64,000 bases of DNA, from positions 882,501 through 946,500 of the forward strand of contig NC_015318.1 of NCBI RefSeq assembly GCF_000194135.1, given 5' to 3'. This stretch comes from Hippea maritima DSM 10411 (GTDB taxonomy: Bacteria; Campylobacterota_A; Desulfurellia; Desulfurellales; Hippeaceae). The position numbers and the translations under genes were made by a program. Within the stretch, counting starts at the first letter, position 1, and every line of letters starts with the position of its first letter. Shown one piece after another: positions 1 to 64,000 of this stretch. Below the pieces are notes generated by a model, which had not been told where the DNA came from, ran no database searches, and saw nothing but the letters and a program-made list of their open reading frames with translations.

Positions 1-44
1 GTATCGGGGCAATCCTTGGCACAGAAGTGGTTTATCCAATCCAT
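1..44 (-). CDS. Molybdopterin oxidoreductase, N-terminal codons only (partial)
   Basis: Only the first 14 complete codons lie inside the window. They read MDWINHFCAKDCPD, then an incomplete codon that must be Thr. Cys-x3-Cys-Pro-Asp-Thr is the start of the N-terminal [4Fe-4S] motif of molybdopterin-guanine-dinucleotide oxidoreductases (formate dehydrogenase/polysulfide reductase superfamily). The ATG overlaps the end of the preceding gene by 13 bases, and a GGAG Shine-Dalgarno lies about 8 bases upstream, which supports translational coupling. Substrate cannot be told from this fragment. The call rests on a very short motif. Confidence 0.55.
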   Translation of the reverse strand, partial: MDWINHFCAKDCPD

Positions 45-757
45 TTTGGTTTCTCCAACTTTCCCCTTGCAAATAAAACCTGCAAAAACTCTTGCTCTAT
101 TCTTTTGCCTGCATCTATCAAAAGCCTATACAGTTCATTCTTTTCGATCCTTTTTGAGTCGCACTCGCTCTTGCTTATCTCCGGTAAAACAGAAGAAAAC
201 CCCGTATAGATTTCTCTTGCTATAGCCTCGCTTGGATAAAACTCCAAACCTTCAAGGAGCTTCTTTAGGCTTGCGTATATGGAGAGTCCATCGCAATCAA
301 GGTCACCAAAGAAAACCACTTTTTTATAGGAAAGCCTTTTGATAAATGTTGCTACCTGTTTTGTAAGATGGAAGCCCTTGTTGTATAAAAAAACCGCATT
401 GTTCGGCTTCATACTCATAAAGAACGATAGGTTTTCGGATATAACCACCGTTAAGTCATCGCTTTGTTCTATGCTTTTCACATCGCCACCAAAAAAGGCT
501 GCTAAATGGAGTTTATCTGTAAGCTCCTTTATGTTGATGCCGTTGATATACAGGTCTGTGTCTGTTCGGATGTAAATAATATTCGGCCTTTCGACTATGG
601 CCAAGCTGTTAAAGAGATCTGCAAGCTCTCTATGCTTTTCTATGTATTTTGAACTGCCAAATAGGTAGGCTGAGCAGAAACGAATATCCTCGCCTTTGTA
701 TTCGTTTTGCATGAAGTCTATAATTTTTTGTCTTGCCTCTATGAGAAAATTATCCAT
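32..757 (-). CDS. Stand-alone DUF2220/JetD C-terminal (Toprim-like) protein
   Basis: A 241-residue protein resembling the C-terminal Toprim-fold half of DUF2220 proteins, best known as JetD, the nuclease subunit of the Wadjet SMC anti-plasmid system. Visible motifs are a conserved acidic residue in ISENL (Glu108) and the metal-binding GDLDCDG (residues 151-157) followed by an amphipathic helix. JetD is usually about 380 residues with an N-terminal arm; here that arm is short. No jetA, jetB or jetC (MukF/E/B-like) gene is in view. The ATG overlaps the end of the GT39 gene by 8 bases, so it is probably co-transcribed with it. Family assignment is by motif; a role in defence or topology is inference. 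Confidence 0.6.
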   Translation of the reverse strand: MDNFLIEARQKIIDFMQNEYKGEDIRFCSAYLFGSSKYIEKHRELADLFNSLAIVERPNIIYIRTDTDLYINGINIKELTDKLHLAAFFGGDVKSIEQSDDLTVVISENLSFFMSMKPNNAVFLYNKGFHLTKQVATFIKRLSYKKVVFFGDLDCDGLSIYASLKKLLEGLEFYPSEAIAREIYTGFSSVLPEISKSECDSKRIEKNELYRLLIDAGKRIEQEFLQVLFARGKLEKPKWIG

Positions 758-2273
758 TATTCACAAGCAACAAAACTGTCTTTTTGCCCTTATCTTGAAA
801 CTTGCCCAATATCTTAAAATGCCCCATGAGCTCGTTTAAATGCTTTTCTTTTGTATAGACAAAAAACTTACCCTTTAATGAATTAAAATAACTGGGATCT
901 CTAACTTCACTTAAACAACGGCGAGTATAGGCAGTTATGGATTGATTGTTTATTTTATATTCAAATAAAGGTAAACTCGTCGATATAACTGTTTTCCAGA
1001 TATGTTTTTCTGGTCTAAACTGCTCAAATTGAAAAAGTAGAACAAAACCAACAACACTAAGCATTAAAGCCTTGTAAAACGCTACGTTTTTTGGCTCTTT
1101 TAATATGTTAGTTAAAGCTACAAAAAAAAGCCCGAAAAATAGCGTCGGCATTAAACTTTCCATACCCTGCTTATAGGAATACAGGCTTAATCCAACACCT
1201 AAAATAAACTCAAAAACAAACATAGAGAAAGCTTTAATTTTACTGTTTCTGGCTTTTTCTATAGCTAACCCAAACAAAACGCTTAAAGGTATAAAGCCAA
1301 AAGCTATGTAATGGGCTAACTTGTTTTTAGAGATCGAAAAAAACAGAAAAACCCACAAAAACCAAACAAATAAAAAGATTACCTTTTTATTTTTAAAATC
1401 CAAAGCCTTATAGAAATCAACCAGAAATGGCCACCATAGATAAACAGCTGCTACAGATATAGGGAAAAAATAGAAAAACGAATGTGGATGCTGATGAGCA
1501 GCGCCTGTAAATCTTTCTATGTTATGATATATTAAAAACTTATTGATAAACTCCATACCATAGAGCTTATAAACAACCACATACCACGGCATGCTTACAA
1601 TCAAAAAAACCAGAAAACCCATACCGTTTCTTAAGGAAAAAAATTCCTTAATGCCGCTGCTTCTTTTTACTATCCATAGATACAAAAAATAGGTAAAACC
1701 CACACTTACAATTCCTATAGGGCCTTTTGTTAGAAATGCCAAAGCTGTAAATAACCATCCCAAGATGTATCTGTTTTCTATAAAGTAATACACCCCGGCA
1801 AGTTCGAATAAGATCAAGCTCATATCAGGATAAACTGCTCTACCCAAATAGAAGAAAAACAGAACAGAAATAAAGCCAACCACAGACAACTTAGCCGATT
1901 GTTCATCACCAAAAAGCCTTTTGCTTAAAAGACATACATAAACGCCGCTTAAAGAAGCAGATATTATGGCAGGCAGTTTTGCAGCATACTCTATCAACCC
2001 CAAAAAGTCATGCCCGCTCCTTATCAACTGCTCGACAAAAAAAAGCTTAAAAAATAACACTAATTCCCAGTAATATAGGATTGGTTTATCGAACCTAACA
2101 TGGCAGTTAAAAAACGGAATTATATAGTTATGGTTTTCTATCATTCTCAAGGCAGCATCTACATATTTGGGCTCATCCGGAGGAAAAAATGATATATAGA
2201 AACCACCTATGGAAAAAAATATAAACAAATATATGAATATAGATGTCTTGGTTCTCAGAAGCTTATCCAACAA
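750..2273 (-). CDS. GT39/ArnT-like membrane glycosyltransferase
   Basis: A 507-residue polytopic inner-membrane protein with about 10-12 hydrophobic segments. An early periplasmic loop carries FFPPDEPKYVDAA, matching the acidic catalytic loop (Asp-Glu-x-x-Tyr) of the GT39/PMT family that uses polyprenyl-phosphate sugar donors (ArnT, protein mannosyltransferases). The sequence RFDKPILYYW that follows is typical of the ArnT branch. The soluble C-terminal end is Lys-rich. The start shown is TTG directly after the upstream stop, with a weak ribosome site, so the exact start is uncertain. Acceptor (lipid A, other glycolipid or protein) is unknown. Confidence 0.8.
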   Translation of the reverse strand: MLDKLLRTKTSIFIYLFIFFSIGGFYISFFPPDEPKYVDAALRMIENHNYIIPFFNCHVRFDKPILYYWELVLFFKLFFVEQLIRSGHDFLGLIEYAAKLPAIISASLSGVYVCLLSKRLFGDEQSAKLSVVGFISVLFFFYLGRAVYPDMSLILFELAGVYYFIENRYILGWLFTALAFLTKGPIGIVSVGFTYFLYLWIVKRSSGIKEFFSLRNGMGFLVFLIVSMPWYVVVYKLYGMEFINKFLIYHNIERFTGAAHQHPHSFFYFFPISVAAVYLWWPFLVDFYKALDFKNKKVIFLFVWFLWVFLFFSISKNKLAHYIAFGFIPLSVLFGLAIEKARNSKIKAFSMFVFEFILGVGLSLYSYKQGMESLMPTLFFGLFFVALTNILKEPKNVAFYKALMLSVVGFVLLFQFEQFRPEKHIWKTVISTSLPLFEYKINNQSITAYTRRCLSEVRDPSYFNSLKGKFFVYTKEKHLNELMGHFKILGKFQDKGKKTVLLLVNNG

Positions 2274-2828
2274 TTAGTCTTTACCTAAAATTATCCTCTG
2301 GAGTTTTTTAAATGAATCTGTGCCTGCAAACTCAAGCCAGTAAAACACCAAGGTTTCTGCAGGAATAACGCTTATTCCGTGGCCATTGTAGAAATCCATG
2401 GCTGTTGAATAAAACTCATCTTCCCTTGATGTTGTTGCATCCCTGGCTATCACAACATTATACCCTTTGGCTTTCAAATCCACAGCTGTCGACAAAACGC
2501 AAATATGGGATTCAATGCCAGTAAGAACTACAGTTTTTCTACCTAGCTCTTCTATTCTTTTTGCTATTTCTTCTATTTTTAACGCAGAGAACGACATTTT
2601 ATCAAATCTTTCAGCATTATATTTCTCAAGGAGCGACTTTAACGGCTCTATCGTTTCTCCCAAACCCTTCGGGTATTGCTCTGTGTATATTATAGGCATA
2701 TTGAACTCATTGGCGGCCTCAACTAAAAGCCTGATATTTTTTGTGGTTCTGTCTAAATTTCTCATGACCTTACATAATTTCTCTTGCATGTCAATCACAA
2801 CCAAAATGGCGTTGTTTTTAGAGAACAT
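2274..2828 (-). CDS. Isochorismatase-family cysteine hydrolase
   Basis: A single-domain alpha/beta hydrolase of the isochorismatase/nicotinamidase superfamily. The triad is visible: Asp13 in VVIDMQ, Lys77 in RFDKMSFSAL, and nucleophile Cys110 in GIESHICVLSTA. Size (184 residues) matches stand-alone members close to YcaC/YecD. These hydrolyse amides or vinyl ethers, and most stand-alone members have no known substrate. I chose the ATG two codons inside the longest frame because it sits about 6 bases after a GGGGGG ribosome site. It abuts the glycosyltransferase gene downstream. Confidence 0.85.
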   Translation of the reverse strand: MFSKNNAILVVIDMQEKLCKVMRNLDRTTKNIRLLVEAANEFNMPIIYTEQYPKGLGETIEPLKSLLEKYNAERFDKMSFSALKIEEIAKRIEELGRKTVVLTGIESHICVLSTAVDLKAKGYNVVIARDATTSREDEFYSTAMDFYNGHGISVIPAETLVFYWLEFAGTDSFKKLQRIILGKD

Positions 2829-2839
2829 AGACACCCCCC

Positions 2840-3148
2840 TTATTTTTTTAGGTATTGAGATATTTTTTTTGCCTCAGTTTCTTTGGATTTAAACTTACCC
2901 ATCAGCTTTTCTTTTTTTTCAACAACCATATCAATTAACCTATTATTATCATATATCAGTTTTTTTGCAAGTTCCAATTCGTCATATTCGGGTTCTTCTT
3001 GACTCTTTAATTTATCAAACAGCTTATTTCTTTCTCTAAAAAGCTTATCCACCTCAGCAAGGTTAAATTCATCTTTTAAAATTTCTTCCTCTATTTTCTT
3101 GCCATTCTCAAATAAACTATTGTATATCTCTCTCCTTTTCTCATCCAC
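2840..3148 (-). CDS. Small charged helical protein of unknown function
   Basis: A 102-residue, Lys/Glu-rich, cytosolic protein with no transmembrane segment. The whole length looks helical with heptad-like spacing (residues about 5-60 and 65-100), so a coiled coil is likely. It starts at GTG, with GGAG about 10 bases upstream, and overlaps the end of the Ppx/GppA gene by 8 bases. I do not recognise the family. The helical-hairpin look is reminiscent of small flagellar chaperones such as FliT, but no motif supports that. Confidence 0.6.
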   Translation of the reverse strand: MDEKRREIYNSLFENGKKIEEEILKDEFNLAEVDKLFRERNKLFDKLKSQEEPEYDELELAKKLIYDNNRLIDMVVEKKEKLMGKFKSKETEAKKISQYLKK

Positions 3149-4064
3149 TGCAAAACTCCTTTATTATAACACCTTCTCTCAAACTACCATTTGTAGCTAT
3201 GAGATAATCCTTACCAAAAAACTCAAGCACCCTTTTTAGAATATACGCACCTACAACTATAACATCCTCTCTGCCTTTTTCCAAGATAGAATATCGCATT
3301 AACCGATGCTTCGAATCCATTTTGACCATATTTTTTAGTATAGACTCAATTACCGATTTCTTAAGTATATACCCTTCAACCGCTCTGTAGTCATAGTTAA
3401 CAAGTTTTAGATCTATAGCCGCGAGTGTAGTGGTGGTGCCTGCATTGGCAACAATAAAATCAATATTATCTTTTGCTTTTATCCTTTCATGCAAAATACC
3501 AATAAAATCATCTCCAGCCTTAACAAGTTCACCCTCTTGTGGTGGATCTTCTTTGATATGCTTTTCTAAGAGTTTTACAACACCTATGGGCAAGCTAAAT
3601 GCCTCTTTTAAGTTTTTACCGCAAGAAAACATAAACTCAGTGCTGCCCCCGCCCAAATCAAAAGCAGCCCACCTCTTGCCCTTAACTCTACCATTTAGAA
3701 AATACATTATACCTAAATGTGTAAGTTCAGCTTCTTCATCACCGTCTATTACCCTAATATTTAAACCAAGTTTTTCTGCTTCCTTTAAAAGCTCATCTTT
3801 ATTTAAAGCCTCTCTTGTAGCACTTGTTGCAACAGCAACGGTTTTGTCAACATTAAAATCAACTATAAGCCTTAAATATTCCTTCAATATTTCAAGTGTT
3901 CTTTGTATGGCTTGAGGTTTTAATATTTTTTGGGGCAAGAACCCCTCGCCTAAACGGGCTATTCTGCTTTTTTGAAGCAGAAACTCAAATGTGCATGGAC
4001 CCTTTTTCCTTGCAATAAGTAACCTTACAGTGTTTGTTCCTATATCAATAGAAGCAATAACCAT
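3141..4064 (-). CDS. Ppx/GppA family exopolyphosphatase/pppGpp phosphatase
   Basis: A 307-residue ASKHA-fold phosphatase. The N-terminal phosphate loop SIDIGTNT (residues 5-12), a catalytic-type Glu near residue 111 (DGDEEAEL), and the second glycine loop AFDLGGGSTEF (about 134-144) are all present. Length matches the short two-domain form that lacks the C-terminal HD-like extension of E. coli Ppx. The family removes terminal phosphate from polyphosphate or from pppGpp; sequence alone cannot separate the two. It lies directly downstream of the PiT/DUF47 phosphate uptake pair, which favours a polyphosphate/phosphate role. Confidence 0.88.
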   Translation of the reverse strand: MVIASIDIGTNTVRLLIARKKGPCTFEFLLQKSRIARLGEGFLPQKILKPQAIQRTLEILKEYLRLIVDFNVDKTVAVATSATREALNKDELLKEAEKLGLNIRVIDGDEEAELTHLGIMYFLNGRVKGKRWAAFDLGGGSTEFMFSCGKNLKEAFSLPIGVVKLLEKHIKEDPPQEGELVKAGDDFIGILHERIKAKDNIDFIVANAGTTTTLAAIDLKLVNYDYRAVEGYILKKSVIESILKNMVKMDSKHRLMRYSILEKGREDVIVVGAYILKRVLEFFGKDYLIATNGSLREGVIIKEFCSG

Positions 4065-5312
4065 TTAGCTCAAAAATAAGCCCTTTAAAACAAGGAATAT
4101 AGCAGCAGACAGAGCAGCAGCTATAGGTAAGGTTAAAAGCCATGAAACTATTATATCTTTTAACACCTTAAGATTCAGGGCTCCTATACCTCTTGCAAGT
4201 CCAACACCTATTACAGAACCTACAAGTGTATGTGTTGTAGATATGGGAAGCCCCATTTTAGAACAAACAAGAACAGTAGTGGCGGCCCCAAATTCGGCAG
4301 CAAAACCCCTTGATGGTGTCATATCTGTAATTCTTCTACCTACAACCAAAATAACTTTATATCCATACATAGAAAGTCCAGCAACTATACCCACAGCGCC
4401 AACGCTTAAAACCCAAATTGGCATGGATAGGTGTTGATGAGCTGTTAAAGCCTTTGCATAAACGGCGCCCATTAATGGTCCAACGGCATTTGCAACATCG
4501 TTAGCACCGTGGGAAAATGCCATGTATGAAGCTGTAATAACCTGCAGTATGGCGAATATACGCTCAACCTGAGGGTATCTTCTTTTGTAGGGTAGGGTGG
4601 TATCCACTGGTATGCCGGAAACTATCTTGTATATTATACCGTAAAAGACAATACTCACTGCCGTAGCTATGAGCAGGGAGTTTACAAAGGAGAAGTTTAA
4701 ATGTAGATTCTTAAGACCCTTATAAAGCATGGAGAAAACCAAAACCATGGAGACCATAAAAGCTAAAAATGGCGCATATCTTTTTGCCGCTATAACAGGT
4801 TTCTCATTAGAGAGTATTTTTTTTGATATGAATAGAAAAATAAAGAAAGATATGATGCCGCCACTTATTGGAGACACTATCCAGCTCAAAACAATAGTTA
4901 TAACCTTTCCCCACTCGATCGAGCCAAAACCTTGAGTTACAATGCCAAAGCCCATAACACCACCTACAATTGAGTGGGTAGTAGATACAGGCATTCCAAG
5001 CTTTGTAGCCATATTAACCCATAAAGCAGCAGACAAAAGTGTAGCAAGCATTCCATATGCAAACACCATAGCATCGTATCTATAGGAAAATGGGCTAACA
5101 ATACCCTTTGCAACAGTCAAACTAACATGATTACCTACCAATATAGCTCCAGAGAACTCAAAAATAGCTGCAACAATTATAGCCTGTTTAAAACTCAGGC
5201 TGCGAGCGCCAACACTTGTGCCCATAGCGTTGGCAACGTCGTTAGCACCTATATTCCATGCCATGTAAAAGCCGAATGCAGCAGCAAGCAAAAGAATTAA
5301 CAACGGACTCAT
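4065..5312 (-). CDS. PiT-family inorganic phosphate transporter
   Basis: A 415-residue inner-membrane protein with about 10-11 hydrophobic segments. It shows the duplicated PiT signature: N-terminal GANDVANAMGTSVGAR and C-terminal GANDVANAVGPLMGA, each followed by a P-(V/I)-S-T-T-H motif. PiT carriers import metal-phosphate or Na/H-coupled phosphate with low affinity. The ATG overlaps the stop of the DUF47 gene (ATGA), the standard arrangement for a DUF47-pit pair. Confidence 0.93.
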   Translation of the reverse strand: MSPLLILLLAAAFGFYMAWNIGANDVANAMGTSVGARSLSFKQAIIVAAIFEFSGAILVGNHVSLTVAKGIVSPFSYRYDAMVFAYGMLATLLSAALWVNMATKLGMPVSTTHSIVGGVMGFGIVTQGFGSIEWGKVITIVLSWIVSPISGGIISFFIFLFISKKILSNEKPVIAAKRYAPFLAFMVSMVLVFSMLYKGLKNLHLNFSFVNSLLIATAVSIVFYGIIYKIVSGIPVDTTLPYKRRYPQVERIFAILQVITASYMAFSHGANDVANAVGPLMGAVYAKALTAHQHLSMPIWVLSVGAVGIVAGLSMYGYKVILVVGRRITDMTPSRGFAAEFGAATTVLVCSKMGLPISTTHTLVGSVIGVGLARGIGALNLKVLKDIIVSWLLTLPIAAALSAAIFLVLKGLFLS

Positions 5313-5977
5313 TGTGATATTATCAACCTTATTCTATTTGCCATTTTTTCAGCGGCATTTGCTATATCTCCAGTGGCCTCAATTATCTTCATCCACAATA
5401 TTAACGAAGCGCAGTCAAGCTCTTCTGAGCTGTTTACCACTATTTTTGTTAAATCATACTGAAATACATCGGTTTCATGTTCTTTTTCGTTTATCTTATC
5501 TAAAAGTTCAACTACTTCTTTAGCTTCTGGGCCGGCAAAACCAGCTTCTCTTAGAGTTTCAAGCTCTTCAATTACATGTTTTGATAACTCCACAACCTCA
5601 AGAACACTTTTAACAAAGTCGTTTATCTTATTCTTAAGATCTTCAGGCACTTTAATTGTTTTGAAAGTCATCAAGACTCCCAAATCCTCTGTTTTATCTG
5701 CTATAGCATCCATTGATGTTATAATCTGCAAAACATCGCCTCTTGCAACGGGCATAAACACACTTTTTGGTAAACTTTGCCTGATCGTATTCTTTATTGT
5801 ATCTGTTTTATACTCATGATCAGAAATCTCTTTTGCAAGCCTTCTTATTTCCTCCTCATCTCCACTTAAGAAAGCCTTATAAAGCCCAGGTATCCTATTG
5901 GTGCACTCCATAACCTCTTTCATCATTTCCATAATGGCTATGAAGGGAGACTTTCTAAACAAATCAAATATACCCAT
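5309..5977 (-). CDS. DUF47/PhoU-like accessory protein of PiT transporter
   Basis: A 222-residue all-helical cytosolic protein of the DUF47 (TIGR00153) family. PhoU-like metal-binding helices are visible: an Asp/Glu-His pair in ISDHEYKTD near residue 52, and EKEHETDVFQYD near residues 167-178. Members are encoded next to pit genes and are thought to restrain or regulate the transporter. Its stop overlaps the pit start by 4 bases. Confidence 0.9.
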   Translation of the reverse strand: MGIFDLFRKSPFIAIMEMMKEVMECTNRIPGLYKAFLSGDEEEIRRLAKEISDHEYKTDTIKNTIRQSLPKSVFMPVARGDVLQIITSMDAIADKTEDLGVLMTFKTIKVPEDLKNKINDFVKSVLEVVELSKHVIEELETLREAGFAGPEAKEVVELLDKINEKEHETDVFQYDLTKIVVNSSEELDCASLILWMKIIEATGDIANAAEKMANRIRLIISQ

Positions 5978-5987
5978 ATAATCCCCC

Positions 5988-7010
5988 TTAGATTTTTGCT
6001 TTTTCTATTATACTTCTTGCCACATCCTCAAATGCTTTAGCTACAGGTGAAGTAGGATTAGAGATTACAATAGGCTTGCCTTTATCTCCACCTTCTCTAA
6101 CCTCAACATCTATAGGTATCTCTCCCAAAAAGTCCAAACCTGTTTCATTGGCAAATTTCTTTGCTCCGCCATGATCAAATATATCTGTCCTTGCGCCACA
6201 ATGTGGGCATATAAAATAGCTCATATTCTCAATAACGCCTATTGTGGGTATATTGAGCCTTTTGAAAAAGTCATAAGCCCTCATAGCATCACTCATAGCC
6301 ACATTCTGGGGTGTTATAACTATAATACCACCGCTAACTTTTGTAAGTTGAGCTAAAGATAACTGGGCATCGCCTGTGCCAGGAGGGAGGTCTACCACAA
6401 GAAAATCCAGATCGCCCCAAATAACATCATCCAAAAACTGCTTAATAGCCTGGTGAATTAAAGCACCCCTCCAAATAACAGCTGCATCTTTTGGAACCAG
6501 ATTTCCTATTGAGAGGATTTTAATACCGTATTTTTCTATAGGTAAAATCTTATCTTTATATTTTAGGTCTATAGTTATAGGTGTTCCCTCTATACCCATC
6601 ATTGTAGGTATGTTAGGACCATAGATATCAGCATCCAAAAGACCCACTTTATAGCCAAATTTAGCCAATGCCAAAGCTGTATTCACGCTTACGGTAGATT
6701 TACCAACCCCACCTTTACCTGAGGTTGTAGCAATAACATGCTTAATATGGGAAAGCTTGTTCTCTTCATCTACAATCTTTTCTATAACAAGCTCCACATC
6801 TTCAATACCCTCAAGTTTTTTGAGAGACATCGGGATGCTTTTCTTCAAAAGCTCAACAACGGAATCTTTCTCATCTGAGTTTAACTTAAGTTTTACAATT
6901 ACTTTTGAACCTTCAACAACAACATCATCCAAAACACCTTCTTTAATTATACTATGCGTTTTACCAGGATAAAATACCCGGCTTAGCTCATTTATAACCC
7001 TATCCTTCAT
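5988..7010 (-). CDS. Mrp/ApbC-type Fe-S cluster carrier P-loop ATPase
   Basis: A 340-residue Mrp/NBP35 protein. A MIP18/DUF59-like N-terminal domain (about residues 1-80) precedes a deviant Walker A, SGKGGVGKST (97-106), a switch region DADIYGPNIP and Walker B-like VVDLPPGTGD. The bridging Cys pair CPHC (Cys268, Cys271) binds a [4Fe-4S] cluster between two subunits. It is expected to scaffold or carry Fe-S clusters to client enzymes. It starts at ATG downstream of ahcY with a short gap, so is probably in the same transcript. Confidence 0.92.
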   Translation of the reverse strand: MKDRVINELSRVFYPGKTHSIIKEGVLDDVVVEGSKVIVKLKLNSDEKDSVVELLKKSIPMSLKKLEGIEDVELVIEKIVDEENKLSHIKHVIATTSGKGGVGKSTVSVNTALALAKFGYKVGLLDADIYGPNIPTMMGIEGTPITIDLKYKDKILPIEKYGIKILSIGNLVPKDAAVIWRGALIHQAIKQFLDDVIWGDLDFLVVDLPPGTGDAQLSLAQLTKVSGGIIVITPQNVAMSDAMRAYDFFKRLNIPTIGVIENMSYFICPHCGARTDIFDHGGAKKFANETGLDFLGEIPIDVEVREGGDKGKPIVISNPTSPVAKAFEDVARSIIEKAKI

Positions 7011-7031
7011 AACTCTATCTCCTTTAAACTA

Positions 7032-9450
<2,419 letters not shown>

Positions 9451-9478
9451 GGCTTTTGCTCCTTTCTAAAAAGAAAAA

Positions 9479-9567
9479 TGGTGCCGAAGAGGGGGGTCGA
9501 ACCCCTACGGGCGTTAAAGCCCACTAGACCCTGAATCTAGCGCGTCTGCCAATTCCGCCACTTCGGC
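9479..9567 (-). tRNA. tRNA-Leu (anticodon CAG), CCA encoded
   Basis: The minus strand folds as a class II (long variable arm) tRNA of 89 nt. The acceptor stem is GCCGAAG/CTTCGGC with discriminator A, followed by an encoded CCA. The D-arm contains GGCGGAATTGGCAGACGC, typical of leucine tRNAs. The anticodon arm is CTAGA-TTCAGGG-TCTAG, giving CAG (reads CUG codons). The variable arm pairs GGGC with GCCC, and the T-arm is GGGGTTCGACCCC. Confidence 0.97.
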
Positions 9568-9579
9568 ACTTCGCTTGAG

Positions 9580-9607
9580 ATTATAATAAAAAGCCCTGCC
9601 GTGTCAA
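9580..9607 (-). promoter_or_regulatory. Sigma-70 promoter for tRNA-Leu (and metK operon)
   Basis: On the minus strand a perfect TTGACA (at 9602-9607) is followed after 16 bases by a perfect TATAAT (at 9580-9585). Transcription should begin a few bases before the tRNA 5' end. The -35 box abuts the hemW stop codon. As all downstream genes run in the same direction with short gaps, the transcript may continue into metK and ahcY. Confidence 0.85.
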
Positions 9608-10705
9608 TCATATAAATTCACTAAAAATAGCATTTGATACAAGCATGGCTCTTGGAGATGATAAAAATAGTCGTCCATTTTCCTTTTTTAAAAAGCCCGA
9701 TTTAATAAACTTATCAATCTCATATTTGAATAAACTTTCTACATCAACACCATACCTGTCTTTAAAAACCTTCAAATCAATGCCTTCCTTTAGTCTTAAG
9801 CCTAAAATAAACATCTCTTTTGCAAGCTCTATTCCTTCAAGCTCTTCTTCAACAATATAGCTACCCAAAGGGTTTTTTACAAATTCATACAAATTTGAAC
9901 TGTTTTTTATTCTCTTGCCTGATAAAAATGAACTTGCAGAAACACCAAAGCCCTTATAATCATATCCAAGCCAATAAGCATTGTTGTGCTTACTTCGAAA
10001 ACCTTTCTTGGAAAAGTTTGATATTTCATATTGCTCAAAACCGTTTTTAGATAAAACTTCACACAGTTTAAGGTAAAATTCTTCTATATCTTCTTCATTT
10101 GATGATTTAAAGCCCATCTTAAAAAACTCACTGCCTTCCTCAATAGAGAGCATATAAATAGATACATGTTTTATATCTAACTTGCATGTTATATCTAAAT
10201 CATACATCAGCTCATCCAATGTCTCGCCTACACCATAAATCAAATCTACACTTATATTCCTAAAACCGACCGCCAAAGCCTTCTCAACAGCAGATAAACT
10301 CTCTTTTTTATTATGAATTCTCCCTAAAATTTTCAACTTCCTATCGTTGAACGATTGAACACCTATACTTAATCTGTTTATACCTAAACTCTTCAATCCT
10401 TTTAAATAGTTCCCCTTAAGAAGTGGTATAGTTTCAAATGTTATCTCATCTATATCACATCTAAATCTCTTATAAACTTCATTTAAGACTCTTTCTATTT
10501 GATTGAGTTTCAAAATAGATGGCGTACCACCACCAAAATAAACCGTCTTTACAGTTTTATCACTATTAAAACCACGAATTTCTCTAATCACTGCATCAAC
10601 ATATCCATCAATTTCGTTAAATCTCTTCTCAAAAGACACGAAACTACAATACGGGCATTTTTTATAACAAAACGGAATATGAAAATAAAAATAAATATCA
10701 TTCAT
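9608..10705 (-). CDS. hemW: HemW-like radical SAM protein
   Basis: A 365-residue radical SAM protein of the HemW/HemN family. The cluster motif is near the N-terminus: Cys13-x3-Cys17-x2-Cys20 in YFHIPFCYKKCPYC. It is followed by the SAM-binding YFGGGTPS and IGVQSF strands. HemW proteins were long annotated as oxygen-independent coproporphyrinogen oxidase but lack the extra cysteine and N-terminal region of true HemN and act in haem trafficking. Length and the start fit HemW. It overlaps the zinc-ribbon gene by 8 bases. Confidence 0.85.
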   Translation of the reverse strand: MNDIYFYFHIPFCYKKCPYCSFVSFEKRFNEIDGYVDAVIREIRGFNSDKTVKTVYFGGGTPSILKLNQIERVLNEVYKRFRCDIDEITFETIPLLKGNYLKGLKSLGINRLSIGVQSFNDRKLKILGRIHNKKESLSAVEKALAVGFRNISVDLIYGVGETLDELMYDLDITCKLDIKHVSIYMLSIEEGSEFFKMGFKSSNEEDIEEFYLKLCEVLSKNGFEQYEISNFSKKGFRSKHNNAYWLGYDYKGFGVSASSFLSGKRIKNSSNLYEFVKNPLGSYIVEEELEGIELAKEMFILGLRLKEGIDLKVFKDRYGVDVESLFKYEIDKFIKSGFLKKENGRLFLSSPRAMLVSNAIFSEFI

Positions 10706-10925
10706 AGCTACCTTTTTGTGTAAAACTCCCTTTTCTAACCTTTATAAAGGCACCATAATCAATTCCAAAAAGGTTTCCGCAGTTTGGACAAAATACTTTA
10801 TTGCCTTCTTTAATGGTATAATCTTCCTTAATTCTATCTTTGTAACACCTAAGAAGCCTACCTTTTCCTATTTTGCGATAACGCATTAGTTTTGCTTTAC
10901 ACCCCGTGCACTTTAAGGTAAACAT
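10698..10925 (-). CDS. Small zinc-ribbon protein
   Basis: A 75-residue protein from the first ATG. A knuckle Cys-Thr-Gly-Cys near the N-terminus and Cys-Pro-Asn-Cys-Gly in the middle form a likely four-cysteine zinc ribbon, with basic residues between them. A TTG seven codons upstream is possible, but the fold begins at the ATG. It overlaps the hemW start. No specific family is recognised; nucleic-acid binding is likely only by analogy. Confidence 0.6.
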   Translation of the reverse strand: MFTLKCTGCKAKLMRYRKIGKGRLLRCYKDRIKEDYTIKEGNKVFCPNCGNLFGIDYGAFIKVRKGSFTQKGSYE

Positions 10926-10933
10926 TTCATCGC

Positions 10934-10939
10934 TATAAT
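10934..10939 (+). promoter_or_regulatory. Possible -10 box (TATAAT) for small ORF
   Basis: A perfect TATAAT lies 26 bases upstream of a 27-codon ORF on the plus strand. No convincing -35 box is seen at the right distance, so this is weak. Confidence 0.3.
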
Positions 10940-10965
10940 AACACAAAGAGCAAAAGGGAGCAAAG

Positions 10966-11049
10966 ATGAAGGCAAAAGTAGAATTAATAGTAAACGGGGG
11001 AGCTGGCCTTTTAAAGATAAATGGTGAATATGATAAAAGAGACCTATAA
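10966..11049 (+). CDS. Possible 27-residue small protein
   Basis: ATG-initiated 27-codon frame with a strong ribosome site (AAGGGAG, about 6 bases upstream) and a TATAAT further upstream. The peptide begins MKAKVELIVNGGAG and has no signal or membrane segment. It lies alone between two minus-strand genes. It could be a real small protein, the 5' scrap of a decayed gene, or chance. The next frame stays open for 22 more codons beyond its stop, which would fit a frameshifted remnant. Confidence 0.3.
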   Translation: MKAKVELIVNGGAGLLKINGEYDKRDL

Positions 11050-11112
11050 AATCAAATCAATAGAATTATTTAACATGTTCCTCAAACTCATCATATAGAG
11101 AGCTTAACACTT

Positions 11113-11589
11113 TTAAAACTCAAACAGAATCATATTTTTTGCTTTTGAGGATTTTATTACAGCCTGAAGGAGCTTGTTTTTATCCATACTAAAGAAAAGA
11201 TGGCTTTTACATCTTGAATCACTGCTCCCAAAACCCTGTATAGGCTTTAATCTTTTGGATAGGTTTTTTGCAATTGGATATTCTAACCTTTTAGGGGAGA
11301 GCCAAGCGACAAAACCAATAATAGCAGTAACACTTAAGAAATAATCTATATGCCATCTGATTTGCTTATTTGATGATAGATGTCTTTTTAGCCTTTTCTT
11401 TAGACCCCCTAAGGCAGAACCCACGTAGGCATAGTAGCCCTTTTTAAATTTAACTTCACCTAAAGCACCGACAGTTAACTCACTATCTTTAGAAAGATAA
11501 ATAATCAAAACATATGTGGCTTTTAAAGCTAAAAATCCCCTAAATCTATCAATATTAAAACAGCCATAAGGCTTTTTTATATCTTTCAT
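11113..11589 (-). CDS. DUF123 (GIY-YIG-related) protein
   Basis: About 158 residues from the ATG that follows an AGGTGG ribosome site; a 15-codon longer frame lacks one. DUF123 hallmarks are present in order: TYVLIIYL, the GxLG strand, YYAYVGSA followed by LKKRLKRHL, the RWHIDY helix, and GFGSSDSRCKSHLF. DUF123 is a circularly related member of the GIY-YIG superfamily, sometimes fused to endonuclease III, and its biochemical role is poorly known. The usual CxCxxHLF region here reads Ser-x-Cys-x-Ser-His-Leu-Phe. Confidence 0.8.
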   Translation of the reverse strand: MKDIKKPYGCFNIDRFRGFLALKATYVLIIYLSKDSELTVGALGEVKFKKGYYAYVGSALGGLKKRLKRHLSSNKQIRWHIDYFLSVTAIIGFVAWLSPKRLEYPIAKNLSKRLKPIQGFGSSDSRCKSHLFFSMDKNKLLQAVIKSSKAKNMILFEF

Positions 11590-11628
11590 AGACCACCTGT
11601 TCTTTTTGTTTATACCACACTTTTCATC

Positions 11629-11658
11629 TTGCAATCAAGACCAAAATAAGTTTATAAT
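11629..11658 (+). promoter_or_regulatory. Predicted promoter for ferritin/VIT1 fusion
   Basis: TTGCAA (11629-11634) and a perfect TATAAT (11653-11658), spaced by 18 bases, lie just upstream of the VIT1 gene in a divergent intergenic region. The -10 box is strong and the -35 moderate. Confidence 0.45.
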
Positions 11659-11680
11659 TAATTATTACTGGGGGTATGAA

Positions 11681-12553
11681 ATGGACAACTCTATTGAGAT
11701 TAGCTCAAAACTGCTTAAATTTCAAAAGGAAGAAATAAACGGCTATGCCATATATTCTGCTCTTTCAAAACTAAAAGGTGTAAGCCAGAAGAACAAGAAA
11801 ATACTTTCAAAAATAGCAGAAGATGAGCTACATCACTATAATACCTGGAAAAAATACACATCAAAAGAGGTAAAACCTAACTCGATAGTCGTTATTTTCT
11901 TTATCTTGATGGCAAAGATATTCGGCGTTGTTTTTTGTGTAAAAATGATGGAATCCTTAGAAGGTGATGCCCAGGAGGGCTATAAAGAGGTTGTAAACGA
12001 TATACCTGAGGCAAAAAAGGTACTCGAGGATGAAGAAAGGCACGAGAGGCTTTTGGTGGATATGCTAAAAGAAGAACGCATCGAATACATAAGCTCAATG
12101 GTTTTGGGTATAAGTGATGCAATTGTTGAGCTAACAGGGGCTTTAGCTGGTGTATCATTAGCATTGCAAAATGCAAAACTTATAGGTATAGTTGGGGTTG
12201 TAACAGGTATCTCAGCATCCCTAAGCATGGGCTCAAGCGAATACTTATCACAAAAAGCAGACAAACACAACCATCCGCTAAAGGCTGCCCTTTATACTAC
12301 AGCTGCCTACTTTTTCACCGTTTTAATGCTGGTTGTACCGTTTTTTGTATTTAGTAGTTTTTATAATGCCTTAGTCTTGATGTTTATAGATGCCACAGTT
12401 GTAATACTAATTTTCAGTTTTTTTATGTCAGTTGTAAAAGAAATACCATTCAAAAAAAGCTTTTTTGAGATGTTTTTTATAAGTTTTACAGTAAGCATAA
12501 TATCATTTGTAATAGGTTATTTCGCACGAAAAATCTTAAATGTGGAGATATAA
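11681..12553 (+). CDS. Ferritin-like/VIT1-CCC1 fusion iron transporter
   Basis: 290 residues. The N-terminal ~130 residues form a rubrerythrin/ferritin-like four-helix segment with Glu/His ligands (EEINGY, EDELHHY and EDEERHERL). The C-terminal half is a VIT1/CCC1 membrane domain with about 5 helices; its first helix carries GISDAIVELTGALAGVSLAL, and a later segment has GISASLSMGSSEYLSQKAD. The architecture resembles MbfA, a membrane ferritin-like iron exporter. It most likely binds Fe(II)/Mn(II) in the cytosol and moves it across the inner membrane. The start is the ATG after GGGGG, not the longer upstream frame. Confidence 0.85.
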   Translation: MDNSIEISSKLLKFQKEEINGYAIYSALSKLKGVSQKNKKILSKIAEDELHHYNTWKKYTSKEVKPNSIVVIFFILMAKIFGVVFCVKMMESLEGDAQEGYKEVVNDIPEAKKVLEDEERHERLLVDMLKEERIEYISSMVLGISDAIVELTGALAGVSLALQNAKLIGIVGVVTGISASLSMGSSEYLSQKADKHNHPLKAALYTTAAYFFTVLMLVVPFFVFSSFYNALVLMFIDATVVILIFSFFMSVVKEIPFKKSFFEMFFISFTVSIISFVIGYFARKILNVEI

Positions 12554-12557
12554 AATA

Positions 12558-13748
12558 ATGAAAAGTTTGGCGGAGCGTTTATCGGAAATGGTTGAATTTT
12601 CATTAGGCTGCACAGAACCAGCAGCGATTGCATTCAACACAGCCTACCTAAGCAATTACATTAAAGATGCAGATTATATTGAGATTGAAATAGATAGAAT
12701 GACATTTAAGAATGCCTTTAATGCTGGCATTCCAAACTCAAACGGCCTAACTGGTACAAAATGGGCTGCCATTTTAGGATATTTAATATCTGACACATCT
12801 AAAGGATTAGAGATATTCCAACTACTTAATGAAGCCACCCTAAACAAAGCCATAAACAGTAATATAGATGTAAAGATAGATGTTGTGGAAAAAAAATACC
12901 TATACATAAAAAGCAAAGCTACAAGAAATGGCCAAACATCCGAAATTACAACATCAAAAACACATACAGGCATCTCTAAAATCATAAAAAACGGCAAGGT
13001 TATATTTTATAAAAAACCTCAAGACGAAGAAGAGGTGGAATTTGAAAAGAAATACTACAAACCAGAAACATGGGCAGACTTAATAGATGAACTTTATTTA
13101 GATGGAAGTCTAAGAGAAAAAATTAAAAAGGCTATTAATATAAACATAAAAGCAAAAGAGTTTGGAAGACGCTATTCAGACAACGATTTAGGCGTATTTG
13201 GTGCAGTTTATGCAAGAATGGGTGGAGATAATATTCAAGTGGCAAGCTGTGCAGGAAGTGGCAATAAGGGCTTAACGGCAACAATACCGATTGTTGATTT
13301 TGCAAAACAAATAAAAGCATCAGACGAAAAAACGACAAAGGCAGTTATGCTATCATGTTTTATCACATCTCTTATAACCTCAAAATTTGGTTTTGTCTCC
13401 TCAACGTGTGGTGTAGTACATGCTGCAGCCGTTGGTGTTATAGGAGGTATATTGTATTTAAAAAATAGATCTGACCTGTTTTTATCTGCGTTTTTCAACT
13501 ATATTGAAGGAGTGGGGGGTGTTTTTTGTGATGGAGCAAAAAGGGGTTGTTCAGCCAAAGCTCTATATGCAGTAAAAATGGCATTTGAAGCAATATGGTT
13601 AGCAGAGAAGGGGGTGATAATAGGCTTCAAAGATGGTTTTTTGGGCAAGGATTTTTATCAAACATTAGAAAATCTATTTAAATACGATCCTTATTTTAAA
13701 TTATTCGATAGGGAAACAATTGAGATCCTAAACAAAAAAGAAAATTAA
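12558..13748 (+). CDS. CyuA-type L-cysteine desulfidase (UPF0597)
   Basis: 396 residues from an ATG preceded by GGAGAT. It has the UPF0597/serine dehydratase alpha-like signature GCTEPAAIAFNTA near the N-terminus. Further conserved Cys motifs are CAGSGNKGLTATIPIV, STCGVVHAAAVGVIGG and CDGAKRGCSAKA, consistent with ligands of a [4Fe-4S] cluster. Characterised relatives (CyuA/YhaM) split L-cysteine to pyruvate, ammonia and sulfide. In a sulfur-metabolising anaerobe this would be a sulfide-releasing or cysteine-detoxifying step. Its start lies just after the VIT1 stop. Confidence 0.85.
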   Translation: MKSLAERLSEMVEFSLGCTEPAAIAFNTAYLSNYIKDADYIEIEIDRMTFKNAFNAGIPNSNGLTGTKWAAILGYLISDTSKGLEIFQLLNEATLNKAINSNIDVKIDVVEKKYLYIKSKATRNGQTSEITTSKTHTGISKIIKNGKVIFYKKPQDEEEVEFEKKYYKPETWADLIDELYLDGSLREKIKKAININIKAKEFGRRYSDNDLGVFGAVYARMGGDNIQVASCAGSGNKGLTATIPIVDFAKQIKASDEKTTKAVMLSCFITSLITSKFGFVSSTCGVVHAAAVGVIGGILYLKNRSDLFLSAFFNYIEGVGGVFCDGAKRGCSAKALYAVKMAFEAIWLAEKGVIIGFKDGFLGKDFYQTLENLFKYDPYFKLFDRETIEILNKKEN

Positions 13749-13770
13749 AGTTTACTGAAGGAGGATTTGT

Positions 13771-15441
13771 ATGTCATTTAAGTCAAAGCTTATCGCCTAT
13801 GGAGTAGGGTCGGTTTTGATGTTTTTAATCATTTTTGGAATATACGCTGTTTGGTGGAACGTTCACCAAATAAACGACCGCTATCATAAGATGTATGAAT
13901 TATTATTAAGAGTAAAAAAAGAGAAGGTTAAAACCTTAGTAAAAACTATATCATCAAAATACGCCAAAGAAATCCAAAACGGAAAAGATCCAAAAGATGT
14001 AGAACTTGAAATATACGACGATTTAAACAAGATAAGATATGATAATGGGAATTATTTATTTGTAATAAACAGAAAAGGATTAATGGTGCTCGATCCACCT
14101 AAACCACAGTTAAATGGAAGCAATGTCTATAATTTAAAAGACAAAAAAGGTGAATACCTATTTAAAAAAATGATAGAAATTTCAAAGACCAAGGGTGAAG
14201 GCTTTGTCCACTACTGGTGGGTAAAACCTGGCGGTGGTATTGCACCAAAAATGACTTTTATTTATACAATTCCAAAAATAAATTTGATTATAGGCTCTGG
14301 TATTTATTTAGATGATGTGTTAAAGGAAGCTTTGGCTTATAAGAAAAAAGTTCAAAAAGAAGTTATGTCATCTGTTGTAGCAGCATCGGGCGTTGCCTTT
14401 GTAGCATTGCTTATAGTTATATTTAGTGGAATAGCACTGGCAAATACTTTAGTTAGACCTATAAATCTTATGGCCAAAGAACTTGAAGACTTAGAAACCG
14501 GTGAAGGTGATCTAACAAAGAGGGTAAAGGTTGAAACTCATGATGAGTTTGAAAACCTCGCAAACAAACTTAATAATTTCTTAGATTCTATTCATCAACT
14601 CGTCAAGGATGTGCGTCTATCGGCAGAAGATGTAATGAAAAACAGCGAAACAACGGCCTCATCCGCCATAGAGATGGCATCAACAGTGGAAGAAACAACA
14701 AGAAACTTAGAGGAGATGACACAGGCTGTAAACGATATGAGCGAGGCGGTGCACAATGTTGCACAGTCCACAGAGGGTATCAATATGCAGGCTGAAACCG
14801 TCAGTCAGATAAATCAGCAGATGCTCAAGGATATTGAAGAAAGAGTCAAAAGGATGAACGAGAATGCAAAACTGGCAAGAAAGGCAATGGAGCAGATCAA
14901 CACTGTTGGCGAATCATCAAAACAGATAGGGCAGATTGTTAATGTCATAAATGAGATTGCTGATCAAACAAATCTATTGGCTTTGAATGCCGCCATTGAG
15001 GCTGCCCGTGCAGGTGAAGCGGGTAGAGGCTTTGCCGTTGTTGCTGATGAGGTAAGAAAGCTGGCAGAAAAAACCCAAAGGGCAACTGAGGAAATCAGGG
15101 ATATGATAATAAGAATGCAGAAGGATGCTCAAACATCTATAGAGATGACCAAAAAAGCAGAAGAGGGCATACTCAATGAAAGGGAAAAGGCCTTGGAGGA
15201 TGAAAACAACATAAAAGCTATGGTTGAACAGATATCCAAGACGGTTGAGGAGATCAACGCAACCAGCGCAGCAACAGAGGAGCTATCATCAACCGTAGCA
15301 GAGATCAATGTTCAGGCTCAGGAGATAAGACAGGCAGCCAAGGACAACTCAACAGTGGCAGAGCAGATTGCAAACCTCTCCGAGCAGCTAAAATCAAGCT
15401 CAGAAAGACTCACAGACTTAGTAAGAAGGTTCAAGGTATAA
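13771..15441 (+). CDS. Methyl-accepting chemotaxis protein with sCache domain
   Basis: 556 residues. A first transmembrane helix (about 8-28) is followed by a periplasmic single-Cache domain (about 35-190; [19 protein letters not shown] is typical of sCache_2), a second helix (about 195-220), HAMP and the signalling hairpin. The conserved tip reads [38 protein letters not shown]. It should feed a CheA/CheW array governing flagellar motility. The ATG follows a GGAGG site. A strong terminator follows the stop codon, so it ends its transcript. The ligand is unknown; sCache_2 domains often bind small carboxylates. Confidence 0.95.
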
Positions 15442-15450
15442 ACCTTAGCG

Positions 15451-15487
15451 TAATCCCCCTCAAAGCAGAGGGGGATTATATTTTTTC
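15451..15487 (+). terminator. Rho-independent terminator
   Basis: A perfect 11-bp stem (TAATCCCCCTC/GAGGGGGATTA) with a 6-base loop is followed by a T-rich run on the plus strand, just after the chemoreceptor gene. The stem includes the stop codon of the convergent lipoprotein gene, so it may also limit transcription from that side, although no T-tract follows in that direction. Confidence 0.9.
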
Positions 15488-16039
15488 AATCCAGTTTATT
15501 AGATCAGACAAAGACAAGTTAAACAGGTCATTTAAGGATGATATAACATCATCAAAGGAATTACCGTTTATTTTTATACTTTTGCTAAATGCGTGGATAT
15601 AGATCTTGCCGTTATTCTCATCTTTGAGCCTGAACTCGATGTTGCAGATTGCGTATGTTCTGTTTGCTAAGAACAACGGCTCAAAGTCGTAAATCACATA
15701 GCTCAACCTGTAATTTGGCCTTAAAATATCACCACTTACAAACAGGTGCGTTTTGTTTAAGACATGCTCAATCGATGTTTTATACATAAGGCAAACAGGC
15801 TTAATCCAGCGCACATTGCCGTATCTGTCAAACTCAAATTTACCTTTTTTGAAAAAAATAAAGGTGCTATCAAACGGTGCTCCACAATCAACATCGGATA
15901 CAACTATGGTTTTTCTTACTTTCCTATCCAGCTTGAAGGCAATCGGTTTCAGGTTTAATGTATATTCCCTCAAAGGAGGCAATTTATGAAAGCTGCAGCC
16001 CACCAAAAACAGAAAAACAATTAAAATTAACCTTTTCAT
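15476..16039 (-). CDS. ABC-transport auxiliary lipoprotein of the Mla-type system
   Basis: A 187-residue lipoprotein: short signal peptide with lipobox LVGC (Cys15). The body resembles the PqiC/ABC-transport auxiliary (DUF330-like) fold, although divergent. Its start overlaps the stop of the MCE protein gene (ATGA). Such lipoproteins, anchored in the outer membrane, pair with MCE-domain proteins to pass lipids across the periplasm. Function is inferred mostly from context. Confidence 0.7.
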   Translation of the reverse strand: MKRLILIVFLFLVGCSFHKLPPLREYTLNLKPIAFKLDRKVRKTIVVSDVDCGAPFDSTFIFFKKGKFEFDRYGNVRWIKPVCLMYKTSIEHVLNKTHLFVSGDILRPNYRLSYVIYDFEPLFLANRTYAICNIEFRLKDENNGKIYIHAFSKSIKINGNSFDDVISSLNDLFNLSLSDLINWIEKI

Positions 16040-16911
16040 TTTGCCTGTTTCCCCTCTTTTCTTCTATCTATCAACAGGGATGGATTGTATTTAAGCTCAT
16101 CCACAAATTCCTTGGTACTTGTAAGAAGTGATTTTATTTTTATTAATACTTCATAGCTTTTTTGAAGTGATGTATCTCTAAAATAGTTAAGTGTTTTATT
16201 TGAGTTTCCTATAAGTTCACTAACAGAGCTACTCAGTGCATCAAATTTGCTTAGAAGAACTGCAATCTGTTTTGTATCCAAGGTAAGTAATGAGACTAAT
16301 CTGTCAACCTCAGATAAGGTTTGGTTTAGATGGTTGGCCGCTAAAGCAAGCTGAGCTGCAGCGTCATTCGAGTTCTTGATAAAATGCTTTATGTTGTTTT
16401 CTGTTGAGTTATCCAGCAATACGTTGATTTTATTGGATATACTCTTCAAGGAGTCTGCAGTTTCCATAATCACACTTGAGATCTCCTCTATATTGGAAGG
16501 AATTGAGCCTATAACAGGGTAGGGTTCATTTTTAAGGTAGCCAGGCAACTTTGGAGGATTATTTGTATAAATAAGATTAATATAAGAAATACCAGTAAGG
16601 CCATTGGATGAAATCCGTGCAGCCATATTGGCCTTAAGAGGAAGATTTCTCTCTATAAGAATTATAATCTTAAAAAAGTCTGGATGTCTCTGATCTATTA
16701 AGATATCTTCTACTTTACCAACAGATAAACCTTTATATTTAACATCAGAATCTACATGCAATCCAGATATGTTTGAGTTTGTATAAACGATATATCTTTT
16801 GTAATTGGTGTAGTTAGAACCACCAATAAGCCATAAGACAATACCTATACCAATAATACTAAAAATTATGACAAATATACCAACTAAAGCATAATTTACT
16901 TTTGGTTCCAT
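16036..16911 (-). CDS. mlaD: MlaD-like MCE-domain protein
   Basis: 291 residues: one N-terminal transmembrane helix (about 8-30), then a single MCE domain (about 38-115) containing VKYKGLSVGKVEDI and the GLTGISYINL region. A long helical C-terminal tail follows. MCE proteins form hexameric rings that carry phospholipids between membranes. It overlaps the ATPase gene by 16 bases and the lipoprotein gene by 4, so is translated in the same operon. Confidence 0.9.
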   Translation of the reverse strand: MEPKVNYALVGIFVIIFSIIGIGIVLWLIGGSNYTNYKRYIVYTNSNISGLHVDSDVKYKGLSVGKVEDILIDQRHPDFFKIIILIERNLPLKANMAARISSNGLTGISYINLIYTNNPPKLPGYLKNEPYPVIGSIPSNIEEISSVIMETADSLKSISNKINVLLDNSTENNIKHFIKNSNDAAAQLALAANHLNQTLSEVDRLVSLLTLDTKQIAVLLSKFDALSSSVSELIGNSNKTLNYFRDTSLQKSYEVLIKIKSLLTSTKEFVDELKYNPSLLIDRRKEGKQAK

Positions 16912-17663
16912 AACTCAAATTTCCTTCCTCTTTGCCCAAAGAATATCTTCTTAATCCATTCATCGTCAATACTTTTTATATTTACAGGCTCACCCTCAGC
17001 TAATATTCTTTTATCTTTTATAACACATGCTCTCGTAGTTATACCAAAAAAACTATCCAGATCGTGGGTAATCATAATAACAGTTATACCAAGCAACTCA
17101 TTGAGTCTCTTTATTGTCTGATCAAAATCATCAGCGCTTGCAGGATCGAGACCACTCGTTGGCTCATCCAAAAAAATAACTTTAGGATCCAAAGCCAAAG
17201 CTCTAGCGAGAGCTGCCTTTTTTCTCATACCACCTGAAAGTTCATATGGGTATAAGTCGTAAACGAAGTCATCCAAGCCAACAAGAGAAAGTTTAAACCT
17301 GACTATATCCTCTATTAGATTATCTGGAAGATTGGAATTCTCCTTAAGAGGCACAGCTACATTCTCACCTATGGTTAACGAGGTAAATAAACTTGCAGCC
17401 TGAAACATAACACCGTAGGATCTCTTAATCTGGTTGCGCTTTTTTTCATCAGCTTTATTTATATCAACTCCGAACACATTTATTTTACCCTCAGAATGCT
17501 CCAACATAAGAATAGCACGCATCAACGTGGTCTTACCAGATCCACTTTTACCTATAATTGCATATATATCACTTTTCTTTACACTGATTGAGACTTTATC
17601 TAAGACAATTCTATCTCCAAACCTAACGGTTAAATCGTTAACCTCTATTATATTCCCATCCAT
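16896..17663 (-). CDS. mlaF: MlaF-like ABC transporter ATP-binding protein
   Basis: 255-residue ABC ATPase. Walker A is GKSGSGKTT, the signature is LSGGMRKKAALARAL (MlaF-type, with Met-Arg-Lys instead of the usual Gln-Arg), and Walker B is KVIFLDEPTSGLDP, followed by the switch His in MITHDL. It should power the MlaE-type permease encoded just upstream. The gene overlaps both neighbours. Confidence 0.93.
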   Translation of the reverse strand: MDGNIIEVNDLTVRFGDRIVLDKVSISVKKSDIYAIIGKSGSGKTTLMRAILMLEHSEGKINVFGVDINKADEKKRNQIKRSYGVMFQAASLFTSLTIGENVAVPLKENSNLPDNLIEDIVRFKLSLVGLDDFVYDLYPYELSGGMRKKAALARALALDPKVIFLDEPTSGLDPASADDFDQTIKRLNELLGITVIMITHDLDSFFGITTRACVIKDKRILAEGEPVNIKSIDDEWIKKIFFGQRGRKFELWNQK

Positions 17664-18700
17664 CTAAACAACACCGAAAATATAGCATCGGCAATGATAA
17701 CACCAAATATACTATCTACAACACTTACAGTAACGCTTTTACCTATACTTTCAACATTCTTTTTTGTTTGAAACCCCTTAAATGCCCCTATAGTAGCAAT
17801 CAAAAAGGCAAATGCCGGCGCTTTTAAAATACCCGAGACGAAAGTCTTAATACCTATAGCTTGGTGAAGCCTAAGAATAAAATCTCTTACAGTTATATTC
17901 AAAGAAAGATGGGCAACAACCATTCCACCCAATACACCCATAACATCAGCAAGCACTATTAAAAGAGGCACACAAACGAGCATAGACACTATTTTTGGGA
18001 AAACCAAAATATCGTAAGGATTTACCCCCATGGTCTTTATCACATCAACCTCTTCTGTAACCTTCATTATGCCTATTTGAGCTGTATAGGAACTTGAACT
18101 CCTACCTGCAAGCAGTATTGCAACAATTAAGGGCCCAAGCTCTCTTAAAACAGATATACTTACAAGATCAACAACAAATATGTTGGCTCCGAATTGCTTT
18201 AACCTCACAGAACCGTGGTAGGCTATAACAGCTCCTATCAAAAAAGATATAGTGGTCAAAATAGGAATAGCATTGAAGCCCATAAGTTCAACGTCTTTTA
18301 AAGTAGACTTTAATCTAAACCGTTTTGGGTTTAAAATAAACCCTATAAAACCTACAAACACTTCCCCTAAAAAAGACATAAAAACATAAAGTTCCTTGAG
18401 CCTTTCAACAAAAGCATATCCTAAACTATACAAAAAACCTCTACTGTCTTTCTTTTTTTTCTTTTCTGGTATATGTTGTAGGACTATATTTAAAAGACTT
18501 TGGTCATTTTTATTTAACAAGAGCTTTATATTTAACGAGGCAAGATACACCAAAGAGCTTGTATCAAGTTTTGATGCACCTCTAACATCTATAATGGCTG
18601 GTTTACACTCATTAATTTTAGTTATAAGTTTAGAGAGGTTATTAAATGTTAGCTCACCACTAACCAATAATCTATTGTTTTTGCAGTCTATGTTCACCAC
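17648..18700 (-). CDS. mlaE: MlaE-family permease with N-terminal STAS domain
   Basis: 350 residues. The first ~80 form a STAS domain (ELTFNNLSKLI, IIDVRGASKLDTSSLVYLA), equivalent to the separate MlaB protein. The rest is a MlaE/YrbE permease with about five helices, including FLIGAVIAYHGSVRLKQFG, the central LRELGPLIVAILLAGRSSSSYTAQIG and VTEEVDVIKTMGVNPYD. So MlaB and MlaE are fused. It starts at tandem GTG codons and overlaps the EamA gene by 29 bases. It should import or export phospholipid at the inner membrane with MlaF and MlaD. Confidence 0.92.
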   Translation of the reverse strand: MVNIDCKNNRLLVSGELTFNNLSKLITKINECKPAIIDVRGASKLDTSSLVYLASLNIKLLLNKNDQSLLNIVLQHIPEKKKKKDSRGFLYSLGYAFVERLKELYVFMSFLGEVFVGFIGFILNPKRFRLKSTLKDVELMGFNAIPILTTISFLIGAVIAYHGSVRLKQFGANIFVVDLVSISVLRELGPLIVAILLAGRSSSSYTAQIGIMKVTEEVDVIKTMGVNPYDILVFPKIVSMLVCVPLLIVLADVMGVLGGMVVAHLSLNITVRDFILRLHQAIGIKTFVSGILKAPAFAFLIATIGAFKGFQTKKNVESIGKSVTVSVVDSIFGVIIADAIFSVLFRWMGI

Positions 18701-19571
18701 TAACCCTCTTATTTGTCATAACAACTCCAACTATAACAAAAAGGCCACCAATAACCTCATAGAAAGACAAACTCTCACCAAGTACAACAACGGAGGTAAT
18801 AACACCAAAAACCGGTACGAGATTTACAAAAACGCTGGCCTTAGTTGCACCTATTTCTTTTATGCCATTATACCATGCGCTAAAGGCAATTATCGTAGAA
18901 AACAAAACCATATACATAAGACTTGCCCAAGCTTTAAAAGGATAAGTTAAATGCAGATTACCCTTAAAAACAGCAAGGGGAAGAAATATTAAAGCCCCCA
19001 AAAGAGAGCTTAGACACACAGCTTCTGTTGTGGATAACCCCCTCAATGCCTTTTTTGTTATGACAGAATATACTGCCCACATAGTCGTGGCAAGAAGCAT
19101 AAGAAAATCACCTAAATTAAAATTTAAGGTTGTTATAGTTTTTAGATCGCCCTTTGAAACTATGAAGGCTATGCCAACAAAAGACACGCATATACCTAAT
19201 ACGCCAAGAGGGGTTAGTCTCTCCTTCAAAACAATCCACGCTATTATAGCTGTTATTATTGGATTGGCACCAGAAATAAGAGAAACATCTGAAGCTTTGG
19301 CAAATTTTAAGGCAAAAAGAAAAAAAATGCCGTATAAAAAAATACCTGTTAAAGCCATTAAGAATAAAAGTTTAAAGTTTAAAAAGAGTTTTTCTGCTAA
19401 GTTATACAAAGAGAGCTTAAAAAACAGAACAAATAAAACAAAAACCAAAGAGAATCTTAAAAAGGCAAAGCTAAAAGGGTGGATATATTCCACCCCGATT
19501 TTAGCAATGGGAAAACCAACACCCCAAAAAGCCGTAGCAACAACTAAAAGAAGGTAAGTGCGGTATTTCAT
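18672..19571 (-). CDS. EamA/DMT-superfamily transporter
   Basis: About 299 residues with ten predicted transmembrane helices in two EamA repeats; the first repeat begins AFWGVGFPIAKIGVEYIHPF and the second TTMWAVYSVITKKAL. Family members export metabolites or amino acids; the substrate cannot be predicted. I place the start at ATG rather than the TTG just upstream. It lies 9 bases after the roadblock gene and overlaps mlaE. Confidence 0.88.
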   Translation of the reverse strand: MKYRTYLLLVVATAFWGVGFPIAKIGVEYIHPFSFAFLRFSLVFVLFVLFFKLSLYNLAEKLFLNFKLLFLMALTGIFLYGIFFLFALKFAKASDVSLISGANPIITAIIAWIVLKERLTPLGVLGICVSFVGIAFIVSKGDLKTITTLNFNLGDFLMLLATTMWAVYSVITKKALRGLSTTEAVCLSSLLGALIFLPLAVFKGNLHLTYPFKAWASLMYMVLFSTIIAFSAWYNGIKEIGATKASVFVNLVPVFGVITSVVVLGESLSFYEVIGGLFVIVGVVMTNKRVSGEHRLQKQ

Positions 19572-19580
19572 CAAAAAGAA

Positions 19581-19943
19581 TTAGAAAGCCGATTTTATCT
19601 TTTGTGCTGCTGTCTTTATCTCCATATACAACAGGCCCAATTTGACCTTATCATCTGTAATAACCATCAAAACAGCCTCTTCTCCTGCTGAGGTTATCAC
19701 TATATAGCCTTTATCGCCTCTTATTGTAACCTGCTGAGGTACACCTTTTTCCAACTCCTCAACAGCCCTTTCAGACAATGACAGCAAGGCTGCACTCATT
19801 GCAGAAACCCTATCCTCATCCATATCTCCTGGTAAATAGCTGCTTATCATAAGTCCATCTGATGTAACCAATGCAGCACCCTCTATACTTTGAGTTGAAC
19901 CAACCAACTCTTGGAGAGTTTTGTTTATAAGCTCTTCCTTCAT
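19581..19943 (-). CDS. Roadblock/LC7 domain protein
   Basis: 120 residues forming a single roadblock/LC7 domain: the helix LQELVGSTQSIEGAALVTSDGLMISS and the strand GDKGYIVITSAGEEAVLMVITDD are typical. Bacterial roadblock proteins (MglB-like) partner with small Ras-like GTPases, but no mglA-type gene is in the window. It follows the cytosolic sensor-like gene in the same direction after a 65-base gap. Confidence 0.88.
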   Translation of the reverse strand: MKEELINKTLQELVGSTQSIEGAALVTSDGLMISSYLPGDMDEDRVSAMSAALLSLSERAVEELEKGVPQQVTIRGDKGYIVITSAGEEAVLMVITDDKVKLGLLYMEIKTAAQKIKSAF

Positions 19944-20008
19944 TGATATACCTCCCTTACTTAGCTCTTTTTAAAATACACAAATTTTATGTTTTATCAA
20001 GATAATTT

Positions 20009-21037
20009 TTACAGCTTAAAGCCTATTCTCAAAGCACCCCAGTGTTTTCCATTTAGCTTAATTTCAGAGGAAATATCAAACATTAAAACACCAACATCGC
20101 GCGGGTAGGGTTGCAGTATATACTTTCTGGTATTTCTTGCTGCTGTTATACCCGTAAAATCGTTAAAAATCCTCATAGAGCGGTTACCTAACAAATCTTT
20201 TTTATAATCACTCGTTAGTGGTTTATCATATTTTGAATTATGTGATGGCAGATAACCATTATCATCTACCAAGACAACAAATACAAATTTTTTATGCTTG
20301 CTCAAAATTTCATCCTCTATCGGCTGAATATACTTTTTAGCAAAATCTGTAAATTTTGTAGTATACTTTCGCGGATTAGTGCCTGGAACTTCGATATAAT
20401 TTCTATCCCACAACTGTTCTTCTGATATCTCTTTGTTCTCTATTGCGGATTGGAATGCTTTTTCTATTTTATTTACACCTTCTTCCAATATGTTGACAAT
20501 ATTAAAGAAATCATCGTCATCCTCAAGCTTAAACTCGATAATATCATACTCATCCTCTCTTTTCATATACGAACCATCGTCTTGTTTTACCATATTAACG
20601 CTCTTATATATAAAGCCGTTTTTTATAATCATATCCAGATAGACACCAAATAAAACAGGATAGGGGCAAATTGTTGTTCTAAGCAAAGCTCCACCTACAC
20701 TTGTTGGGCAATACATACATTTATCTTTATGAACCTTAAAAACAATCCTTTTATCATCCCCCTCAACGTCATATCCATCAGCAAAAAACATGAATTTATT
20801 TAAATCATCGAAAAGTTCTTTATATAATTGGGAGTTTAGCTCCTTGCCGTCTATGAACGGGAAACTACCCATTTGCATCTTATGCCTTATAAGTCTTTGA
20901 GTTGCTGTCTTCATTGAAGGAACAAGCATAGCCTTACTCATAATACCTAAATCAAAAGTAGCCCCCATGGTGCTGGCCCATAAAAGATGAGCACCATCAA
21001 GCTTTTTAAGTCTTTCCTGCCTGTCCTTTTCACTCAT
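20009..21037 (-). CDS. Cytosolic sensor-like protein with chemoreceptor-type C-terminal domain
   Basis: About 342 residues, no signal peptide or membrane helix. The C-terminal ~90 residues (SHN-x-KYDKPLTSDYKKDLLGNRSMRIFNDFTG to LNGKHWGALRIGF) match the extra Cache/PAS-like domain found at the ends of some methyl-accepting chemotaxis proteins. The N-terminal ~150 residues contain Cys-x2-Cys-Pro-Thr-Ser-Val-Gly-Gly followed by another Cys, suggestive of a metal, haem or Fe-S site. There is no signalling hairpin, so it is not itself a chemoreceptor. The start is the ATG after GGGGG. Function unknown. Confidence 0.55.
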   Translation of the reverse strand: MSEKDRQERLKKLDGAHLLWASTMGATFDLGIMSKAMLVPSMKTATQRLIRHKMQMGSFPFIDGKELNSQLYKELFDDLNKFMFFADGYDVEGDDKRIVFKVHKDKCMYCPTSVGGALLRTTICPYPVLFGVYLDMIIKNGFIYKSVNMVKQDDGSYMKREDEYDIIEFKLEDDDDFFNIVNILEEGVNKIEKAFQSAIENKEISEEQLWDRNYIEVPGTNPRKYTTKFTDFAKKYIQPIEDEILSKHKKFVFVVLVDDNGYLPSHNSKYDKPLTSDYKKDLLGNRSMRIFNDFTGITAARNTRKYILQPYPRDVGVLMFDISSEIKLNGKHWGALRIGFKL

Positions 21038-21171
21038 AACACACCCCCTATACATCTAAATATAGTTTAAGTTAATTTATATGAAATTATTTAGAAATGA
21101 ACAAGTGCTTTATTATATCTATTCAACTTTTTCCTCTTTACTTTTTCGTCTCTTTTTATTTAAATATATGC

Positions 21172-21246
21172 ATGAAAAAAAGAAAGATAGAAATTTTAAA
21201 GTTTGGACTTATTATAACTGTTATCTATATTACACTAACAACACTA
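21172..21246 (+). pseudogene. 5' fragment of a disrupted membrane protein gene
   Basis: A short frame beginning MKKRKIEILKFGLIITVIYI encodes a basic N-terminus and one hydrophobic helix, then runs into the left end of the IS1634-like element. With the PAS-GGDEF fragment on the other side of the insertion in the same orientation, it is plausibly the N-terminal membrane anchor of that diguanylate cyclase. No good ribosome site is visible, and the sensing region expected between the two parts is missing. Confidence 0.45.
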
Positions 21247-21266
21247 ATTATCCCTCATTCCGCACC
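21247..21266 (+). repeat. Left terminal inverted repeat, IS1634-like element
   Basis: Pairs with the right end at 24507-24526 with three mismatches in 20. The last codons and stop of the transposase lie inside this repeat. Confidence 0.75.
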
Positions 21267-22462
21267 TCTTTCTCCGTTTATACCATAAAATCCCATATAA
21301 TTACTACCCAATAGCTCCAATATCAGCCTATGCTTGTTTTCCAACCCAACAATCTGCTCTTGCCCATTAAGTAAGAGTAGATGTATAGCAAAGAAGTTCT
21401 CAAACACCCATCTTGCAGTGGGATTCTGAATGGGTTTGCCAAGTTGATTGGGAAAGGATTTGTTTTGATTTTTAAGCTCACTTCTTATTCTGTATTCCAA
21501 GGCAGAATAGACAAGCAAAGAGAGTGTCATTATCATAAGCATTGCTTCAATGCGTTTTGGGTTCTTTAGAAACATGGCATCGCTTAAAAACTCTGGTGAT
21601 TTTAAGAACCTAAAGCCCCTTTCTATTCTCTGTTGAGATTTATACTCATCAAGCAGTTCCTTGGCAGACAGTGTCATATCATTGGTTGCAAGGATAAAAA
21701 GGCCACTCTTTTGGTTCTGTTTTTGTTTTAGGTATTCTTCATTTGGCTTGGTCTCTATAATCCAGTAGTATTCATAGTGGTCTGGTTTAGCATTTGGTTT
21801 TGGTCGTCCTCTTGTTTTGTATTTGGGCTTTGATATGAGTTTAGCCTCTGATATCATTATGCATTCTAACTTCTTTGTTTTTTCTTCAAATGCTTTTCTT
21901 GCATCAGCTTCACAGAAAAATGCTCTCTTTTGTAATTTCTCAATGAGTTTTGTTTCCTGTTTTTCTTTTTCTTGATACTCTTTCTTTATCGTTTTGTCCC
22001 CTCTTGATTTAGCATAACTGCTTTTGTATAAAACCCACTGTTGTTTCATTCCTTCATAATCTACTGTGTACTGGATAGCCTGATAGTTCTCATCAAGCTG
22101 AATAAATTCCTCTTCATTGTGGTTTTTGAGTATCTCTTTTGCCTGTTTTAGTTTCGATGGAACCCTTGAGATGAAAAGCATGTTGTTTTTCTTAAACTCT
22201 TCCATTGTTTTAGAACTAAAGAGGGCTGCATCGGCTATCACCTTTGTCTTTGTATTATTAGCATTCTTTAAAGAGTTAATATGCTCCTTTACTATATTGG
22301 CAAATGCCTGTGTATCTATTTTATTACCATCTGCAGGCTTCATCCATATGGGAATGCCTGCTTTGTGTTCTACTATAAGATTTAAAACCACCTGATTGAG
22401 CTCTGGATGGTGGTCTCTGCTGTATCCCTGGGTGATAAAGACTGGGGTTGGCTCATACTCTT

Positions 22463-22570
22463 CTTCTTTTCCTCCTTTTCCCCATTTTCCTTCACTGTTA
22501 TTTCCCTTTTCTTCTTTTCCATTTCTTTCTTTTACTTTTCCTTTTTCTTTTTCTTTTTCTTCTTTCGTCT
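22463..22570 (+). repeat. Polypyrimidine low-complexity tract inside transposase
   Basis: Roughly 110 bases that are almost all C/T on the plus strand, built from CTTTTCC-like and CTTTTT-like units. In the transposase frame on the other strand it encodes a Lys/Glu/Gly-rich linker. Confidence 0.7.
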
Positions 22571-22760
22571 TTTGGTTTGGATACTTACCGTCAAGATGAA
22601 AGCTTGTGCTGTCTAAGTGTATGGTAGAGGGTGTAAGGTTCAGTATTTTGAGTGCCCTGCTTGCTATCTTTTCATACAGTTCACTTACGCCGTATTCAAA
22701 GAGCTTATCTAATGTTCTACCAAGTGCATCATCGTTGAACCAAGAGAAGTCAACATCCCT

Positions 22761-22769
22761 TCCGAATAA
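22761..22769. repeat. Target-site duplication (left copy) of the IS256-like element
   Basis: TCCGAATAA, identical to 24147-24155. Nine bases fits the 8-9 bp duplications of IS256-family elements. Confidence 0.85.
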
Positions 22770-24146
22770 GGGACTTAAAATATTTTTGTGTCTCCCCCAC
22801 AAACCTACTAAAATGGAGTGGGGTTTAATGAACTGTTCTAATGAACTCTGAAATTAGGCTAAGTATGGAGGAGCTTTAAGAGATGAACAGAAAGATGCTT
22901 AAGGAGATAATCTCAAACATGGATATGGATGTAGTAAAGGAGTTGGATGAATACGGAAAGAATAAACTGGCCACCCTAATGGAAGGACTACTTATTGAGA
23001 TAATGGGTAAGGAAAGATACGAGTACTTACTTGAGAACCCAGAAGACAAAGGCAATGGAACCTACAAAAGGAGCCTAAACACAGGCCTTGGTAAACTGAA
23101 TTTGGATGTCCCAAGAACAAGGAGCGGAAACTTCCGCTCTCATCTTCTCCCTCCCAAATATCAAAGGTATGATGAAAGCTTTGAGGATTTAATCTTCTCC
23201 TTCCTAATCAATGGAGACTCAAAACAGGAAATCGTGCACAAGATGAAATTGAGAGGACTGGATTTTAGTGAAAAAGCATACGATGAGATATTTGAATACA
23301 TAAAGACACAGATGCTTGAATTTAAATCCAAAGAACTTCAGGAAAACTACTATTTTCTATACATATACGCCTATCACTGTATGGTAAAGGATGAAAAGGA
23401 TAAAAGGGTAAAGAGAGCTGTCGTTTACACTGTTGTAGGGATAGACACAAATGCTCAAAAAACACTCCTTGGATATTACTCATTCTTTGGTAGTGAGAAC
23501 AGATCCACCTGGATGGAAGTATTCCAGGATTTAATCAACAGGGGAATGAAAAGGGTCTTAATGTTCATCTGTGATGATTTCAACGGAATCTCAGAGGCAA
23601 TAAGAGCCTTCTTTCCTTACTCGGATATTCAGAAATGCACAGTTCATGCATCAAGAAACGTATACAAGCATATGAAAAAGGAGGATGCCTCATATGTGAA
23701 CAAAAAGCTCAAGGAGATTAAATACTCCTGTGATACCTTTGAAAAAGGGATAGAGATTTTCAAAACAGAGATAATTGACAGATTCAAAGACCAATACAAG
23801 ACCTACACCAAATATTTAGACTCAAGAAAAGAAGAACTCCTTGCCTTCTTAAAGTACCCTGAGGTAATAAGAAAGTACATCAATTCAACAAACACTGTTG
23901 AATCTGTACATTCATCCTTTGAAAAACAAAGGCTAAAGAAAGGAGGGTTCTTCCAGTCCATGGATATCCTAAATGTTGCCCTTTTCATTGCAACAGATAA
24001 ATTACACAAAACCTGGAATGTTAATCCTCTGATTAAGGCTAAAAGATATGAACTGAATCAGATGTTTGTTGCTAAGTTTGGGAAGGGAGTTGAAGAGTGA
24101 GGAGGGATTTGGTATGATGAGAGAGACACAAAAATTAGGGGATGTC
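22770..24146 (+). mobile_element. IS256-like (Mutator-type) insertion sequence
   Basis: A 1,377-bp element flanked by 9-bp direct repeats and carrying one transposase gene. The two ends share the inward-reading core TTTTTGTGTCTC, offset 12-13 bases from the tips; the outermost bases match poorly. Inserted in the opposite orientation to the host IS1634-like transposase gene. Confidence 0.85.
22883..24100 (+). CDS. IS256-family transposase, first catalytic Asp apparently replaced
   Basis: 405 residues, full length for the Mutator/IS256 family, with ATG after a GGAGGAG site. The second Asp (FICDDFNGI) and the Glu (NSTNTVESVHSSFEKQRLKK) of the DDE triad are visible, as is the CTVHASRNV region. 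Where the family has Asp in the first strand (Asp-Ala-x-Tyr-x-Lys-Val), this protein reads LYIYAYHCMVK, so Tyr162 (TAC) stands in place of Asp (GAC/GAT). If the alignment is right the enzyme is catalytically dead through one base change. Confidence 0.88.
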   Translation: MNRKMLKEIISNMDMDVVKELDEYGKNKLATLMEGLLIEIMGKERYEYLLENPEDKGNGTYKRSLNTGLGKLNLDVPRTRSGNFRSHLLPPKYQRYDESFEDLIFSFLINGDSKQEIVHKMKLRGLDFSEKAYDEIFEYIKTQMLEFKSKELQENYYFLYIYAYHCMVKDEKDKRVKRAVVYTVVGIDTNAQKTLLGYYSFFGSENRSTWMEVFQDLINRGMKRVLMFICDDFNGISEAIRAFFPYSDIQKCTVHASRNVYKHMKKEDASYVNKKLKEIKYSCDTFEKGIEIFKTEIIDRFKDQYKTYTKYLDSRKEELLAFLKYPEVIRKYINSTNTVESVHSSFEKQRLKKGGFFQSMDILNVALFIATDKLHKTWNVNPLIKAKRYELNQMFVAKFGKGVEE

Positions 24147-24389
24147 TCCGAATAATCTCTTTAGTGGTTTGTCTTTGAAGAAGAGAGGAGTTAGGTAGAG
24201 TTGCTTGTTGACATAACCAAGACCGTTAAGGATCATTGCCTTTGTTGCTTCGCCATAGCTTAGGTTCTTTGATTTGCTTGATGATAGTATTTCATCATCT
24301 ATGGTTTCTGCTATCTTTAGTTCGTCTATCATACCAGCTATTAGTCCTAAGTGATCCATGTTCTTGATAACTGCTTTTTGTTGTAACAT
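24135..24389 (-). pseudogene. IS1634-like transposase, N-terminal fragment (DUF4277)
   Basis: The first 81 codons of the IS1634-like transposase, a DUF4277-type N-terminal domain (HLGLIAGMIDELKI, YGEATKAMILNGLGY), ending ...KPLKRLFG. Three codons of IS256-like sequence and a stop follow. Removing the IS256-like element plus one 9-bp repeat joins this in frame to the C-terminal fragment, giving about 582 residues. The ATG follows a GAGGGGG ribosome site. Confidence 0.85.
24147..24155. repeat. Target-site duplication (right copy) of the IS256-like element
   Basis: TCCGAATAA, identical to the copy at 22761-22769. Confidence 0.85.
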
Positions 24390-24398
24390 TTAAATACC

Positions 24399-24414
24399 CC
24401 CTCTTTTTAGAGGG
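24399..24414. other. Small hairpin upstream of the transposase start
   Basis: CCCTCT-TTTT-AGAGGG, a 6-bp stem overlapping the ribosome site of the IS1634-like transposase. It could mask the site on read-through transcripts, a common way for insertion sequences to limit expression. Inferred from sequence only. Confidence 0.4.
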
Positions 24415-24506
24415 AGATGTAAGCATTTTCTGTTCCGTTTATTCTAAGACCCTTTTCATTCTTTTACTCTGTGCATTTGGGTTTGGTCAAATAAAATAGA
24501 GGTTTG

Positions 24507-24526
24507 GGTGCGGAAAGGGGGGTAAT
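24507..24526 (-). repeat. Right terminal inverted repeat, IS1634-like element
   Basis: Reverse complement matches 17 of 20 bases of the left end, with TTCCGCACC identical. Confidence 0.75.
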
Positions 24527-25357
24527 ATAAATAAAATATTTGAGACTAGTAAGTTTAACATTGAAAAACTTAGCGATCTGTTTCTGGATGGGAATTCAAA
24601 ATCAGAAATAATTAAATATATAGAAGGAATAAAGAGAAAGGAAACAAATTGCACAGGGTGTGTTCTGGAAATAGATACTTTTAGAAACAATAAAAAATGG
24701 ATAGAGATTACCGCAACAGTTGAGAACATAAATAATGAACCTATGATAGTAATATCTATTAAAGATATAACCTATAAGTACCTCAAAGAAAAAGAGATTG
24801 AGTATATAAGTCTACATGATGATTTAACAGGACTTTATAATAGAAGATTCTTCAAAGAAGAGCTAAAAAGATTATTTGATAGGCGTAGCTACCCGTTAGC
24901 TTTAGTAATTTTTGATATAAACGGATTAAAAATGGTTAACGATATATTAGGGCATACATGGGGTGATTGGCTTATAAAGAAAGTTGCTGAGACACTAAAA
25001 TCATCCGTTCGTGCCGTTGACCTTATCGCAAGAATCGGAGGTGATGAGTTTGTCTTATTAATGGTAAACACAACAGAAGAAGGCGTAAAAAGGTGCATCT
25101 TAAGAATTAAAGAAAGGTTAGATGAAGAAAATAAAAAGGAAAGTCACTCTTATTTGAGTGTTTCTATTGGATATGCCATCCAGAATGGTAAATTCAAAGA
25201 CTCAGAGAAACTGTTTGCCTCAGCTGATGAATCAATGTATAAAGAAAAGTATTCAGACAAAAGAAATGATAAACTGAAGAAAATTCGGGAATCCATTAAG
25301 CTCATGAAACCAGAAAACGCAGAATCACATAAGCTTGAAGACTTTTTAAAAAGATAA
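24527..25357 (+). pseudogene. Diguanylate cyclase, 5'-truncated by insertion (PAS-GGDEF remnant)
   Basis: An open frame runs out of the IS right end with no start codon until ATG at 24743. It encodes the latter part of a PAS domain (NKIFETSKFNIEKL ... KKWIEITATVENINNEP), then a complete GGDEF domain: DDLTGLYNRRFF, inhibitory RxxD site (RAVD) five residues before GGDEF, and LSVSIGYA. The GGDEF domain alone (204 residues from the ATG) could still make c-di-GMP if translated, but membrane anchor and sensor are lost. Confidence 0.8.
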
Positions 25358-25425
25358 ACAAACATAAAAAACTACATTTAACCCCCCAATATAAACAGAT
25401 GTTGATAATCATCGCATCAACAAAA

Positions 25426-25446
25426 AAGGCCGCAAAAAGCGGCCTT
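25426..25446 (-). terminator. Rho-independent terminator of the small exported protein gene
   Basis: An 8-bp GC-rich stem (AAGGCCGC/GCGGCCTT) with a 5-A loop, followed on the minus strand by TTTTTTG. It lies 10 bases beyond the stop of the minus-strand gene; the GGDEF remnant converges from the other side. Confidence 0.88.
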
Positions 25447-25456
25447 GAAATAAATA

Positions 25457-25783
25457 CTACTTTTTAGGCTTGTTGGGTTTTTTATGATTATGATGGTGTT
25501 GATAGAAACCGAATTTTATTTTACATTCGTTCAATTCCTTGAAATTATTAGCTTTCTCAACGCAAACCTTATAACCCTCTAACTTCTTCAAATGAGTCTC
25601 AGTTCTTTTAATTTTAATATCTGTTCTATGAAGAATCTTTTGTTTTACTACCTGAAACTTATTATGATTGACCTGTGCTGAAGCAGTAGTTGTAGAAGCA
25701 GCATTTGCAGACAAAGACAATAAACCTGCAGTCAAAATAGCTACCGAAAAACCGCCAATCCTTTTAGTCAACTTTGCACCCAT
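25457..25783 (-). CDS. Small exported protein with paired Cys and His/Lys-rich tail
   Basis: 108 residues. A Sec signal peptide (about 1-28, ending SANA) is followed by a Lys-rich helical segment, a Cys-(x)n-Cys pair (YKVCVEKANN and NECKIKF, 14 residues apart, likely disulfide-bonded) and a tail with HHHNH and basic residues. ATG follows GAGGAGG. It lies 74 bases downstream of the methyltransferase/ATP-grasp gene on the same strand and has its own terminator. I do not recognise the family. The His-rich tail could bind metal. Confidence 0.7.
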   Translation of the reverse strand: MGAKLTKRIGGFSVAILTAGLLSLSANAASTTTASAQVNHNKFQVVKQKILHRTDIKIKRTETHLKKLEGYKVCVEKANNFKELNECKIKFGFYQHHHNHKKPNKPKK

Positions 25784-25857
25784 AAAACCTCCTCTTTTTT
25801 ACTTTTTCTAACATAAAGGCATAAATAAACCCACCAACACCCTTCTTTACTTTGGCT

Positions 25858-27843
25858 TCACCTCCCATACGCAAGATTTATATTTGTGAGCCTGACATTG
25901 ATGGCTTGAGTTAGGTGTGTATCATTCTTGATTTCTCTTGTTTTGCTTGACTCAAAACGCTCTGCAGCTGCTTCAAGGATCATGTTGAGCATCTCGCCGT
26001 ATGAGATACCCGCAATCTTAGCCATCTTTGCAAGATGACCATCCCAGCACCAACCAGGATTTGGGTTTACCTCAAGTAGTTTGGGCTTAGACTCACTGTC
26101 AAGCCTCCAGTCAAACCTGCAATAGTCGTTTACATTTAGCCTTTCCCACAGTTTTAGCGAGCTTTCCACTATAATCCTTTCTGTTTCCTCATCCAGTTGA
26201 GCTAACCTGGATGTGTTGTTCCAGTAAGGGGAACCTGGCAACCACTTAGCTTCATATCCGCAGATCTTTGGTAGGTCATCTGGTAGTTTGGAGTAGTCCT
26301 CTTCAATTATAGGTAAGATTTTATAATTTCCCGATATATTGCCGATTATGCCTATGGTTAGATCGCTACCCGTTAAAAATTCTTCAATTAATACGGGTTT
26401 ATCATGACCAAACTGCTCTTTGATCTCAGATAAGACCTCAATAAGCTCATCCATTGTATAAACTACGCTCTTCTTTGTTATACCAAAACTCGAATCGCCG
26501 AAATTTGGTTTAACGATCGCAGGAAAATTAAATGGAAGCTCTAAAACGGTCTTATCAGGCGTTACAAGTATGCCTTTAGGAACGGGGATTCCCATCTCTT
26601 TGGCTACACCCCTGATTAAGGATTTATCATAGCAGTAAGCCAAGCACTGCGGATTTGAACCTGTGTAAGGTATGTTAAGCATCTCAAGTAGGGCGGGTAT
26701 GTACAACTCCTTTGTTGGCTCGTTGTTAAAGCCCTCATCACACAGGTTAAAAACAAAGTCTATCTTTGGTTTAAGTTTTATCAGATCGCTTATCAGGGTA
26801 TCGTGATTGTTAACATAGATAAACCTGTAATTTTTTAGTTCGTTCAACGCCTTTTTTAGCTCATCGATTGTGTAGAAGTCATCCTCATCAAAGATGCCGT
26901 TGGGCTTCATGTTGTCCGGTTTGTTTGGGTCTCCCATAACAACAGCAACGGTTTTTAATGAAGCATCTTTGACCTTTGTAAATGTCCACTGTTTTTTGGT
27001 AAGGGCTGTAACTATTATTCTGTGTCCCATCATGCCAAGATCTTGGTTGCGTTTCGAACTTACGGATAGTGTTGAATGGAATTCCACATCATCAAAGCCT
27101 GATTTTTTCAGAAGCTCTTGCAATTTTTCTTTGCTGTAAAGCCTAACAGAGTAAAACTGATCAGCCATGATACCTTTTTCTTTATGTGCAATAATCTCCC
27201 TTGTAATTATTCGCTTGCCATCTGTTGAGAGACTCCTTTCCCTGCACACAAAAAATCTATTGTCCACCCATTCCCAACTTCTATTTTGCAGGTTTGATTT
27301 CAAATACTCACCACCAACAACATCCAACAAAACCTTGCCCCATGGCTTTAGAACCCTCAAAACCTCTTTTAAAACTTTTAAATCCTCATCTTCGGACTCA
27401 AAGTATCCGAAGCTATTACCCAATATCAAAACTGCGTCGAATGTGTCCGTTTTGTAGGGTAATTTTCTTGCATCGCCCTCTCTGAATTTGATCCCCAATG
27501 CACGCTTTTCGCTTTCCTTTCTTGCCTTTTGTATGAGATACCTTGACCTGTCAAGTCCTTCAACATTCAAAAAGCCCCTGCTTGCAAGCTCTATACTGTG
27601 TCTGCCTTGCCCACAACACAGATCCAAAACCTTATCCTCAGGTTTGATACCCAAAGCTTTTACAACCAGATCAACCTCGCTTTTTGTGATCTCTGAGTCC
27701 TCTACGACATCACCATCGCTTATAAGATACAGAGGGTTGAACAGATCCTTCCACCAGTCGGGTTTAACGAAACTTTCGAAATCCTCAACAGGTCCAAAAC
27801 TTTTGGGCTTCACTTTGAGCTTTGAGCCCTTTCTGCTTTTCAT
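25858..27843 (-). CDS. Fusion of SAM methyltransferase and D-Ala-D-Ala-ligase-like ATP-grasp enzyme
   Basis: 661 residues with two enzymes in one chain. Residues ~55-270 are a class I methyltransferase: motif I VLDLCCGQGRHSIELASRG, post-I GLDRS, motif IV AVLILGNSFGYF. Residues ~300-640 are an ATP-grasp ligase of the D-Ala-D-Ala ligase branch: VVMGDPNKP at the domain start, IPYTGSNPQCLAYCYDKSL, PAIVKPNFGDSSFGI, and the metal site CRFDWRLDSES ... LLEVNPNPGW. The last differs from the EINxxPG of true Ddl, so the product is probably not the cell-wall dipeptide. A small-molecule or peptide tailoring role is inferred. No other biosynthetic gene adjoins it. Confidence 0.85.
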   Translation of the reverse strand: MKSRKGSKLKVKPKSFGPVEDFESFVKPDWWKDLFNPLYLISDGDVVEDSEITKSEVDLVVKALGIKPEDKVLDLCCGQGRHSIELASRGFLNVEGLDRSRYLIQKARKESEKRALGIKFREGDARKLPYKTDTFDAVLILGNSFGYFESEDEDLKVLKEVLRVLKPWGKVLLDVVGGEYLKSNLQNRSWEWVDNRFFVCRERSLSTDGKRIITREIIAHKEKGIMADQFYSVRLYSKEKLQELLKKSGFDDVEFHSTLSVSSKRNQDLGMMGHRIIVTALTKKQWTFTKVKDASLKTVAVVMGDPNKPDNMKPNGIFDEDDFYTIDELKKALNELKNYRFIYVNNHDTLISDLIKLKPKIDFVFNLCDEGFNNEPTKELYIPALLEMLNIPYTGSNPQCLAYCYDKSLIRGVAKEMGIPVPKGILVTPDKTVLELPFNFPAIVKPNFGDSSFGITKKSVVYTMDELIEVLSEIKEQFGHDKPVLIEEFLTGSDLTIGIIGNISGNYKILPIIEEDYSKLPDDLPKICGYEAKWLPGSPYWNNTSRLAQLDEETERIIVESSLKLWERLNVNDYCRFDWRLDSESKPKLLEVNPNPGWCWDGHLAKMAKIAGISYGEMLNMILEAAAERFESSKTREIKNDTHLTQAINVRLTNINLAYGR

Positions 27844-27935
27844 GTGGGTCTAACAACCTCCTAAATCATAGGATAATTTGACGCTTTCTATACTCCTTTT
27901 TTTGGAAAAATCAAGAGATTTGATATCTAAGAAAT

Positions 27936-27957
27936 CCTTGTTATGACAAGGTTTTTT
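27936..27957. terminator. Weak hairpin terminator downstream of the small glycosyltransferase
   Basis: CCTTGT-TATG-ACAAGG, a 6-bp stem flanked by A- and T-runs on both sides, so it could terminate in either direction. The minus-strand glycosyltransferase gene ends about 33 bases before it. Confidence 0.5.
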
Positions 27958-27989
27958 AAGAATCAGACACAAATTGAAACTATGTAAAA

Positions 27990-28526
27990 TTAACCTGACA
28001 TGACGAAATGTTTAAAATAGCAATCCAGTTCATCAAGTGGCAGGTAAACCAGATCATTAAAATCCAATTCTGCAAAGAAAAATACATTGTAATCGTAATC
28101 CAGATAGGATAGGTCCATGTAATAATCTATAATCTTTTTTAAATTCTTTGAATGTCTCCTAAACCACAGAAAGTATATGCGCCTGTTTTGTGGTATTGCA
28201 TCGACATTCTTATACTCTGTGTTAAGCATATCCAAAAGCTTAAGAAAGTTATCGTTAACCTTTATATCCAGATCAAGATACAAACCACCAAAATGATAAA
28301 GCAGCAGGAATCTAATTACATCAGACTGAAATCTATAGTGAAATCCTTTGAATTTTGACAGATCATAATTAAACTCTTTTAAAAATTTATTTATTTGGCT
28401 TGTCCTGTATAGTCTGTATGAGGGTATCTTTTCAAAGATCCTTTTATTATGCTCTATGAAGACCTCATACTTTTTGGGGATCTCATCCCCATCCGAATAC
28501 CAGATCTGAAAAACATTGGGATACAT
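27990..28526 (-). CDS. Small DXD-containing sugar glycosyltransferase
   Basis: 178 residues from the ATG that follows GGAGG (four codons inside the longest frame). The start FQIWYSDGDEIPKKY and the core RFQSDVIRFLLLYHFGGLYLDLDI with its Asp-x-Asp motif identify the Gly_transf_sug (capsular polysaccharide synthesis/OCH1-like) family using nucleotide-sugar donors. It is a little shorter than usual, with no clear membrane segment. The acceptor is unknown; no other surface-polysaccharide genes are next to it. Confidence 0.8.
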   Translation of the reverse strand: MYPNVFQIWYSDGDEIPKKYEVFIEHNKRIFEKIPSYRLYRTSQINKFLKEFNYDLSKFKGFHYRFQSDVIRFLLLYHFGGLYLDLDIKVNDNFLKLLDMLNTEYKNVDAIPQNRRIYFLWFRRHSKNLKKIIDYYMDLSYLDYDYNVFFFAELDFNDLVYLPLDELDCYFKHFVMSG

Positions 28527-28595
28527 CTTAACCTCCATCTATTTTATACCCAAAAAACTTTGATTTAACCAGCAGTTTTTTGTAAATTTTGAGCC

Positions 28596-30056
28596 ATGAA
28601 ACTTACGGTAAAAATTAAAGACCAAATAAAGCAAATTCAATTAAACAAAGGCGATAACCTTCTGAAAATACTGCATTCAAACGGCATATTCATAAACGCA
28701 TACTGCGGCGGCAAGGGTATATGCAAAAAATGCATCGTTAGATTCTTGGAAAACACCCCAGAGCCTTTAAAGATAGAAAAGGAAGCATTAGCTGATAAAA
28801 TAGAGGAAGGCTATAGGCTTGCATGCCTGCACAACATAGAAAAGGACGCAACGGTTGAGATAGAGGCATTAAAGCCCATATTTTCAGACTTTTTAGCCAA
28901 TGTGTGCTGCGATGATGATAAAACACACATAGCTATAGACATAGGCACAACAACCATAGCTGCAGCTATGGTTGAGAACAAAAAGATAACAAATAGTATA
29001 AGCTTACTAAACCCACAGATAGCCTTTGGCGGCGATGTAATAAGCAGAATTGCATCATCTAACGAGGGAAACTTTAACACCTTAAGCTCCATTTTAAAGG
29101 ACAGCATAAATGATATTATAAGTTCACTAAAAAAACCATCGTCAATGGTAATTTGCGCAAACCCAACGATGCTTTCCTTTTTTTTAGGGCTTAACCCAAA
29201 ATCCATAGGTGAATACCCATACACACCACCGTTTAAAGGAAGCCTTACAACACAATTCAGTGATATTGATATCTATATACCACCTGTTATTGGGGCATTT
29301 GTGGGTTCTGATATAACATCGGCCTTGAGCCTTTTGCCAGAAAATGAAGACTTTTTATTTATTGATATCGGCACAAACTGCGAATTTATCTTAAAAATCA
29401 AAGACAATTATTTCTCATCCAGCGTTCCTGCAGGCCCTGCACTTGAGGGTACAAATATAGATTATGGAAGTATTGCTCAAAACGGTGCAATATATAAAGT
29501 AAGTTTTGAAAATGGTATAAAAGTTTACACCATAAACAACAAAAAACCTACAGGTATTACAGGCTCAGGCTTAATTAGTGTTATAGCCCTTTTGCGCAAA
29601 TTTGGAATAATAGACAAAACCGGCAGACTCGTAGAGCCATGGGAAGCAGAAGCACCCTTTAGCATTATAAACCGCATAAAAGGCAAAGGATTCCTATTAA
29701 CAGATGATATATACCTAACTCAGAACTCTATCAGAAATTTTCAGCTTGTTAAGGCATCTTTGAACGCAGGTTTGGAGTTGCTCCTAAAAAAGATAGGTCA
29801 AAAATTACCCAACAAAATATTTATCGGCGGAGGTTTCTCAAAAAGCTTAAGCAGAGACGAAATAATCAACTCTGGATTGTTGTCTTTTGAGGGTGAATTT
29901 GTTATGCTACAGAACAGTTCTTTGGCAGGTGGCTTAAGGTTATTTTGCTTAAAAGAAAGGGAGAAAGTGGAAAGGTTAAGTAAAAAAATAAAATACATAG
30001 AAATAGCAAACGAAGCCGACTTTGAGAGGTTATATATAAAGAAAATGGACTTCTAA
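28596..30056 (+). CDS. RACo-like corrinoid protein reductive activator (2Fe-2S + DUF4445 ASKHA ATPase)
   Basis: 486 residues. The N-terminal ~85 form a plant-type [2Fe-2S] ferredoxin domain with Cys37-x5-Cys43-x2-Cys46 and Cys77. The remainder is a DUF4445 ASKHA domain: AIDIGTTTIAAAMV, the second phosphate loop FIDIGTNCEF, and the adenosine-loop region KIFIGGGFSKSL. RACo/RamA proteins use ATP to reduce inactive cob(II)alamin to cob(I)alamin on methyl-transferring corrinoid proteins. No acetyl-CoA-pathway corrinoid genes adjoin it. The likeliest partner in view is the MetH about 25 kb away, which lacks its own reactivation domain. Confidence 0.88.
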   Translation: MKLTVKIKDQIKQIQLNKGDNLLKILHSNGIFINAYCGGKGICKKCIVRFLENTPEPLKIEKEALADKIEEGYRLACLHNIEKDATVEIEALKPIFSDFLANVCCDDDKTHIAIDIGTTTIAAAMVENKKITNSISLLNPQIAFGGDVISRIASSNEGNFNTLSSILKDSINDIISSLKKPSSMVICANPTMLSFFLGLNPKSIGEYPYTPPFKGSLTTQFSDIDIYIPPVIGAFVGSDITSALSLLPENEDFLFIDIGTNCEFILKIKDNYFSSSVPAGPALEGTNIDYGSIAQNGAIYKVSFENGIKVYTINNKKPTGITGSGLISVIALLRKFGIIDKTGRLVEPWEAEAPFSIINRIKGKGFLLTDDIYLTQNSIRNFQLVKASLNAGLELLLKKIGQKLPNKIFIGGGFSKSLSRDEIINSGLLSFEGEFVMLQNSSLAGGLRLFCLKEREKVERLSKKIKYIEIANEADFERLYIKKMDF

Positions 30057-30329
30057 ATGACGGGCATTTGGATTAATGTCATTGGATTTAGCGCTGCAAC
30101 GCTCACAACATTTAGCTTTGTGCCGCAATTCATCAAACTTTTAAAGACAAAGAGAACAGAGGGGCTAAGCTTAACCATGATGATTCAGATTGCTATTGGG
30201 CTGCTACTGTGGATAACCTATGGGGTATTACGCAAAGATATAGTTTTGATAAGTGCCAACACGGTTGGGTTTGTTATCGTTATGGCAACAATAATTATCT
30301 ATTTCAAGGTGAACAAATATGAGGTTTAA
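30057..30329 (+). CDS. SemiSWEET/PQ-loop sugar transporter
   Basis: 90 residues with three transmembrane helices, one triple-helix bundle of the MtN3/SWEET fold. The PQ-loop signature reads TFSFVPQFIKLLKTKRTEGLS. Such proteins dimerise to form a sugar uniporter. It begins immediately after the RACo stop (TAAATG) and overlaps xthA by 11 bases. Confidence 0.92.
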   Translation: MTGIWINVIGFSAATLTTFSFVPQFIKLLKTKRTEGLSLTMMIQIAIGLLLWITYGVLRKDIVLISANTVGFVIVMATIIIYFKVNKYEV

Positions 30330-31095
30330 GGTAGTAAGCTGGAATGTAAACTCCATCAGGGCAAGGCTTGAACTTGTGCTCGACTTTTTAAAAGCTAACC
30401 AACCGGATGTGTTATGCATGCAGGAGACAAAAGTTGAAAATGTACTATTTCCAAAAGAAGCTTTTGAAGAGTTGGGTTATAATGTAGCAACTGCAGGACA
30501 GAAAAGGTTTAATGGCGTTGCGACAGTATCAAAACTAAATTTAGAAGATATAAAAACCGACTTCTTTGACGCTGAAAAAGACCACAAAAGGAGTCTTTTA
30601 ACAAAAATAAATGATATAACCATAATCAACCTCTATTTTCCAAATGGCCAAGCGCCAGATACAGAGCAATTCCAATACAAGCTAAACTTTATATACGAAC
30701 TAAAAAGCTTTTTATCAAAGCACTACTCAATAGAAGATAAACTTATAATATTGGGCGATTTTAATGTGGCAATGGAAGAGAATGATGTATACGATGTTAA
30801 GCAGATGGAAGGAAAGATTGGATTCCATCCAGAAGAAAGGAAGGCCCTAAAAGAACTTTACAGTTGGGGCTTTGTAGATCTTTTTAGAAAATTTAACAAA
30901 GAAAAGGCGTTCAGTTGGTGGGATTACAGGGCAGCATCTTTCTGGAAGGATAGGGGGTTAAGGATAGATTACATATGGTCAACACCCACATTAGCTGACA
31001 AATGCAAGGATTGCTTTATAGATAAAAGCTATAGAAGAAAAAAGAAACCGTCAGACCACGCTCCCGTTGTGGCGGTTTTTGAGCTGGAGGGATAG
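30319..31095 (+). CDS. xthA: Exodeoxyribonuclease III
   Basis: 258-residue exonuclease/endonuclease/phosphatase-fold enzyme for abasic-site and 3'-end repair. Signatures: [11 protein letters not shown] at the N-terminus, CMQETKVE with the metal-binding Glu, [16 protein letters not shown], and the catalytic end RIDYIWSTP ... [16 protein letters not shown] lies inside the SemiSWEET gene. Confidence 0.95.
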
Positions 31096-31096
31096 G

Positions 31097-31935
31097 ATGA
31101 ATTATCAGGATGTAATACTCAAATTAAACGAGTTTTGGAAAGGCAAGGGTTGCATAATTTTACAGCCATACGATGTTGAAGCAGGCGCTGGAACGTTCCA
31201 TTGGGCAACAACACTTAAGTCTTTAGACAAGAACGATTGGGCTTGCGCCTATCCTGCACCATCGAGAAGACCTACAGATGGCAGATACGGCGAGAACCCG
31301 AATAGACTTCAACATTACTACCAATACCAGGTTTTAATCAAACCATCGCCCGAAAATATTCAGGATCTATACTTAGAAAGCCTTGAGTTTTTGGGTATAA
31401 ACCTAAAAGAACACGACATCAGGTTTGTTGAGGATAACTGGGAATCGCCAACACTTGGAGCATGGGGTTTAGGCTGGGAGGTCTGGCTTGATGGTATGGA
31501 GATAACCCAGTTTACATATTTTCAGCAGGTTGGGGGATACGACTTAAAACCGATACCTGTGGAGATAACCTACGGCACAGAAAGACTTGGCATGTACATA
31601 CAAGGCGTGGATAATGTATTCGACATGAAATGGAACGATAAATACACATATGGATATATCCACCAACACGACGAATATGAATACTCTGTTTACAATTTCG
31701 AGGTGGCAAATACACAGATGCTGTTTAAGCTATTTGAGATGTTTGAAGAAGAGGTTGAAAACTGTCTAAAAGCAAAGTTGGTTAGACCGGCTTATGATTA
31801 CTGTATGAAATGCTCACATGTGTTTAACCTACTTGATGCAAGGAATGCCATAAGCGTAACCGAAAGGGCATCCTTTATCAAAAAAGTTAGGGAGATGGTG
31901 GCAAAGGTTGCCCGTCTCTATGTGGAGGGTGAGGT

Positions 31936-31939
<4 letters not shown>
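31097..31939 (+). CDS. glyQ: Glycyl-tRNA synthetase alpha subunit
   Basis: 280 residues. The bacterial heterotetrameric class II enzyme's catalytic chain: [20 protein letters not shown] (motif 2-like region), [26 protein letters not shown], and [14 protein letters not shown] (motif 3). Start chosen at the ATG after GGAGGGAT; a frame ten codons longer overlaps xthA. It overlaps glyS by 4 bases. Confidence 0.97.
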
Positions 31940-35891
<3,952 letters not shown>

Positions 35892-35916
<25 letters not shown>

Positions 35917-36311
35917 AACGCATGATAGATGCCAATTTTAACCGCTTACGCGAAGGGCTTAGAGTCGTAGAAGATATAGCACGGTTCGTGTTAGACAACA
36001 AAAAACTAACAAAAGATTTAAAGAACCTAAGAGCGGACATAGGCCAGATTGAATCTAAGTTCGATTTTACAAGCTCAAGGGATACACAAAACGATGAAGG
36101 TAAACAGTTGAATAGCGAACTTGAACTTTCAAGAAATAGCGTGATTGATATTGTAAAAGCAAATCTAAAGAGAACAGAAGAATCCTTAAGGGTGCTTGAG
36201 GAAGCCTTTAAAATGATAGAACCTGAGATATCATTAAAAATTAAAGCCCTAAGATATAGAAGCTACGAAATTGAAAAAAATATGATGGAGAGACTAAAAA
36301 ACCATGGATAA
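35892..36311 (+). CDS. ThiD2-like stand-alone domain (thiamine biosynthesis)
   Basis: 139-residue helical protein. The motif DANFNRLREGLRVVEDIARFVLD followed by LKNLRADIG is the hallmark of the ThiD2 domain, usually the N-terminal extension of ThiE thiamine-phosphate synthases in Aquificae, Bacteroidetes and relatives. ThiD2 is reported as a type of HMP-P kinase. Here it is free, without ThiE attached; it overlaps the PLD gene by 25 bases and lepA by 8. It could supply the domain in trans to a ThiE elsewhere. Confidence 0.75.
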
Positions 36312-38106
36312 GCAAAAACTCATAAGAAACTTCTCTATAATCGCACACATAGACCATGGAAAAAGCACATTAGCTGATAGGTTGATCGAGTTCACTGGGG
36401 CTTTAGATAAGCGCGAAATGAAAGAGCAGATTCTGGATAACTTAGAGGTTGAAAGAAAACACGGAATTACAGTCAAAGCCCAGACAGCCCGTTTAGAATA
36501 TGAAAAAGACGGCCAAAAATATATATTAAATATGATAGATACACCCGGACATGTGGACTTTGGCTATGAGGTATCAAAAAGCTTAAAAGCGTGTGAGGGA
36601 TGCCTGCTTGTGGTTGATGCAACACAGGGTGTTGAAGCACAAACCATAGCAAATGCCTATCTTGCGATAGATAACGACCTTGAATTAATTCCCGTAATAA
36701 ACAAGATAGATCTACCCAGTGCGGATATTGAAAAAACCAAATCAGAGATAGAGGATGCCCTCGGTATAGATGCCAAAGAATCCATAGAAATATCCGCAAA
36801 AAGTGGGCTGAATATAGACAAAGTAGTTGATGCAATAATAGATAGGATTCCACCACCAAAAGGGGAAAATAATGCCCCACTAAGGGCACTTGTTGTTGAT
36901 TCGTGGTATGATAACTACAGAGGAGTGGTGTTTATTGTAAGGGTATTCGACGGCGAGCTCAAGGTAGGGGATAAAATACTGGTTTACTCTACAAAAAAGG
37001 AATACGATGTAGAAGAATTGGGTTTTTTTACGCCAAAATCTAAAAAAACAGATAAACTTTCAACTGGAGAGGTTGGCTATGTCATAGCAAACATAAAAAA
37101 TATTCAGGATGCTACCGTGGGCGATACAATAACTTTGGCCAAAAATCCAACCGACAGGCCTTTTGAGGGCTTTCAAAAACCCAAGCCGTTTGTATTTGCA
37201 GGACTCTATCCGCTGAATCCAGAGGATTATGATGACCTGGCTGAAGCATTAGAAAAACTCCAATTAAATGATGCGTCCTTAACGGTGGAAAAAGAAAAAT
37301 CAGAAAGTTTAGGTTTTGGATTTAGATGTGGTTTTTTGGGTGTTTTAAGTATGAACATAACAAGGGAAAGATTAGAGGGTGAATTTGGGCTTGATGTTGT
37401 TATGACAACCCCTAGCGTACTTTATAAGGTTGAGCTAACAAACGGCGAGACAATAGAGATATCCAATCCATCTGAGTTACCTCAGCCAACAAAGATAAAA
37501 GCAATTTATGAGCCTATGGTAGAAACAGAAATTATAACGCCGGCTGAATTTGTTGGTAATATTATAAAGTTACTTCAAGACAAAAGAGGACAGCAAAAAG
37601 AAATTTTATATATAGCAACAGATAGGGTATTAATTAAATACAAAGTACCTTTGGCTGAAATTCTGGTGGATTTTTACGATAAGCTTAAGTCCCTCTCAAG
37701 GGGTTATGCTTCATTTGATTACGAGTTTTCTGGATTTGAGGCTTCAGATTTAACAAAATTGATAATCCTCATAAACTCAAAAGAGATTGACTCTTTTTCA
37801 TTAATCGTACCAAAAGAAAAAGCCTATAGGATTGCAAGGGAAGTTTTAAAAAACCTAAAACAGTACATACCAAAACAGCTATTTGAGGTAAGGCTTCAAG
37901 CTAAAGTCGGCGGCAAGATAATAGCAAAGGAAACCATAGGAGCCTTAAGAAAAGATGTTCTTGCAAAATGCTACGGCGGTGATATAACAAGAAAGAAAAA
38001 ACTTCTGGAAAAACAGAAAGAAGGCAAAAAGAAGCTCAAACAATTGGGCAATGTGGGTATATCGAAAGAAGCCTTTATTAAACTTGTTGAGATAAAGGGG
38101 GATTGA
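36304..38106 (+). CDS. lepA: Translation elongation factor 4
   Basis: 600 residues, normal LepA length. GTPase motifs: AHIDHGKSTLADRLIE (G1), the switch region KHGITVKAQTARL, DTPGHVDFGYEV (G3), and NKIDLP (G4). The LepA-specific C-terminal domain is present (VGGKIIAKETIGALRKDVLAKCYGGDITRKKKLL). It back-translocates ribosomes or assists assembly under stress. Adjacent lepB is the classical lepA-lepB arrangement. Confidence 0.97.
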   Translation: MDKQKLIRNFSIIAHIDHGKSTLADRLIEFTGALDKREMKEQILDNLEVERKHGITVKAQTARLEYEKDGQKYILNMIDTPGHVDFGYEVSKSLKACEGCLLVVDATQGVEAQTIANAYLAIDNDLELIPVINKIDLPSADIEKTKSEIEDALGIDAKESIEISAKSGLNIDKVVDAIIDRIPPPKGENNAPLRALVVDSWYDNYRGVVFIVRVFDGELKVGDKILVYSTKKEYDVEELGFFTPKSKKTDKLSTGEVGYVIANIKNIQDATVGDTITLAKNPTDRPFEGFQKPKPFVFAGLYPLNPEDYDDLAEALEKLQLNDASLTVEKEKSESLGFGFRCGFLGVLSMNITRERLEGEFGLDVVMTTPSVLYKVELTNGETIEISNPSELPQPTKIKAIYEPMVETEIITPAEFVGNIIKLLQDKRGQQKEILYIATDRVLIKYKVPLAEILVDFYDKLKSLSRGYASFDYEFSGFEASDLTKLIILINSKEIDSFSLIVPKEKAYRIAREVLKNLKQYIPKQLFEVRLQAKVGGKIIAKETIGALRKDVLAKCYGGDITRKKKLLEKQKEGKKKLKQLGNVGISKEAFIKLVEIKGD

Positions 38107-38750
38107 TGAGCCAAGACAAAAAACAGAGTAAACTGGGTGAATGGATAAAATCAATAATTATAGCCCTTATAATCGCCTTATTTATAAGAGCATTTTTTGT
38201 TGAAGCGTTTAAAATCCCATCCTCATCTATGGAACCAACGCTACTTGTTGGTGATCATGTATTGGCAAACAGGTTCATATACGGCATAAAAGTGCCCATA
38301 ACAGGCAAGATGCTGATACCGATAAAGCATCCACAAAGGGGGGATGTTGTAATATTCAGGTGGCCAAAGGATAGATCAATATACTTCATAAAGCGCTGCA
38401 TCGGAATACCCGGTGATACGCTAGAGATGAAAGATAAGGTTTTATACAGAAACAATAAGATGGTAAAAGAGCCGTATGTGGTACACAGAGATCCAAACAT
38501 ATATTCAAAAAATACAGATATATCAACATTTAAAACCATATGGGGTTCTCGTGATAATTGGGGACCAATTAAGGTGCCAAAAGGCAAATACTTTATGATG
38601 GGGGATAACAGAGACAATTCATACGATTCACGCTATTGGGGGTTCGTTCCTGAAAAAAATATCGTTGGCAAAGCATTTATAATTTATGGCTCATGGACTT
38701 TCTCTCCCTTTGAAATAAGGTTTAACAGATTCTTTAAACTTATACATTAA
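38106..38750 (+). CDS. lepB: Signal peptidase I
   Basis: 214 residues, one N-terminal membrane helix, S26 family. Box B Ser in PSSSMEPTLLVGDH; Box D Lys in FIKRCIGIPGD; Box E GDNRDNSYDSRYWG. Cleaves Sec and Tat signal peptides on the periplasmic side. The ATG overlaps the lepA TGA (ATGA-type); an apparent TTG one codon earlier is unlikely. Confidence 0.96.
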   Translation: MSQDKKQSKLGEWIKSIIIALIIALFIRAFFVEAFKIPSSSMEPTLLVGDHVLANRFIYGIKVPITGKMLIPIKHPQRGDVVIFRWPKDRSIYFIKRCIGIPGDTLEMKDKVLYRNNKMVKEPYVVHRDPNIYSKNTDISTFKTIWGSRDNWGPIKVPKGKYFMMGDNRDNSYDSRYWGFVPEKNIVGKAFIIYGSWTFSPFEIRFNRFFKLIH

Positions 38751-38752
38751 AA

Positions 38753-39307
38753 ATGCCTATGAACACAGCAAATGCAATAACTATCTTTAGAATAGTTCTT
38801 GTTTTACCTATAACATTACTTCTAATTGATAACATATTTAATTGGGCTGTAGGCCTATTTTTAGTGGCAGCAATAAGCGATATAGCTGATGGGTTTATTG
38901 CAAGGAATTTTAACCAAAAAACAAAGATAGGGGCAATATTAGATCCATTGGCCGACAAACTACTATTAAACTACACATTCTTAGTTTTAACAATTAAAGG
39001 ATTTATACCATTGTTCTTGCTCTCTGTTGTACTATTTAAAGATTTGACACTAATTACAGGAAGTGTTATAGAGGTTTTGAACTCACCCAACATAAACAAA
39101 ATAAAAATAAAAGCCTCTATATGGGGGAAGGTTTCAACCTTTTTCCAGGTTGTAGTAATCATATTTGTGTTTTTAAGAATATTTAACATATACATAAACA
39201 TACATCTTTTTAAAGCTATAGTTTATATTACATCTATCCTGGTTATAATAGCACTGTTTGACTATATAAACAAATATAGAGAAAGGATAAAGGAGGGATT
39301 CAAATGA
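38753..39307 (+). CDS. pgsA: CDP-diacylglycerol-glycerol-3-phosphate 3-phosphatidyltransferase
   Basis: 184-residue CDP-alcohol phosphatidyltransferase with about 5-6 membrane helices. The catalytic pattern D-G-x2-A-R-x8-G-x3-D-x3-D is complete in DGFIARNFNQKTKIGAILDP followed by LAD. It makes phosphatidylglycerol phosphate at the inner membrane. The PgsA call over other CDP-alcohol transferases rests on size and the NAITIFRI start. Confidence 0.88.
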   Translation: MPMNTANAITIFRIVLVLPITLLLIDNIFNWAVGLFLVAAISDIADGFIARNFNQKTKIGAILDPLADKLLLNYTFLVLTIKGFIPLFLLSVVLFKDLTLITGSVIEVLNSPNINKIKIKASIWGKVSTFFQVVVIIFVFLRIFNIYINIHLFKAIVYITSILVIIALFDYINKYRERIKEGFK

Positions 39308-39498
39308 AGATTAGCCTACAGTCAAACATAGGCGGTAAAGACAGGGAATTTAGGCTTATAGGCGGTGCAGTTTTAACACTTATTGGGTGTTTAACTAAAA
39401 ATCACTGGATAAAAGCAGCTGGCTGTGTTTTTCTTGTAACAGGTATAGCAAAAAAATGCATTTTCTATGACTTTCTAAACATAAATACAAATACTTGA
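39304..39498 (+). CDS. DUF2892-like small membrane protein
   Basis: 64 residues with two closely spaced hydrophobic helices and the DUF2892 pattern N-x-G-x2-D-R-x2-R-x2-G-G (NIGGKDREFRLIGGAV). The same module is found attached to rhodanese domains in YgaP. Function unknown. ATG overlaps the pgsA stop. Confidence 0.8.
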   Translation: MKISLQSNIGGKDREFRLIGGAVLTLIGCLTKNHWIKAAGCVFLVTGIAKKCIFYDFLNINTNT

Positions 39499-39523
39499 GA
39501 ATTAGGAATTTTTTTGGTATAAG
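39495..39523 (+). promoter_or_regulatory. Predicted sigma-70 promoter for rpmB
   Basis: TTGAGA (39495-39500), a 17-base spacer and TATAAG (39518-39523) precede rpmB by about 30 bases. The -35 box overlaps the stop of the DUF2892-like gene. Confidence 0.6.
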
Positions 39524-39554
39524 CTTTTGGCATTAAAGAAAGCGGAGGTTAAAG

Positions 39555-39749
39555 ATGGCAAGAAGATGTGAAATATGTGGAAAAAGAGCCCAGGTAGGAT
39601 ACAAGGTAAGTCATTCTCACATTAGAACAAAGAAAAAGTGGAACCCAAACATACAAAGGGTTAAGGTTTATGTAGATGGTAAAGTAAAAAGAATGAACGT
39701 ATGCACACAATGTCTTAAGGCAAACAAGGTGGAAAAAGCCGTGCGCTAA
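39555..39749 (+). CDS. rpmB: Ribosomal protein L28
   Basis: 64 residues, full length. Typical start MARRCEICGKRAQVGYKVSHSHIRTKKKW and an intact zinc-type four-cysteine set (Cys-x2-Cys early, Cys-x2-Cys in NVCTQCLK), so it is the zinc-binding (C+) paralogue form. Ribosome site GGAGG is about 8 bases upstream. Its stop overlaps the stop of the convergent DUF2148 gene. Confidence 0.95.
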   Translation: MARRCEICGKRAQVGYKVSHSHIRTKKKWNPNIQRVKVYVDGKVKRMNVCTQCLKANKVEKAVR

Positions 39750-40270
39750 ACCTTTATTTTTCTATCAAAAAACGGATTTTTGGTGGTTGCTGAAAGTGGA
39801 ATACCGTAGGCACCACCAATTTTTTCTTTAAAATAGCCAATCTCTTTGGCCGCCTGACCAATTGATATCATTATGCGGTTATCTACACCAAATATAGAGG
39901 CAAGTTTAACAAGGCTGCCTATTGCTATACCACAATCTGTAGCACTGACAGCACACATTCCGCCTTTACTTTCGCACTCTTCACACCCAGAAAAGCCGCA
40001 AAAGCCACAATCAAAACCATGATAAAACACTTTAAACCCAATGAGGATTATGAAATCTATATTCTCAATGTTTATAGCATCTCTTTTATAGAAACTCTTG
40101 CCACCATTCTCAGTAATTTCTTTCATCCTTTGAAGTATTTTTACCTTCGTTTTATCATCTCTAACAATGTCTACCACTATATCATCTCTACCCACACTCT
40201 TTGGTGCAGTTATGGCATCGACAAGCAAAAACTTCGAGACAACGTCCAGTGCATCAGAAATTATATTCAT
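39746..40270 (-). CDS. DUF2148 ferredoxin-like protein
   Basis: 174 residues with a conserved Cys cluster in CGFCGFSGCEEC (Cys-x2-Cys-x4-Cys-x2-Cys) and another Cys in GGMCAVSATDCGIAIGS. The DUF2148 family is annotated as a ferredoxin-like domain and may hold an Fe-S cluster. It is common in anaerobes and its function is unknown. It lies 1 base after the FliA-like gene. Confidence 0.85.
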   Translation of the reverse strand: MNIISDALDVVSKFLLVDAITAPKSVGRDDIVVDIVRDDKTKVKILQRMKEITENGGKSFYKRDAINIENIDFIILIGFKVFYHGFDCGFCGFSGCEECESKGGMCAVSATDCGIAIGSLVKLASIFGVDNRIMISIGQAAKEIGYFKEKIGGAYGIPLSATTKNPFFDRKIKV

Positions 40271-40271
40271 T

Positions 40272-40988
40272 TTAACCCTCCATCTTTGTTTTATTTTCTA
40301 CATACGCCCTTATCTTTAATAACGCCTTGGTTTTTATCTGGGAAATTCGAGACTCAGTTTTTCCTATTAAGGAAGCTATTTCTTTCATATTAAAATCCTC
40401 ATAGTAGTACAAGCTCAAAACTGTAATCTCAGTTTCATTAAGGGCTTTTAAAGCTTCTTTAACTATATCTTTAAGCTCCTCTTCCTCAAGAATAGCCAGA
40501 GGGCTCTTTGATGATTTGTTTTCTATAACCTCAAGTAGAACCATATCTCCGTCATCACTACTTACTGCTTCATCTATACTCAACATGGTTGAGTTGGATT
40601 GCTTATATAAAAGCTCATTAAACTCATCTATGCTCATATCAGCTCTCTCTGCAATCTCATCATCCGTTGGATTAAAATTACCTTCACTCATAAGTTGCCT
40701 ATAGGCCATATTTATTTTTTTAAGCTTATCCCTTGCATAGCGGGATACAGGATCTATACTTCTTAGTTTATCTAAAATATATCCTCTAATTTTTGTATTT
40801 GCATAAGATTTGAACTCAGAAAGACTTTTGTTCTCATCCCAATTTTCGATAGCCTTAAGTAGCCCCATCATGCCTATTTGAACAAAATCCTCCTCATCAT
40901 ACCCCTCAGGCATCCTAACTACAGTCTTTTTTACTATTCTTCTAACTATGGGATAATATGATTGGATTATCTCCTCTTTATCGATCAT
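40272..40988 (-). CDS. fliA: FliA/WhiG-type RNA polymerase sigma factor
   Basis: 238 residues, sigma-70 class 3. Region 2: EEDFVQIGMMGLLKAIENWDENK and KSYANTKIRGYILDKLRSIDPVSR (characteristic of FliA). Region 4 HTH: EIASLIGKTESRISQIKTKALLKIR. It directs late flagellar and chemotaxis genes in flagellated bacteria. No flagellar structural gene or FlgM is adjacent; instead it sits after ligA and a small membrane protein. ATG start. Confidence 0.88.
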   Translation of the reverse strand: MIDKEEIIQSYYPIVRRIVKKTVVRMPEGYDEEDFVQIGMMGLLKAIENWDENKSLSEFKSYANTKIRGYILDKLRSIDPVSRYARDKLKKINMAYRQLMSEGNFNPTDDEIAERADMSIDEFNELLYKQSNSTMLSIDEAVSSDDGDMVLLEVIENKSSKSPLAILEEEELKDIVKEALKALNETEITVLSLYYYEDFNMKEIASLIGKTESRISQIKTKALLKIRAYVENKTKMEG

Positions 40989-40995
40989 AGGTTAA

Positions 40996-41319
40996 CTATA
41001 CGCTCTCGGTTTCAGCTTCGGATTCTTCCTGCTGTTGTGTTTCCTGCTCTTGCTCCCCCTGAGATTCCTCCTGCTCCTCTTCCTGCTGAGATTCTTCCTC
41101 CTCTTTCGGTTTTATAAATTCAAGGTAGTAGAAATTAACGGCAGCAGCAGTTGCTATTCCAAAAAGATAGAATGAAACGGCGGTAAAAAACGTCTTTATA
41201 AAGGCATCAAAAAAATCAAGTCCTTTGTATGTAAAAAATAGGGTGCAGATAGCTGTTGCTACTATAGCATAGAAGGAGGAAATCCATTTAGGGTCAAGCA
41301 AAACCTCTGTTTTTTCCAC
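40996..41319 (-). CDS. Small membrane protein with Gln/Glu-rich tail
   Basis: 107 residues from GTG. Two hydrophobic helices (about 13-32 and 38-65) are followed by a tail of ~35 residues made almost entirely of Glu, Gln and Ser. The start is set by GGAGGGG next to the ligA stop. No family recognised. The tail strongly suggests an unstructured acidic segment. Confidence 0.65.
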   Translation of the reverse strand: MEKTEVLLDPKWISSFYAIVATAICTLFFTYKGLDFFDAFIKTFFTAVSFYLFGIATAAAVNFYYLEFIKPKEEEESQQEEEQEESQGEQEQETQQQEESEAETESV

Positions 41320-44010
<2,691 letters not shown>

Positions 44011-44014
<4 letters not shown>

Positions 44015-44667
44015 CTATATTCTTTTTTTAACACAATTTTTGCCACAATAAAACCAAATATAAAGCCACCTATATGAGCAAACCACGCAACGCCACCCAT
44101 AGATTCGGATACAACGGAGAATATACCATTTAGATACTGAATAAAAAACCAGATAACTATGTAGAGCCAGGCAGGAAACCACACAAATGTAATAAAAATA
44201 AAAATAGGCAAAAGTGTAAGCACCTCAGCATGGGGAAAAAACACAAGATAAGCACCAAGCACAGCTGATATAGCACCACTTGCTCCAATTAAGGGTATTG
44301 TAGAGTGAGGTGTTATAGCCCCTTGAACTATCATAGAAACATATCCGGCTACAAGATAGAAAAATAGGTAGTTTACATGTCCGAGTCTATCCTCCACATT
44401 ATCACCAAAAACCCATAAAAACCACATATTTCCAATTATATGCATAAACCCGCCGTGCAGGAACATGGAGTTAAATGCCCTGATTAAGGATGAAAAAATG
44501 TAATGGTAATCAAACAGCATAGCAGGTATAAAAGCATGCTTGTACATAAATCCCATTATATTAGGTTGTAACAACTCATAGATAAAAACAATTACGTTTA
44601 TCAATATTAGGCTTATATTTACAATTGGTCTAGTGTAGGAGGGGTTGTTGTCTTTAAGTGGAAACAT
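44011..44667 (-). CDS. Rhomboid-family intramembrane serine protease
   Basis: 218 residues, six membrane helices. Ser nucleophile in GASGAISAVLG, catalytic His in AHIGGFIFGF, and the HIIGNMWFLWVFGDNVED loop typical of bacterial rhomboids. Cleaves within or near the membrane helices of substrates. It overlaps the DUF2062 gene by 14 bases. Confidence 0.93.
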
Positions 44668-45109
44668 CGAAAACTCCCTGTCTTTTTTTATACCTTTCTA
44701 CAATATACTTTATCAGAAAATAACTAACAATAGAAACTACCATCCCAAATGCAATACTACCAACAAATATATCCCAGAAAGCATTTTTTCCGTCGTGTAA
44801 ATAATGCTCAAAACTAAACGGCCTTAGATTAAACCTGGAGCTATCATTCAAAATGAACGCCCCTATTTTATAATCAAGATAATAAACAGCTGGTGTAGTC
44901 CAGGGATTATTTATCCATGAACCTGTAATAGTAGCAACCTTATTTAACTTAAATAAAATAGATAAAGTAACAGCTAAAATAGTATGAAAACCAAAAAACG
45001 GGGAAATAGAGATAAAAACACCAACAGCAAATGAAGCAGCTATTTTTTTTGGACTATCCTCAAGTGATAAAATCTGTCTAAGAAGCTGCCTGTAAGAAAC
45101 TTTCTTCAA
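44654..45109 (-). CDS. DUF2062 membrane protein
   Basis: 151 residues, three or so membrane helices. DUF2062 signature: ASFAVGVFISISPFFGFHT and ITGSWINNPWTTPAVYYLDYKIG. Function of the family is unknown. The start is TTG in this reading, with a GG-rich site shortly upstream; it lies 5 bases after the DnaJ-TPR gene. Confidence 0.8.
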   Translation of the reverse strand: MKKVSYRQLLRQILSLEDSPKKIAASFAVGVFISISPFFGFHTILAVTLSILFKLNKVATITGSWINNPWTTPAVYYLDYKIGAFILNDSSRFNLRPFSFEHYLHDGKNAFWDIFVGSIAFGMVVSIVSYFLIKYIVERYKKRQGVFDVST

Positions 45110-45114
45110 ACCCT

Positions 45115-45729
45115 TTACCTTTTACCAAAGATTTTTCTGAATAAAGAGCCTATGGTATTAGACGATAAGCGCTCGAGGGCCTCATTGGCTTTCTTATTAG
45201 ATGTATCTATTTTTAAAGCCTCTTGATAGAACTTTTTGGCAGATTCTTTCAGTAATATAGCCTCATATACCTCACCTAAATACAGATAACCCTCGATATC
45301 CCATGGATTGCTTTTTACTGCCTTCTGAAAATGTTTAATGGCTTGATGGTATCTTTGTTTCTTTAAAAGTGCTATACCATAGAGCAAATTAATTTCATAA
45401 CCTTCATCCACATCACATTTTATTAGGTTTAAAGTCTTCAACGCACTGTTATAATCTCCTTTTGATATGTATACATGCGCTTTTCTTACAAGCGTCTCTC
45501 TTGAATCAGATTCTGGATGTTTTCTGTCATCCAACCCCCTTGAAAACTCCTTTGACTTCAACATATTATAGGCTTGCGTAATCTCTTTGAACCGCATCTC
45601 TTTTTCATGTTTTTCCTCGTCTGTTCTGGCAGTATCTGGATGCAGCTGTTTTGCAAGCCTTAAAAAAACCTTTCTTAAATCTTCTTGGCTTATATCCCTA
45701 CCAACGCCTAAAACCTCGTAAGGGTCCAC
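45115..45729 (-). CDS. J-domain protein with TPR repeats
   Basis: 204 residues from GTG. Residues 1-60 are a J domain (DPYEVLGV, HPD in LAKQLHPD), and residues ~80-190 hold about three TPRs (DYNSALKTLNLI, YHQAIKHFQKAVKSNPWDIEGYLYL). It lacks the Gly/Phe and zinc regions of DnaJ, so it would recruit DnaK to a specific client. It abuts the sigma factor gene. Confidence 0.88.
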   Translation of the reverse strand: MDPYEVLGVGRDISQEDLRKVFLRLAKQLHPDTARTDEEKHEKEMRFKEITQAYNMLKSKEFSRGLDDRKHPESDSRETLVRKAHVYISKGDYNSALKTLNLIKCDVDEGYEINLLYGIALLKKQRYHQAIKHFQKAVKSNPWDIEGYLYLGEVYEAILLKESAKKFYQEALKIDTSNKKANEALERLSSNTIGSLFRKIFGKR

Positions 45730-46599
45730 TTACTCTTTGTACTCCTTAAAACGCTTTTTAAGCTTATTTAGTATATTATTCTCAAGCTGTCTAACTCTCT
45801 CTTTGCTTATGCCGTACTTTTCACCAATTTCCCTTAATGTCCTTGGCCTTCCATCATACAAGCCATATCTTAGCTTTATAATATCCTGCTCCCTTTCGGG
45901 CAATTCAGATAAAAATTTATTCACCTCTTCTATGAGAGATTTCTGAATGTGTTCATCCTCAATAGATTGCTCTTTTAGGCTTATAAGGTCACCCTTAAGA
46001 ATATCCTTGTCATCGCTTACATAATCGTCCAGTGAATCAAAGTAAAAGCGGGCCAACTCTGCATTCTTTATTTCCCTTTCACTGAGATCGGAAATCTCCG
46101 AAATCTCCCCATTCATCGGCTCTTCATCAAACTTTTGCCTGTAATCTTCTTTAATGGTATCTATTTTACTAATTCTACTTTTTGCCTTTAAAGGAATTCT
46201 TATCGGTGTACTTTGTTCTGTTATGTACTTCATTATAGATTGTTTTATCCACCAAGCTGCATAAGAAATAAATTTCGTATTCCTATCCGGATCAAATTTC
46301 TTCGCTGCTTTAATCAAGCCCAAATTGCCCTCATTGATTAAATCAAGCAGAGGAATACCGAGGTTTTTATACTTCTTAGCAACACTTACAACAAACCTTA
46401 GATTATGCTTTACAAGCTTTTTTAAAGCCTCTTTATCGCCCTTTTTTATCCTCCGTCCAAGTTCCTTTTCCTCCTCCGCTGATAGAACCGGTATTTTTGA
46501 TATCTCTTTAAGATAACTTGTTAAGGCGCTGCTTTCGGCTAAATCTACTTCATCATTTATAGCCAATTGCTCGTTTTTATCTATCTTTTCACTTTCCAT
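45730..46599 (-). CDS. Sigma-70 family RNA polymerase sigma factor (group 2/RpoH-like)
   Basis: 289 residues. Region 1.2 (LTSYLKEISKIPVLSAEEE), region 2 (NLRFVVSVAKKYKNLGIPLLDLINEGNLGLIKAA, FISYAAWWIKQSI), region 3 and region 4 (LPEREQDIIKLRYGL, GISKERVRQLENNILNKLKK) are all present. Size and the adjacent J-domain gene suggest a stress factor; it lacks the long region 1.1 of RpoD. RpoS-like versus RpoH-like cannot be settled by eye. Confidence 0.88.
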   Translation of the reverse strand: MESEKIDKNEQLAINDEVDLAESSALTSYLKEISKIPVLSAEEEKELGRRIKKGDKEALKKLVKHNLRFVVSVAKKYKNLGIPLLDLINEGNLGLIKAAKKFDPDRNTKFISYAAWWIKQSIMKYITEQSTPIRIPLKAKSRISKIDTIKEDYRQKFDEEPMNGEISEISDLSEREIKNAELARFYFDSLDDYVSDDKDILKGDLISLKEQSIEDEHIQKSLIEEVNKFLSELPEREQDIIKLRYGLYDGRPRTLREIGEKYGISKERVRQLENNILNKLKKRFKEYKE

Positions 46600-48005
46600 C
46601 TAGTATATTCCTTAGCATCCTCAAGTATAATACCCTTTCCATTGAGCTCATCTCTTATTTTATCGGCAGTTTCATAGTCCTTATTCTTTCTCGCCAAAGC
46701 TCTTTGCTTTATTCTTTCTTCAACCCAATCCACATCTATACCTTCCGGTATAAACCAGCTCGCTGATGATGTATCGAAAACCCCAAGCACAGACTTTATT
46801 TTGTTCATCGATTCTAAAAATGTCTCTTTATAGGCTTTTTTAGGCTTATCACCCTCTGTTATGCTATCTAAATATTGATTAAATGTTTTAATGACAGAAA
46901 AAACCTCACCTATAGCTTTCGGCGCATTAAAGTCTTCATCCATGGCCTCTTCAAATCTCGCAAGCAAATCCTTCAGCCTTTTCTCCAAAAGCTCATCCAC
47001 CTTGCCATTTTTCTCAAATTCCGTATCTTCAAGCCTTTGGATAAAGTTATAGTATCTATTCAAGGCCTCTTTGGCGGCATCTAAGCCCTCAAAGGAAAAG
47101 TCAATAGGGCTTCTGTAGTGAGTTAAAAGCAAAAAATACCTCAATGTCTGTCCATCGTATTTTTTTAATATATCCTTTATGGTAAAGAAATTACCCAAAG
47201 ATTTACTCATCTTCTCCTTGTTTATCCTAACGAAGCCGTTGTGAATCCAGTATCTTGCGAACGGCTTCCCCGTTGCTGCCTCAGATTGAGCTATCTCATT
47301 CTCATGGTGAGGAAATATCAAATCCTCACCTCCACCGTGTATATCAAAGGACTCTCCAAGATACTTCATACTCATTGCAGAGCATTCTATATGCCACCCC
47401 GGTCTTCCCTCACCCCAAGGTGATTTCCATTTAGGTTCATTCTCTTTTGATCTTTTCCATAAAGCAAAATCGAGCGGGTTTTCCTTCTTGTCATTTATTT
47501 CCACTCTAGCGCCACTTTTAAGCTCATCTATATTCTTCCCAGAAAGCTTTCCATAATCTTTGAATTTTTCAACTCTATAATAAACATCCCCGTTAACCTC
47601 GTATGCGTAGCCCATATCCTGTAATTTTCTAACAAGTTCTATAATCTCATTTATATGTTCTGTGGCCTTGGGTTCAACCTCCGGCTTTGCTATGTTAAGT
47701 CTATACATGTCTTTGTAATATTCACCTATATACCTTTGAGCTATCTCATTGCAGCTTACACCTTCTTCATTGGCTCTGTTTATGATTTTATCATCGACGT
47801 CAGTAAAGTTCTTAACAAATGTTACATCATAGCCCTTAAACTTTAAATATCTATACATAACATCGAAAGCAACAGCGCTGCGTGCATGACCTATATGGCA
47901 ATTATCATACACTGTAACCCCACAAACATACATTCCAACCTTGCCATTCTTAATAGGCTTAAACTCTTCCAATCTTTTACCCAACGTGTTGTAGATTTTA
48001 AGCAT
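46581..48005 (-). CDS. cysS: Cysteinyl-tRNA synthetase
   Basis: 474 residues, class Ia. HIGH-like motif CHIGHARSAVAFD, the zinc-site Cys in GVTVYDNCH and IECSAMSMKYLG with His ligands in HGGGEDLIFPHHENE, and KMSKSLGNF (KMSKS). The end overlaps the sigma factor gene by 19 bases. Confidence 0.97.
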   Translation of the reverse strand: MLKIYNTLGKRLEEFKPIKNGKVGMYVCGVTVYDNCHIGHARSAVAFDVMYRYLKFKGYDVTFVKNFTDVDDKIINRANEEGVSCNEIAQRYIGEYYKDMYRLNIAKPEVEPKATEHINEIIELVRKLQDMGYAYEVNGDVYYRVEKFKDYGKLSGKNIDELKSGARVEINDKKENPLDFALWKRSKENEPKWKSPWGEGRPGWHIECSAMSMKYLGESFDIHGGGEDLIFPHHENEIAQSEAATGKPFARYWIHNGFVRINKEKMSKSLGNFFTIKDILKKYDGQTLRYFLLLTHYRSPIDFSFEGLDAAKEALNRYYNFIQRLEDTEFEKNGKVDELLEKRLKDLLARFEEAMDEDFNAPKAIGEVFSVIKTFNQYLDSITEGDKPKKAYKETFLESMNKIKSVLGVFDTSSASWFIPEGIDVDWVEERIKQRALARKNKDYETADKIRDELNGKGIILEDAKEYTRWKVKR

Positions 48006-48011
48006 CTACCC

Positions 48012-48980
48012 TCACCTCAAAATATATTTTTGTGTTCTATCTGGAACTTCACTCAGACCGCCACTTGATGGGAAAAATACGCTTACATATTCTTTATACT
48101 GACTTGTTACTACACCTTTTCCAATAAAAATTGGTTCAGTTAAACCCTCATTAAGCCTTCCAAGTTCAACCACTTTACCTACTATATTTCTACCGATAGG
48201 CTTATCGGCCTTGAAATAGAAAAAGAAACCCAAGCCTCCTTGCAATTCACTCTGGCTAACAAATAACTGCTTAACTCCAACATCGCCAAGAGTTACGCTT
48301 TCTGGATTCTGACTAATTTCCTGATATGGATATGCTCCACTTATGACATCCTTAGGTGAAATCTCCGTTGTAGCCTTTAAGATCTCAGCTTTGTATACAC
48401 CCTCTTTAAGTTTCTCTATAACCTTTATCTCTCCAATAGGCATATATGCCTCAAAATCGGATCTCACAAGATTCATATCCAGATAATTTTTAAGCTTTCT
48501 ATAGACATAAACCACTTTTGGAAGCTCTTTCTTTTTTGTATGCAGATAAACTAAAGAGCCCTCCATAATTTCAATGTGATTGTATGTATCAAATGTCATC
48601 TTGGCTATAGAAAACTCATCCTCATGCCACACACATTCACCTTTCTGACATGTTGAATAGTAATTGTTGCCATCATGCCAAACAGCCGAAAGATATCTAA
48701 CTTTTTGAGGTGTTTTAACTTTTTCATTTTTCTTTGAAAGCGTTGCTATCTCAAGGCCATGTTCCGTAACTTTTAGTATCTCTCCAGGGAATATGAGATC
48801 AGGATCGTTTATGTAGTTGTTGTTATACCACAACTTACCCCACAAAAACGGGTTTTTATAAAATTTCTTGGATATATCCCACAGCGTATCGTGGGGTTTT
48901 ACTATGTAAAGTTCGCCATATCCATAAGCAAATCCCGAAAATAAAACAACAAAAACCAAAACAAAAAATAACCTTCTCAT
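48012..48980 (-). CDS. Exported LysM-domain protein
   Basis: 322 residues: signal peptide (about 1-20), then a LysM domain (YIVKPHDTLWDISKKFYKNP ... PGEILKV) that binds peptidoglycan. The remaining ~250 residues look like an exported beta-rich domain I cannot name. Similar two-part proteins pair with TPR/CpoB-like lipoproteins near the envelope; here that gene is directly upstream and overlaps by 4 bases. Confidence 0.85.
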   Translation of the reverse strand: MRRLFFVLVFVVLFSGFAYGYGELYIVKPHDTLWDISKKFYKNPFLWGKLWYNNNYINDPDLIFPGEILKVTEHGLEIATLSKKNEKVKTPQKVRYLSAVWHDGNNYYSTCQKGECVWHEDEFSIAKMTFDTYNHIEIMEGSLVYLHTKKKELPKVVYVYRKLKNYLDMNLVRSDFEAYMPIGEIKVIEKLKEGVYKAEILKATTEISPKDVISGAYPYQEISQNPESVTLGDVGVKQLFVSQSELQGGLGFFFYFKADKPIGRNIVGKVVELGRLNEGLTEPIFIGKGVVTSQYKEYVSVFFPSSGGLSEVPDRTQKYILR

Positions 48981-49864
48981 CCTTTCCTCCTTCTTTTTAT
49001 GAGGTTAACATACCTACTGGATGGAAATTTCTTTATTAAAAGATTTTTATAATACTCCTCAAGATCCTTTTCATTCTGCTTTTTGTATATCTTTATAAGT
49101 GCAAATATAGCAGCATCTGTCTTTCCACCCTTATCCACTGACCCGTTAGGGAATTGCTCTATTATCTCCTTTAGCAATTTTATGGCCTTTCCAGTCTCAT
49201 TTTGATGTATGTAGGTATATGCCAACCAATAAAGCGCATTATCATAGAGATCCGTATTCTTATAACTATTTATAAACTTACAAAAGAGCAACTCAGCTTG
49301 TTTAAAATCCTTCTTCTTGTAATATAAAAGAGCCTTTTTATAAACCTGCTTGTAATTAGTCGGTGGTAGGTGTAATTTCTTTGAAGCATTATCAATCTCA
49401 TCTTTTGCTGGCACTATTGGCATATGATTGGATTTATTACCAATAGCAGAACCCTTCTCTTTCTCTTTGTTGATTTTAAAATTATTTAGGCTAACAGAGG
49501 AATTATCCATTTGGTCTTTTTCTTTTTGATTTTGAGCCACTTTATATTTTGGGTATATGTTCTTTGACTTATGCGATACATGCGTACCTTTAGACTCTTC
49601 TTGGTTTGTTAAATTATCCACAACACTGGCAGGGGGTATCTTTGCAAGTATATTACTCTCCCTTTCTTTTGCCAATCTTTCTTTTATCTTTTGAAGCTTA
49701 ACTGCTATCTCATCTATCTTTTTAGAGTTCTCGTCTATTCTTTTTGAGTTGAAGTCAACCCTACCTTCTAAGAGATTCAATCTTTTTATAATTAAATTAT
49801 CATCAAATCCGCATGAGGTTAGCAAAAAAGCTAAAACCGTAAATATGAAAACAAAGCGGAACAT
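48977..49864 (-). CDS. CpoB/YbgF-like TPR lipoprotein
   Basis: 295 residues. Lipobox LLTSC (Cys18) after a short signal, a coiled coil (about 28-65, NLLEGRVDFNSKRIDENSKKI), a low-complexity linker, and C-terminal TPR repeats (KKDFKQAELLFCKFINSYKN, LYDNALYWLAYTYIHQNETG) as in the Tol-Pal partner CpoB. No tol or pal genes are here. ATG with AGGAGG site; it is the first gene of the long minus-strand run. Confidence 0.8.
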   Translation of the reverse strand: MFRFVFIFTVLAFLLTSCGFDDNLIIKRLNLLEGRVDFNSKRIDENSKKIDEIAVKLQKIKERLAKERESNILAKIPPASVVDNLTNQEESKGTHVSHKSKNIYPKYKVAQNQKEKDQMDNSSVSLNNFKINKEKEKGSAIGNKSNHMPIVPAKDEIDNASKKLHLPPTNYKQVYKKALLYYKKKDFKQAELLFCKFINSYKNTDLYDNALYWLAYTYIHQNETGKAIKLLKEIIEQFPNGSVDKGGKTDAAIFALIKIYKKQNEKDLEEYYKNLLIKKFPSSRYVNLIKRRRKG

Positions 49865-49883
49865 TTTACCTCCTATTTGTTGG

Positions 49884-49912
49884 ATTTTAAAGGATATAAC
49901 CTACCTTGTCAA
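49884..49912 (-). promoter_or_regulatory. Sigma-70 promoter for the long minus-strand run
   Basis: On the minus strand, perfect TTGACA (49907-49912), 17-base spacer, TAAAAT (49884-49889), then the AGGAGG site and ATG of the CpoB-like gene. Genes downstream are spaced 0-7 bases or overlap as far as the DUF2148 gene, so one transcript could cover about 10 kb. Confidence 0.8.
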
Positions 49913-49928
49913 CTTATAGACAGACAGG

Positions 49929-49956
49929 TTGTATTTTCAAAACAAAAGTATATAAT
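49929..49956 (+). promoter_or_regulatory. Predicted promoter for the DsbC-AsmA-metH run
   Basis: TTGTAT (49929-49934), 16-base spacer and a perfect TATAAT (49951-49956) on the plus strand, about 33 bases before the DsbC-like start. Confidence 0.6.
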
Positions 49957-49988
49957 TTAATAACTAAACCGTATCGGAGGTGTTTAAT

Positions 49989-50801
49989 ATGAAAAATTTT
50001 AAAAAACTCATCCTGGGAACATCAATATTATTAATCGGCTCAAACTATGCACTTGCGGCAACAAAATATGATGATGTTTTAAAGAAAATCATCCCATCAA
50101 AAATAAACTACACTGCACAAGTCGAGAAAAAGAGTATTCTAAATGGATTTGATCAAGTAAATGTAGGCATTGAAAACAAAAAAACTGGAACAATCTATCA
50201 CCGCTATCTTTGGATATCAAAGGATAAAAAAACTATTATACCGGTTGTCCTTAAACTACAGAATGGCCAACTAAGAAGGGCAACACCTGATAAGCTGATG
50301 GAAAGGGTGCAAACCAATATAAAATGGTTTAACGACCTTATAGGCTCACTTCCGAGGAATATTCTTAAATCTTACGGCAACGGCAAAACGACGGTTTACC
50401 TATTTAGTGACCCGCTATGTCCATTCTGCAAAAGAGAGTTGAGTAATTTGGTAAAATTAGCCAAGGAAGGGAAAATAAAGCTTTTTATACTGCCATTTAA
50501 TGTACACGGAGAAGAAGCTAAAAAGGCAAGTGCCATATTTTTGGATATTGAAGAAAAAGAAGGACTAAAAGCAGCTATAGATAAAATAGAAAATGCAAGT
50601 TTTTCCAATGTAAAGAAAATGGTTAAACAAACAAAGAACGTGGATAAACTCCTAAAGAAATACTCATCCGTAATGGATAAAATAACTCAATCAGCATTCA
50701 AAAACGGCATTCAGGGTACGCCCGGCATTGTCATACCAAAATCCAAAGAGAAAGGTTATGTAATAGTAGGGCTTTCAAATATAGACCAATACATTAAATG
50801 A
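49989..50801 (+). CDS. DsbC/DsbG-like periplasmic thioredoxin-fold protein
   Basis: 270 residues from the ATG after GGAGG. Signal peptide (about 1-23, ending ALA), an N-terminal ~110-residue domain, then a thioredoxin fold with Cys-Pro-Phe-Cys in SDPLCPFCKREL and the cis-Pro loop GIQGTPGIVIP. Domain order matches DsbC-type disulfide isomerases, though the N-terminal domain is divergent. Acts in the periplasm. The stop overlaps the AsmA-like start. Confidence 0.82.
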   Translation: MKNFKKLILGTSILLIGSNYALAATKYDDVLKKIIPSKINYTAQVEKKSILNGFDQVNVGIENKKTGTIYHRYLWISKDKKTIIPVVLKLQNGQLRRATPDKLMERVQTNIKWFNDLIGSLPRNILKSYGNGKTTVYLFSDPLCPFCKRELSNLVKLAKEGKIKLFILPFNVHGEEAKKASAIFLDIEEKEGLKAAIDKIENASFSNVKKMVKQTKNVDKLLKKYSSVMDKITQSAFKNGIQGTPGIVIPKSKEKGYVIVGLSNIDQYIK

Positions 50802-53626
50802 AAAGAATTCTAAAATACTTTGCACCGTTTTTGTTAACTATAGCATTAATGACAGCTGCAGCATCGGTCGTAGTCTGGAATAAGATCGATGCTGCTTTTA
50901 TTTCAAATCTTATCTACAAAGAAACCAAGACTTTATCAAAAAATGGCAACTTGCTTAAAATTTATGGATTATCTATAAAAAAAAGCTTCCCAGACATAAT
51001 TATAACTATAAAGAGAGTTAGTTTTAAACACAAAAAGTTACACGCAGAAGCATCACAAATCAATGATAAAATCTCCATACCAAAAGCAATATTATCAAAG
51101 CTTTTCTATGGTAATTATGCGGGAAGTTTGCACATAAGCTCTGTAGCTATAAAACATGAGAACACCAAAGTTTTTTTAGAAAAACCCAACATAGAGCTGT
51201 TTATAGGCAAGAAAATACACATAAAACTATTATCTAACGCTATAAACACACCATTTCTAAATCTCAAAAAAATAAAAATAAAAGCTGTTTTTAATGATGA
51301 ATTAGACTATATAAGCCTAAAAATGCTAAGTTGTGCTGGTTTTTATATAAGGGCAACTATAAGACCCAACAAAAAAGATTTAAAAGAATCACAAATTGAT
51401 GCTAAACTAAAAACTCCATTTATAGATGTATCAAGTTTAAGAAAATTTCTTAAGGCTCAATTAAGACCCTATATATTTAGCGGCTTGGTAAAGATAGACG
51501 ATCTAAAACTACAAGGAAAACCTAATAGTCTTAGGGTAGTAAAATCAGGAGAATTAAGTATAAAGCAGGCCATTTTCAGAATAGACCTAAAAAGCTCAAA
51601 TTTTTATGTAAAAAAAGCAAAGGTAAAAATATATGAAGACAAAATAAAGGCTATCGCAGAGGGAAGGTTTGAGCAAATAAAAACAAGTAATTCCGAATTT
51701 ATTGTATACAGAAAGAAAGGTTACCCCATGGAAATGCACCTCCATTTCAACGGTAATGCAAATGAATACGTAAGAGTATTTTTAGAGGAAAATATATTTC
51801 CTGAGAATGATTTAAAAGTCCTTGGAAAAACCAAAAACTTAAAAGGTATGGTAAACGCAGATATTGACATATATGAATACAAAAGAAAACCAAAACCATA
51901 TTTTGATTTTGATATAAAGCTATATTCCAAAAGTGTAGAGCTTGAAAATTCCAATATACCCGGAGGATGGGTTAAAACCAATGGTTTTTTACAGATAAAA
52001 AGAATTACAAAAAACGGTCTTGTGAAAAAGTTGTTTTTAAGATTCAAAAACTTTAACGCACAAACCCATTTATCTACTTTATATACGAAGGATTTTACAC
52101 TAACACTCAATCCAAAGCTATCATTCAATGGAAAATTTAACCTAAATATAGCAAAAAACGATTTAAACTTCTTTGTTTTTCAAGTAATTCATAAAAAATC
52201 TCAACTGAATATAAAAAAGGCAAACATTAAAGCCGTTATTAATGGTGCTTTTGATAACTTCAATTTTAAAACAACTATAAAAACAAAATCTACCATAAAT
52301 AAAGTACCTCTAAACCTATCAGCAGAAGGAAAATTTAAAAGACCCGTACTCTATATAAATAAATTAAATCTATTCAGTATAGGAAATATATCTTTTAGTG
52401 GTAATGTTAATATGAAAAGTCTAACTACATCAGATGTAGCAGTTACATTTAAAAAAGTCAATCTAAACTCAATAACACCGTTTTTTGAAAAAATACCTAA
52501 TATAAGGGGTATAATTAATGGAAAAATTAAGCTAACCCACAAAAATGGCAAATTTACTATAGAAGGCGGAGAGTTGTCTATAAACAATGGCGGATATAGT
52601 TTTATAACCAATATGTCGGCAAGGATAACAATGAATAAAAGCAGCATAACTATAAGTAGTTGCTCCTTTGATATGCTAAATAACCAAGTTTTGGCCTATG
52701 GGCAATTTGATATAAACAAAAAAGGTGGATTGATAAAGCTATTTGCAGATAATTTTACACTTGATTTGGCAAATATAAAAACAAAGAAAAAAAATAACCA
52801 CAAACTGATGGTAACACTACCAAATATTTTATTAAAACTAAAGATAAACATTTTAAATCTTACGCTAAAGAACGGCAAAAACAAGACTAAGGTAGGAGCA
52901 ACAACATTAAACTCAATTCTACAGAAAAATGGATTTGAGATAGAGCTATCAAGCCTGCCAACCAAAATAAAGGCTATTTTTAAAAACAGGCACCTAAATA
53001 TAAAAATAACAGATAGAGCAGTTTGGGGGTTATTAACTCAATGCAAAACAAAAAATGCAACACTAAACCTTACAGCCCAACTTACATCACCAAGTAGCAA
53101 TAAAATAGGCATAGAAACGCTTCATGGAAGTATAAACTTCACTTCTCTAAATGGATGCATAGAAAACGGCTCATCATCCTTAAGCTTGTTCAATATCATA
53201 CTAAACCCCTTTAAGAGTTTAACTACAAAGATAAATGTATCTAACAAAATCAACTACAAATTCATAAAAGGCAACTTATTTTTGTATAAAGGTGAACTTT
53301 TAGCAAAAGATTCAAATCCTGTAATACTTGATGGTGATATAGAGATTTTTGGCTATGGCAAATACAAACTACTAAAAAAACAGATAGATGCCTATATAAC
53401 ATTTGTAACCCTCTCAACAGTAAATAAAGTTATATCAAAGATTCCTGTAGTTGGATGGATATTGGGAGGGAAAGAAGAAAGCTTTACGGGCTTGAGTTTT
53501 CATGTAAAAGGAGATATAAATAATCCCTCAATAAAGCCCGTACCCTTTAAAAGTTTAGCTAAAGGGGTGTTGGGGGTAGTAAAAAGAACGCTCATGTTGC
53601 CTTTGAGCATTTTTGGGGTGAAGTAG
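50798..53626 (+). CDS. AsmA-like inter-membrane bridge protein
   Basis: 942 residues: one N-terminal membrane helix (about 8-28), then a very long, Lys/Asn/Ile-rich periplasmic region of repetitive beta strands. The C-terminal region (GDIEIFGYGKYKLLKKQID, TFVTLSTVNKVISKIPVVGWILGG) matches the AsmA-like C-terminal domain seen in YhdP/TamB-like proteins. These are thought to carry phospholipids to the outer membrane. Assigned by architecture, since sequence is poorly conserved. It abuts metH. Confidence 0.8.
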   Translation: MKRILKYFAPFLLTIALMTAAASVVVWNKIDAAFISNLIYKETKTLSKNGNLLKIYGLSIKKSFPDIIITIKRVSFKHKKLHAEASQINDKISIPKAILSKLFYGNYAGSLHISSVAIKHENTKVFLEKPNIELFIGKKIHIKLLSNAINTPFLNLKKIKIKAVFNDELDYISLKMLSCAGFYIRATIRPNKKDLKESQIDAKLKTPFIDVSSLRKFLKAQLRPYIFSGLVKIDDLKLQGKPNSLRVVKSGELSIKQAIFRIDLKSSNFYVKKAKVKIYEDKIKAIAEGRFEQIKTSNSEFIVYRKKGYPMEMHLHFNGNANEYVRVFLEENIFPENDLKVLGKTKNLKGMVNADIDIYEYKRKPKPYFDFDIKLYSKSVELENSNIPGGWVKTNGFLQIKRITKNGLVKKLFLRFKNFNAQTHLSTLYTKDFTLTLNPKLSFNGKFNLNIAKNDLNFFVFQVIHKKSQLNIKKANIKAVINGAFDNFNFKTTIKTKSTINKVPLNLSAEGKFKRPVLYINKLNLFSIGNISFSGNVNMKSLTTSDVAVTFKKVNLNSITPFFEKIPNIRGIINGKIKLTHKNGKFTIEGGELSINNGGYSFITNMSARITMNKSSITISSCSFDMLNNQVLAYGQFDINKKGGLIKLFADNFTLDLANIKTKKKNNHKLMVTLPNILLKLKINILNLTLKNGKNKTKVGATTLNSILQKNGFEIELSSLPTKIKAIFKNRHLNIKITDRAVWGLLTQCKTKNATLNLTAQLTSPSSNKIGIETLHGSINFTSLNGCIENGSSSLSLFNIILNPFKSLTTKINVSNKINYKFIKGNLFLYKGELLAKDSNPVILDGDIEIFGYGKYKLLKKQIDAYITFVTLSTVNKVISKIPVVGWILGGKEESFTGLSFHVKGDINNPSIKPVPFKSLAKGVLGVVKRTLMLPLSIFGVK

Positions 53627-56047
53627 ATGAGAAATTTTAGAGAAGAGCTTGGCAGAAAGATTTTAATACTTGACGGTGCTATGGGCACCCAGCTTCAAGA
53701 GAAAGGTATCCTAAAAACAGGTTCCTGCCCTGACTACTTAAACGTAACGCATCCTAAAGAAATAGGTGAAATACACAAAACATACCTAGATGCTGGAGCA
53801 GATATAATAGTAACAAATACATTTGGAGCAAATCCAATCAAACTTGAAGAATTTAATCTACAAGATAAAGTTTACCAGATAAATTATGAAGCCGTAAGGA
53901 TCGCAAAAGAGGTTGTTAAAGATAAAGGATTTGTCTCGCTCTCCATAGGGCCTACCGGTAAATTTATAGAGCCTGTGGGTGAGGAAAACTTTGACTACAT
54001 AAAAGATATATTTAAAAAACAAGTCCGACCTGCCGTTGATGCAGACGTAGACTTATTCTCTTTAGAAACCTTCATGGATATAAAGGAATTAAAAGCAGCA
54101 ATAATAGCCATAAGAGAAATAACAGACAAACCAATAATAGCCATGATGACCTTCGCAGAAGATGGAAGAACTATCCTTGGGACATCCCCTGAGGTGTTTG
54201 CAAAAACTATAGAGCCCATGGAGGTGGATGTTATCGGTGCAAATTGCTCTGTTGGACCAGACTTGCTAAATGAATTTGTCAAGAAAATGGCACAAGTTAC
54301 AGATAAACCCCTAATAATACAACCAAACGCTGGCATACCAAGACTTGTGAATGGTAAAACCATATTTCCTGTGGGAGCCGAAGAGTTTGCAAGCTATGCA
54401 AATGATTTTAAAGAGTATGCTGCAATAGTTGCTGGTTGTTGTGGTACAGGACCAGAACATATAAAGCTTCTTGCTGAAAAGCTAAAAGGCAAACCGGTCA
54501 AAAAAAGAACGATACAAAAAGCCACCGTTTTAACAAGCAGAAGCCAAATGGTAGAGATTGGGTATTCAAGACCTGTTGTATTCATAGGCGAAAGACTAAA
54601 TCCAACAGGAAAGAAACACCTAAAAGAACAACTTAAGGAGGGCAAGACAGGCTTATATAGAAAAGAAGCGATAGAGCAGGTCGAACATGGAGCAATGGTG
54701 CTGGATATAAATGTAGGTGTTCCAATGATAGATGAGCCAACCACGATGAAAAAGTGTGTATTAGCCGTAGAAAGTGTGGTCTCTGTGCCTTTGGTTATAG
54801 ACTCGTCAAACATAGAGGCGTTAGAGGCTGGCCTAAAGGCTGCAGATGGAAAAGTGTTGATAAATTCCGTAAATGGCTCACAAGAAAGCATGGAGGCAAT
54901 TTTGCCGCTTGCTAAAAAATACGGTGCAGCTATTCTGGCGCTTCTACTTGATGAGACAGGCATTCCAGAGACAGCTGAAGATAGGCTTAAAATACTGGAT
55001 AAAATAGTCAAAAATGCCAAAGAACTTGGCATAAAAGAAGAAGATATAGTAGCCGATGCGTTGGCTTTAACTATAGGCAGCGACAAAAAACGTGCATTAG
55101 AGACCCTCCGTGCAATAAAACTCATCAAAGAAAAATACGGAATAACCACCATTTTGGGTTTAAGCAATGTATCATTTGGCTTACCCAACAGAAAACTTAT
55201 CAACTCATCCTTTATGGCAATGGCTATATACAACGGATTGGATAGCGCTATCGTTAACCCCTACGACGAACTCTTGTGGCAAATAAAATATGCAAGCGAT
55301 TTGATAGTTGACAGAGACAAAGATTCTTCAATTTATATAAATAACTCAAGCGACATAACTCTTAAAAACAAAACCACAGACAACGCAAAATTAGAACTCA
55401 TAAAATCCCCTTTTGATAAAGGGACACTGGAAGATAAACTGTTTATGTGCGTTATTGAAGGCAACGAAGAAGAGATAGAATTACTAACAAAACAAGCTCT
55501 AAAAAATAAAGAACCGTTGAAAATAAGTAACGAGATATTAATACCCGCTCTCGATGCGGTAGGCAAATTGTACGATAAAGGCATATATTTTCTACCACAG
55601 ATGATAAAATCGGCAAATGCAATGAAAAAAGCTTTTAATATACTGAAAGAGATAATAAAGAAAAAAGCAACAAAACAAAAAACAGGGAAAACCATAGTAA
55701 TGGCAACGGTGAAGGGAGACATTCACGATATAGGGAAAAATATCGTATCACTTCTGCTTGAGACAAACGGTTTTGAGGTTGTGGATTTAGGTAAAAATGT
55801 AGACGATGAAACGATTCTAAAGGCTATAGAAGAATATCACGCCGATGCGGTTGGTTTATCGGCATTAATGACAACTACCATGATAAACATGAAAAATGTA
55901 ATAGATGAGATAAAAATGAAAGGCTTAAACGTTAAGATAATGGTGGGTGGAGCCGCTGTTACCGAGGAATTTGCCAAAAAAATTGGTGCTGATATGTATG
56001 CAAAGGATGCAATAGAGGCGGTGAGGTTGGCGAAGGAAAATGTATAA
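53627..56047 (+). CDS. metH: Cobalamin-dependent methionine synthase, short form
   Basis: 806 residues. Homocysteine module (about 1-290) with zinc ligands Cys207 (GANCSVGP), Cys271 and Cys272 (AGCCGTGPEH); methyl-folate module (about 310-580; FIGERLNPTGKKHLKE, VLDINVGVP); cobalamin cap and Rossmann modules (about 600-806) with the B12-binding D-x-H-x2-G motif at Asp698-His700-Gly703. It stops there: the ~330-residue AdoMet-binding reactivation domain of E. coli MetH is absent, so a separate activator is needed. The end overlaps the response-regulator start by 8 bases. Confidence 0.96.
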   Translation: MRNFREELGRKILILDGAMGTQLQEKGILKTGSCPDYLNVTHPKEIGEIHKTYLDAGADIIVTNTFGANPIKLEEFNLQDKVYQINYEAVRIAKEVVKDKGFVSLSIGPTGKFIEPVGEENFDYIKDIFKKQVRPAVDADVDLFSLETFMDIKELKAAIIAIREITDKPIIAMMTFAEDGRTILGTSPEVFAKTIEPMEVDVIGANCSVGPDLLNEFVKKMAQVTDKPLIIQPNAGIPRLVNGKTIFPVGAEEFASYANDFKEYAAIVAGCCGTGPEHIKLLAEKLKGKPVKKRTIQKATVLTSRSQMVEIGYSRPVVFIGERLNPTGKKHLKEQLKEGKTGLYRKEAIEQVEHGAMVLDINVGVPMIDEPTTMKKCVLAVESVVSVPLVIDSSNIEALEAGLKAADGKVLINSVNGSQESMEAILPLAKKYGAAILALLLDETGIPETAEDRLKILDKIVKNAKELGIKEEDIVADALALTIGSDKKRALETLRAIKLIKEKYGITTILGLSNVSFGLPNRKLINSSFMAMAIYNGLDSAIVNPYDELLWQIKYASDLIVDRDKDSSIYINNSSDITLKNKTTDNAKLELIKSPFDKGTLEDKLFMCVIEGNEEEIELLTKQALKNKEPLKISNEILIPALDAVGKLYDKGIYFLPQMIKSANAMKKAFNILKEIIKKKATKQKTGKTIVMATVKGDIHDIGKNIVSLLLETNGFEVVDLGKNVDDETILKAIEEYHADAVGLSALMTTTMINMKNVIDEIKMKGLNVKIMVGGAAVTEEFAKKIGADMYAKDAIEAVRLAKENV

Positions 56048-57200
56048 GATTCTGGTTGTTGATGACGATGAACAAATGAGAGTTGCCTTAAAGGCTACGC
56101 TTGACCATTTAGGATACAATCCAACATTAGCAAAAGATGCAAAAGAGGCTTTGAAATTGTTAAAGAAAAACGAGTTTGATTTTATCTTAAGCGACCTCAA
56201 AATGCCTAAGATGGACGGTGTTGAGTTTTTAAAAGAGGTAAAAAATATAAAACCTCACATACCATTTGTTATGATAACAGCATTTGGGGACATAAAAACA
56301 GCTGTAGAAGCAATGAAGCTTGGGGCATTCGATTTTATATTAAAACCATTCTCCCAAGATGCTTTAAAAAAGATTATAGAGATGGCAATATCACATACAT
56401 CAATAAAACAATCAATACAAAAAAACCCTACACAACAAAAAGGTTTAGATCATTTTGTATTCAAAAGCAAATCCATGGAAAATATTATAACATTAGCCCA
56501 AAAGGTAGCCCAAACGGATGCAACAGTACTTCTAATTGGTGAGAGCGGCACAGGGAAAGAGGTGCTTGCACGATACATACACTCAATAAGCAGCAGAGCG
56601 AAAGGGAATTTTATAGCTGTAAATTGCGCCGCAATCCCTCAAAATCTACTGGAGAGCGAGATGTTTGGTTATGAAAAAGGAGCATTTAGCGGAGCTGCTA
56701 AATCCCACCCCGGCAAATTCGAACAAGCAAACAGGGGTACGATACTTCTTGATGAAATAAGCGAAATGCCACTTGAATTGCAGGCAAAACTATTAAGAGT
56801 AATTCAAGAAAAGACTATAGATAGAATTGGCTCAACAACACCTATAAAAGTTGATGTCAGAATCATATGTACAACAAATAGAGATATAGAAGAAGAGGTA
56901 AAAAACGGCAATTTTAGAGAAGATCTCTACTACCGCATTAGCGTATTCCCCATAAAAATACCACCTCTAAGGCAGAGAAAAGAGGAAATACCGGAGTTAA
57001 TAAACTTTTTTATAAGAAAATTCTCGAATCAGTTTAACAAAAATGTAATAGGTATTAAGGAAGATGCTATAGAAATCCTCATAAACTATCCCTGGCCCGG
57101 AAATATAAGGGAATTACAAAATGTAATTGAGAGAGCTGTGGTTCTTACTGAAAAGAATTACATCACCAAAGATGAGATTTTTTTACACAATTTGGGATAG
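56040..57200 (+). CDS. NtrC-family sigma54 activator without DNA-binding domain (FlgR-like)
   Basis: 386 residues. Receiver domain with acidic pocket (VVDDDEQ) and phospho-acceptor Asp52 (LSDLKMPKMDG). AAA+ domain: Walker A GESGTGKE (about 167-174), sigma54-contact loop GAFSGA (214-219, Ser for the usual Thr), Walker B ILLDEI. The chain ends right after the AAA+ lid (ITKDEIFLHNLG); there is no Fis-type HTH and none in another frame downstream. Helicobacter pylori FlgR has this architecture and controls sigma54 flagellar genes without binding DNA. No sensor kinase adjoins it. Confidence 0.88.
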   Translation: MYKILVVDDDEQMRVALKATLDHLGYNPTLAKDAKEALKLLKKNEFDFILSDLKMPKMDGVEFLKEVKNIKPHIPFVMITAFGDIKTAVEAMKLGAFDFILKPFSQDALKKIIEMAISHTSIKQSIQKNPTQQKGLDHFVFKSKSMENIITLAQKVAQTDATVLLIGESGTGKEVLARYIHSISSRAKGNFIAVNCAAIPQNLLESEMFGYEKGAFSGAAKSHPGKFEQANRGTILLDEISEMPLELQAKLLRVIQEKTIDRIGSTTPIKVDVRIICTTNRDIEEEVKNGNFREDLYYRISVFPIKIPPLRQRKEEIPELINFFIRKFSNQFNKNVIGIKEDAIEILINYPWPGNIRELQNVIERAVVLTEKNYITKDEIFLHNLG

Positions 57201-57226
57201 GGCAGGGTCAACCCCGCCCAAAAAAA

Positions 57227-57649
57227 TTAGCTTACTTTTACAATTTCCACGTCAAATATAAGGTCTTTGCCGGCCAAGGGATGGTTAAAATCTATTACGA
57301 CATTCTCCTCGTCAACCTCTACAATGGTTACAGGGATATTGCCGTTTTGCATTTGAGCTAATAACTGCATGCCAACCTTTGGCTCTATATTCTCCGGCAA
57401 TTGACTTCTTGGCACACTCTGGATAGCATTTGGATCTCTTTGACCGTAAGCATCATCAGCTTTTACTTTAACCGTTTTTTTCTGCCCTTCTTCCATGCCT
57501 TCTAATTCGGTCTCCAAAGCAGGAATAATGCTTCCCTCTCCAAATACAAAGCTCAATGGCTCCCTGTTTTCGCTTGAGTCAAAAATTGTACCATCCTCAA
57601 GCTTTCCGACATAGTGCATTTGCACTGTCTTACCAGTCTCAACCTTCAT
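57227..57649 (-). CDS. slyD: SlyD-like FKBP-type peptidyl-prolyl isomerase
   Basis: 140 residues from the ATG that follows GGAGG; a seven-codon longer frame lacks a site. FKBP motif VQMHYVGKLEDGTIFDSSENREPLSF, the IF (insert-in-flap) chaperone domain (about 70-120), and VVIDFNHPLAGKDLIFDVEI typical of SlyD. The His/Cys-rich metal tail of E. coli SlyD is absent. It assists proline isomerisation and folding. Confidence 0.92.
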   Translation of the reverse strand: MKVETGKTVQMHYVGKLEDGTIFDSSENREPLSFVFGEGSIIPALETELEGMEEGQKKTVKVKADDAYGQRDPNAIQSVPRSQLPENIEPKVGMQLLAQMQNGNIPVTIVEVDEENVVIDFNHPLAGKDLIFDVEIVKVS

Positions 57650-57681
57650 CAAAAATCCTCCAAAAAACATAAAAGTTTGGA

Positions 57682-57710
57682 ATTATCTCATAAAAGTAGG
57701 TAAAAAGCAA
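57682..57710 (-). promoter_or_regulatory. Predicted promoter for slyD
   Basis: Minus strand TTGCTT (57705-57710), 17-base spacer, GATAAT (57682-57687), about 33 bases upstream of the slyD start. Confidence 0.5.
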
Positions 57711-57726
57711 GAAAAAATTAAACTTG

Positions 57727-57754
57727 TTGATTTAATGAATTAATAAATTATAAT
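57727..57754 (+). promoter_or_regulatory. Predicted promoter for VKOR gene
   Basis: Plus strand TTGATT (57727-57732), 16-base spacer, perfect TATAAT (57749-57754) in a very AT-rich region about 75 bases before the start. AT-richness makes chance matches likely. Confidence 0.4.
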
Positions 57755-57829
57755 ATTATATGAATTACTAACTTTACTAAAAATTTTAGCAAAGGGAATT
57801 TAGAAAACAAAGGATAAGGTATAAAAACA

Positions 57830-58624
57830 ATGGCTTCAATGAAAAACTTATTCAAAGGAATAGTAGCGGCAGGACTTTTAACTACAATAATTGAAATATC
57901 TCTAAGAATATTCACAAACTCTTCTATTTGCCACTCTCAAGGTTGTGCACTTGTGGCAAAACACGTTAGATATGGTGAAATTAGCATACTAATTATTGGA
58001 TGCATATTCTTTTTTGTATTGCTTGTTTCATCATCTATAGAGGAGAAAAATCCAAAAATTAGTAACATTATAGACCTAATGCTAAATGCAGCCCTTGCAG
58101 CTGAGGGTTTCCTTGTTGGATATCAACTCTTCAGAATCCATAAGATATGTTATTTTTGTTTTGGCATTTTTATAACAATAGTTATTCTCTCACTCTTAAG
58201 GCTAACTCAAAAAAAGCCACAAATATGGGCAGGTTTTGCCTCATTTCTTATAGTATTAGGTTTGACCTGGATGATTCTCCCATCGCAACAAATAGAAACC
58301 ATTCCGCTAAGAAACAAGGCTCTACTATATTCAAATAGTTGCCCTCACTGTGAAAAAATCATAAAAGAAATTCAACAAAAAAACATGAAAGTAAAATTCC
58401 TACCCATTGAAAAATATGCAATTATTCTAAAAAGCCTAGGTATTGATAAAATACCTGTACTCATAGTAAAAAAGAAAACTAAACTTGAGATGATAATCGG
58501 AGATAAAGAGATAGAGAACTACTTAAAGCTAAACACCAAAAAGGAGAAAAATAACTACCAAACTCCCTTTAATTACACTTTACCATCAGAAAACGCCTGC
58601 ACTATAGACAAAGAGTGTAAATAA
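57830..58624 (+). CDS. VKOR-thioredoxin fusion, disulfide-forming membrane enzyme
   Basis: 264 residues. Four to five membrane helices form a VKOR domain: loop pair ICHSQGC, and the active Cys-x2-Cys in KICYFCFG. A C-terminal thioredoxin/glutaredoxin-like domain (about 160-230) carries Cys-Pro-His-Cys in NSCPHCEKII and a cis-Pro region DKIPVLIV. Bacterial VKOR takes the place of DsbB, passing electrons to quinone; the fused Trx domain acts like DsbA. Two further Cys lie near the C-terminus. The start could be ATG at codon 1 or 4. Confidence 0.88.
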   Translation: MASMKNLFKGIVAAGLLTTIIEISLRIFTNSSICHSQGCALVAKHVRYGEISILIIGCIFFFVLLVSSSIEEKNPKISNIIDLMLNAALAAEGFLVGYQLFRIHKICYFCFGIFITIVILSLLRLTQKKPQIWAGFASFLIVLGLTWMILPSQQIETIPLRNKALLYSNSCPHCEKIIKEIQQKNMKVKFLPIEKYAIILKSLGIDKIPVLIVKKKTKLEMIIGDKEIENYLKLNTKKEKNNYQTPFNYTLPSENACTIDKECK

Positions 58625-58627
58625 TCC

Positions 58628-58656
58628 TTGACGCAGAATTTATTAGGCAATATTAT
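58628..58656 (+). promoter_or_regulatory. Sigma-70 promoter for the GT35 (phosphorylase-like) gene
   Basis: TTGACG (58628-58633), 17-base spacer, TATTAT (58651-58656), followed by a GGAGG ribosome site at 58672-58676 and ATG. A strong candidate. Confidence 0.7.
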
Positions 58657-58683
58657 TTATAGAATAAAAATGGAGGTTAACAA

Positions 58684-60387
58684 ATGAACAATCTGTTCCT
58701 TTACATGATAGATGAAAAATATTCTACAAGGGTTGCATATTTTTCTATGGAATTTGCAATTGATCAGGCACTAAAAACATACTCCGGAGGCTTGGGCTTC
58801 TTAGCAGGCTCCCATATGAGAAGTGCCAACCATAAAAAGCAAGCAACAATAGGCGTAGGAATGCTTTGGAGCTTCGGTTATTATGATCAAACCAGAAATG
58901 AAGATAATACAATGAAAGTCGAGTTTAGAAGAAAATTCTACTATTTCATAGAAGATACAGGCACGAGAGTAAAGGTCAATATAAGCGGAAAACCCATTAC
59001 CGTGAAAGCCTATCTCCTCCCAGGAAATATATTCGAAACAGCTCCTATACTTTTGCTTACAACCGATACATTAGAAAACGACTTTCTATCAAGAACAATA
59101 AGCTATAAGCTTTACGATGCAAATGAGCAAACACGAATAGCCCAAGAAATTATTTTGGGTATAGGCGGGGTTAGGGTTTTAAAGAAACTCGGTATAGATA
59201 TAGATGTATACCATTTAAATGAAGGCCATGCTCTACCTCTGGCTTTCGAGTTAATGAAAGACTATCCTGATTTAGAAGAACTAAAAAAACACATAGTCTT
59301 CACAACCCACACGCCAGAAAAGGCAGGTAATGAAGAACATGATATAAATCTTCTAAGCGATATGGGGTTTTTTGGCGAGTTGGATGCTAAACACATTCAA
59401 AACAAACTCAACTACCACGACAAAAACTTCTCCTTAACCGTAGCAGCATTGAAGCTTTCAAAGAGAGCAAATGCAGTATCAAAAATACACCACGGAGTTT
59501 CTAATAAAATGTGGTCATTTATTAAGGACAGATGTGAGATAGTTAGCATAACAAATGCCCAAAACATGCACTACTGGGCAGATAAACACCTACTTACATA
59601 CCTCCAAGAACATGAAGACTACCAACTAATAGCATACAAAAAACATCTAAAGCATGTTCTTTTTGAGGAGGTGGCAGACCAGACAGGTAAGATATTCGAC
59701 CCTAACACCCTAACCCTTGTATGGGCACGCAGATTTGTTGAATACAAACGGCCATGGCTTTTGATATACGACATGGAGAGATTTAGAAAACTTGTAAACA
59801 GCAAGGATTATCCTATTCAGATAATCTGGGCAGGCAAACCCCATCCAAATGATTACAGGGGTATAAGCATGTTCAACGAGATAGTTATGATGAGTAAAGA
59901 GTTCAAAAATGTTGCCGTCCTTACAGGGTATGAGCTAAAACTGTCAAAACTCTTAAAACAGGGTGCCGATATCTGGTTAAATACACCAAGGTGGGGTAGG
60001 GAAGCCAGTGGAACAAGTGGAATGACAGCTGCAGCAAATGCCGCTATTCACTTTTCTGTGGACGATGGTTGGCATGCTGAGTTTCAAAAAGATGGAATAA
60101 ACTGCTTTACCATATTCCATGCAGATCCAAAACTACCTATAGCAGAGCAAGATAGGCAGGACTACTTAAGTATGATGGAAAAATTGGAAAATATTATTCT
60201 ACCCATGTATTACAACGACGAAAAGCAGTGGATTAGTATAGTAAAAACTAGCATGACAGATGTTATGGCATACTTCGATTCATCAAGAATGGTGGATGAA
60301 TACTATGAGAAGCTCTATAAGTTTGGGTTAGATTCTGACACAAAAAATGAAACGCTCAAAGGTAGCAAATCCACAGATATGAAGTAA
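58684..60387 (+). CDS. GT35 alpha-glucan phosphorylase family protein lacking the PLP lysine
   Basis: 567 residues, the short GT35 type (no N-terminal regulatory extension). Family landmarks: YFSMEFAI, YSGGLGFLAGSH, LNEGHALPLAFEL, FTTHTPEKAGNEEHD, VSKIHHGVSNKMW, and WARRFVEYKRPW, which in phosphorylases contacts phosphate. The PLP-binding signature normally reads GTxxMK; here it is EASGTSGMTAAANA, with Thr448 (ACA) where the Schiff-base lysine should be. Without it the enzyme should not hold PLP as phosphorylases do, so phosphorolysis is doubtful and a glycosyltransferase role possible. Its 3' end overlaps glgB by 73 bases. Confidence 0.85.
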   Translation: MNNLFLYMIDEKYSTRVAYFSMEFAIDQALKTYSGGLGFLAGSHMRSANHKKQATIGVGMLWSFGYYDQTRNEDNTMKVEFRRKFYYFIEDTGTRVKVNISGKPITVKAYLLPGNIFETAPILLLTTDTLENDFLSRTISYKLYDANEQTRIAQEIILGIGGVRVLKKLGIDIDVYHLNEGHALPLAFELMKDYPDLEELKKHIVFTTHTPEKAGNEEHDINLLSDMGFFGELDAKHIQNKLNYHDKNFSLTVAALKLSKRANAVSKIHHGVSNKMWSFIKDRCEIVSITNAQNMHYWADKHLLTYLQEHEDYQLIAYKKHLKHVLFEEVADQTGKIFDPNTLTLVWARRFVEYKRPWLLIYDMERFRKLVNSKDYPIQIIWAGKPHPNDYRGISMFNEIVMMSKEFKNVAVLTGYELKLSKLLKQGADIWLNTPRWGREASGTSGMTAAANAAIHFSVDDGWHAEFQKDGINCFTIFHADPKLPIAEQDRQDYLSMMEKLENIILPMYYNDEKQWISIVKTSMTDVMAYFDSSRMVDEYYEKLYKFGLDSDTKNETLKGSKSTDMK

Positions 60388-62219
60388 TTAAAATTAGAAC
60401 AATCGCTGCAGAGTTGAGCTTTGTAATGCATAGGTCTTTTTTTACCCAAACCGTTATATTTTTCATCTTGACTGTTAAATATCTCAACCCACTCACCACC
60501 AAAGGGCAACCTTAAGGGATAATTATTCCATACCCTCCCCGAAAAATTACCAATTACAGCAACGATTTGCTCGTTTTTGTCAGCTTTTCTTAAAAAAGCT
60601 ATAATGTTTTGAGGGGCGTTGTTTACATCAATCCATTCAAAACCCTTATTCTCGTTATCGTATTTCCAAAAAGCTGGGTTGTTTTTATAGATAGCATTCA
60701 AATCCTTTATTAGGTTTTGAACCCCTTTGTGGTGTGGATAGTCAAGCAGATGCCAATCCAAACTTCGGGCATAGTCCCACTCGCTAAACTGGGCAAACTC
60801 ACCACCCATAAATAACAGTTTTTTGCCTGGATGGGACATCATATAGGCAAACAGTGCCCTTAGGTTTGCAAACTTTTCATCATACCCGCCAGGCATTTTA
60901 TTAACTAAAGAGCCCTTCATATGAACCACTTCATCATGGCTTAAAGGCAGTATGAAATTTTCACTGAAGGCATACCAAATACTAAAGGTTAACTCATTGT
61001 GGTGATGTTGCCTAAATAGAGGATCGGTTTTGAAATACTTCAATGTATCATGCATCCATCCCATATTCCATTTAAAACCAAAACCCAGACCGCCCTCATG
61101 TACTGGCCAGCTAACCTTAGGAAAAGATGTTGACTCCTCAGCTATACTCATAACCCCATCAAACATAGAATAGACCGTTTTATTTAGCTGTTTTAGAAAG
61201 TCTATGGCTTCAAGGTTTTCCCTGCCACCGTATTTATTAGGTATCCATTCCCCGTCTTTTCTTGCAAAATCCCTGTATAGCATGCTTGCAACGCCATCAA
61301 CCCTTAACCCATCTATATGATATTTTTCAAGCCAAAATACTGCACTACTTATAAGGAATTCTCTAACCTCATTACGTCCGTAGTTGAATATGGCGCTTCT
61401 CCACTGTGGATGATAACCAAGCCTTGGGTCTTTATGCTCATAAAGGCAAGTTCCATCAAAATTCAACAACCCATGTCCGTCGGTAGCAAAATGTGATGGA
61501 ACCCAATCCAAAATTACACCTACACCCCCCTGATGCATAATATCAACAAATTCCATAAAATCTTGAGGAGTACCGTACCGTGATGTAGGAGCGAAATAGC
61601 CTATGGTTTGATATCCCCATGAGCCGTCAAAGGGGTGTTCCGTTATAGGCAGAAGTTCAATATGGGTAAAACCCATATCCTTAACATAACATAAAAGCTT
61701 ATCTGCCAGCTCTTTATATGTGAGCCACCTGTTATTTTCTTCAACCTTGCGCATAAAAGAGCCTAAATGAACCTCATATATCGAAATTGGAGAATCAAAT
61801 CTATTTTTTGATGCTCTATTTTTCATCCACTCACTATCATGCCAAACATACTCAAGGCTCCAGACAACGGAGGCAGATTTTGGTGGTGTTTCATAGTAGA
61901 AGGCTACAGGGTCGGCTTTTAGAAACTCACCACCAAATTTAGAAGCTATATAAAACTTATAGGTTTGCCCTTTCTTTACACCACTTACAAAACCCTCCCA
62001 TATTCCAGAGCCGTCATCCCTTAAAACAAGTGGATCTTTATCTTTATTGTAGCCATTAAAATCCCCTACAACACTTACATATTTAGCATTTGGAGCCCAT
62101 ACGGCAAAATATGCACCATTTTTAAACAAGTGACATCCCAATTTTTCGTATATCTTGGTATGCGTTCCCTCTTTAAATAAATACACATCGTAATCGCTAA
62201 GCAATGATAGGCTATCCAT
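60315..62219 (-). CDS. glgB: 1,4-alpha-glucan branching enzyme
   Basis: 634 residues. CBM48 N-terminal domain (YFAVWAPNAKYVSVVGDFNGY), GH13 barrel with the nucleophile Asp in DGLRVDGVASMLY, acid Glu in SIAEEST, and the third Asp in LPLSHDEVVHMKGSL; C-terminal beta domain ends in the usual LLPLSV strand. Creates alpha-1,6 branches in glycogen. ATG overlaps the glgA stop. The 3' end runs 73 bases into the convergent GT35 gene. Confidence 0.96.
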   Translation of the reverse strand: MDSLSLLSDYDVYLFKEGTHTKIYEKLGCHLFKNGAYFAVWAPNAKYVSVVGDFNGYNKDKDPLVLRDDGSGIWEGFVSGVKKGQTYKFYIASKFGGEFLKADPVAFYYETPPKSASVVWSLEYVWHDSEWMKNRASKNRFDSPISIYEVHLGSFMRKVEENNRWLTYKELADKLLCYVKDMGFTHIELLPITEHPFDGSWGYQTIGYFAPTSRYGTPQDFMEFVDIMHQGGVGVILDWVPSHFATDGHGLLNFDGTCLYEHKDPRLGYHPQWRSAIFNYGRNEVREFLISSAVFWLEKYHIDGLRVDGVASMLYRDFARKDGEWIPNKYGGRENLEAIDFLKQLNKTVYSMFDGVMSIAEESTSFPKVSWPVHEGGLGFGFKWNMGWMHDTLKYFKTDPLFRQHHHNELTFSIWYAFSENFILPLSHDEVVHMKGSLVNKMPGGYDEKFANLRALFAYMMSHPGKKLLFMGGEFAQFSEWDYARSLDWHLLDYPHHKGVQNLIKDLNAIYKNNPAFWKYDNENKGFEWIDVNNAPQNIIAFLRKADKNEQIVAVIGNFSGRVWNNYPLRLPFGGEWVEIFNSQDEKYNGLGKKRPMHYKAQLCSDCSNFNYFISVDLLPLSVSFFVSESNPNL

Positions 62220-63675
62220 TTTTCAACCTTTTATATATTCTAGCCCAAGAATACACATCAACATAGTTTTTGGCTGAGTTTTTCCAATCAAATCTAAGCT
62301 GCATTGCTCTTTTTTGCATGGCTGTAAAGTCTTTTTTATTCTCTTTAAAAACACTTATCGCCCATTTTACCGTATCAAACAAAGCCTTAGGTGTGGCATC
62401 CCAAAATTTAAACCCCCAACCTTCACCTGTTTTCGTATCGTAGTTTTTTACCGTATCATCAAGCCCACCCACAGCTCTAACAATAGGAAGTGTTGCATAT
62501 CTCAGCGAATAAATCTGGTTCAAGCCACACGGTTCAAAAAGGGATGGCATTAAAAACATATCGCAACCAGCCTCAATCTTATGGGCAAGCTCATACGAAT
62601 AACCGATAAAACAGCCAAATCTATCCCTAAACCTTGCTGCAATATTACTAAAAAACTGTTCAGCCCATAACTCACCAGCCCCAAGCAAAACAAAACCTAC
62701 ATCCAACCTTTTAAGCACATCCTCTATAGATGCAGCAAGCAATTCTATTCCCTTCTGCTTCACCAATCTACCAATAAAACCAATTAAAGGCGTATTATCA
62801 TTTAAACTTAAGTTGAATATAGACACTAACTCCTCTTTGCATCTCTGTTTGTTTTCTAAGGAATCAATATCGTAATTTGACTTTATGAATCTGTCTGTTT
62901 TTGGATTCCATTGTTTGTAATCAACGCCGTTTAAAATCCCAAAGAGCTTAAAGCTGTGGGCTTTTATATGCTCATGCAGACCAAAACCAAACTGTGGAGT
63001 TTGTATCTCCTGCGAATATTTTTTACTTACAGTTGTTATAGCATCGGCCAAAGCTATTCCGCCTTTTAGAAGATTCAATCCCCCTAAGGCCTCAAACTCA
63101 AACGGATTGAAATGACTCCAATCAACATTCAAAAGACCAAACTTCTGCTTATCAAAAAAGCCCTGATGTTGCAGGTTGTGTATCGTTAAGACAACAGCAG
63201 AATCCCTAAAGTAATCGTCATGCCTCAACACAACACCTGCAGCGGCTGTCTGCCAATCATTCAAGTGAACTATATCGGGCTTAAAACCTATAGACTTTGA
63301 AAGCTCAAGAGCCGCTTTTGAGAAGAATATGAACCGCTCAGCATTGTCATGATAGGCTACAAAACCATCATCATACAGACCTTTCCTACCAAAGAATGCC
63401 TCATAATCTACAAAATATATATCCACATCACTATCTAAAAGTTTAGACTTAAAAGCACCAAACCTTAAAGTACTTTCTCCAAGCAATACATCGGAGCTTA
63501 TTGGTATGTGCTCTAAAGTGTTTTTATCTATCACATAATATCGCGGCATAACAACAACGACATTATGACCAATTTCAGCTAAAGCCTTAGGTAAAGCATA
63601 GCCTACATCGGCAAGGCCACCGGTCTTTGCAAAGCCCTCAACCTCACTTACAACAAACAAAACATTAAGACTCAT
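62212..63675 (-). CDS. glgA: Glycogen synthase (GT5)
   Basis: 487 residues. ADP-glucose-binding AKTGGLADVGYALPKAL near the N-terminus, LNDWQTAAAGVVL, GRLVKQKGIELL and the C-terminal acid motif PSLFEPCGLNQIYSLRYATLPIVRAVGGLDDTV. Elongates alpha-1,4-glucan. It overlaps the ROK kinase gene by 11 bases and glgB by 8, so kinase, glgA and glgB are one transcript. Confidence 0.97.
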   Translation of the reverse strand: MSLNVLFVVSEVEGFAKTGGLADVGYALPKALAEIGHNVVVVMPRYYVIDKNTLEHIPISSDVLLGESTLRFGAFKSKLLDSDVDIYFVDYEAFFGRKGLYDDGFVAYHDNAERFIFFSKAALELSKSIGFKPDIVHLNDWQTAAAGVVLRHDDYFRDSAVVLTIHNLQHQGFFDKQKFGLLNVDWSHFNPFEFEALGGLNLLKGGIALADAITTVSKKYSQEIQTPQFGFGLHEHIKAHSFKLFGILNGVDYKQWNPKTDRFIKSNYDIDSLENKQRCKEELVSIFNLSLNDNTPLIGFIGRLVKQKGIELLAASIEDVLKRLDVGFVLLGAGELWAEQFFSNIAARFRDRFGCFIGYSYELAHKIEAGCDMFLMPSLFEPCGLNQIYSLRYATLPIVRAVGGLDDTVKNYDTKTGEGWGFKFWDATPKALFDTVKWAISVFKENKKDFTAMQKRAMQLRFDWKNSAKNYVDVYSWARIYKRLKNG

Positions 63676-64000
63676 CGAATCTACCTTCAGCTAAGATTCT
63701 TGCACCCTCAAGTGAACCATCCTCAAGCTGGGATATCTCTATATTAACACCTTCAAGACTAACATTGAGTGCAAACTCTGGCAGCTTTTGTTTCACATAA
63801 TTCAAAAGCCATTCATTAGATTTTATAATTCCCCCACCAAGAACAACAACCTCTGGATTGAATAGCGTTATAACAACAGAAACACCAAAAACTAAAGCTT
63901 CTTTGTATTGATCTGCTATCCATTTCAGCTCAGGGTCTAAGGATATCTCATTAAGTGTAAAGCCCTCATCGGCACCTTTGAGTTTTAACCATTTTTTTAT
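63665..64000 (-). CDS. ROK-family sugar kinase, C-terminal part (partial)
   Basis: The last ~111 codons of a gene continuing beyond the window edge. The pattern LFNPEVVVLGGGI and the following helix are the C-terminal ATP-binding hallmark of ROK proteins (glucokinase or N-acetyl-hexosamine kinase). The end SLEGARILAEG is also typical. The repressor subtype cannot be excluded since the N-terminus is missing, but glgA linkage favours a glucokinase that feeds or recovers glycogen glucose. Confidence 0.85.
   Translation of the reverse strand: MKKWLKLKGADEGFTLNEISLDPELKWIADQYKEALVFGVSVVITLFNPEVVVLGGGIIKSNEWLLNYVKQKLPEFALNVSLEGVNIEISQLEDGSLEGARILAEGRFDES

Follow-up and report, generated by a model that had tools for sequence, protein, structure and literature searches.

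The 64,000-nucleotide stretch that we analysed (the window; contig NC_015318.1, positions 882,501 to 946,500) comes from the single-contig, 1,694,430-base genome of Hippea maritima. It encodes a protein in which a methyltransferase is joined to a ligase resembling D-alanine-D-alanine ligase (Ddl), raising the question of what a single chain with both activities would make. The preliminary description of this gene had placed both domains in one 661-residue chain, and the ORF, the Pfam matches, the structural models and the orthologs bear this out. In window coordinates, the gene and its parts are as follows.

25858..27843, minus strand: whole gene of the methyltransferase/Ddl-like ATP-grasp fusion, 661 aa (intact ORF; orthologs cover both domains; AF2 model)
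26989..27759, minus strand: class I SAM-dependent methyltransferase domain with cap, about residues 29-285 (Pfam; domain model; PDB structural matches)
27604..27627, minus strand: SAM-binding motif I, LDLCCGQG, residues 73-80 (sequence reading)
26959..26988, minus strand: short linker, residues 286-295 (domain borders from models)
25933..26958, minus strand: ATP-grasp ligase domain with complete Ddl fold, about residues 296-637 (structure comparison)
26053..26073, minus strand: metal-binding motif EVNPNPG, residues 591-597 (sequence and alignment)
27857..27862, minus strand: candidate ribosome-binding site AGGAGG, 13 nt 5′ of the ATG (sequence reading)

The fusion is read in a single unbroken frame that opens with an ATG and runs for 661 codons to its stop, and another in-frame stop is present three codons 5′ of the ATG. 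Pfam places Methyltransf_25 at residues 72-169 (1.3e-20) and Dala_Dala_lig_C at residues 416-624 (1.4e-24). The AlphaFold2 model of the full fusion, computed with a 72-row alignment, has a mean pLDDT of 86.1 and a pTM of 0.71, and the methyltransferase domain modelled alone yields a pLDDT of 87.4 and a pTM of 0.86. Structural matches to residues 28-285 have Z scores of 20.2-24.1 (50 listed), while residues 295-640 match whole Ddl-type structures at Z 25.8-29.5 (50 matches listed), including 1ehi (Z 29.5 over 314 residues) and 2dln (28.5 over 291; VIA-align). On these matches, each half has a complete enzyme fold. The 72 rows comprise the window protein and 71 of the best 80 loci from the genome scan described below, five having been dropped because their matched part contains stops (L089, L094, L105, L123, L132) and four omitted as near-duplicates or longer matches (L073, L083, L110, L125). 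Across all 72 rows the ligase residues K445, E487, K533, R576, D578, E591 and N593 are invariant, and by alignment we take these to serve in ATP and metal binding; P596 and G597 of the EVNPNPG motif are likewise invariant. In the methyltransferase domain, D74, C77, G78 and G80 of motif I do not vary in a 48-row alignment. The linker region (reference positions 282-300) is 18-21 residues long in 72 of 72 rows and is less conserved than either domain. Divergence in one half goes with divergence in the other (r 0.69 across 2556 pairs, which are non-independent), as expected if the halves travel together. Both domains are thus present, complete, conserved and inherited together.

Two genes joined by a sequencing error, a possibility that the preliminary description had allowed for, are ruled out by orthologs with the same joined frame and by the constant linker length. 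A second genome of the genus (G005) carries the same joined frame at 88% identity, and in a third (G003), where two contig ends each hold a piece of the gene, the larger piece (129-661) still crosses the junction. Beyond the genus, the joined frame is found in 24 genomes at 49-64% identity, two of these copies (G366, G206) being cut by contig ends. Two of the 24 matches (G165, G258) were listed with one internal stop; in G165 the stop falls within the last few aligned positions, and G258 shows no stop up to query residue 631.

The preliminary description had also called for a search for the same domain pair, and we found it in 27 of 386 genomes, spanning 21 families, with two copies cut at contig ends and one split over two contigs. 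These 386 genomes were chosen by the search tool and are a sample that gives no estimate of abundance, and several assemblies are incomplete, making single absences weak evidence. Within the genus Hippea, 3 of 9 genomes carry the fusion, some of the assemblies being incomplete. Two further genomes hold partial matches, namely a methyltransferase-only ortholog at 56% identity (G149) and a 76-residue piece at 61% identity (G096). When species-representative genomes were scanned with an alignment of 15 rows, at least 545 relatives were confirmed, the best 80 of which cover most of the query at 59-87% identity. By hand count, 26 of these best 80 have archaeal titles, including Jordarchaeia, Lokiarchaeota, Methanophagales, Aigarchaeota and Methanosarcinaceae; the best 80 favour close and complete copies, and their titles are nearly all those of metagenome bins, in which contamination is possible. 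Wolframiiraptor, Geocrenenecus, Methanococcoides and Nitrosotalea are counted here as archaea, as are members of the Asgard group. The Hippea protein is 61-65% identical to copies on contigs titled Jordarchaeum, Freyarchaeota or Lokiarchaeota. On two Lokiarchaeota contigs (L107, L130) the gene directly after the fusion is 74% identical between them, which argues against chance binning for those two contigs.

A tree of the methyltransferase domain (24 rows, midpoint root; the window protein and 12 chosen fused loci, with NmbA represented by residues 15-233 and the L146 methyltransferase absent) places the 13 fused rows and G149 in one clade (99/97). Archaeal rows are scattered within this clade, and a nine-row fork (95/93) mixes bacteria and archaea. 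This scatter and the mixed fork make gene transfer of the fusion likely. Among 586 matching plasmid records, none had one place covering 80% of the query. We compared 25 carriers (G003 and G005 being excluded as members of the same genus) with 54 controls, hand-picked at roughly even steps from genomes unmatched in the 386-genome search. COX1 scored over its cut-off in 7 of 25 carriers and 27 of 54 controls, a suggestive difference (p 0.09) on which we rejected a restriction of the fusion to organisms lacking heme-copper oxidase.

Mapping of genome context, which had likewise been proposed at the outset, identified no conserved partner gene. We found no conserved neighbour of the fusion in 97 non-redundant loci (ORFs ≥70 aa), 86 of which have called ORFs on both sides of it. 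The commonest neighbour cluster, ABC-ATPase-like by eye, occurs in 15 of the 97 loci, and no neighbour family is found at one and the same adjacent place in more than 4 loci. An operon partner that would name the substrate was therefore rejected. In the three Hippea genomes the fusion has a gene for a small secreted-looking protein on one side and a glycosyltransferase-like gene on the other, the latter followed by a RACo-like gene, and the fusion is 79-88% conserved versus 60-70% for these neighbours. In the window the glycosyltransferase-like gene encodes a 182-aa Gly_transf_sug protein (27990-28538) and is retained in both other Hippea-group genomes with the fusion. The RACo-like corrinoid-activation protein (28596-30056) is encoded on the strand opposite to the fusion, and all 9 genomes of the genus have it. 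Close to the fusion, at 21255-24100, are two adjacent transposase genes, one of the DDE type (minus strand) and one of the Mutator type (plus strand).

With both active sites conserved and no neighbour gene conserved, the fusion enzyme looks self-contained, and the lack of any conserved neighbour family suggests that it probably works alone on common metabolites. Our best explanation, for which we would put the chance just short of even, is a bifunctional, self-contained enzyme that combines ATP-dependent ligation of two small metabolites with N-methylation to yield an N-methylated dipeptide-like compound. The ATP-grasp domain would use ATP to phosphorylate a carboxylate on one substrate, giving an acyl phosphate, and would then join the activated carboxylate to the amine of a second substrate, as Ddl and amino-acid ligases do. 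The methyltransferase domain would add a methyl group to a nitrogen of the substrate or the product, which would leave an N-methylated dipeptide or a similar amide as the final product. The parts of this scheme differ in strength: carboxylate-amine ligation by the ATP-grasp domain is very probable, action of both steps on one molecule is probable, and nitrogen is slightly favoured as the methyl acceptor. The substrates would come from general metabolism, as no partner genes are conserved. Ligation and methylation of one amino-acid-like substrate, as originally suggested, therefore agrees best with the evidence, with the substrates themselves still putative.

The nitrogen assignment rests on the relatives of the methyltransferase. 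Among the solved relatives of METHYLTRANSFERASE, the best sequence match is NmbA (9ri2, 8.5e-26), which also matches in structure (Z 22.0); the top structural matches, 3d2l (Z 24.1) and 1wzn (Z 23.7), are uncharacterised by title. The 50 structural matches listed include 24, several of them repeated, that are amine N-methyltransferases by their title or known function, among them NmbA, CypM, TylM1, CalS10, KedS8, DesVI, CcbJ, GSMT, GNMT and a phosphoethanolamine enzyme. Other listed matches are five C-methyltransferase entries (SeMT, SgMT, PsmD), RebM and the S-methyltransferase TmtA. Because the matches include C-, S- and uncharacterised methyltransferases, the acceptor atom does not follow from the fold.

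One special case of the N-methylated dipeptide reading is that the enzyme makes a new low-molecular-weight thiol or a dipeptide that acts as a buffer, such as an anserine-like N-methylated cysteinyl or histidinyl dipeptide. Such a product is suggested by NmbA, the best solved relative of the methyltransferase, which methylates the cysteine nitrogen of bacillithiol (PMC12719100), and by anserine, whose synthesis takes an ATP-grasp ligase and an N-methyltransferase (PMC3660329). NmbA has the class I fold with cap and shares the SFGYFE and ER-x-LS stretches with the fusion; it is only about 32% identical to the fusion methyltransferase, and it falls outside the 18-row clade of fused and sister rows (100/99 in the 24-row tree). 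We did not find the BshC family in G000 or in 21 of the 27 carriers, and we found it in 6 carriers, the comparison genomes being a non-random set made up mostly of those with partial matches. Bacillithiol itself was rejected on this basis as a general substrate. As nothing singles out cysteine or histidine either, we consider this special case unlikely.

Methyltransferases close to the fused domain also occur by themselves. Unfused methyltransferases in DUF885 operons (L144, L145, L147) are 39-42% identical to the fused domain and, together with L148, form its sister group (98/92). Near a DUF885-cluster gene and the unfused methyltransferase, we observed a protein of 462-504 aa as called (L145:4982-6415, L146:1269-2783, L147:4473-5861; 62-63% identical) with a stretch, LVLKPERGYSG, that is ATP-grasp-like by eye. 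At our thresholds, neither Pfam (L145 and L147 members) nor PDB nor NCBIfam yielded a match to it. Possibly this protein is an unrecognised ligase, in which case this methyltransferase type would have been paired with a ligase twice, and we regard it as a lead only. The methyltransferase-only ortholog of G149 (L061:1501-2400) is followed by a gene that is uvrA-like by eye, with no ligase part found near it in the 11 kb fetched, and its existence implies that the methyl step may be useful alone.

A quite unlikely reading is that the fusion modifies a protein or a ribosomal peptide, with the ATP-grasp domain adding an amino acid to the target or cross-linking it and the methyltransferase capping it. 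Some RiPP loci pair ATP-grasps with methyltransferases (PMC8939145), and the peptide N-terminal methyltransferase CypM is a close structural match. However, the 97 loci contain no conserved precursor gene among ORFs of ≥70 aa, and the 49-66% identity between distant lineages would be more in keeping with a small substrate that is universal than with a protein target that co-evolves. Decidedly unlikely, in our judgement, is cryptic methylation, in which a carboxylate methyl ester serves as a protecting or directing group while the ATP-grasp domain ligates the other end. The cystargolide pathway provides a precedent, with a carboxyl methyltransferase, CysG, and an ATP-grasp ligase, CysD (PMC11427300). 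However, the best sequence match of the fused domain is an N-methyltransferase, as are the 24 listed structural matches counted above, and neither an esterase nor any other gene is conserved beside the fusion in the 97 loci.

The remaining alternative, an ordinary D-Ala-D-Ala ligase that carries a methyltransferase by chance, depends on how far the ligase half departs from Ddl. The fusion ligase shares with Ddl (PF07478, TIGR01205) the complete fold and the ATP/metal machinery. The preliminary description had considered EVNPNPG a departure from the Ddl metal site, which does not hold, as the motif fits E-[VI]-N-x-x-P-G; the Hippea genome's own Ddl has EINTIPG and two Ddl proteins of other genomes have EVNTIPG. 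The differences lie elsewhere: S-x-E-x-E-[IV]-S is missing, K-Y is replaced by K-W and T-S-L-L by D-G-H-L, and the methyltransferase is additional. W534 and G602 of the fusion align with Tyr216 and Ser281 of E. coli Ddl, which we take to be D-alanine recognition residues of DdlB. Near the expected S-x-E-x-E-[IV]-S site, whose N-terminal Glu presumably corresponds to E. coli Ddl Glu15, D310, D321 and D322 are invariant in an alignment that is gapped there. The fusion scores 119.1 bits against a cut-off of 245.65 for TIGR01205 and 126 against 243 for NF002378, and it is below the cut-off of all 25 NCBIfam models listed (of 105 matched). The genome's own Ddl, which lies between genes that we take from their sequences to be murB-like and ftsQ-like, exceeds both cut-offs at 277.8 (TIGR01205) and 325.6 (NF002378).

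Judged by family score and substrate positions, the fusion ligase is different from Ddl, supporting the earlier suggestion that the enzyme is something other than an ordinary Ddl. Despite the Ddl fold, with Z up to 29.5, an ordinary Ddl is therefore highly improbable and was rejected on the cut-offs, the separate true Ddl in the same genome and the replaced D-Ala positions; the 26 archaeal titles among the best 80 of at least 545 relatives also stand against it, D-Ala-D-Ala peptidoglycan being, as a rule, not known from archaea. Annotations of this fusion family that may read 'D-alanine-D-alanine ligase' or 'methyltransferase' would need correction. The separate Ddl, the conserved bacterial and archaeal family and the absence of a conserved partner gene had all been missed in the preliminary description.

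Unfused relatives of the ligase provide some indication of its substrates. The nearest unfused ATP-grasps in the 386-genome search are 29-39% identical to the fusion, and the best six match it at 158-172 bits. L004, a locus whose protein exceeds the Ddl cut-offs, reaches 90 bits, so that the fusion is closer to these unfused relatives than to Ddl. Twelve unfused-ligase loci were fetched, with crude gene calling (ORFs ≥70 aa) and neighbour clusters annotated from one member each. Eight of these (L152-L157, L162, L163) have a lysine-2,3-aminomutase-like, GNAT or RimK-like neighbour (in 7, 5 and 3 loci, respectively), and in the other four (L158-L161) none of the three was found. Tandem ATP-grasp pairs occur in 6 of the 12 loci (L152-L157). 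The second member of some pairs has YEAKW, EVNPNP and aligned insertions in common with the fusion; the pair relatives differ in being unfused, in their identity of 27-39% and in reading 'PNPD' then 'DAG' where the fusion has 'PNPGWCWDGH'. Rhizobial plasmid relatives of the ligase lie near MFS transporters, and a Thioflavicoccus relative is accompanied by a KamA family gene and by genes of the diaminopropionate type. These contexts suggest that the substrates of the wider ligase family are unusual amino acids, the aminomutase neighbours hinting at amino-acid or beta-amino-acid substrates, and the eight loci may represent a pathway to beta-amino-acid peptides. Aminomutase-like proteins were found in 9 of 25 fusion carriers versus 12 of 54 controls (p 0.27), an insignificant difference on which we rejected a dependence of the fusion on lysine-2,3-aminomutase. 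In two of the loci (L160:6501-10179, L161:6418-10039) the Ddl-like ATP-grasp adjoins a protein with sub-cut-off matches to B12-binding and MutE, and an octopine/nopaline-type dehydrogenase is also adjacent (by Pfam on L160 and by cluster on L161).

Returning to the N-methylated dipeptide-like product, the high identity between Hippea and archaea, together with the lack of partner genes and the retention of both active sites, makes it likely that the enzyme yields one specific compound useful in many lineages. We tentatively extend this, with distinctly less than even confidence, to an undescribed N-methylated dipeptide-like metabolite made by a stand-alone enzyme and common to many bacteria and archaea, mostly known from metagenomes and including Asgard lineages. 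In that case the gene would spread between the domains by transfer because a single gene suffices to make the metabolite.

Full-text literature searches, which covered a minority of subscription papers, returned no published account of the fusion. Known systems offer analogues of its parts. PnaC and PnaB are two ATP-grasp ligases documented to make a dipeptide and a tripeptide (PMC11867202). An analogue in how it works is the anserine route, in which carnosine synthase ATPGD1 and carnosine N-methyltransferase are the two enzymes (PMC3660329). These are separate vertebrate enzymes, whereas the fusion, which we liken to them by function, has both domains in one chain. Each half of the fusion is of a known kind, and the interest lies in the combination, its spread over two domains of life and its product.
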